30,950 bases of DNA, taken from IMG/VR virus record IMGVR_UViG_3300009515_000019, positions 1 through 30,950 of that record. One strand, 5' to 3'. The position numbers were made by a program, and so were the translations under genes. Shown piece after piece: positions 1-30,950 of this stretch. Origin of the DNA: a virus. Below the pieces are notes generated by a model. The model had not been told where the DNA came from and ran no database searches. It saw nothing but the letters and a program-made list of their open reading frames with translations. Position 1 is the stretch's first letter. Every line of letters begins with the position of its first letter.

Positions 1-190
1 ATGCGATGCTCTGTTCATATCTCACTCAGCATTTATAAGATTTTGACACATTTCTTTTATTAAACATGTTCAATTGTCATGCTAGCCTCGATATGAAAGA
101 ATCTGTAATGCCGCTATGTACCAGTACATGTACAGATTATAATAGCTAAAAATCATGTGAAAATAAAAAAAACTTATAAATTCACATATA
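1..190. other. AT-rich non-coding stretch with GTACA palindromes
   Basis: No credible gene is seen here. The stretch is much richer in A and T than the rest of the window. It contains the perfect palindrome GTACATGTAC (124-133), preceded by TGTAC at 117-121 and followed by an overlapping TGTACA at 129-134, so three GTACA-type half-sites are clustered. A TATAAT hexamer lies just downstream at 138-143, and a TTGACA at 43-48 has no well-spaced -10 box. This looks like an operator or promoter region, or the edge of an origin or attachment region; its role is inferred, not shown. Confidence 0.4.
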
Positions 191-191
191 C

Positions 192-289
192 GGGGCTGGG
201 GATATGGGGGTAGTGCAAAATGGCGAAACTGGAGAAATGCGGGGGAATGTTAGGGGGAATCCTTGAGGGGCAATGTATGGGGGAATGGG
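192..289 (+). repeat. G-run cluster with GGGGGAAT iterons
   Basis: Seven runs of four or five G lie on the plus strand within about 100 bases (192-195, 198-201, 206-210, 241-245, 253-257, 267-270, 279-283), followed by GGG at 287-289. Three exact copies of GGGGGAAT (241-248, 253-260, 279-286) and one near copy, GGGGCAAT (267-274), form an iteron-like set. The first three runs (GGGG, GGGG, GGGGG with short loops) begin a G-quadruplex-like pattern. The region lies next to the AT-rich stretch and about 1.4 kb upstream of the terminase genes, so a replication, packaging-recognition or protein-binding role is possible but unproven. Confidence 0.55.
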
Positions 290-450
290 CTTAGCTTCAC
301 CAGCGCCACTGCGTGTGCAAGCGGGCACGAGTTCGCGCGAGTGGGCGTGCTTTGTTTAGGCGGCTCAGCCGAGGCCTGGAGGTACTCAAATCCCACAGCC
401 CCGAAATTTGTCCGCTCCAGCGCTTTGTTGGTCTGCGCGGATTGCGGGCG

Positions 451-480
451 AAAAAAAGCCCCGGCGGTTAAACCGGGGCT
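451..480 (-). terminator. Rho-independent terminator of the leftward genes
   Basis: Read on the minus strand, the stem AGCCCCGG pairs perfectly with CCGGGGCT across an 8-base loop and is followed directly by a run of seven T. It lies 6 bases past the stop codon of the leftward 79-residue gene, where an intrinsic terminator is expected. This is the best intrinsic terminator in the window. Confidence 0.9.
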
Positions 481-486
481 AAGGGG

Positions 487-726
487 TTACGGGGCAAGGT
501 TGACCTGCCAGCGGGTTACATTCGAATCATGCACTCCGGATGGGTTCATACTGGTGTGGCATTGCCAGCCATGTTTTCCCGCAATTGCCATAAACGCTGC
601 AATATCGTTAGGATGCAGGTTGAAGGCTATTTTGGAGGCCCGTCGATCGCGAACGATAACTTCCTCCATTTGGATGCCGGAAGCGTTAAGGATTTTAACG
701 GCGGCATATAGTTCAGACATATTCAT
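487..726 (-). CDS. Small hypothetical phage protein (79 aa), leftward
   Basis: I do not recognise this family. The chosen start gives MNMSELYAAV; on the minus strand AGGAG lies 7 bases upstream of the ATG. A longer reading would run back into the upstream leftward gene and begin with an Arg-rich stretch that has no ribosome site. The protein is a small, mixed alpha/beta-looking soluble product with no membrane segment. It ends just before a strong terminator and follows the 151-residue leftward gene by 46 bases, so the two probably form one transcript. The second in-frame ATG (MSELY) is only two codons on and is an alternative start. Confidence 0.75.
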   Translation of the reverse strand: MNMSELYAAVKILNASGIQMEEVIVRDRRASKIAFNLHPNDIAAFMAIAGKHGWQCHTSMNPSGVHDSNVTRWQVNLAP

Positions 727-772
727 TTCTAATCTCCTGAAAGGTGGGCCGTCCTTGGCCCGTGATAGCGCT

Positions 773-1228
773 CTAGATTTGCAGAGGCTCTGCATCTTTG
801 CTAGCGGCCTTCGCCTTCGCCTTCGCCCGTTCGAGGTCGATTTCGGCTTTCGCCTCGATGACATCGGGATGGGCCTTAACGCTCTTGCGAGTCGCCTCGT
901 CCATTTCGCTCCACTTGGCCAGAACCTCGTCTAACGGCTGGCCTGTGGCGCGTGCAATGGCTTCAACCCAGACTCCGCCGGTTGAGCCGCCCTTCCGGTT
1001 CCAGTCGCCAGCCTTGAGGCTTTCGAGCACCTCGTAGAAAGCGGCCTTCGCTTCGGCAACGCTTTTGGCGCCGCTGTAGCTATCGCCAAGTTTCTGGCTC
1101 AAACCGTGTAGGGTTGCATGGGCAAGCAGGGCTTCGTTGAAGAATTCCAGCTTGATGTAGTCAACTGATTCATCCGCCCAGTTGAACGTGATGCCGGCTT
1201 CGCCGACAGACTTCTTTGCGATTTGCAT
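773..1228 (-). CDS. Hypothetical phage protein (151 aa), leftward
   Basis: The start MQIAKKSVGE has GGAG 8 bases upstream on the minus strand. Upstream in-frame residues are low-quality Arg-rich translation, so they are excluded. The middle part (about residues 30-75) looks helical, with the stretch HGLSQKLGDSYSGAK followed by an Ala-rich helix and GDWNRKGG (about 74-81). The C-terminus (about 128-146) is a charged Ala/Lys/Glu helix. The HGL.QKLGD...GDWN pattern resembles, from memory, a widespread family of small phage proteins of unknown role encoded in early or replication regions. I give no function. It is probably co-transcribed with the 79-residue gene that follows, from a promoter in the 1229-1724 gap. 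Confidence 0.8.
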   Translation of the reverse strand: MQIAKKSVGEAGITFNWADESVDYIKLEFFNEALLAHATLHGLSQKLGDSYSGAKSVAEAKAAFYEVLESLKAGDWNRKGGSTGGVWVEAIARATGQPLDEVLAKWSEMDEATRKSVKAHPDVIEAKAEIDLERAKAKAKAASKDAEPLQI

Positions 1229-1522
1229 AGCAAATACTCCGTGATGTCTACGCCAAAAGAAGGCGGGCGTAGTTCGCCTGTAAAATTGTGCAGGGGGGCG
1301 CGAATTGTAAAAGACCGAGCGATGCGCGTAAGGGAATCCACCCATACCCGAGAGGGAACGCCTCTCAAGCTAGTACGGTAAGCTTAGCAAGTCAACGCCT
1401 CAATGTCAACACAAAATGCGACATAAACTTACCTGACTGCGACATCGACCAGCGGGCCGCCGACCGGGGCCGCCTTACAGGTTGTAGTCCAGCCGCCGGG
1501 GATCGCGGCCTCCAAGTGGGAA

Positions 1523-1537
1523 TGCGAATCATTCGCA
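1523..1537. promoter_or_regulatory. 15-bp perfect palindrome, candidate operator
   Basis: TGCGAAT and ATTCGCA flank a single C, a perfect inverted repeat of a size typical for dimeric helix-turn-helix repressors. The related TGCGA core also occurs in the direct repeats at 1417 and 1438. No regulator gene is present in the window to match it to. Confidence 0.5.
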
Positions 1538-1613
1538 AAGGGCCATCTCCCCCATGCCCCCCTCCGCGCCTCTATCTCCAAGTACACTAGCGCGACTGAG
1601 GTAAGTTTGGTAA

Positions 1614-1646
1614 ATTATTGCATCTTCACGTCCAATATACAATAAT
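1614..1646. repeat. 33-bp inverted repeat, copy A
   Basis: The arms ATTATTGCATCTT (1614-1626) and AATATACAATAAT (1634-1646) flank a 7-base centre. It is one of four copies in the window that share the same 13-7-13 geometry and the consensus arms ATTATTGCATMTT and AAGATACAATAAT. This copy lies 10 bases upstream of the TTGACA of the late-operon promoter candidate. Confidence 0.85.
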
Positions 1647-1656
1647 CAGATTTCCC

Positions 1657-1686
1657 TTGACAGGGCGGCCCCCGGTGTGGTAGTCT
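1657..1686 (+). promoter_or_regulatory. Candidate sigma70 promoter of the late operon
   Basis: A perfect TTGACA (1657-1662) is followed after 18 bases by TAGTCT (1681-1686). The preceding TGG gives an extended -10 arrangement. The -10 box is poor, so the call rests on the -35 box, the extended element and the position just ahead of the terminase genes. Confidence 0.45.
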
Positions 1687-1724
1687 CCCGTGAAGACTCT
1701 TCGAGGAAGCTCAGGCGATTTGGA

Positions 1725-2342
1725 ATGAAGTATAACTACGAGATCAAGGACCTATCCGTGACTCACAACGCGATTGCGGACTGGCTTATTGCGAACCCCG
1801 GCAAGGGGCAGCAAGGTCGGTGTGCGGCCCACTTCGGGATCACGGAGTCCTGGCTTTCTACGCTGGTGAATCAAGACGCGTTCAAAGCGCTTCTGCAGAG
1901 CAAGCAGGATAAGGTCTTCGACGAGGTTGTCATTCCCTTGCAGGACAAGATAGCCGGGGTCGCGCACGCCGCTGTCAACAAGCTAGGCGAGGTCGTCGAT
2001 CAGACCAATGATGGCCGCCTTATCAAGGACGTAGCGGATTCGATGTTGGACAAGCTCGGCTATGGCGCCAAGTACGTTCGAGCCCCTGGCACCGTCATTA
2101 ACAACAATACACTGGTTGTCGATCAGGCCGCCCTCGCCGAGGCACGTGCCAGACAATCTCATCATTTTGGGAGGACACTTGAAAGTCCAAGCCGTACCGC
2201 AGACACCGAGTCTCAAGCTGGCACCCCCCAACTTCCGCCTGGTGAAGAACCTGGAGTGGGCGCGCCCCGCGACCTTCGTTCCGAGCATGTTAACGGCGAA
2301 GCGCCGTTTTACCGGGAGCCGGAGGAAGGGGGTGATCTATGA
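1725..2342 (+). CDS. Terminase small subunit (putative)
   Basis: The protein has 205 residues from ATG 1725 (MKYNYEIKDL). A GTG at 1677 in frame is an alternative but would lie within the promoter candidate. Residues about 10-55 look like a helix-turn-helix fold (ADWLIANPGKGQQGRCAAHFG, then ITESWLSTLV), the usual DNA-binding head of small terminases. A helical segment with PLQDKIAGVAHAAVNKLGEVV follows, and the tail is Pro/Glu-rich and probably disordered. It is the first gene of the rightward operon, 2.7 kb or less from the large subunit, as expected for the pac/cos-recognising partner. Small terminases diverge quickly, so the call rests on architecture and position. Its 3' end overlaps the next gene by 164 bases. 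Confidence 0.75.
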   Translation: MKYNYEIKDLSVTHNAIADWLIANPGKGQQGRCAAHFGITESWLSTLVNQDAFKALLQSKQDKVFDEVVIPLQDKIAGVAHAAVNKLGEVVDQTNDGRLIKDVADSMLDKLGYGAKYVRAPGTVINNNTLVVDQAALAEARARQSHHFGRTLESPSRTADTESQAGTPQLPPGEEPGVGAPRDLRSEHVNGEAPFYREPEEGGDL

Positions 2343-2712
2343 GTCTCGGGTACACGAATATTTGAGGTCCATGTATGGCGACGCTTACGTTCCCAGCCCG
2401 TGGTTTCAGTATAAGGAGCATAGCGAGTCTCGGGTCAGATATTGTCAACCTGACGGACTCCTATTTGATCCGCGTTTGGAACGAGTGGTTGTCGTGGAAA
2501 TCAAGCTTCGCCACACTCACAAGGCGTGGTGGCAGCTTCGTCACAAGTACGGCCCCATACTGGCGCGAGTGTATCCCTGGATGGAAATCGCCTATTGCGA
2601 GGTCGTTCAGTGGTACGATGTCTCGATTCCGTTTCCAGAGTCAATACACCTCCGGCCCGCTGTCCGAATGGCAAAGCCGGATGAGATCCAGGTGACGATT
2701 TGGAAACCATAG
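2179..2712 (+). CDS. PD-(D/E)XK-type nuclease in the packaging module
   Basis: The protein has 177 residues if it starts at TTG 2179, which has GGGAGG 4 bases upstream. ATG 2287 is an alternative but lacks a ribosome site. Motifs of the PD-(D/E)XK nuclease fold are clear: an early conserved Glu in GVIYESRVHEYL (E55), then Q-PDG (P91, D92), a hydrophobic strand, and E-I-K (E107, K109), followed by the helix HKAWWQLRHKYGPIL. This is the acid-acid-Lys metal site of many phage exonucleases and resolvase-like enzymes. The gene overlaps terminase small subunit on one side and terminase large subunit by 13 bases on the other, so it is translationally coupled to packaging. A role in trimming or resolving DNA during packaging is inferred. 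Confidence 0.75.
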   Translation: MKVQAVPQTPSLKLAPPNFRLVKNLEWARPATFVPSMLTAKRRFTGSRRKGVIYESRVHEYLRSMYGDAYVPSPWFQYKEHSESRVRYCQPDGLLFDPRLERVVVVEIKLRHTHKAWWQLRHKYGPILARVYPWMEIAYCEVVQWYDVSIPFPESIHLRPAVRMAKPDEIQVTIWKP

Positions 2713-4448
2713 ACCTCAACGCACTCTTCGAACCGGGGCCATCAGCCCCGCTCTCCACTTTGGAAGTGTCAGAGTCCCCAGCCCCGCGCTCTAGTTCCAT
2801 TCCTGAAGCTTTGCTTCCGTCTCGGGCGTTGGAGCCGGATGAGGCGGTTAGCCCGCCCCCACAGGCCCCCGACTTTCAAGCGGATGCGACTGAGGCCGCC
2901 TATGCAGTTCGGGCCGCCTTGCCACCCGCAACGGCGATAAGTGCGGCCCATGAGGAATTTGACGCGAAAGAGCTCTTAAATTTGGGTGCTGTTGACGGTG
3001 AATTTTACTGTCGTCAATGGTTTCCGAGGACGGCCCGGCAGCACTTTGCGACCTTTCATACGGAGGTTTGGAACGCCCTTGAGAGCGGTCTTCGGCACGT
3101 CAGTATCGAAATGTTTCGGGGGTCGGGTAAAACCTCCCTTCTACGAATGTTTGCATCTAAGAGGATTGCGTATGCCGAGTCAAGAACCATCCTGTACGTT
3201 TCAGAATCGCAGGATCACGCCAAGCGCTCAGTGCGCTGGTTACGACGACAAGTTATGTATAACACTGCTTGGGCGCAATTTTTCGGACTTAGTATGGGTA
3301 CGAAAAAGAGCGATGAGTGGATCGAAGTTTACCACGGTATCGAGGACGAACCGATCTCAATTCTTGCGGTCGGCATCACCGGTCAGACTCGTGGCATCAA
3401 CCTCGATGACTTCCGACCAGACCTCATTATCGTCGACGATCCCTGCGACGAGGAAAATACTGCCACCGATGAGCAGCGTAAAAAGATACATAAGCTTTTC
3501 TTTGGCGCGTTGGATAAGAGCCTGGCTCCACCGATAGACTCAGACAATGCGTTGATGTGTTTACTCCAAACTCCGTTGAACGAACTGGATTTGATTTCCC
3601 AGTGTCGCAAGGACCCGCAATGGTTCTCGCTTACCTTCGGTTGTTTCACGACTGACGAGCAATCTCGTTGGCCCGAGCGATACCCTACCAAGTTTCTTTT
3701 GGATGATAAAGCTGCGCACATTGCGCGGAATGATCTTCCATTATGGCTGCGGGAAATGGAGTGCAAAATCGTTGCCGAAGGCACCGCTTCATTTCGATCA
3801 TCCTGGCTTCAACCTTATCCGGAAGGGGTCACTCCTCTTGACCTTCTGGAGATGGGTGGTCAAGCGTTTCTCTGGATTGATCCGGTCCCCCCTCCTTCGG
3901 AGCGCCAACTTGCGATGGGCCTGAAGGATAAAGACTGGGAGGTCCTCGCCGTTGTCATAAAATTTAAGGGTGCTGTGTATTTAGCTGAGTATGCCATGAA
4001 CCGCGGGCACGAGCCTGATTGGACAGTTATGGAGTTCTGGCGGCTCGTTGATACATATCGGGTTACTCAGTTTGGTGTGGAAACTACCGCATATCAGCGC
4101 ACGCTTAAGTGGTTGCTTGAGCAGTCCATGAAACAGCGGGGGCGCTTCATTCAAACGTATGTGCCTGATAAAGAGGATAATCGTAAGAAGTCATACAGAA
4201 TTGTTGACTCGCTTAAAGGTATTACTTCGCATAAGCAGTTTTATGTGATCTTTGAGCAACACACTGAATTTGTAGAGCAGTATACAGCATATCCAGCTGT
4301 AAGCTATGATGACGTTATTGAGGCGGTCGCTGAGGCAACTCGGATCGCGCAAGAATATCTTACTCTTGAGGGGACGGCTGGTCGGTACGATGACGACGAA
4401 GACGACGACTACGGTCTCCCAATGAAAGCCGCTGGAGGCTGTCCGTGA
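2700..4448 (+). CDS. terL: Terminase large subunit
   Basis: This is the packaging motor ATPase and nuclease, 582 residues. It starts at TTG 2700 with AGGTG 4 bases upstream, inside the end of the nuclease gene. Residues 1-80 are a Pro/Ala/Glu-rich, probably disordered extension. The ATPase domain has Walker A FRGSGKTS (139-146) and Walker B LIIVDD (242-247). The C-terminal RNase H-like nuclease shows the three acids in order: FLWIDP (D394), GVETTAYQ (E461) and SYDDVIEA (D537/D538). The length is near that of podovirus large terminases. The stop overlaps the portal start (GTGA), implying coupled translation. Confidence 0.97.
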   Translation: METIDLNALFEPGPSAPLSTLEVSESPAPRSSSIPEALLPSRALEPDEAVSPPPQAPDFQADATEAAYAVRAALPPATAISAAHEEFDAKELLNLGAVDGEFYCRQWFPRTARQHFATFHTEVWNALESGLRHVSIEMFRGSGKTSLLRMFASKRIAYAESRTILYVSESQDHAKRSVRWLRRQVMYNTAWAQFFGLSMGTKKSDEWIEVYHGIEDEPISILAVGITGQTRGINLDDFRPDLIIVDDPCDEENTATDEQRKKIHKLFFGALDKSLAPPIDSDNALMCLLQTPLNELDLISQCRKDPQWFSLTFGCFTTDEQSRWPERYPTKFLLDDKAAHIARNDLPLWLREMECKIVAEGTASFRSSWLQPYPEGVTPLDLLEMGGQAFLWIDPVPPPSERQLAMGLKDKDWEVLAVVIKFKGAVYLAEYAMNRGHEPDWTVMEFWRLVDTYRVTQFGVETTAYQRTLKWLLEQSMKQRGRFIQTYVPDKEDNRKKSYRIVDSLKGITSHKQFYVIFEQHTEFVEQYTAYPAVSYDDVIEAVAEATRIAQEYLTLEGTAGRYDDDEDDDYGLPMKAAGGCP

Positions 4449-6454
4449 CAAACGCATCAATTCCCTTTGGAAGCAGAAAACACCTTAAGATTCTTGAGGC
4501 ACTGAAATCGCGTAAGAGGATGTGGAATACTGATACCTCTGACCGCCGGCGGAAGTGGAAAGAGGATCTCAAAACACATCAGGCTTATATCCATGAAACT
4601 GAAGATGATCGGCTCCGTAAAGCGAAAATCGAAACAACAGGGGAGCGCCAATATACCCAGATCGAGATTCCTTATTCGTATGGGCTTATTATGGCGTTTC
4701 ACACATATCTCTCGTCGGTCTTTCTCGCAAGGACCCCGGTGCTCCAATACCAGGAGCGTCATGGTGCCAACGAGACATCAGTTCAAGCGCTCGAGGCAAT
4801 CATGGATTATCAGGTCTCAGTTGGCAAGCATCTGGTTCCGTACTACATTTGGCTTATGGACGCGACCAAGCACGGTATCGGGGTCCTCGGGCAATTTTGG
4901 GACAACGAGGTTATACGTACGTCCCAGATCGTGGAGGAAGTTCCGACCTTTGGTGGGTTCCAGTTACCGGGCGCGAAAGCTCGCAAGGTTAAGAGAACAG
5001 TGGAAGTCCCCGGCTATAAGGGAAACCGCGTTTTCAACATCAGACCCCACGATTTTATCTTCGATACTCGCGTCTCATTAGCTGACTTTCAGCGGGGTGA
5101 GTTTGCGGGGCGGCTCCTGGATATGTCTTGGCTTGATATATCTGATGGAGATGCAAATGGTAACTACATTAACATCAAGCCGTTACGAAGAAAAGCTGGA
5201 GGGCACAGTGGCGATTCTGATGAGCATCGTGATGATGATGAGCAGCTTATCGATTTGCCTTCCCGCGCCCAGAACGAACATGCGGGGGTTGATTCAACTG
5301 AATTTGAAATCCCCGAGACTGGCCGCCTTGAGGGGTATGAAATGATCGTACGCCTTGTACCTCGTAATTGGGGGTTAGGTGAGAGCCAGAAATCCGAAAA
5401 GTGGGTGTTCCTTGTGATCAGTGACGTCATCATACAGGCCCGGCCGCTTGGTGAGTTTCATGACCAGTTCCCGTTTAACGTCCTCGAAACCGAGATCGAC
5501 GGGTATGCGCTCTTCAAGCGTTCGATGATGGAGATTGCCGAGCCAATGAACGATGTTATGTCGTGGCTCGTGAACACTCACTTCTTTAATATTCGCGCAG
5601 CACTAAACAATATGTTTGTTGCGGACCCCTCTCGGGTCCGCATAAAGGACATCAGGAACCCGGATGAAGGTTTGCTGATCCGAATGCGGCCTGAAGCTTA
5701 CGGGCAGCCAATCGCAAACTTCATTCAGCAGTTTAAAGTGACTGATGTAACGCAGACGCACATGCAGGATACTGAAATTATGGCGCGTTTGCTGCAGCAA
5801 ACCCTCGGTATCAATGAGCAGTTGATGGGAATGCTGCAAGATGGGGGGCGGCGAACCGCTACTGAGGTGCGGGGAGGTATCGGATTCTCGATGAACCGCC
5901 TGAAGACGCAGGCAGAGTATATGTCTGCGATGGGTTTTGCCTCGCATTCCCAGATGATGGTGCAATCTACGCAGCAGCATCTGGATATTGAGCGGTATTA
6001 CCGTTTGACAGGGGACCTCATGCCGGGTATGGACCCTCAAGTTTTTGTATCGCCGGAGGCAATTGCGGGATTTTACGATTTTATCCCTGTTGACGGTACG
6101 ATGCCGGTTGATAAGCTGGCATTGGCTAACCTTTGGAAAGAGATTATGTCGGGAGTAGCTACAAGTCCCGATCTGATGCAGCGATACGATATTGGCAAGA
6201 TTTTTGCCTACACCGCACAGTTGGCCGGGGCTAAAAATATTAACCGGTTCAAGGTGCAATTAACTCCCGACGGTCAGATCGCTGATCAGGCGGCTCGGGG
6301 TAACTTAATACCAACAGGAGAAGCAGGTGGATCAGGAACAAGAAGCGCGGAATCGTTTGGGACCGCTGGAGGAAATGGGCCGGGAGGAGCTGAGGCAGAA
6401 GCTGCACGAATTAATGAGCCTCGACAACTCTCCGGGGTGGGACCTGTATCGTAG
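4445..6454 (+). CDS. Portal protein (head-tail connector)
   Basis: The protein has 669 residues and starts at GTG 4445, which overlaps the terminase stop; GGAGG lies 6 bases upstream. It forms the dodecameric DNA channel at the capsid vertex and docks the terminase. Size, mixed alpha/beta composition and position directly after the large terminase fit podovirus portals. Residues about 245-275 form a highly acidic insert (SGDSDEHRDDDEQL). The segment NDVMSWLVNTHFFNIRAALNNMFVADPSRV (about 360-390) and the long helical region after it resemble the portal stem and wing. The Gly/Ala-rich last 45 residues are encoded in a stretch shared with the next gene in another frame. Confidence 0.9.
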   Translation: MTNASIPFGSRKHLKILEALKSRKRMWNTDTSDRRRKWKEDLKTHQAYIHETEDDRLRKAKIETTGERQYTQIEIPYSYGLIMAFHTYLSSVFLARTPVLQYQERHGANETSVQALEAIMDYQVSVGKHLVPYYIWLMDATKHGIGVLGQFWDNEVIRTSQIVEEVPTFGGFQLPGAKARKVKRTVEVPGYKGNRVFNIRPHDFIFDTRVSLADFQRGEFAGRLLDMSWLDISDGDANGNYINIKPLRRKAGGHSGDSDEHRDDDEQLIDLPSRAQNEHAGVDSTEFEIPETGRLEGYEMIVRLVPRNWGLGESQKSEKWVFLVISDVIIQARPLGEFHDQFPFNVLETEIDGYALFKRSMMEIAEPMNDVMSWLVNTHFFNIRAALNNMFVADPSRVRIKDIRNPDEGLLIRMRPEAYGQPIANFIQQFKVTDVTQTHMQDTEIMARLLQQTLGINEQLMGMLQDGGRRTATEVRGGIGFSMNRLKTQAEYMSAMGFASHSQMMVQSTQQHLDIERYYRLTGDLMPGMDPQVFVSPEAIAGFYDFIPVDGTMPVDKLALANLWKEIMSGVATSPDLMQRYDIGKIFAYTAQLAGAKNINRFKVQLTPDGQIADQAARGNLIPTGEAGGSGTRSAESFGTAGGNGPGGAEAEAARINEPRQLSGVGPVS

Positions 6455-6659
6455 TATCATTGCTTCGCAGATTGAAGAGCGGAAGAACCGCGTATTCTTC
6501 AATGCTGCGGAGTCGATGGACCACGCGCTGCAACAGGAATTTATGAAGGGTGAGGGATCTGGCATGTATCAGACCATGACGCTCATCCAGCCTGTGATCG
6601 AAGCTTTGCAACAAGAGCTGGAATCACGTAAATTTGAAGAAAATGAAGAGGATGCTTGA
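6327..6659 (+). CDS. Small helical protein overlapping the portal gene
   Basis: The protein has 110 residues and starts at GTG 6327 with AGGAG 6 bases upstream. It overlaps the last 128 bases of the portal gene in another frame, a long overlap for this genome. The product is charged and predicted almost entirely helical (EEMGREELRQKLHELM, then a long C-terminal helix ending in an acidic tail). It has no membrane segment. Small helical proteins between portal and scaffold in podoviruses are often minor virion or assembly factors; I do not recognise the family and give no function. Confidence 0.75.
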   Translation: MDQEQEARNRLGPLEEMGREELRQKLHELMSLDNSPGWDLYRSIIASQIEERKNRVFFNAAESMDHALQQEFMKGEGSGMYQTMTLIQPVIEALQQELESRKFEENEEDA

Positions 6660-6664
6660 CAGCT

Positions 6665-7660
6665 ATGAAAATTTTTGGTAAAACGCACGTATACCGTGAA
6701 ACTGCGGGAGACGAAGACAAGGCACCGACCGGAACCCCGGCCCCTGAACCCGAGGTGGTGGAAACACCACCGGAGGCTTCTTCTGAAACCCCGCCTGATG
6801 AAGGTAACGATCGCATCCCCGAAGAGGTTAATCTTTGGGAACAGTTGTCGAAAGATGACGATGACGATTCATCCGAGGACGAAAGTTCCGCCCTGCCGGA
6901 GACACCCCCCGAGGTGCCCCCCGCAAAGGAAGAGCCGCCGACCCCCGCTGAAACTCCAGCCGAGGAAACCCCTCCGGAGACTCCTACCGAGACTCCTGTA
7001 GAGACCCCGCCTGAGCCGCAGCCGACAGAAACCGAAACGCCGGTACCACCGGAGACTCCTTCGCCGACAGACGAAGAGCTGGCTAAGCAAACAGAAGCTG
7101 CTAAAGCCAGTATGAAGGATGCTTTTAAGAAGCATTACAACTTGTCGGATGAGGACAAACTACGGATGGTGACTGAGCCTGATTTTGTATTGGACCTTCA
7201 GTCCCGCATGATGACCGATTTCTGGTTCGGAATGCAGAAGTGGATTGAGCTGCAAATGCCGCAAATGGTTCAACAGAATATTCAGGTGGTGGAGAGTCAA
7301 AACGAACAAGTTGATGATTTCTTCAAGGCGTGGCCGAAGTTGGATCGGAAGACTCACGGCAAGACAGTTTCGCAAGTTGCGAAAACCTACGCTCAAGTCA
7401 ACCCGAATGCGACTCCGGAGGAGGTTACGAGGTTTGTCGGTATGCAAACCATGCTCTTGCATGGGATCGCGCCTGATCTAGAGGCGGTTTCCCCTACCGG
7501 CCAGCCCGCTGTTCCACCTCCCGCTGCCCCGCCGCAAACACCATCTGCTCCAGGTTACCAGCCACCCGCCGTTAATGCCGCTAAGGCACAGCAATCGGGC
7601 GAAGGTAACCTTTGGGAAGGCATGGCTGAAGAGTTACTGGAGGACGATTCAAACTATTAA
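6665..7660 (+). CDS. Capsid scaffolding protein (putative)
   Basis: The protein has 331 residues from ATG 6665. TTG 6656 is an alternative, closer to the AGAGGA site. It directly precedes the major capsid gene. Residues about 25-135 are a Pro/Glu/Thr low-complexity region built from ETP-type repeats, and residues 136-270 are helical (LAKQTEAAKASMKDAF, DKLRMVTEPDF, MQKWIELQMPQMVQQ). A Pro/Ala linker and an acidic C-terminus follow. A short motif is present twice, VNLWEQLSKDDDDDS (55-69) and GNLWEGMAEELLEDDS (314-329). Acidic, elongated, helical proteins in this position are typical of scaffolds, which bind coat protein through terminal motifs and leave before DNA entry. Confidence 0.8.
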   Translation: MKIFGKTHVYRETAGDEDKAPTGTPAPEPEVVETPPEASSETPPDEGNDRIPEEVNLWEQLSKDDDDDSSEDESSALPETPPEVPPAKEEPPTPAETPAEETPPETPTETPVETPPEPQPTETETPVPPETPSPTDEELAKQTEAAKASMKDAFKKHYNLSDEDKLRMVTEPDFVLDLQSRMMTDFWFGMQKWIELQMPQMVQQNIQVVESQNEQVDDFFKAWPKLDRKTHGKTVSQVAKTYAQVNPNATPEEVTRFVGMQTMLLHGIAPDLEAVSPTGQPAVPPPAAPPQTPSAPGYQPPAVNAAKAQQSGEGNLWEGMAEELLEDDSNY

Positions 7661-7679
7661 CTCTTTGGAGATGTAAACT

Positions 7680-8858
7680 ATGGCTTTTGCAGGCTTACGT
7701 GGCACCGGAGACTGGGGTACGGATGAGCGTCCCAAGAATTTTCGCGAGATGATTCTGTGGCGTAACCCGAACGGACAGGCTCCTTTGACAGCCCTGATGT
7801 CAAGAATGAAGACCGAGAAGACGGACGATCCGGAATTCTCCTGGTGGGAAGAGCAGCAAGACGTTGTTCGTCTGTTGGACACGACAGGTGAGCTGATCGG
7901 CTCGACTGCGTGGACAGTTGACAGCGGCGCGCTGAAGCTCGTTCCCGGCGATCTGCTGCTCGTGTCCAAGACGGAAGTTGCGGGCTACGACAACGAACTG
8001 GTTGAGGTGACCGCGGTAACCAATGATACCGACTTTACCGTTGTTCGTGGTGCAGCAGGCACAACCGCAGCTGCGACTGGTGCAAGTGCGACGTATACCA
8101 AGATTGGTAACGTCTACGGGGAAGGCACAACTTCTCCCGATGTCACCAACGAGAACCCGGTCAAGTACCTGAACTACGCTCAGATTTTCAAGACAGCGTA
8201 CGAACTGACAGGTACGGTTCAGGTGACTCGGGCACGCACCGGCGATCCGCTGAAGAACGACAAGAAGCGGAAGATGTTCCAGCACTCCGTGGCCCTCGAA
8301 ATGGCGTTCCTGTTCGGAAAGGCGTTCGAGACTACTGGTGCGAACGGAAAGCCGAAGCGCTATACCGGTGGTCTGCGCGAATTCATTCAGACCAACGCCA
8401 AGGTGTACACCGGCGCTGCGACTGAGGATATCCTGCTGAACGACCTGTACAAGGTGTTCGATTACGACAGCGGTGCCGCCGGTAACGAGCGTCTGGTCTT
8501 CGCCGGGAACCAGTTCCTGAACGATCTGAACCGGCTGGCTCGGAACAGTTCGTCCACCAGGGTCAACTTTGACGGTACCGTCAAGGCCTACGGTATGGAA
8601 CTGCAGCGCTGGATCATGCCGCAAGGTACGATCTTCGTCCGTAGCCACCCGCTGATGAACACTCACAACATCTACACCGCGAGTGCTTTCGTCATCGATC
8701 CGAGCGCCATCGTCTATCGTCCCCTGCGGGATACCAAGCCGATGGATAACATCCAGGCCAATGATGCGGATACCCGCAAAGGGCAGTGGATGACTGAAGC
8801 CGGTATCGAGGTTCGCCATGAAGGAACAATGGCCTACCTGGGTAACTTCAACATCTAA
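7680..8858 (+). CDS. Major capsid protein, SU10-type (DUF5309-like)
   Basis: The protein has 392 residues; ATG 7680 is preceded by GGAG 9 bases upstream. It builds the capsid shell. The sequence has landmarks I associate with the SU10 major capsid family: an N-terminal arm leading to PEFSWWEEQQDVVR, a beta-rich insert with repeated Thr/Ala/Gly (about 80-150), the long helix region NYAQIFKTAYELTGTVQVTR, KMFQHSVALEMAFLFGKAFE, and a C-terminal part with ALVIYRPLRDT-like strands ending in EVRHEGTMAYLGNFNI. Codon use is visibly more C/G-ending than in neighbouring small genes, consistent with very high expression. An intrinsic terminator follows directly. Confidence 0.92.
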   Translation: MAFAGLRGTGDWGTDERPKNFREMILWRNPNGQAPLTALMSRMKTEKTDDPEFSWWEEQQDVVRLLDTTGELIGSTAWTVDSGALKLVPGDLLLVSKTEVAGYDNELVEVTAVTNDTDFTVVRGAAGTTAAATGASATYTKIGNVYGEGTTSPDVTNENPVKYLNYAQIFKTAYELTGTVQVTRARTGDPLKNDKKRKMFQHSVALEMAFLFGKAFETTGANGKPKRYTGGLREFIQTNAKVYTGAATEDILLNDLYKVFDYDSGAAGNERLVFAGNQFLNDLNRLARNSSSTRVNFDGTVKAYGMELQRWIMPQGTIFVRSHPLMNTHNIYTASAFVIDPSAIVYRPLRDTKPMDNIQANDADTRKGQWMTEAGIEVRHEGTMAYLGNFNI

Positions 8859-8864
8859 CCGATC

Positions 8865-8885
8865 GGGGGCCTCCGGGCCCCCTTT
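8865..8885 (+). terminator. Intrinsic terminator after the capsid gene
   Basis: GGGGGCC (8865-8871) pairs perfectly with GGCCCCC (8876-8882) around a TCCG loop, and TTT follows. It starts 6 bases after the capsid stop. The short T run suggests partial termination, which would lower expression of downstream genes relative to capsid. Confidence 0.75.
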
Positions 8886-8899
8886 CCTTGGAGAATGAT

Positions 8900-9169
8900 A
8901 TGGCGACGGAAACCTTTGAAGTCGACTTTCCTACGATTGAACCCGAGACTGTATCTTCGGAGGTTCATTCGATTTACCTTCCTATTGGCAAGGACCTTGC
9001 TGAATCTCTTACTGTGGGCGATCGCGTTCATATTCGTGCTACTGGTATCGTTAAGGAGATCAGTGCGGGCTTTATGGATTCGGACGATCACAGCCTTCGG
9101 TTGGATGTAAAGCGAGTCGAGGTTGATACCGAAAACGAGTTTGAAGTCCTGTCAAGGGATGACGATTGA
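8900..9169 (+). CDS. Small acidic beta-rich protein, unknown (89 aa)
   Basis: ATG 8900 (MATETFEVDF) has GGAG 6 bases upstream; the in-frame TTG at 8888 lies inside the terminator tail and is less likely. The protein is acidic and strand-rich (IYLPIGKDLAESLTVGDRVHIRATGIVKEIS, then SLRLDVKRVEVD), which suggests a small beta-barrel. Position right after the major capsid protein is where decoration or capsid-stabilising proteins often lie, but no family is recognised. The TGA stop overlaps the first base of inverted-repeat copy B. Confidence 0.75.
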   Translation: MATETFEVDFPTIEPETVSSEVHSIYLPIGKDLAESLTVGDRVHIRATGIVKEISAGFMDSDDHSLRLDVKRVEVDTENEFEVLSRDDD

Positions 9170-9201
9170 TTATTGCATATTGAAAGGTAAGATACAATAA
9201 T
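9169..9201. repeat. 33-bp inverted repeat, copy B
   Basis: The arms ATTATTGCATATT (9169-9181) and AAGATACAATAAT (9189-9201) flank the centre GAAAGGT. It has the same geometry and orientation as copy A. The centre contains the AAAGGT Shine-Dalgarno of the next gene, and the right arm runs into its ATG (9200-9202). If folded in mRNA, the ribosome site would lie in the loop. Confidence 0.88.
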
Positions 9202-9481
9202 GGCACTCTACATTGTCTCTAAAGCAAACCCATACTTCAGGAATGGAGAGATTCTGGAGTTACTTGAGGACGGCTTTCAGCGGTGTGTCCTTGTAAAGAA
9301 CCCGCTGACTGGTCGGGAAGAACCCCGTAATCACGAGGGTCTCATCATGCCGGAGGAAGATATAATGCCCTTCGTCATTAAAATGTTAAACAAAGGCTTC
9401 GATGATCCAAAGTTGCGGCGTAAAAGCGGCCGCGGTTCTACAGGAAAGCCGACTGATAAAATACCGGAGTATTTGCATTGA
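9200..9481 (+). CDS. Hypothetical protein (93 aa)
   Basis: ATG 9200 has AAAGGT as its ribosome site, lying in the centre of inverted-repeat copy B. The product is small and soluble, with an N-terminal strand-rich half (ALYIVSKANPYFRNGEILELLEDGF) and a basic C-terminus (KLRRKSGRGSTGK). No family is recognised. Its stop overlaps the TTG start of the next gene (TTGA), and it is the first gene after the capsid terminator and copy B, so it may open a separately controlled block. Confidence 0.75.
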   Translation: MALYIVSKANPYFRNGEILELLEDGFQRCVLVKNPLTGREEPRNHEGLIMPEEDIMPFVIKMLNKGFDDPKLRRKSGRGSTGKPTDKIPEYLH

Positions 9482-9780
9482 GGGATATTCTCCACAGGGG
9501 AATGAATGGCGTTGCGCAGTTAGCGGGTGATGGCTCTGCGTGGGTTAATGAGTTACCTCAATACAAAAAGCTTACCGATTTGAAAACGGTAGGGAGTATT
9601 ACTACCATCTATAACGGGTGGGCAGCTTACGGTTCAGCTGAGACGTCTGAAGTGTGGATGATTCAGCGTATTATTTTAGACGAGACCACCGGGCTTGATG
9701 CGTCTGATTTAATGGCAGGTGGTCAGGTCGGTGATTTTAGTTACCGGTGGGATCAACGAGCTTCGCATTCATACTCATGA
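9478..9780 (+). CDS. Small virion-type protein (100 aa), unknown
   Basis: The likely start is TTG 9478, overlapping the previous TGA, with GGAG 8 bases upstream. ATG 9502 (MNGVAQL) is an alternative with a purine run directly against it. The sequence GDGSAWVNELPQYKKL, then TIYNGWAAYGSAETSEVWMIQRIILDE, resembles from memory short segments of phage tail-associated proteins, where a W.I.RI strand is common. No enzymatic motif is seen. The stop overlaps the next start (ATGA). Confidence 0.65.
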   Translation: MRDILHRGMNGVAQLAGDGSAWVNELPQYKKLTDLKTVGSITTIYNGWAAYGSAETSEVWMIQRIILDETTGLDASDLMAGGQVGDFSYRWDQRASHSYS

Positions 9781-10067
9781 CAGATGCCAATGACCAATTT
9801 AGAGAAAGACGCACGGATCAAGCTGACATTGCTCAGCAAGTCCGTGAAAACAAAGCGGCACTTGAGAAACTCCGCAAAGAACTCGAGGAAATCCAAGAAC
9901 TTTTGGAGCCCGTTGCAGAGTTTTATAAACTTATGCGTAGCGATATGGATACGCTCGGCCGTTTTGGTCGTGGTCTTCGTAGCTTTCTGGCATGGGGTGC
10001 TGCTGTTATTATCAGCGCAGGGGTCTTGATTGTTTGGGTCAAGAACGGTTTTAAGCTGCCGGGGTAA
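9777..10067 (+). CDS. Coiled-coil protein with C-terminal membrane anchor
   Basis: The protein has 96 residues from ATG 9777, overlapping the previous stop. Residues 5-55 form a charged heptad-like coiled coil (QQVRENKAALEKLRKELEEIQELLEPV), and residues about 72-90 form one membrane segment (FLAWGAAVIISAGVLIVWV) with a short polar end. This architecture matches XhlA-type small phage membrane proteins that assist holins, but it also fits other virion or envelope factors. It is 5.6 kb from the endolysin/holin pair, so a lysis role is tentative. Confidence 0.7.
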   Translation: MTDANDQFRERRTDQADIAQQVRENKAALEKLRKELEEIQELLEPVAEFYKLMRSDMDTLGRFGRGLRSFLAWGAAVIISAGVLIVWVKNGFKLPG

Positions 10068-10077
10068 CAATGTTAGT

Positions 10078-10386
10078 ATGGCCCTTTACGTTAAATTAAT
10101 TCAACAGGCCGAAGCGACCGGGCAACCTGCCCGTCCTGCCAAAATTCGCGGCATTCGGCGTGAAGTAAAATCGCGCATCAGTGCGCAGGCTGAAATTGTG
10201 GGTTGGCCTACAGAGGCAAACGTTAAAGCTTTAAGTGCGGGTGGGAAGCCTCTTAAATTTGCTATCGCAGGTCATGCTATTGAGCTTTATGAGCATGGCA
10301 GGTTTAGGGCGAACGAAATGATTAACCGATCTTTACCTTATGTAGTGGCTTACGTTCCCGAACTCGATTTGGAGTGGCCGTATTAA
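10078..10386 (+). CDS. Hypothetical protein (102 aa)
   Basis: ATG 10078 (MALYVKLIQQ) is the most sensible start, although its ribosome site is weak. The product is basic in its first half (PARPAKIRGIRREVKSR) and mixed after that, with no membrane segment and no known motif. It lies between the coiled-coil membrane protein and the large repeat-bearing structural protein, 10 bases after the former and overlapping the latter by one base (TAATG). Confidence 0.65.
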   Translation: MALYVKLIQQAEATGQPARPAKIRGIRREVKSRISAQAEIVGWPTEANVKALSAGGKPLKFAIAGHAIELYEHGRFRANEMINRSLPYVVAYVPELDLEWPY

Positions 10387-12575
10387 TGGGCGTTGTGGTC
10401 TCTCCTTTTCGCACGCAAATTTCTGACTGTGAAACAACAACAGGATGGAGTGGCGGCGGCGTTTTGAATGACTCTTTTCAGTTGCAAGGTACAAACTGTT
10501 TGGGGGAAAAGGTAAGCCAAACTACCAGTTCCGAGCATTTATTTACCTTCGCATCCAACCAAGATATGACGGATAAATTTGTAGTCATGCCCATGTCAGT
10601 CACAGGTGCCGCTGATACAAAAGTGAATGGCGGTTATAGGATAATCTTAATTGATGGTGCTGGGGATAAAGGTACATGGTACGTGGGCGGAATAGACACC
10701 ACGCGTGAGCGTTGGACGTATTTTACCGTTGCTCCTTCGACTGCGCCAACATTTATCAATGGTTCAGCAAATAATGATTTAGGCGTTTCGAGTATAACCC
10801 GCTCAGGAACGACAGCAACATTAACCACTTCTTCGGCACATGGCTTGGCGACAAATGACTTTGTGATTGTTGTCAATGCGGATCAGGAAGAATACAACGG
10901 GCATTTTCAGATTACTGTTACTGGCACGACAACTTTTACCTATGTTATGTCGGCTGATCCTGGTGCGTCCGCGACTGGTTCGCCTGAGGCTCGACAAGGG
11001 ATTAACCAAGCGGATATAGATCAAGTCGGTGTGCAGGGTAAAGTTACAACTAAAGCGGTTGGTAATACACCTAATTTTTTCTGGGACATTTGTTGGTTTG
11101 GTGATGGGCTACAAGTTACTAGCACCACCGATTCAGTTACGCTTACACGGTCAGGTTCAACTGTTACGGTTGCTTCTACTGCGCATGGTTTGGCTGTGGG
11201 TGATAGGGTCAGGATTGCGGGTGCAAATGAGACAGAATATAACGGTGACCATACGATAACTGCTGTACTTACCAACAGTTATGATTATGAAATAGTTGGC
11301 ACGCCTTCGACTCCGGCAACTGGAACGATTACCTCCCGCGTACACGTAACATGGGATCACATTGCGGCGGAAGACGACGCTGGGTTTTGGGGCTTGTGCG
11401 TAAAGACTAACGGTAGTTATATTTTGCAAGGCCGGTTCGTGTTGGGTTCGCTGGGTTCAGCCGCTGATTTGTTGTTTGTGGACAGTAACTTTATCGCAAT
11501 ATTCAGGGAGAACGAGTTTCTACCACCTGACAAAAATAACATTCTGGGTTTCAAGCACGCTAGCGGTGATTTAATCGATATTGAAACGGAGGACTCAGTT
11601 ATTTCGGCGTTTAATACTCGATGGGGTTTTGACGCTGCGTTCGCCACGTCGAATTTTCCGCCAAGCAGTGTGTTGATGGGTGGTATGACTTTCGACGGGT
11701 TGAATAGTTTTGCTGGAGGAAGCGATTCAAACTATACCTATACCAACATTAAATTTAATAGGTATGCTGCTATTTTGCCCGAAGGGGCGACTTATGACGT
11801 AGTCAGTTTAAAGAACGCTGACGCTGATTCACTTGGTATGTTCATAACGTCTGATGTTGTTGATAGTCAGCTTACCAATTTTACTTTTAGTAACGGTGGC
11901 CTTTACCATGTTTCCTTTTTGTATGAGGTAGATTCTTTTGATTTTGATAACTGGACATTTGATGATACTGCGGTAGATGTGCTGTACCTTGCGGGGGTTC
12001 CCGCTCCGGCTACTGTCACCAGTATTACGCGCAGTGGTAGTACCGCCACAGTTACAACTTCGGCAGCGCATGGTTTAGCCTCAAATCAGTACGTCGAAAT
12101 TTTAGGAGCGAACGAGACTGATTATAATGGTGACTTTCAGATTACGGTTACTGGTGCCAGCACTTTTACTTATACGGTAGCAGGTACTCCCACTACCCCG
12201 GCAACCGGTACGATAACGTGGGAGCAGGCTCTCATCATTAATCAACTCAATGGATCGAACGGTTCAACGGAACTGGGGGTTCCCGGCGGTGCAGTTATCT
12301 TTAAGTCGTCCGTTGTTCATACAGTATCCAATCTTCGTACCGGGGATCGAGTAATTTGGATTAGGGTATCTGATGGCGTAGAATTGGAGAATGTGGTTGA
12401 GACAGGCGGGACTGCAGCTTACGCCTATAACTATGTAAGCGACACTGACGTTTACGTTCAAGTTTTGAGTGGTGACAACCTGCGGAAAAATACCGTCACT
12501 GAAGTCACCCTTGGTAACATTAATGCAGGTTTTCCGGCAGTTCAAGCTGTGGATAATGTATATCTTAATCCTTAA
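10386..12575 (+). CDS. Large structural protein with three FCCH-like repeats
   Basis: The protein has 729 residues from ATG 10386 (MGVVVSPFRT); GTG 10374 in frame is an alternative. It is beta-rich and Ser/Thr/Gly-rich. Three related modules of about 70 residues lie near residues 134-202, 246-318 and 542-616. Each follows the plan ITRSG..ATVTT..HGL..ND.V.I.GA.ETEYNG.F.ITV....TFTY.V.GTP.TPATGTIT. InterPro labels such modules in phage tail proteins as FCCH-like (named from ubiquitin-activating E1). The rest resembles a beta-structured appendage with no catalytic motif. It ends in VYLNP, as does the next gene. A tail appendage or fibre role is inferred. Confidence 0.8.
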   Translation: MGVVVSPFRTQISDCETTTGWSGGGVLNDSFQLQGTNCLGEKVSQTTSSEHLFTFASNQDMTDKFVVMPMSVTGAADTKVNGGYRIILIDGAGDKGTWYVGGIDTTRERWTYFTVAPSTAPTFINGSANNDLGVSSITRSGTTATLTTSSAHGLATNDFVIVVNADQEEYNGHFQITVTGTTTFTYVMSADPGASATGSPEARQGINQADIDQVGVQGKVTTKAVGNTPNFFWDICWFGDGLQVTSTTDSVTLTRSGSTVTVASTAHGLAVGDRVRIAGANETEYNGDHTITAVLTNSYDYEIVGTPSTPATGTITSRVHVTWDHIAAEDDAGFWGLCVKTNGSYILQGRFVLGSLGSAADLLFVDSNFIAIFRENEFLPPDKNNILGFKHASGDLIDIETEDSVISAFNTRWGFDAAFATSNFPPSSVLMGGMTFDGLNSFAGGSDSNYTYTNIKFNRYAAILPEGATYDVVSLKNADADSLGMFITSDVVDSQLTNFTFSNGGLYHVSFLYEVDSFDFDNWTFDDTAVDVLYLAGVPAPATVTSITRSGSTATVTTSAAHGLASNQYVEILGANETDYNGDFQITVTGASTFTYTVAGTPTTPATGTITWEQALIINQLNGSNGSTELGVPGGAVIFKSSVVHTVSNLRTGDRVIWIRVSDGVELENVVETGGTAAYAYNYVSDTDVYVQVLSGDNLRKNTVTEVTLGNINAGFPAVQAVDNVYLNP

Positions 12576-12587
12576 GGAGTTATAGCA

Positions 12588-14435
12588 ATGGCTAAAATAG
12601 TTGACCCCGATCAGCTAAATCAAGCGACAGAGGTTACGTTTAGTACCGCTGGCAAGACAATTGATTTAGCCGTTGCGGGGAACCTGGATGATAACAATCC
12701 AGGACGATCGTCTGGTGTCACGCATCAGGCGCTTTATTCATTCACGAAAGAAGAGTGGCTCGCGACCTCCGGCTTGCAATCCAGCCGGTTTCCGTTTGAT
12801 CCTATCTTCGAGGCGAAATTCGACTGGATCAATGACTGGCAACCGAATGACGCCCAGACTCGTGACCTTATCAGGGACGGCGGTTTCCGCGTTGTTCTGC
12901 TGAACGATGAATACGCATGTATCATCTCGCTGCAGGATTTCGATAATGTGGCGGATCAGGGCTATTACTGGTTCGACTCAACATCACGGTTCACTGGTGT
13001 TCCTAACAACTTCGATAAGACTGGTGAGGTAAACGAGCCGATCCTGATTTTCGACGGCACGAACGACTACCGAGATTTTCTGAAAGTTTTCTTGCGGGAG
13101 CAAGGTAAGACGCACGGCTATGGCGATTTGATTGTTGATCAGGGGCTGTCAAGTCTGACGTATCAGGCGTATCGTCTTCCGCTCTCAAACGGGCCTGACA
13201 TTAACGTCATCGAGTCTGACGTTAACATCGACGCCAATACGCCTTATACCAACATGCGACTTAACTTCCTGTTGGGTAGCGGCTTCACAACGTGGGCAAA
13301 CTCCACGGTGTACGCTGCAGGTGCAGTGGTGCTTGATCCGATTCGGCAGTCGAACGGTTCGTCAAACGGTACATGGTGGTTTACGCCAGCTGGCGGCACC
13401 TCAAATGGTACGGGTACTGCGGACGATACAGGCGTTACCGACTGGGAGAGCTATGCCGGTGAAGAACAGATCGGTACTGAGTGGTTTGCTTATAACCGAA
13501 TCATTGACCTGACCTCAGGTACAGCGACCGCCCAAGAGATTTATGAATGGGGTGAACGACAGCTTCGTAAAGCCGGTACTATCAACTCTGATGCGCTTGG
13601 CTCGCCAAACCAAGACGGCTTTGGTACCGTTGATGGTGAGCTTGCAATGGACTTGTTCGATTACATCGGCAGCACTCTGCGTACTCGTGGAGGCGTCCTG
13701 CTCAGGAACTTCGATGCGAACGATACGAACAGCCTGGAGTTGCAAGACATTACTGTTGACGGCGGCGGACTTGATCAGGATTCAGTGCCGGTTACTACGA
13801 CAGTTCGCACCTTCCCGTTTGTGGCGGCTGGAACACTGGTCTTCTCGCAGAATCTGGTGGATCAGCCGGATGTCGAGACGCTGTACAAAATGTTCTTCCA
13901 GTACACTAAGACGAATACGCAGACGGACTTCACCATTACAGGCGCTTCCGGCAATACTGCAACATTCAACAGTCCGACGCTTGACCTGACCACGTTCTTC
14001 GTGAATGGGGAGTATACGGAGCTTAGCGGTTTCCTGACCAATACTGTGAATAACGGCATCTTTCAGGTTAGCTCGGTTGCCGCTGGCTCTATGACCATCA
14101 CGAAGGTCAATAGCGAGACGTTAGTGAATGACGCCTTAGGTGAATCAGTCACGATCGTAACCGATCCGTATGATTCACCTGATGCGGTTATCGTGGACGA
14201 CAACAGCGGAACCGATATTACCGGGCAGATTACAGCCGGCAGCATCGCGTTTGACTTCGATTACGATAACAACGTACAAGGGGGCCGCACCGCAGCAACT
14301 AACGCTCCGGTGGCGATCATTGCTATGGCGCAGGATGGCGCGCAGTGGATTGACGGCTTGTTTACAATTACGAGGACGACTGGACTGTCGTTCCCGCTCA
14401 ACGCAGCGACCGAACGTGTCTACCTCAACCCGTAA
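12588..14435 (+). CDS. Tail-associated structural protein (615 aa)
   Basis: ATG 12588 has AAGGAG about 8 bases upstream. The product is acidic and beta-rich with many Asp/Asn/Thr turns, and it has no membrane segment or enzyme motif. Residues about 50-70 (YSFTKEEWLATSGLQSSRFPF), followed by GGFRVVLLNDEYACII, closely match the start of the 157-residue gene at 14839, so both carry the same small domain. The C-terminus ends in RVYLNP, like the preceding protein. Codon use is C-ending in many places, resembling the capsid gene and suggesting an abundant virion component. The exact place in the tail cannot be told. Confidence 0.8.
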   Translation: MAKIVDPDQLNQATEVTFSTAGKTIDLAVAGNLDDNNPGRSSGVTHQALYSFTKEEWLATSGLQSSRFPFDPIFEAKFDWINDWQPNDAQTRDLIRDGGFRVVLLNDEYACIISLQDFDNVADQGYYWFDSTSRFTGVPNNFDKTGEVNEPILIFDGTNDYRDFLKVFLREQGKTHGYGDLIVDQGLSSLTYQAYRLPLSNGPDINVIESDVNIDANTPYTNMRLNFLLGSGFTTWANSTVYAAGAVVLDPIRQSNGSSNGTWWFTPAGGTSNGTGTADDTGVTDWESYAGEEQIGTEWFAYNRIIDLTSGTATAQEIYEWGERQLRKAGTINSDALGSPNQDGFGTVDGELAMDLFDYIGSTLRTRGGVLLRNFDANDTNSLELQDITVDGGGLDQDSVPVTTTVRTFPFVAAGTLVFSQNLVDQPDVETLYKMFFQYTKTNTQTDFTITGASGNTATFNSPTLDLTTFFVNGEYTELSGFLTNTVNNGIFQVSSVAAGSMTITKVNSETLVNDALGESVTIVTDPYDSPDAVIVDDNSGTDITGQITAGSIAFDFDYDNNVQGGRTAATNAPVAIIAMAQDGAQWIDGLFTITRTTGLSFPLNAATERVYLNP

Positions 14436-14838
14436 GAAAATTAACCAGTGGGAGAAGTATCCGAAACTGGATCATCTCCAAGGTAAGCAGCGCGATGATA
14501 TGGAACGTCGTCGCAGGATGCGCCATGTGCGGTACTGGTGTTACCGTTTGCAAACAGCTTTCGAAACCGCCCGAGAGCTTGAGGGCCCGGAGAAGCAACC
14601 GGGATTTATTGAATTTTGGCTGGAGCAGAAACCGCTTTATGCCATTGATCCTATGGGGAATAAGATAGCTGTCCCGCAGGATAAAAGACTTACAGTGGAG
14701 GATCTTGGTGGTTACAAAGAATTCGCTCGTATTTGGGATATTGATGAAGACCTGGAGGTTTACATTCGACATTCCAGTGTATGGCACGAGTGGAACTTAA
14801 CGCTTATGAGAGTTGTACCCTTTCTTGGGGACGTATGA
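14416..14838 (+). CDS. Hypothetical tail-region protein (140 aa)
   Basis: The likely start is GTG 14416 (MSTSTRKKINQWEK), overlapping the previous gene by 20 bases. ATG 14500 is an alternative, and neither has a strong ribosome site. The product is basic at the N-terminus (DDMERRRRMRHVRYWCYRLQ) and acidic later (DIDEDLEVYIRH). The segment ELEGPEKQPGFIEFWLEQKPLYAIDPMGNK seems well ordered. I do not recognise a named family. It is packed between two related tail genes, with its stop 0 bases from the next GTG start. Confidence 0.65.
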   Translation: MSTSTRKKINQWEKYPKLDHLQGKQRDDMERRRRMRHVRYWCYRLQTAFETARELEGPEKQPGFIEFWLEQKPLYAIDPMGNKIAVPQDKRLTVEDLGGYKEFARIWDIDEDLEVYIRHSSVWHEWNLTLMRVVPFLGDV

Positions 14839-15312
14839 GTGTCAGCGTTTATCACAATCGATGCCGACGCTCGCATCTTTGATATTACAAAGGTGCCTGT
14901 TGGGGGGTTATCTTCCCTTGATGCGCAGGTAGATATATACTCTGACCTGAAAGAAGATTGGGTTGCGACTGGGAGCCTGCAAGGATTGAAGTTTCCCTTC
15001 CGGAGTTTCGGTGATCCTAAGACGCCGACCTCGGACATAGGCCCTTACATTTTTATGGATAATACGCTGGGATGGAGGATACGGCCCTACGATGACGATC
15101 ACGAGTTGACGATCATCGGAAACCTGGTAGCGGAAGATACTACGTTACCGCTGTTCCTACCGCGTGTAGGTAGACAGATTTTAATTCTGTCAGAGCAATC
15201 AAATCTTGCTTTAACGGGCGGTGGGGGTAGTGATCCTGCTACAATAGCTACAGCGGTGTGGTCAAACTCTAAGGCTCTAACGCTTGTGCGTTGGCTTGGT
15301 TTGCGGAAGTAA
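14839..15312 (+). CDS. Small tail protein sharing a domain with the 615-aa protein
   Basis: The protein has 157 residues and starts at GTG 14839, with GGGG about 10 bases upstream. Residues 34-54 (YSDLKEDWVATGSLQGLKFPF) align with residues 50-70 of the 615-residue protein, and LGWRIRPYDDDHELTIIGNL (78-97) continues the similarity. The C-terminus has a Gly-rich linker (TGGGGSDPATIATAVW) and a short helix, like trimerising or docking ends of appendage proteins. It has no catalytic motif. It is the last gene before a short AT-rich gap and the lysis genes. Confidence 0.75.
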   Translation: MSAFITIDADARIFDITKVPVGGLSSLDAQVDIYSDLKEDWVATGSLQGLKFPFRSFGDPKTPTSDIGPYIFMDNTLGWRIRPYDDDHELTIIGNLVAEDTTLPLFLPRVGRQILILSEQSNLALTGGGGSDPATIATAVWSNSKALTLVRWLGLRK

Positions 15313-15320
15313 GAGACCTC

Positions 15321-15348
15321 TTGCAATTTTATTAAACGTATGTATAAT
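15321..15348 (+). promoter_or_regulatory. Candidate sigma70 promoter before the lysis genes
   Basis: TTGCAA (15321-15326) and a perfect TATAAT (15343-15348) are 16 bases apart in the 47-base AT-rich gap before the endolysin. The predicted start of transcription falls near 15355, downstream of the endolysin GGAG (15349-15352) and only about 5 bases before its ATG. Transcripts from here would therefore be nearly leaderless. Confidence 0.5.
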
Positions 15349-15359
15349 GGAGAAATATC

Positions 15360-15680
15360 ATGGCTCGAAAGAAACTGAGTGAACACCAGCGCGATTTCGT
15401 GAAGGCGTTCAACAAGCTTCTGACATGGGCACACGCGCGCGGGTACGAGTTTACTTTCGGCGATGCTTATGCCACCTCTGGTCATATCGAAGGCAGCTTT
15501 CATTACAAGCGCCTCGCTATTGATCTTAACCTTTTTATTGATGGCGTCTACCAGACGACCACCGAGGCCCATCGCCCTATAGGGGAGAAGTGGGAGAAGC
15601 TCGGTGGAACCTGGGGTGGGCGTTTTCGAAAGAAGGACGGAAACCATTATTCTTGGGGTGAGAGCCGTGGGACTTCTTAG
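15360..15680 (+). CDS. Endolysin, M15 peptidase (L-Ala-D-Glu / D-Ala-D-Ala type)
   Basis: The protein has 106 residues; ATG 15360 has GGAG 8 bases upstream. It is a zinc peptidase that cuts the peptide part of peptidoglycan for host lysis. The M15/VanY signature is clear: GSFHYKRLAIDL gives the ligands H48 and D55 (SxH...AxD), and GNHYSWG gives H96 after LGGTWGGRF. It is a compact single-domain enzyme with no signal peptide, membrane segment or wall-binding domain, so it needs a holin for export. The holin gene overlaps its last 14 bases. The same fold also occurs in virion-associated peptidases, but the pairing supports endolysin. Confidence 0.92.
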   Translation: MARKKLSEHQRDFVKAFNKLLTWAHARGYEFTFGDAYATSGHIEGSFHYKRLAIDLNLFIDGVYQTTTEAHRPIGEKWEKLGGTWGGRFRKKDGNHYSWGESRGTS

Positions 15681-16095
15681 CGGGTTATGGGCAGGGGCGA
15701 AAGTCCTGCTCGGCTTCAGCGGTGCCGGTAAAGGTGCTGACAATGTGATGACGATTGCCAAAGGCGTCGGTAATTTCATTGATGAACAGAACTTCACAGA
15801 ACAAGAAGCTCGTGAGCATAAGCTTAAGATTGCAGATGCTTACGTTAAATTTCTTGACGCATCTAAGGACGAGAACACACAACGCTCTATTACCCGGCGA
15901 GAGATTGCTATCTGGATTATCCGTATCGAGCTTTTGTGTCTCATGCTTTATGGGACACTGGCTTCATTCAATTTAGGCGCAGCGGGTGTTTGGAAAGAGA
16001 TTTCTTTTGACAGCCCGTTGAGTGTCTTAACGTGGGGTGTCGGAGCTTTTTTCTTCGGTACCCATTTAATTCGCTCAGCGAAGAACGGAAAGTAA
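15667..16095 (+). CDS. Holin, GTA-type 3TM family
   Basis: The protein has 142 residues and starts at GTG 15667 with GGGGTGAG upstream. It forms membrane lesions that release the endolysin. The sequence follows the family known as holin of 3TMs for gene-transfer release: N-terminal LLSGLWAGAKVLLGFSG, then GKGADNVMTIAKGVGNFIDEQNFT, then TRREIAIWIIRIELLCLMLYG. It ends in LTWGVGAFFFGTHLIRSAK. Membrane segments lie near residues 82-101 and 119-136, and the N-terminal helix is amphipathic. It overlaps the endolysin gene by 14 bases. Confidence 0.9.
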   Translation: MGLLSGLWAGAKVLLGFSGAGKGADNVMTIAKGVGNFIDEQNFTEQEAREHKLKIADAYVKFLDASKDENTQRSITRREIAIWIIRIELLCLMLYGTLASFNLGAAGVWKEISFDSPLSVLTWGVGAFFFGTHLIRSAKNGK

Positions 16096-16096
16096 T

Positions 16097-16237
16097 ATGC
16101 CTTGGACTGAGGAAATTAGCTTAACGGCGATCATTGATCCGGAGACCGCTTACAATGATTTTACGAGTGAGACGTATGATGATTATCGTCTGCGGTATCA
16201 ACGTGAGGATTGGGTTGAAGAAGAGGAATTAACATGA
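16097..16237 (+). CDS. Short acidic ORF between holin and spike (46 aa)
   Basis: ATG 16097 opens a 46-residue frame (MPWTEEISLTAIIDPETAYN through EDWVEEEELT) that starts 1 base after the holin stop and overlaps the next start (ATGA, 16234-16237). It exactly fills the gap between two certain genes. The part TYDDYRLRYQREDW recalls the KEDW/KEEW segment of the two related tail genes at 12588 and 14839. It is very acidic and has no membrane segment. Its ribosome site is not strong (GGAAAG about 5 bases upstream), and translation may be coupled. Function is unknown. Confidence 0.65.
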   Translation: MPWTEEISLTAIIDPETAYNDFTSETYDDYRLRYQREDWVEEEELT

Positions 16238-18063
16238 CTGTAGAAAGTGCAACATATCTTAGCGAATTGGTAGCCGCCAATCCGCCCGGCACTGACCCGC
16301 TTATCGAGTCAGACGATCACCATCGTCTGATCAAGCAGGTCCTCCTGAATACCTTCCCCAACTTAAATGCTCCGGTGAGCGCTACGCCGGCAGAGTTAAA
16401 TCTTCTTGTCGGGAAGACCGGTATTCCTGACTTAATTACTTCAATTTCCGCCCCCAGTCCTGGACAAGTTCTAAAGTACGATGGGTCTGCTTGGACAAAC
16501 CAGGCTGACGCAACTGGTGCCGGAGGTGGTGGTAATTCTAAGATCATGGAGGGAACTGATTCGGGGCTGCAAGTGCTTGGGGCAATTCAATACGTTGAAT
16601 CGACACAGCCGAATGCGGCAATTGAACTTGCTACGACGATTCCGGTGTCTCCTGGGAATACGGTTGACGTTCAGTTCGAGTTTGTAGTGCGGAATACTTT
16701 AACTAATAAAGAGTCGTTAAAGATTTTTGTTGGCACTACAGTAACAAGTGGGACAGGCCCTTCTATTATGCAGGTGCATTACATCAACGAAGGTTTAGCG
16801 GCTCCGTTGGTAGATGTACGTGCTGGAGTCGAAGGTGGTTTTGTTAAGTTCTGGTTTGGGGAACTTACAACAACCTGGGATTGGTATCAAATTACCATCG
16901 AGAATATTCGAATCACGAGTACGGCGGTCGGAGCAGTAGATGTTACTAACTACTTCGATAACTGGGTATTGGGGTTTGAGTCTACCGCATTTGGTACTGT
17001 TAACATCGGGCCGACTACTCCAACTTCAATAATCCCTAATTCACGGAAGGACCCGGCCCCCATTCAGGGTAGTACCTACTCAATAGGTGCAACTGGCGAC
17101 TATCCTTCTTTGACTGCTGCAATTCAAGATTTGCAGTCTAAGTATTATCACATGAATGTGGATAATTTCTTGAACCAGAACTATCTTGTAACTTTGCAGT
17201 TTGAGACAGGTGAAGTGTGGGAGGAAGATGTAGTGCTCATGAATGGCGATTTTAGCTGGATCGCCATTACTGCTGTAGATGCAAATATTGAGATGGATAA
17301 TAACTCGTCTTCCGTCACTAACTATTTCCTGCATTGTCGTAATGCAAAAGCTCCGCAGTTCTTAAAGCCGATTAACATCAACAATGCTGCAACAATAAGT
17401 ACAGCTATTCGCATGGATCAAGGTTCGGTGTTTGAAAATCGGGCCACTAACTTCTCTATCAATGCAAATGACACACTTGCGGCTGATGCTCATATTATGT
17501 TTATGAGTCATAGTCGTCTGGACGTTGAAGTCAGCATGGAGTTTGACGGTGGAGCTGCCGGACAGGATGTATGGGGCTTATACATGCAAAACTGCACAAT
17601 GGGTGGTGATCAAGGTATTACTGTTCGGGATTGCTACGGTGTTTGGTTTGATGGAGTAGTTGGTGGTTGTGGGAGTGTCGCGGTGATCGACTGCCAAAGC
17701 ACCAGTTTTGGTGTAGTGAATGTGACAAATCACTCGCAAATGCGTCTTCAATATTGCGATATTACAGGCACGGAGACACACGACTTTAGTACACTGCTGA
17801 ACATTGTAAATTCAGATCTTGGACTGAGCACTGGTACGATTTCGCAAGTGTGTTCAGTGACTACTGGTTACCGAGTTGTGCTTAACGGAAATGCTTCCTT
17901 GCGAGGCGGCACTGACTTTCGGTCGGGCGGAGCTGGGTCTGGTGCTAATGATGTTAGTCTGCAGAATGGTTGTTTGTATCGAGGCAGCTTAAATGCCAGT
18001 CACGGTACGAATGTAACGAAAAATACACTTAATGCCGGGGGAGCGCTTTACCACGCGAACTAA
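16234..18063 (+). CDS. Tail spike/fibre with beta-helix domain
   Basis: The protein has 609 residues from ATG 16234, which overlaps the small upstream gene. Residues 1-62 form an adaptor module (YLSELVAANPPG, DDHHRLIKQVLLNTFPN, ELNLLVGKTG) that is shared with the fibre at 18730. A beta-rich sandwich-like part follows (about 105-255). From about residue 280 (IGATGDYPSLTAAIQDL) the sequence has the look of a right-handed parallel beta-helix, with many short V/I strands and Asn/Gly/Asp turns up to the end, as in tailspikes that bind or cut surface polysaccharide. No catalytic residues can be assigned. It is probably the host-recognition spike. Confidence 0.82.
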   Translation: MTVESATYLSELVAANPPGTDPLIESDDHHRLIKQVLLNTFPNLNAPVSATPAELNLLVGKTGIPDLITSISAPSPGQVLKYDGSAWTNQADATGAGGGGNSKIMEGTDSGLQVLGAIQYVESTQPNAAIELATTIPVSPGNTVDVQFEFVVRNTLTNKESLKIFVGTTVTSGTGPSIMQVHYINEGLAAPLVDVRAGVEGGFVKFWFGELTTTWDWYQITIENIRITSTAVGAVDVTNYFDNWVLGFESTAFGTVNIGPTTPTSIIPNSRKDPAPIQGSTYSIGATGDYPSLTAAIQDLQSKYYHMNVDNFLNQNYLVTLQFETGEVWEEDVVLMNGDFSWIAITAVDANIEMDNNSSSVTNYFLHCRNAKAPQFLKPININNAATISTAIRMDQGSVFENRATNFSINANDTLAADAHIMFMSHSRLDVEVSMEFDGGAAGQDVWGLYMQNCTMGGDQGITVRDCYGVWFDGVVGGCGSVAVIDCQSTSFGVVNVTNHSQMRLQYCDITGTETHDFSTLLNIVNSDLGLSTGTISQVCSVTTGYRVVLNGNASLRGGTDFRSGGAGSGANDVSLQNGCLYRGSLNASHGTNVTKNTLNAGGALYHAN

Positions 18064-18065
18064 TT

Positions 18066-18728
18066 ATGCAGAGAGATCAAGCAGTAGACCTTTTGATGAA
18101 GCGGCTGGGGAATATCCAGAGTACAGCCTTTCGTCAGGACATCATCAATGAACTGGTACAAGCGCAAGAAACGGTTCTTGAGGGTGATGTATTTCATCCG
18201 TGGTTTCTCGTATCGGAAGAGGCATCGGCCCAAACGATTGCTGGCGATGAACGAGTTTTGCTACCCCAGAACTACATTGCGATGTGGGAGTACGGTCGTT
18301 TAACGCGATATGATGCCACACTGGATGATCCCTATGTTGAGCTAACTCGGGAAGATTGGGACCTTATTACTGAGGAACTTAATTACAGCGGCACGCCGAC
18401 TCATTACGATCTTGGCGGTCAGTACCTTTTATTGCGGCCTTTAGCGGATGCGGTTTATCCGTTGCGCTGGTGGTATATATCACGAGGGGATTCATTAGCT
18501 GGAACTTACGGTGAGACCGGTGGCGGTAACATCGAGAATGTCTGGCTTAAGTGGGCAAGTGATTGGCTTATCGGTGAAGCCGGTATGGTCCTTGCTGAAC
18601 AGTATTTACAGTATGAAGATCGGCGAGTTAAGCCGTTTCGTACACAAGCACTTCGGGGGCGGCAGCGAGTAATGGTCTTGAATGTCGAACACGAAGAAGC
18701 CCTCAAACGTCGCGTAATGGGAGAATAG
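18066..18728 (+). CDS. Head-tail adaptor (gp11/gp4-like) protein
   Basis: The protein has 220 residues from ATG 18066, 2 bases after the previous stop. It resembles podovirus adaptors that sit below the portal. The N-terminal part is helical (RDQAVDLLMKRLGNIQSTAFRQDIINELVQAQETVLEG), then HPWFLVSEEAS, ERVLLPQNYIAMWEYGRL, and a beta stretch PTHYDLGGQYLLLRPLADAVYPLRWWY. The C-terminal helix is Arg-rich (RTQALRGRQRVMVLNVEHEEALKRR). This helix-plus-beta layout and the LP.NYI..WE.GRL pattern are typical of tail-tubular A / adaptor proteins. It lies unusually between two fibre genes. Confidence 0.78.
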   Translation: MQRDQAVDLLMKRLGNIQSTAFRQDIINELVQAQETVLEGDVFHPWFLVSEEASAQTIAGDERVLLPQNYIAMWEYGRLTRYDATLDDPYVELTREDWDLITEELNYSGTPTHYDLGGQYLLLRPLADAVYPLRWWYISRGDSLAGTYGETGGGNIENVWLKWASDWLIGEAGMVLAEQYLQYEDRRVKPFRTQALRGRQRVMVLNVEHEEALKRRVMGE

Positions 18729-18729
18729 T

Positions 18730-19317
18730 ATGGGCCTTGAAGACATTGAAAGCCCCGGAAAATATCTTGATGATCTGGACTCGGCGAATCCGGTAGGCGC
18801 GACAGACACATTAAATGAAACGGATAACCACCTCCGGGGCATTAAAAATGTTCTGAAGCTGACCTTCCCGAATATCACCGGGCCAATCACTTCAACACAA
18901 ACAGAGCTTAATTTGCTCACCGGTAAAACTTCGCTGAACTTTATATTCAAAGATCAAGATGACACTATGTCTGGGATTCTGACCTTTGATAAAACGTACA
19001 ACGAGAAGGTAGGTGCGTCCCTCGGGACAGGCGGCGCGATCGCGGTAGACACCAGTTTAGCTTCGTTCTTTTATACGGGTACGTTGCTGACCGATCCTAC
19101 TTTTACTTTCACTAATCCGCCAGCTTCAGGGCGTGGACGCACAATTACGATCGAGCTAAATGACGCAGCCGCGGTTACAGTTACGTGGCCTGGTACGGTA
19201 GTTTGGCCTAACGGAGTGGAGCCTTCGTGGAGTAATGGTAAGGATATTGTTAGCTTTACTACGCGTGATGGCGGGGCAACCTGGCTTGGTTTCTTTGGCG
19301 GGAGGGCTTTCTCCTAA
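18730..19317 (+). CDS. Second fibre protein with shared N-terminal adaptor
   Basis: The protein has 195 residues; ATG 18730 has GGGAG about 6 bases upstream. Residues 9-66 (YLDDLDSANPVG, DNHLRGIKNVLKLTFPN, TSTQTELNLLTGKTS) align with residues 8-62 of the 609-residue spike, so both presumably dock at the same site. The remaining part (about 75-195) is a compact beta domain (FKDQDDTMSGILTF, FTFTNPPASGRGRTITIEL, VTVTWPGTVVWPNG, DIVSFTTRDGGATWLGFFGGRAFS), of the kind seen at fibre ends. It is much shorter than the first fibre. The stop overlaps the next start (TAATG). Confidence 0.82.
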   Translation: MGLEDIESPGKYLDDLDSANPVGATDTLNETDNHLRGIKNVLKLTFPNITGPITSTQTELNLLTGKTSLNFIFKDQDDTMSGILTFDKTYNEKVGASLGTGGAIAVDTSLASFFYTGTLLTDPTFTFTNPPASGRGRTITIELNDAAAVTVTWPGTVVWPNGVEPSWSNGKDIVSFTTRDGGATWLGFFGGRAFS

Positions 19318-20327
19318 TGCCTATGGGGATTGGCAGAGCTGTCATTGAACAGCATACTCGGGATTTGTTATCATTTACCAAGAATGATACGTTTACCTAT
19401 ACCTTTGCCAGCTTCGTGTGGGGAGTGTCTGTTGGGTGGGGACAGGATGGTAAGAATGTAGGTTGCTGGAATACTCCGGGGGGAGCGGTACAGTTAGCTT
19501 ATTCTCTTAATGGGGGTAAAACTTTTGCTGCTTCGGCAGAAAGTTTTGGTAATAGTCAATTTAAAGGTGGTTACAACCCCGATAACGGAGTATTTGTTTC
19601 CGCGCCTGCTGGTGTTAATTTTTGGAAAAGTAACGATCTTTCCGCAAATCCTTGGACGGATATGGGGCGGCCTGCCGGGGCTGACGAGGCCATTTATAAG
19701 GTTGTTTACGACAACGGTATCTGGCTTGCTGTAGGCGCAAGTGATGGAACACGAGGTATAATTCTTCGCAGTACTGAAGCCGATCCTTCTACTTGGACTG
19801 AGATCAATACCCCTACTGCGATGAATACGACTTACAGGGGTGTAGCATATAACCCGGCTGTTAGCAAGTGGATGATTGTCACAAGCTTTGCTAACAATAA
19901 TATCGCATATTCTAGCGATAACGGTCTAACTTGGACTCAGCATACTATTTCAACGGGTGAGCTTTTGTGGGATGTTATAGCGCTGGATGGTAAGTTTTAT
20001 GTAGTAGGAGAAAATGGGTTTATTGCAACTTTGGAAAACCCAGGAGTTACTAGTAGTTGGACACGTATTGAACCTTCTGGTTACAGCACTATTGCTTTCC
20101 GTTGTATTGTTTACTGTAATGGTTTATTAATTGTTGCAGGGGAGCATCTTAATAATTATCCTGTAGTACTTGCCTCTTGGGATTTGGGAACTACATGGGA
20201 GCGTGTTGGCGCTCTTTCTGAACCTTGGGCGACTAATGAATCGCTTTATGGAGCCGGCACTGATGGACGTCGGATTTTCTTAGTTGGCGGATCAAGCGCA
20301 AACCTTAGGTGCTACCAAAATGGCTGA
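19317..20327 (+). CDS. Beta-propeller (BNR-like) tail protein
   Basis: The protein has 336 residues from ATG 19317, which overlaps the previous TAA. The sequence is a series of similar blades of 40-50 residues. Examples are VVYDNGIWLAVGASDGTRGIILRST..PSTWTEI, VAYNPAVSKWMIVTSF..NIAYSSDNGLTWTQH, VIALDGKFYVVGENGFIATL..SSWTRIEP and IVYCNGLLIVAGE...VVLASWDLGTTWERV. The S.DNG.TW Asp-box-like turns are typical of BNR/sialidase-type propellers. No sialidase catalytic set is visible, so binding to a surface glycan or assembly is more likely than hydrolysis. It has no signal peptide. It sits between a fibre and the tail nozzle, so a virion role is inferred. Confidence 0.78.
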   Translation: MPMGIGRAVIEQHTRDLLSFTKNDTFTYTFASFVWGVSVGWGQDGKNVGCWNTPGGAVQLAYSLNGGKTFAASAESFGNSQFKGGYNPDNGVFVSAPAGVNFWKSNDLSANPWTDMGRPAGADEAIYKVVYDNGIWLAVGASDGTRGIILRSTEADPSTWTEINTPTAMNTTYRGVAYNPAVSKWMIVTSFANNNIAYSSDNGLTWTQHTISTGELLWDVIALDGKFYVVGENGFIATLENPGVTSSWTRIEPSGYSTIAFRCIVYCNGLLIVAGEHLNNYPVVLASWDLGTTWERVGALSEPWATNESLYGAGTDGRRIFLVGGSSANLRCYQNG

Positions 20328-21933
20328 TTTACCTGTCAACAATGTAGGGCGGATCGGGCTATATACCGACAGGAAAGCTCATGAGATTCCTGTCGAGGCT
20401 TGGTCTAGGGCAGATAACATTTTGTTTGAGCCAGATGGTGCCGGTAAAATTACTGGTCATGTAGCAGCAGCGGGCACACCCCTTCATGCTCCACGCTGGA
20501 TTTTTCCGTGGCGGGATAGTGCAGGTTTCAAATGGTTGTATGTGGGTACTGCTCGCATTGGGCAAATTGTGGGCACAGCTCACAGTGACGTTACTCGGTT
20601 TACTACAACGCTTGGGGATGATGATTACCTTACCGGAGCTACTACCCGCTTTAGCGGTACAGTGCTAGGCGATCTCCCGGTGTGGACTTATTCCGGGGAA
20701 GTCGATCCGCCTCAGGCATGGAATACAGCAACGGGCCGCTTTTACGACTTGCCGAATTGGCAAGCGAATACTTACGCGGACTTGATTTGTGTAACCGATC
20801 GGCATCTTGTAGCGATGCGAATTAAGAAGGCAGGGCTTTCTTTTAATCCTCGTATGGTGAAGTGGGGACAACCCGCAGATCCTGGTACCTATCCAAACTC
20901 GTGGGATGAAACTGATCCCACCACAGGGGCCGGGGAAGTTACGCTGGCTGAAACCGAAGGTGAGATTAAGGGTACCCGTTTGCTGGTGAACACTCGTTTG
21001 ATTTATAAATCAGACAGTGTTATCTCCATGCGGTTCGTAGGAGGTCAGAACATTTTTGCGTTTGATACAATCTTTGATAAGTTTGGAGCCTTAGGTCCTG
21101 ACGCTATTGGGGCGTTTGAGCGATCTCATATTGTAGTGTCAGAGGGTGATGTTATCCTCCATAACGGTAACACTTTTGAGTCTGTTATTGATGACAGAAA
21201 TAAAGCCCTTTTGTTTAAAGATTTAAGTGCGCCCAACAAAGATCGGACTCGCGTCAGCGTTCGGGCGGAAAGTAACCAGGTTTGGATTAGCTATGTCAGT
21301 AAATCAAGCGCGGGGGATTTGGATAAAGCGTTGATCTGGGATTACAAGAAGAATACTTGGAGTTTTCGCTTCTTGCAAGAGTTTGCTCATATCGCTACAG
21401 GCTTTGTTGATGTTAGCGGGGTAAGTCGCGTTTATGATCAGGCGCCACAAACTACACGGATATACGACACTGCAAGCGAACAATATGATCTTGCTCAGTC
21501 GGCTACGTTTAATGATCTGCTGGCAGCGGATTTTACAAACACACTGCTTTATAAACTGGATGAAACAAATCAGTTTAACGGTGTTAATATGCTCAGTCGC
21601 TTAGAGCGGCAGGGACTTGCTATCGCTGGTCAAGATCGTTTCGGGGAATGGAAGATTGATCTTACCTCACAGAAATTTATTCGGCGTGTTCACTTTAACA
21701 TGGAAGCGTCGGGGCCTGTCACCATTTATATCGGGGGACAGGATAAGCCTAATGGTCCTGTTAGTTGGGTAGGGCCTTTCGCTTTTGATCCTACCCTCGA
21801 CCAGTGGGTAGAACCGCTTTTAAATACTCGATTTTTTGCTATTCGAATTGAGTCAAATTCCGACATCAGTTGGAAGTTATACAGTTATACGGTTGAGCTA
21901 GAAGTTCTTGGCCGGGCGGTGTACCTTGGTTAA
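20320..21933 (+). CDS. Tail nozzle / stabilisation protein (gp10/gp12-like)
   Basis: The protein has 537 residues from ATG 20320, with AGGTG 8 bases upstream; it overlaps the previous gene by 8 bases. An in-frame TTG at 20284 is less likely. The sequence is beta-rich, beginning LPVNNVGRIGLYTDRKAHEIPVEAWSRADNILFEPDG. It then has repeated WIFPWRD, WLYVGT, LICVTDRHLVAMRI and IYKSDSVISMRFVGG stretches that look like a propeller-like tail hub. Size, beta content and the V.W.DN.....G pattern are typical of podovirus tail-tubular B / nozzle proteins that attach to the adaptor. It ends in LEVLGRAVYLG. Confidence 0.8.
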   Translation: MADLPVNNVGRIGLYTDRKAHEIPVEAWSRADNILFEPDGAGKITGHVAAAGTPLHAPRWIFPWRDSAGFKWLYVGTARIGQIVGTAHSDVTRFTTTLGDDDYLTGATTRFSGTVLGDLPVWTYSGEVDPPQAWNTATGRFYDLPNWQANTYADLICVTDRHLVAMRIKKAGLSFNPRMVKWGQPADPGTYPNSWDETDPTTGAGEVTLAETEGEIKGTRLLVNTRLIYKSDSVISMRFVGGQNIFAFDTIFDKFGALGPDAIGAFERSHIVVSEGDVILHNGNTFESVIDDRNKALLFKDLSAPNKDRTRVSVRAESNQVWISYVSKSSAGDLDKALIWDYKKNTWSFRFLQEFAHIATGFVDVSGVSRVYDQAPQTTRIYDTASEQYDLAQSATFNDLLAADFTNTLLYKLDETNQFNGVNMLSRLERQGLAIAGQDRFGEWKIDLTSQKFIRRVHFNMEASGPVTIYIGGQDKPNGPVSWVGPFAFDPTLDQWVEPLLNTRFFAIRIESNSDISWKLYSYTVELEVLGRAVYLG

Positions 21934-22357
21934 TTTTGTTCGAGGTACGGTTCCTGATAGACCGGAAGATGTTCCGCTTTATTTACAGGAAGTTACGCGG
22001 AGACTTGAGGAAGTTTTAAACTTCGAGCCGATTATTGTTACTGTTGAGAATGCAAGTATGGTAAACTCGTGGGTGAATTTTGACACTACACGTGAGGCGC
22101 GTTACTGGCTTGATCAGGAAGGTGTTGTTCATCTTAGTGGGATGCTCTCAACTGGTACGGTGGGGCTCACCGCTTTTACGCTTCCAGTAGGTTATCGGCC
22201 TGACTTTGTAGATGCGACAAATGATCGCTTAAACTTTGCAGTAAGCAGCAATAGCGCCTTTGGTGTATTGCAGGTTTTAAACACTGGGGCTGTTATTCCA
22301 GCGGTTGGAAGTAATGTATTTTTTGCTCTGGACGGAATAACATTCAAGGCGGCTTGA
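21926..22357 (+). CDS. Small tail protein (143 aa)
   Basis: The start is probably TTG 21926, overlapping the nozzle gene end with GGCGG 6 bases upstream; TTG 21908 is an alternative. The N-terminal part is helical (DVPLYLQEVTRRLEEVLNFEP), followed by a beta-sandwich-like domain with ARYWLDQEGVVHLSGMLSTG and FTLPVGYRPDFV. The LP.GYRP turn is common in small phage tail tip or fibre-base proteins. It has no catalytic motif. Its TGA stop lies inside the TTGACA box of the next gene's promoter. Confidence 0.72.
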   Translation: MVNFVRGTVPDRPEDVPLYLQEVTRRLEEVLNFEPIIVTVENASMVNSWVNFDTTREARYWLDQEGVVHLSGMLSTGTVGLTAFTLPVGYRPDFVDATNDRLNFAVSSNSAFGVLQVLNTGAVIPAVGSNVFFALDGITFKAA

Positions 22358-22382
22358 CAGCAGCTTTAGATTGTGGTATAAA
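22354..22382 (+). promoter_or_regulatory. Near-consensus sigma70 promoter for the SET gene
   Basis: A perfect TTGACA (22354-22359) lies exactly 17 bases before TATAAA (22377-22382), and a TGG immediately before the -10 gives an extended element. It is the best host-type promoter in the window. The predicted start falls near 22389, inside inverted-repeat copy C, so that repeat is well placed to act as an operator. Confidence 0.75.
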
Positions 22383-22384
22383 GA

Positions 22385-22417
22385 ATTATTGTATCTTGGA
22401 ATCAAATATGCAATCAT
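22385..22417. repeat. 33-bp inverted repeat, copy C
   Basis: The arms ATTATTGTATCTT (22385-22397) and AATATGCAATCAT (22405-22417) flank GGAATCA. This copy is in the opposite orientation to copies A and B: its reverse complement matches copy B at nearly every arm position. It covers the predicted transcription start, the GGA of the ribosome site and the ATG (22408) of the SET gene. Confidence 0.87.
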
Positions 22418-23247
22418 TAGCGGCAAGGGTTCGGGAACTTCTCCCGGCAGTAGAGGCCAAGATGCTGAAGATGGAGCAGGCAGAATGTCCTGTCTTTCAT
22501 CGGTTTGGCCCAGGGATTTATATCCGTGAATTACATATGCGGGCAGGGACGTTTGCTATTGGGCACTACCAGCGCGAGCGGCATGTAAACATCATGCTGG
22601 CGGGGCGAGTCATGATGCTGAACGAAGATGGTAAGGCGGTTGAGCACAGGGCGCCGTTGTTTTACGTTGGGGAACCTGGCCGTAAAGTTGGGTATGTGCT
22701 TGAGGATATGGTGTGGCAGAATGTCTACGCCACTGAAGAAACGGACATTGAGAAATTGGAGGAACGGTTTCTTGAAAAAAGTGATGTCTTTCTGGAAGAA
22801 GTACAGGGCGTCGACAAACTGTTTGCCGCCCGAGACCGTGAAGATTATGAGGCGTTCCTCAAGGAGTGGGGTTTGTCTGCGGAGTATATCAGGCAGGTTT
22901 CAGAAGATGATAGCGATGCTATCGAGCTGCCAAATGGCACTTACAAGTTTCAGGTGGGGAACTCCCCCATCGAAGGTAAGGGCTTATTTGCGACAGCTGA
23001 CATTGAGCAGGGAGAAGATATAGCTCCGGCTCGAATTGAAGGTAAGCGGACATTAGCAGGCCGCTATACAAATCATGCTAAGGAACCGAATGCAGTAATG
23101 GTTTCACTCTATGGTGTTGATGGCGACAAGTCTATGGTCATCTTAAGAGCCATTAAACCAATTAAAGGTCGGCGTGGTGGTCAGCAAGGCGAAGAGATCA
23201 CTGTGGATTACCGGCAGGTGTTACAGCTTAATATGGGTGAAACATGA
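22408..23247 (+). CDS. Cupin + SET domain protein (putative methyltransferase)
   Basis: The protein has 279 residues from ATG 22408, in the right arm of repeat C. A TTG at 22354 in frame is rejected because it lies in the promoter. Residues about 34-110 form a cupin-like beta-barrel (GIYIRELHMRAGTFAIGH, RHVNIMLAGRV, APLFYVGEPGRKVGYVLE) with H53 and H59 as possible metal ligands. Residues about 175-272 carry SET landmarks: GKGLFATADIEQGEDI, RYTNHAKEPNAVM (219-231), ILRAIKPI and GEEITVDYRQ with the catalytic-type Tyr268. SET domains transfer methyl groups from S-adenosylmethionine to protein Lys. The substrate is unknown; host or virion proteins are possible. It has its own promoter within the tail/internal-protein block. 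Confidence 0.82.
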   Translation: MQSLAARVRELLPAVEAKMLKMEQAECPVFHRFGPGIYIRELHMRAGTFAIGHYQRERHVNIMLAGRVMMLNEDGKAVEHRAPLFYVGEPGRKVGYVLEDMVWQNVYATEETDIEKLEERFLEKSDVFLEEVQGVDKLFAARDREDYEAFLKEWGLSAEYIRQVSEDDSDAIELPNGTYKFQVGNSPIEGKGLFATADIEQGEDIAPARIEGKRTLAGRYTNHAKEPNAVMVSLYGVDGDKSMVILRAIKPIKGRRGGQQGEEITVDYRQVLQLNMGET

Positions 23248-24146
23248 CAGGTGTAGCCACAGCAATAGTAGTTGGATCAGCGATTACAGCTGATTCAAAC
23301 CAAGACGCGGCTGAAGCGGCTTCCGAAGCGCGGCCTCAGTTTCCAACGATTATAGAGCCGGGCTTACAGCGGCAACTCAATCGAGTTAGCGGTACGGGCC
23401 GTGATGTTTTTCGGCAGAACCGTACGGCTGGTTTTACCCCCTTTCAAACTCAGGCTTTTGACCAGACTGGTCAGGTGGTTACAAACCTCGATAATCAGGC
23501 AGCACAGGCGGCTGGCGGTTTCGGTATGTTTACCGATCCAAACTCAATCGGAGCCAATCCTTTTTTGGAGTCGGCGATTCAAGCAATGCGGGAATCAGCG
23601 AATCGCGACTTTCAACGGAACCAAGTACCTGCAATTCGCAATAATGCTGTGGCAGGTGGGGGGCTGGGGGGCTCACGTCAGGGTATTGCTGAAGGGCTTG
23701 CCATGAGTGATCTCAACCAAGATTTGATAAATCGTGAGTCAACGTTGCGGTCAAACCAGGTTAATGTTGACACGAACAATATGCTCAATGCGTTGATCAA
23801 TCAGGGTCAAATTCTCAGTGGACAAACGCGAGGTACGGATTTACTTCAGCGGACCGGGGCATTGCAGCAAGATCAGCGGCAACGGGAAATCCAAGGCTCA
23901 ATGGATCGGTTCAACGAAGAGCAAGACTTGCAGTTCCAGCGAGATCAGGAACTGTTGCGTATCCTCATGGGGGCGCCGGCAAGTGTCCAGCCGATTCCGA
24001 ATCAGAGCAACCCACTTGTAGGTGGGCTCGGCGCCGGCCTTACCGTGTCGCAGTTGTTCCCGCAAACGCAACCAGCAACAACGGCAGCAACAGGAACTCC
24101 AGGTTTCAACCCGGCGTCCACTAATCCTCAGTTTATATTTGGGTGA
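23244..24146 (+). CDS. Internal virion / DNA ejection protein (300 aa)
   Basis: ATG 23244 overlaps the SET stop (ATGA). The product is Gln/Asn/Ala-rich and mostly helical. It begins with a small-residue segment (TGVATAIVVGSAITADSNQDAAEAASEA). A characteristic middle part follows, NPFLESAIQAMRESANRDFQRNQ, then a Gly hinge AVAGGGLGGSRQGIAEG. The C-terminus is disordered and Thr/Pro-rich. Proteins of this make-up next to a giant internal protein are ejected with the DNA in podoviruses (compare P22 gp7/gp20/gp16 in position and composition). The family assignment comes from pattern memory. Confidence 0.75.
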   Translation: MTGVATAIVVGSAITADSNQDAAEAASEARPQFPTIIEPGLQRQLNRVSGTGRDVFRQNRTAGFTPFQTQAFDQTGQVVTNLDNQAAQAAGGFGMFTDPNSIGANPFLESAIQAMRESANRDFQRNQVPAIRNNAVAGGGLGGSRQGIAEGLAMSDLNQDLINRESTLRSNQVNVDTNNMLNALINQGQILSGQTRGTDLLQRTGALQQDQRQREIQGSMDRFNEEQDLQFQRDQELLRILMGAPASVQPIPNQSNPLVGGLGAGLTVSQLFPQTQPATTAATGTPGFNPASTNPQFIFG

Positions 24147-24149
24147 CGT

Positions 24150-24380
24150 ATGGCAGTAGATTTACTACAATCTCTTATGAATCTTAATGCGGGCGTGGCA
24201 GCTCCACAAGGCCAACCTTTGGTACAAGGGGAGAACCCCCTAGTTGGGTTGGCGGGGCTGCCACCCGGCACTATTCCTGCAAGTACACCTGCACCGGATC
24301 AGGCGGCTAACCCCACGCAGCAGGTAACTTCAATGGAAGAACTCATTTTTGGAGGTACACAAAATGCCAGGACTTTTTGA
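24150..24380 (+). CDS. Small Pro/Gln-rich protein (76 aa)
   Basis: ATG 24150 lies 3 bases after the previous stop and has GGGTGA just upstream. The product is low-complexity (LVQGENPLVGLAGLPPGTIPASTPAPDQAANPTQQ) with short helical ends (VDLLQSLMNLN, SMEELIFGG). No family is recognised. It overlaps the next gene by 17 bases and lies among ejection-type proteins, so a minor virion role is possible. Confidence 0.65.
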   Translation: MAVDLLQSLMNLNAGVAAPQGQPLVQGENPLVGLAGLPPGTIPASTPAPDQAANPTQQVTSMEELIFGGTQNARTF

Positions 24381-25203
24381 CGGATTGTCGAATCTCCCAG
24401 TATTCGAAGGGGCGTCCGACGAAGCGACTCGTCGGGCTCTGTTGACTGCGGGGCTTGCCATGATGCAGCCTTTCAATCCGCTTGAAGGGAATGCTTTGAC
24501 GCAGGCCGGCGGTGGTATTCAAGCGGGCCTTGCCTCTCTTGATCAGACGAAGGCGACTGAAGGTGCGATCGCTCAGCAAGATTTTCAGAACATCATCGCT
24601 GGCCGGCAGGTATCTGCTGATGAACAGCGAGCGGATGCAGCAACCTCACAAGCCGATACAGAGGCTCGTCGGGTCGGGGCCGAAGAAGCTCGAATCGCAG
24701 AAGGTGCACGGCAGTTTGATGCCGAGCAAGATCTTCGTGCGGCAAAAATAAACCTGGACGAGGCACAGGCCGAGTGGTTGCGTAGGCGCCACGATGGAAC
24801 TCCGGCAGACTCCAGCAAAATAACAGAGTCGATGATTGATAACTCTTTCATCACCGCTCGAATGGAGAACCTCTACCGTGCCAATCCTGCGAAATATACG
24901 CTGGCTGATGGTTCAAAGAACCTTGCGCTACTTATGGATGACTCCTTCCTTGCGCTCCATCGTGTTACTGGCACGGCAGGCAACGAAAATATCCCCATCA
25001 TCGCACAGGACACACAAGACGCTGCGGCAACGGGTGCGAACATTACTGCGCTCCAAGGGGAAGCGCCAGCGCCTTCTGCGGCACCGGCACCGACAGTGGC
25101 TGATCAATCCAAAGAGCCTACGATCACCACGCAAGCGGAGTTCGATGCGCTTCCGAGCGGCACGGTCTACATTCACAACGGAAAGCGTTTCCGTAAACCG
25201 TAA
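24364..25203 (+). CDS. Internal virion / ejection protein (279 aa)
   Basis: ATG 24364 has GGAGG 8 bases upstream. It overlaps the previous gene by 17 bases. The N-terminus (PGLFDGLSNLPVFEGASDEATRRALLTAGLAMMQP) resembles small ejection proteins. Residues about 70-150 are a long Ala/Glu/Gln/Arg helix, probably a coiled coil. A disordered Ala/Pro linker (GEAPAPSAAPAPTVADQ) leads to a short C-terminal module, EFDALPSGTVYIHNGKRFRKP, that looks like a small SH3-like fold. Position between two other internal proteins supports a role in DNA delivery. Confidence 0.72.
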   Translation: MPGLFDGLSNLPVFEGASDEATRRALLTAGLAMMQPFNPLEGNALTQAGGGIQAGLASLDQTKATEGAIAQQDFQNIIAGRQVSADEQRADAATSQADTEARRVGAEEARIAEGARQFDAEQDLRAAKINLDEAQAEWLRRRHDGTPADSSKITESMIDNSFITARMENLYRANPAKYTLADGSKNLALLMDDSFLALHRVTGTAGNENIPIIAQDTQDAAATGANITALQGEAPAPSAAPAPTVADQSKEPTITTQAEFDALPSGTVYIHNGKRFRKP

Positions 25204-25212
25204 GGTTTCCTG

Positions 25213-28200
25213 ATGTCAATCGAATTTGGCGGAGTACCGCTGGACGAACCCGAAGGTTTCGGAGGCGTGCCAGTTGATGAACCCGAAGGATTCGGTGGTA
25301 TTGCTCTGGATGATCTTGGGGGTGAACCAGTTGAGGCCGAGCCAGAGTTCAAAGACCCACAGATCTTCCGCGGTCGGGGTCGTGGTCCCGCTCCGGTAAG
25401 GTCTCCGGAGGAAATTGAAAAGGCCAAGCGGTACGAGGAAGTTTTTCGTACTGTCGATGGACAGGTCAAGAACTTCGACGAACAGTTTTCCTTTACCGAG
25501 CGGCTCGGGATACGGCTCGGTAAAGGCCATACCCGCCGGACAGCGAACGGACTCCTGCGGGGTTTAACTAACCTACGTGAGGAATTGCGTAAAGTTCAGG
25601 CTAACGATGCAGACGCGATGCGTCGAGCTGGTATCGTAATGCCTCTTGAAGGAGGTGATAACTTTACTGAGTCGACAGAGGCGGCTCGGCTTCGTCGGAT
25701 TGAGGAACTGCAATCCCGTATTGAACAGATGGATAACGAATACCTGTCGGTTTTCAATGCGGTGCATAACCCTCATTACGGAATCGAGAATCCCCGCGAG
25801 GTGCCCGAGCATCCCGCGATGTTGGCTGCGCAAGTAGCGCAACAGGGTGGGGATGACGAATTGGTCAATAAGTTACTGTTTCGTTATTTCCCTGAAATAG
25901 CAGCGGAAACGATGCTTCCGTCTATAACCCAAGCCGGCCCCGCGCAACTGGTAGTTCCAGGTGGCGGGGCCGCAATCACTCGTTTGGCTGGTGGCAGTCA
26001 AGCGTTAGCTCGCGGAGCCTTCGTAGTCGGTACTGGTTCTGTCAGTGGGCATGTTGAGTCTCAAGCAGCATTCGCCGAGTTCCTGCAGGAACAAGGTGTA
26101 GATATGACTGATCTCAATGAGGTAGCCTTTGCTCTTGACGATCCCGAACTTGTTAAGAAGGCACGCGATCGTGCCTCGAAACGGGGGTTATCTGTCGCGA
26201 TGTGGGATATGCTAGGTGCTTATATTGCAGCCAAGCCATCCAAGTTTTTGGTACCTCCCGGACTTAAAAATAAACTTGCCCGACAACTGATGAACGCCGC
26301 TGTGCAGCTTACCGGACAGGTTGGTACCGGGGCAGCTGGTGAGGCGACCGCACAGTTTGCAGCGGGCCAAGACTTTAACGCATTGGAGGTGAAACTTGAA
26401 GCACTCGGCGAAATCCCCACGGCGGTCAGCGAGCCAATTGTATTTCATATCGCTGATAAGATCGGCAAGAAGCCAAGCGACCTTAAGACAGTCGGCGATG
26501 TTCTTGACGCATTTATCAAGAATCCAGAGATTACGGAAGGTGAGGCGCTAGCCGCTCTCAAAGAAGTAGCGGCCCGAGGCATGACCGATGAAGAAGCGAT
26601 TAACATGCTCAAGGCGGTTCCAGGTTTTACATGGTCGGATGACGTTATCAGTGAAATTTTGGATGAAAACGCTTCACGAGTAGCCACGCTTGACGGTTTT
26701 CAAAATGATGAGAATACTCGAACGGTAGTTCAAGATACCTTCTTTGAGAATCAAAGTGGTGGGGTAATGCAGGGTTTAGATATTATTAATAATCAAGAGC
26801 CCCATGACGGTACAGTCTGGTGGACCACCGATCAGCAAGCTAACCGGGATACCTCACTGGGTGTTGAGGTAACTTCAGGGCAAACTGTTCTGCGGTTTAT
26901 TGACGAGTCAATTCAACAATACGAAGCGGAGTTGAATGTTCTGCAGGCGCAACAGGCGCCGCAAACTGCGCTTAATGAACGGATCAATCATATAGAGACA
27001 CTCAGGGAAAGGCGGGCTCGGGTTGCTCGGGATATGCAGGATATGGCACGAGTGAGGCCGCTTGTCCAGCAGTGGTTGCAAGAGATGGTAAATACCTTTA
27101 CGCCCAATCAAGATGTAATGGTGATTGAAGACAATACCATCATGGACTTTAGTCACCCTGGAATGTTAGGGTCAGCCGGCAGTGTGATCGGGCCAACCGG
27201 TCGCCGAACTCAGGTCATTACTTTAAACACGCGAACCTTACTTGATTGGCAAGTAGCTCGCCATACTCATCAGAAAAAAGGACGCGGGCAAACGGCTCTG
27301 GTTACTGTGTTAGCTCACGAGTACGGGCACGCGATCATGCAGAGTTACAAGAACAATCTTCCGCCCGAAGCTATTGCTGCGCTTAAAGCGGAACACCGCA
27401 TGTGGCTTGCTGAGCAGCTTAAGGATTTGGATAAGCCGTTTAGCGAATTTCTTGGAGGGAAGAAAAATCCTTTCGAGGTTAAGACGGTCTTTGGTAATAT
27501 CGATAACGCCATGAACGATCGCCTTGTAGATAATCCAAGTCTACCTTACCATTTATCTCTGGATGAATTTATTGCAGATCGGATGGCGCGTCAGATCTCC
27601 GATCCCAACACGACTACTGTTCCGCCTATGCTTCGAAAGGTTTTACCGAGGATGGAAACCCTCCTTCGAAGGTACTTCCAGCGGAATAAACCGGCGATGG
27701 AGGAAGGCGCGACTTACGAGAAGTTCCTTCAATTTATTAAAGCTCGGGCACAGCGGCAGGCGATGCAGCGGATTGAAGAGTCGTTCACCGAATCGGAGCG
27801 AAATTTACCTACGGATTCTGCTGGCTCAGTTGTTATGTCTATGCTCGCGGATAAGAACCTTAACGTGCCGTCCGAGATTCAAGATGAAGTTTTCAACTCA
27901 CTGGATACTTACAACAAGTTAATGAGGTACGGGCTTTCCTTACTTCAACTCGGTCGAGAGAACAAGCACATTGTAGGGCTCCAGCGTTATATCAAAGCGG
28001 TCCACGAACACTGGGTTACCAAGTCGAACTGGAATGATCAGGCCATGCAAACTATGAATGCGTGGAGGCGGCTCGGGCGCAAGACTTCGGACGAGCTTGG
28101 CCGGTTCCTGCTAGAGCTTACTGTGCGTTCAGATGATTTGCAGCGGGCACTGACCGATGCGGAAATTCAACAACTGATGAAGGAGAAGAAAATTGATTTT

Positions 28201-30603
28201 GGGCAGAAAGGTGAAGAAGCCTTTCAGGTTTACAAACGTATCAAGGGTGATCTGGCGAATGCACTTGAACAGTTGTACGTTATTGAGAAAAACCGAATCA
28301 ATCAAGACTGGGCAGAAGTCGAGACGCAACGCAAGGCCAAGATTAATGAGTTGGATGAACTGTTCACACAACTGAGGAATCGCGACTACTTCCCGCTATC
28401 GCGTTTTGGAGAGTGGGGGATTGCGATGAAGGCGATCGAGCCTGTCGAAATCAATGGGCGGAAGTACAAGACTGGTGAAACCGTTCACATGGAGCTGTAT
28501 GAGAACAAGCGGCAGCGGAATCGAGGTAGCGGCACACTGCGCAGAAAGTACGGGCGGAAGGTACGGGAGACTTTCTTTAAGGTAGATGAAAGCCTTAAGC
28601 CTTTTACTGGACTCCCAATGGCTGTCATGCGACAGCTTAAACAAAACCCTAAGTTGTCATTGACGCCGGAGCAAAAGCAACAGCTTCAAGATATGATCGA
28701 TACGATGAGTCCGACTCAATCGATTGCGAAGCGGATGCTCCAGCGCAAAGGGACAGCGGGGTTTTCAATGGACGCTCAACGCGGCTATGCAAATTATATG
28801 CTGATGATGGGCGGTCACATCTCCAAAATGTTACATGCAGGAGAGATGGATGCGGCGATCGATTCGGTTAAGAAGAGCGCCCGATACCTTGGTGAGCGAG
28901 GACTTGTCAACGACAAGCGACACGAAATCGCTGCTCATCTTGAACGGCACCAAGATTATTTGCTTCGTCCCGAGAATGAATGGGGAGCGCTTAGGGCTCT
29001 CGCATTCCATTGGTTTCTGGGATACAACCCCAAGTCCGCCATTGTCAACCTTACCCAGGTTCCCCTAGTCGCGTATCCATATCTGGCGGCTCGACGCGAG
29101 CTTACCGGAGGTACGCCATTAGCATCTGATGCGGTGGCGATCAAGGAACTGACAGCGGCGATGAAAGATGTGGGGAATTTTTTCAAGCGCGGGATCAACA
29201 AGTATTCTATCGATGAGCAGGCGATGTTAAGTCGCCTGCAATCGGAGGGCATTATCGACGAGTCGTTGGCAACGGAACTGGCGGGGCAGGCTCACGGAGA
29301 TTTGATCTCCACCATGATGCCGAAGGAGACGGCCTTTACGGATAACGTACACTTCCGAGCACAGCAGTTCTTGCGTGGTAGTACCTGGATGTTTCAGGCG
29401 GCTGAGAAATTTAACCGCCGGGTGACTGCATTGGCGACTTACCGGTTAGCTCGCAATAAGGGTATGGATGTGCAGCGGTCTATTGACGAAGCAAGGGAGG
29501 CGCTTCGGGTAACGCAGTTTGAATATGCTCGATGGAACCGGGCAGCTTTTATGCGGGGTAAGGCAGGTGTCTTCTTCGTGTTCATGCAGTATCTACAAAA
29601 CGTCCTGTACTTCGTTACCCGCGATCCAGGGAAGACTCGATATATGCTGATGATGTTCATGGCGGCAGGTCTCCAAGGTCTTCCCGGTGCGGAGGACCTT
29701 ATGGACCTGTTCGACTTTGGGTCGAGGGAGATGAAGAAATGGCTGAAGATCAAGACGGACCCGCGGAGCGATATTCGCGAGGACCTGCGCCGAATGACGA
29801 TGTCGCTTGGGGCGAGCCCCGAGTTAATGATGCACGGGCTGTCAGCGCAATCCTTTGGATTAGGCCTCCCGGCTGTAAACGATATGCTTGGTACGAGTAT
29901 TCCCTCGTTGACTTTCGAAAACAGCATCAGTGCCGGGCGTGTAATTCCCGGTTGGGAAGCCCTGCTAAACCCCAATCGCATGAGCGGTGTGGGCGCCGTG
30001 GAGGGTGCGAAAGACGTACTTGGCGCTGCGATCACTGTACCACTGAATATACTTCGTTGGACGCGCGATCAAGATCCCAGCGAAATCAGGGCGTTTGAGC
30101 GCATGGCCCCTTCAGTCCTTAAAGGGGCGGCCAGAGCGTATCGTATTGCGAATGAGGGCGGCCTCTATGACCGCGGGGGAAGGCTTATCGCTGACTTTGA
30201 TATGTCCGATCCCGAGCATATCGGCGAGCTTATCGGCATGAGCTTGGGTGCTCAGCCGACGCGGGTACAGCGTATTCAAGAAGCTCGTTGGGCCGAGCGC
30301 GAGGCTACCGAGTTCTACTCGCAGCTCCGGCAAAACCTCCTCACCGACTTCTTCTATGCAATGGAAGAGCGTAACCTTGTCGGTGATGTCGAGGCGGTGC
30401 AACGCGCGCGTGACGCAATCACTGATTTTAATCGGGTCGTGCCGAAGGGTCAACAGATAATCAACCTCGGCAGTTCCTATGCAAACTTCAAGAAGCGCCA
30501 AGCACTCGACAAGGCCGGGATTGGGCAGCGGAAACTTGATCTTCCGCTTCAACGCGAGATCAGAGAAACTTTCCCCAGTGCGACAGAGGAGCGCATTCAA
30601 TAA
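25213..30603 (+). CDS. Giant internal virion protein with zinc-protease-like domain
   Basis: The protein has 1796 residues from ATG 25213, with AAGG upstream. It is probably carried in the capsid and ejected into the host. The N-terminus has three tandem 11-residue repeats (FGGVPLDEPEG type, 5-37). A zinc-peptidase motif HEYGH lies at 702-706 (VTVLAHEYGHAIMQSY) with a downstream DEFIAD Glu (E785) as a plausible third ligand, the gluzincin arrangement. Long helical regions follow. The stretch FLGYNPKSAIVNLTQVPLVAYP (about 1268-1289) and the hydrophobic AGVFFVFMQYLQNVLYF segment (about 1452-1468) match what I recall of large polyvalent/internal phage proteins. No polymerase or lytic transglycosylase motif is seen. 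Confidence 0.82.
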   Translation: MSIEFGGVPLDEPEGFGGVPVDEPEGFGGIALDDLGGEPVEAEPEFKDPQIFRGRGRGPAPVRSPEEIEKAKRYEEVFRTVDGQVKNFDEQFSFTERLGIRLGKGHTRRTANGLLRGLTNLREELRKVQANDADAMRRAGIVMPLEGGDNFTESTEAARLRRIEELQSRIEQMDNEYLSVFNAVHNPHYGIENPREVPEHPAMLAAQVAQQGGDDELVNKLLFRYFPEIAAETMLPSITQAGPAQLVVPGGGAAITRLAGGSQALARGAFVVGTGSVSGHVESQAAFAEFLQEQGVDMTDLNEVAFALDDPELVKKARDRASKRGLSVAMWDMLGAYIAAKPSKFLVPPGLKNKLARQLMNAAVQLTGQVGTGAAGEATAQFAAGQDFNALEVKLEALGEIPTAVSEPIVFHIADKIGKKPSDLKTVGDVLDAFIKNPEITEGEALAALKEVAARGMTDEEAINMLKAVPGFTWSDDVISEILDENASRVATLDGFQNDENTRTVVQDTFFENQSGGVMQGLDIINNQEPHDGTVWWTTDQQANRDTSLGVEVTSGQTVLRFIDESIQQYEAELNVLQAQQAPQTALNERINHIETLRERRARVARDMQDMARVRPLVQQWLQEMVNTFTPNQDVMVIEDNTIMDFSHPGMLGSAGSVIGPTGRRTQVITLNTRTLLDWQVARHTHQKKGRGQTALVTVLAHEYGHAIMQSYKNNLPPEAIAALKAEHRMWLAEQLKDLDKPFSEFLGGKKNPFEVKTVFGNIDNAMNDRLVDNPSLPYHLSLDEFIADRMARQISDPNTTTVPPMLRKVLPRMETLLRRYFQRNKPAMEEGATYEKFLQFIKARAQRQAMQRIEESFTESERNLPTDSAGSVVMSMLADKNLNVPSEIQDEVFNSLDTYNKLMRYGLSLLQLGRENKHIVGLQRYIKAVHEHWVTKSNWNDQAMQTMNAWRRLGRKTSDELGRFLLELTVRSDDLQRALTDAEIQQLMKEKKIDFGQKGEEAFQVYKRIKGDLANALEQLYVIEKNRINQDWAEVETQRKAKINELDELFTQLRNRDYFPLSRFGEWGIAMKAIEPVEINGRKYKTGETVHMELYENKRQRNRGSGTLRRKYGRKVRETFFKVDESLKPFTGLPMAVMRQLKQNPKLSLTPEQKQQLQDMIDTMSPTQSIAKRMLQRKGTAGFSMDAQRGYANYMLMMGGHISKMLHAGEMDAAIDSVKKSARYLGERGLVNDKRHEIAAHLERHQDYLLRPENEWGALRALAFHWFLGYNPKSAIVNLTQVPLVAYPYLAARRELTGGTPLASDAVAIKELTAAMKDVGNFFKRGINKYSIDEQAMLSRLQSEGIIDESLATELAGQAHGDLISTMMPKETAFTDNVHFRAQQFLRGSTWMFQAAEKFNRRVTALATYRLARNKGMDVQRSIDEAREALRVTQFEYARWNRAAFMRGKAGVFFVFMQYLQNVLYFVTRDPGKTRYMLMMFMAAGLQGLPGAEDLMDLFDFGSREMKKWLKIKTDPRSDIREDLRRMTMSLGASPELMMHGLSAQSFGLGLPAVNDMLGTSIPSLTFENSISAGRVIPGWEALLNPNRMSGVGAVEGAKDVLGAAITVPLNILRWTRDQDPSEIRAFERMAPSVLKGAARAYRIANEGGLYDRGGRLIADFDMSDPEHIGELIGMSLGAQPTRVQRIQEARWAEREATEFYSQLRQNLLTDFFYAMEERNLVGDVEAVQRARDAITDFNRVVPKGQQIINLGSSYANFKKRQALDKAGIGQRKLDLPLQREIRETFPSATEERIQ
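25225..25323 (+). repeat. Three tandem 33-base repeats in the giant gene
   Basis: Units at 25225-25257, 25258-25290 and 25291-25323 encode FGGVPLDEPEG, FGGVPVDEPEG and FGGIALDDLGG. The first two are nearly identical in protein but differ at many third codon positions, so the repeat is old or kept by selection on the protein. Confidence 0.85.
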
Positions 30604-30632
30604 TTGTATCTTCATTTCCATGATGCAATAAT
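30600..30632. repeat. 33-bp inverted repeat, copy D
   Basis: The arms ATAATTGTATCTT (30600-30612) and ATGATGCAATAAT (30620-30632) flank CATTTCC. The orientation is that of copy C. It overlaps the stop codon of the giant gene and ends 2 bases before the stop of the converging leftward gene. It fills the convergent junction, but it has no T run and so does not look like an ordinary terminator. Confidence 0.85.
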
Positions 30633-30634
30633 TC

Positions 30635-30949
30635 TCAACGGGGCATAGAACCATCACGAGCGTCATTAAGCTCGTGCTCTAGTTCCTCGATGCGAGCCAT
30701 AATTTTGTCTACGAGGGTTACGAGTAATTCTCCGCGATCGCACTTAACCTCGATGCGGGTTTCGATCAGGTCGCACGCCGTGTTGTCACCATCAAGACAA
30801 AACTGTAGCGCACCGAAAATCTGTTTAACTTTCTCATCCTCTACCGGGGTGAGGGCGGCGATGACTTCTTTTAAAAGCTTATCATCAACTAACCTTTTCC
30901 GGTGCCGAGCGCCCGGACAGGCTTTTAGTCGTTCAATTAAGTCTGTCAT
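30635..30949 (-). CDS. Hypothetical leftward protein (104 aa), near window edge
   Basis: The ATG lies at 30947-30949, at the window edge, so its ribosome site cannot be seen and a longer reading beyond the window is possible. The product is charged and mainly helical: MTDLIERLKACPGARHRKR, then LLKEVIAALTPVEDEKVKQIFGALQFCL, ending in a long acidic helix with MARIEELEHELNDARDG. Three Cys residues are scattered without a zinc-finger pattern. I do not recognise it. It converges on the late operon and so probably belongs to an early, leftward block beyond the window. Confidence 0.72.
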   Translation of the reverse strand: MTDLIERLKACPGARHRKRLVDDKLLKEVIAALTPVEDEKVKQIFGALQFCLDGDNTACDLIETRIEVKCDRGELLVTLVDKIMARIEELEHELNDARDGSMPR

Positions 30950-30950
30950 T

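Follow-up and report, generated by a model that had tools for sequence, protein, structure and literature searches.

A minimal SET domain linked to a cupin barrel in the tail-to-ejection slot of P22-like podophages

In this study we describe a protein from a large group of aquatic podophages in which a cupin barrel is followed by a SET domain, and whose gene keeps a fixed slot between tail-completion and ejection genes across annotated P22-like relatives. SET and cupin were found linked in three ways: as cupin-SET proteins, as SET-cupin proteins and as separate overlapping genes. These fused, reversed and split arrangements suggest that protein methylation takes part in particle building or DNA delivery. 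As our main reading, to which we give a probability of roughly 40%, the cupin-SET protein would be a late virion-assembly protein whose cupin-positioned SET domain methylates lysines of a tail or ejection partner during assembly. The window, by which we mean the whole stretch of DNA that was analysed, corresponds to a virus record that is linear and 30,950 bases long. It is a segment of a P22-like podophage and includes genes for terminase, portal, coat, tail and ejection proteins.

The cupin-SET protein (P0001; 279 amino acids plus stop) is encoded at 22408..23247 on the plus strand, as are its domains and motifs, the promoter-like site and the genes in P22 order given below, and was defined from its open reading frame together with Pfam, PHROGs and AlphaFold/Foldseek. 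An earlier note on this DNA had proposed a cupin-like barrel fused to a SET domain, and this proposal is borne out by the SET profile, fold matches, conservation and synteny. A Pfam profile search, which that note had put forward as a check, found the SET domain above the curated cutoff (PF00856, E 8.4e-7; score 29.8 bits, cutoff 22.4 bits). The same cutoff is passed by the SET domains of Pseudoalteromonas phage PH1 and of the loci L283, L344 and L249; the homologue of Rhodoferax phage P26218 scores 16.2 bits and falls below it. The AlphaFold model of P0001, based on 18 homologues (pLDDT 86.9, pTM 0.84), shows a barrel at about residues 25-110, helices at 114-166 and a mixed C-terminal domain. 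Its C-terminal part was matched by Foldseek to MLL1, to vSET 3kma (TM 0.62 by target length) and to other SET structures, so the predicted fold is that of a SET domain, a match that does not show the pseudoknot strand threading itself. Neither outcome that the note had named as refuting, a missing SET profile match or a model lacking the SET fold, was therefore obtained. The N-terminal part matches cupins (oxalate decarboxylase, ectoine synthase and TM1459). No significant Pfam match was obtained for the cupin part; the cupin (RmlC-like) barrel (residues ~25-110, 22480..22737) was called from the Foldseek fold and from homology to the PHROG families phrog_12032 and phrog_24280, annotated as ‘short tail fiber protein’. 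A helical preamble (residues ~143-170, 22834..22917) that belongs to the SET module lies between the two domains and accompanies SET also where the arrangement is permuted or split. The SET core itself (residues ~180-270, 22945..23217) was delimited by profile and fold and carries no SET-I insert. Both domains are covered by phrog_34170 (‘unknown function’; residues 6-273, 1.4e-81, 275 bits). A chance reading frame or chance motif is ruled out by the Pfam, PHROG and fold matches, by dN/dS and by motif conservation. An assembly chimera is excluded as well: both isolated phages and hundreds of contigs carry the fusion, and its reversed form was recovered from more than one metagenome.

Alignment of SET modules placed motif I (GKG, residues 190-192) at 22975..22983, motif III (RYTNH, 219-223) at 23062..23076 and motif IV (GEEITVDY, 261-268, with invariant E263 and Y268) at 23188..23211. 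The core motifs had been described as intact, and indeed both RYTNH..EPN (219-228) and GEEITVDYRQ (261-270) occur in P0001 and align in register with MLL1/KMT2A. Across 153 distinct SET modules, a collection biased to the best-scoring relatives, the SET-superfamily motifs GxG, RxxNH and ELxxDY-type hardly vary: the SAM-site and catalytic residues G192, N222, E263 and Y268 are conserved wherever a letter is aligned, H223 is kept in 152 modules and G190 in 151. R219 has four exceptions, three of them stand-alone SET proteins of cyanophages and a pelagiphage. An RT..G pattern around residues 214-218 is invariant in the phage modules and represents a feature of the phage lineage. Median dN/dS was 0.090 for SET and 0.097 for the cupin in pairs of 80-99% identity (149 distinct cupin-SET proteins examined, a set with the same bias).

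The substrate side of the active site looks different. In characterised SET enzymes the SET-I insert and the YxG motif are parts of the substrate channel, and neither was found here in the form known from SET lysine methyltransferases of the MLL, vSET and SET7/9 type. Only 30 residues separate GxG from NH in the phage module, about 23 fewer than in vSET and 37 fewer than in MLL1, which leaves no SET-I, and IAPARI occupies the position of YxG. Because both elements are absent we place P0001 in no characterised KMT family, and it follows that the phage active site must differ on its substrate side, where the missing elements could come from the helical preamble or a partner protein. It might be possible that the SET domain is no enzyme at all, being a non-catalytic module (perhaps SAM-sensing or purely structural) of a tail or assembly protein. 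The missing SET-I and YxG would fit such a role, as would the short-tail-fiber-type partner and a coupled neighbour protein without lysine. However, the residues for SAM binding and methyl transfer (GxG, RxxNH and the Y of DY) are the most conserved of the module, which structural reuse alone would not demand, and we consider a non-catalytic role unlikely. Judged from sequence, methylation of virion or host proteins by the P0001 SET domain is plausible.

The best-known role of SET enzymes is histone methylation, and several of these enzymes resemble the phage module. The best PDB matches in sequence and fold are the MLL/KMT2 SET domains; these have the SET-I and YxG that are missing from the phage module, which in turn has a phage-specific helical preamble. 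PBCV-1 vSET (A612L), a viral histone H3K27 methyltransferase, is likewise a small viral SET (profile match 4.9e-10, and a fold match), but it is a stand-alone domain from a virus that infects a eukaryote, and its motifs I and III lie about 23 residues further apart. The stand-alone SET proteins of cyanophages and a pelagiphage (phrog_28741) are likewise short, have no SET-I and share RT..G.xNH, with weak similarity; they differ in having neither cupin nor helical preamble. Their genes lie in the baseplate region beside gp25/baseplate genes in P-RSM6 (L113), beside nrdB in P-SSM7 (L114) and not with tail genes in Kolga (L115).

The gene order around the cupin-SET gene follows that of P22. Upstream lie a virion structural protein gene at the gp10 position (phrog_3287; 20284..21933, from PHROGs and order) and a gene for a small tail-related protein of 149 amino acids at the gp26 position (21908..22357, PHROGs). 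Downstream are genes for a gp7-like DNA ejection protein (phrog_7477/4287; 23244..24146, PHROGs), a probable second ejection protein at the gp20 position (24349..25203, assigned by position only, with no significant family match) and, at the gp16 position, a giant ejection-type PLxRFG/DarB-like protein of 1796 amino acids (25213..30603, domain matches), which takes up about one sixth of the record. The placement between tail and ejection proteins that the earlier note had given is thus confirmed on both sides. From the P22 order 4-10-26-14-7-20-16 it follows that the cupin-SET gene sits at the position of gene 14. P26218, PH1 and others show the same series (a gp10-type gene, a small gene, cupin-SET, then a gp7-type DNA ejection gene), and in P26218 the gene after cupin-SET shares its PHROG with P22 gp7. 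P22 gene 14 (phrog_651, DUF2824) likewise lies between genes 26 and 7, but gp14 has no sequence match to cupin-SET, and its model (pLDDT 41.5, no meaningful PDB match) is too poor for a fold comparison. Coupling to the ejection block is tight: the gp7-like gene of the window starts within the cupin-SET stop (ATGA overlap), and in 96% of 139 distinct cupin-SET genes the next start codon lies -16 to +5 bases from the stop.

This coupling brings up the main rival to methylation of a virion partner, namely that the cupin-SET protein is packaged in the virion, leaves it together with the gp7/20/16-like proteins and methylates a host protein as infection begins. The gene lies within the ejection block and is coupled to it. 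The same block encodes the giant PLxRFG/DarB-like protein, of a kind thought to be delivered along with phage DNA, and in L283 an ART-PolyVal-like protein (below cutoff) is encoded directly upstream of the SET gene. However, many podophages have in this slot a cupin-only homologue whose annotation is that of a structural tail protein, which is more in keeping with a role in the particle than with a dispensable effector, and a survey of polyvalent proteins mentions no SET domain; we regard the ejected effector as rather doubtful. The homologues in question, named ‘short tail fiber protein’ or ‘tail fiber adhesin’ (phrog_12032, phrog_24280; PHA00672), have a homologous barrel without SET and come from Vibrio, Shewanella, phiKMV-like and other podophages. 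In Vibrio, Shewanella and Thalassomonas phages they occupy the same slot, and in phiKMV-like and other podophages the cupin-only gene lies between tail tubular or tail genes and internal virion proteins.

If a virion partner is methylated, as our main reading has it, one candidate can be removed. The gp7-like ejection protein (23244..24146) has 20 arginines and no lysine among its 300 amino acids and therefore cannot be the SET substrate in this phage. A lysine-free protein after the cupin was also seen in three other relatives of the set, one of them cupin-only.

The profile of the cupin-SET protein found 503 relatives in viral contigs, of which the best 80 were kept; together with other scans 149 distinct proteins were examined. 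PHROG 34170 has the same full-length cupin plus SET and includes the isolates Rhodoferax phage P26218 and Pseudoalteromonas phage PH1, but the family carries no assigned function or mechanism. The rarity implied by the earlier note does not hold: PHROG 34170 is widespread, and some members from metagenomic phages are already labelled ‘SET domain containing protein’; the label ‘pbcV-1 histone H3-lys 27 methyltransferase structure’ also occurs among individual members. Searches of the open-licence PMC literature turned up no description of a SET domain linked to phage tails or of a cupin-SET link, and the passages found in the P26218 paper name no such feature. What is new, as far as could be checked, is the repeated and permuted linkage, together with the assignment of the slot and the loss of the three-histidine site described below; the family itself was already in the databases. 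Megablast found no close phage DNA relatives of the window, and no defence-system model matched. With respect to a prophage context, 28 pattern matches in genome contigs included five that encode relatives, all of them in metagenome bins, and gave no prophage evidence.

Reversed SET-cupin reading frames are intact in L249 and L255, which are 91% identical and come from different metagenomes, and in L344, which belongs to a different lineage. When L344 and L249 were compared with P0001 by BLAST both domains aligned, with their order swapped. A close relative of L249, L246:2598-3375, has its SET-cupin gene broken by an apparent frameshift. In L283 and L285, from one metagenome, SET and cupin are separate genes with 4-base overlaps, and in L283 the ejection gene comes next, again with a 4-base overlap. 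The ADP-ribosyltransferase-like protein (ART-PolyVal, below cutoff) is encoded directly upstream of the split pair in both (L283:1504-2577, L285:1438-2535). The helical preamble (D..DY..FL.E.G) stays with SET in every arrangement and thereby defines the module. A scan seeded with the SET module only returned 80 loci, comprising 77 cupin-SET, one SET-cupin and two SET alone; both SET-alone loci end at contig edges, and every uncut locus has a cupin. It has to be considered that the SET domain might act on some other late product, for example a host protein of translation or of the envelope, or else a small molecule, with the cupin link reflecting gene order and expression only. Related SET genes do lie outside structural blocks in a cyanophage and a pelagiphage, yet repeated fusion or overlap with one partner, in both orders, is hard to obtain from co-expression alone, which makes this very unlikely in our view.

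The history of the linkage can be followed on the cupin tree, which requires seven gains or losses of SET and whose well-supported branches force at least four changes of the cupin-SET label; an earlier tree gave four changes for all architecture states. With few columns and several long branches in this tree, the exact number is unsure. Some of the changes can be put down to loss from a fused ancestor, but the reversed order cannot. In L293 (L293:3500-4200; also in L294 and L296) a remnant of about 38 residues of the SET preamble lies upstream of a cupin-only gene and looks like a SET deletion. Some relatives have thus apparently lost SET, and the domain is therefore not essential to all such phages.

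The cupin barrels differ between the two groups at three histidines, which are inferred from the cupin fold to bind metal. Histidines 55, 59 and 107 are all kept in 66 of 79 cupin-only proteins (84%) versus 6 of 142 cupin-SET proteins (4%), counts in which the proteins are phylogenetically not independent, and in 3/3 SET-cupin proteins and 1/1 split form. Most phrog_12032/24280 cupins thus retain a site that is mostly lost in cupin-SET. P0001 itself carries Q55, H59 and Y107 and lacks the three-histidine site. At positions 53/55/57/59/107 the main cupin-SET clade mostly has H-Q-x-H-Y, and the PH1 clade has Q-Y-F-H-H and is thus altered differently. The loss in fused cupins fits a barrel that has turned into a scaffold. 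Possibly podophages repeatedly attached a minimal SET to the slot cupin since methylation of virion components serves assembly or DNA delivery, and enzymatic duty moved from the cupin metal site to SET; we hold this evolutionary proposal somewhat doubtful.

How might a virion-assembly methyltransferase of this kind work? By homology the cupin barrel is a tail/ejection-slot protein common to many podophages without SET, and in this lineage it may have become a scaffold by which a minimal SET lysine methyltransferase at the C-terminus is held in place. The overlapping genes imply production together with the ejection protein, and the cupin would then dock at the tail/portal or ejection complex. 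There the SET domain would bind SAM and methylate one or a few partner lysines during assembly, by which packing, stability or release might be tuned. Probable targets are the cupin-SET protein itself, the gp10/portal tail machine or the gp20/gp16-like ejection proteins, and not the gp7-like neighbour. A SET domain tied to one virion-assembly protein in hundreds of environmental podophages, and kept under purifying selection, may point to lysine methylation on the particle or via the ejection apparatus as far as sequence can tell. If true, this would be a protein-methylation step in bacteriophage virion maturation. The isolates P26218 and PH1 make the idea directly testable, and it also suggests a role that can be tested for the ‘short tail fiber’ cupins, of which little is understood, and for the P22 gene 14 slot.

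Upstream of the cupin-SET gene lies the best promoter-like site of the window, TTGACA-N17-TATAAA at 22354..22382, which matches the consensus at 11 of 12 positions and was missed by a tool that requires T as the last -10 base. The promoter of its own that had been ascribed to the gene is therefore a real consensus match; however, about 2.25 matches with two or fewer mismatches are expected by chance in the window, and strong sites (10-12 of 12) were not enriched over shuffles in 149 relatives, so that a conserved promoter is unsupported. Elsewhere in the window, 19317-20327, which lies within the tail genes, encodes a BNR/Asp-box, beta-propeller-like protein (Pfam, below cutoff), and 10374-12575 encodes a protein of 733 amino acids with an E1_FCCH-like stretch and repeated matches to virion-structural PHROGs.
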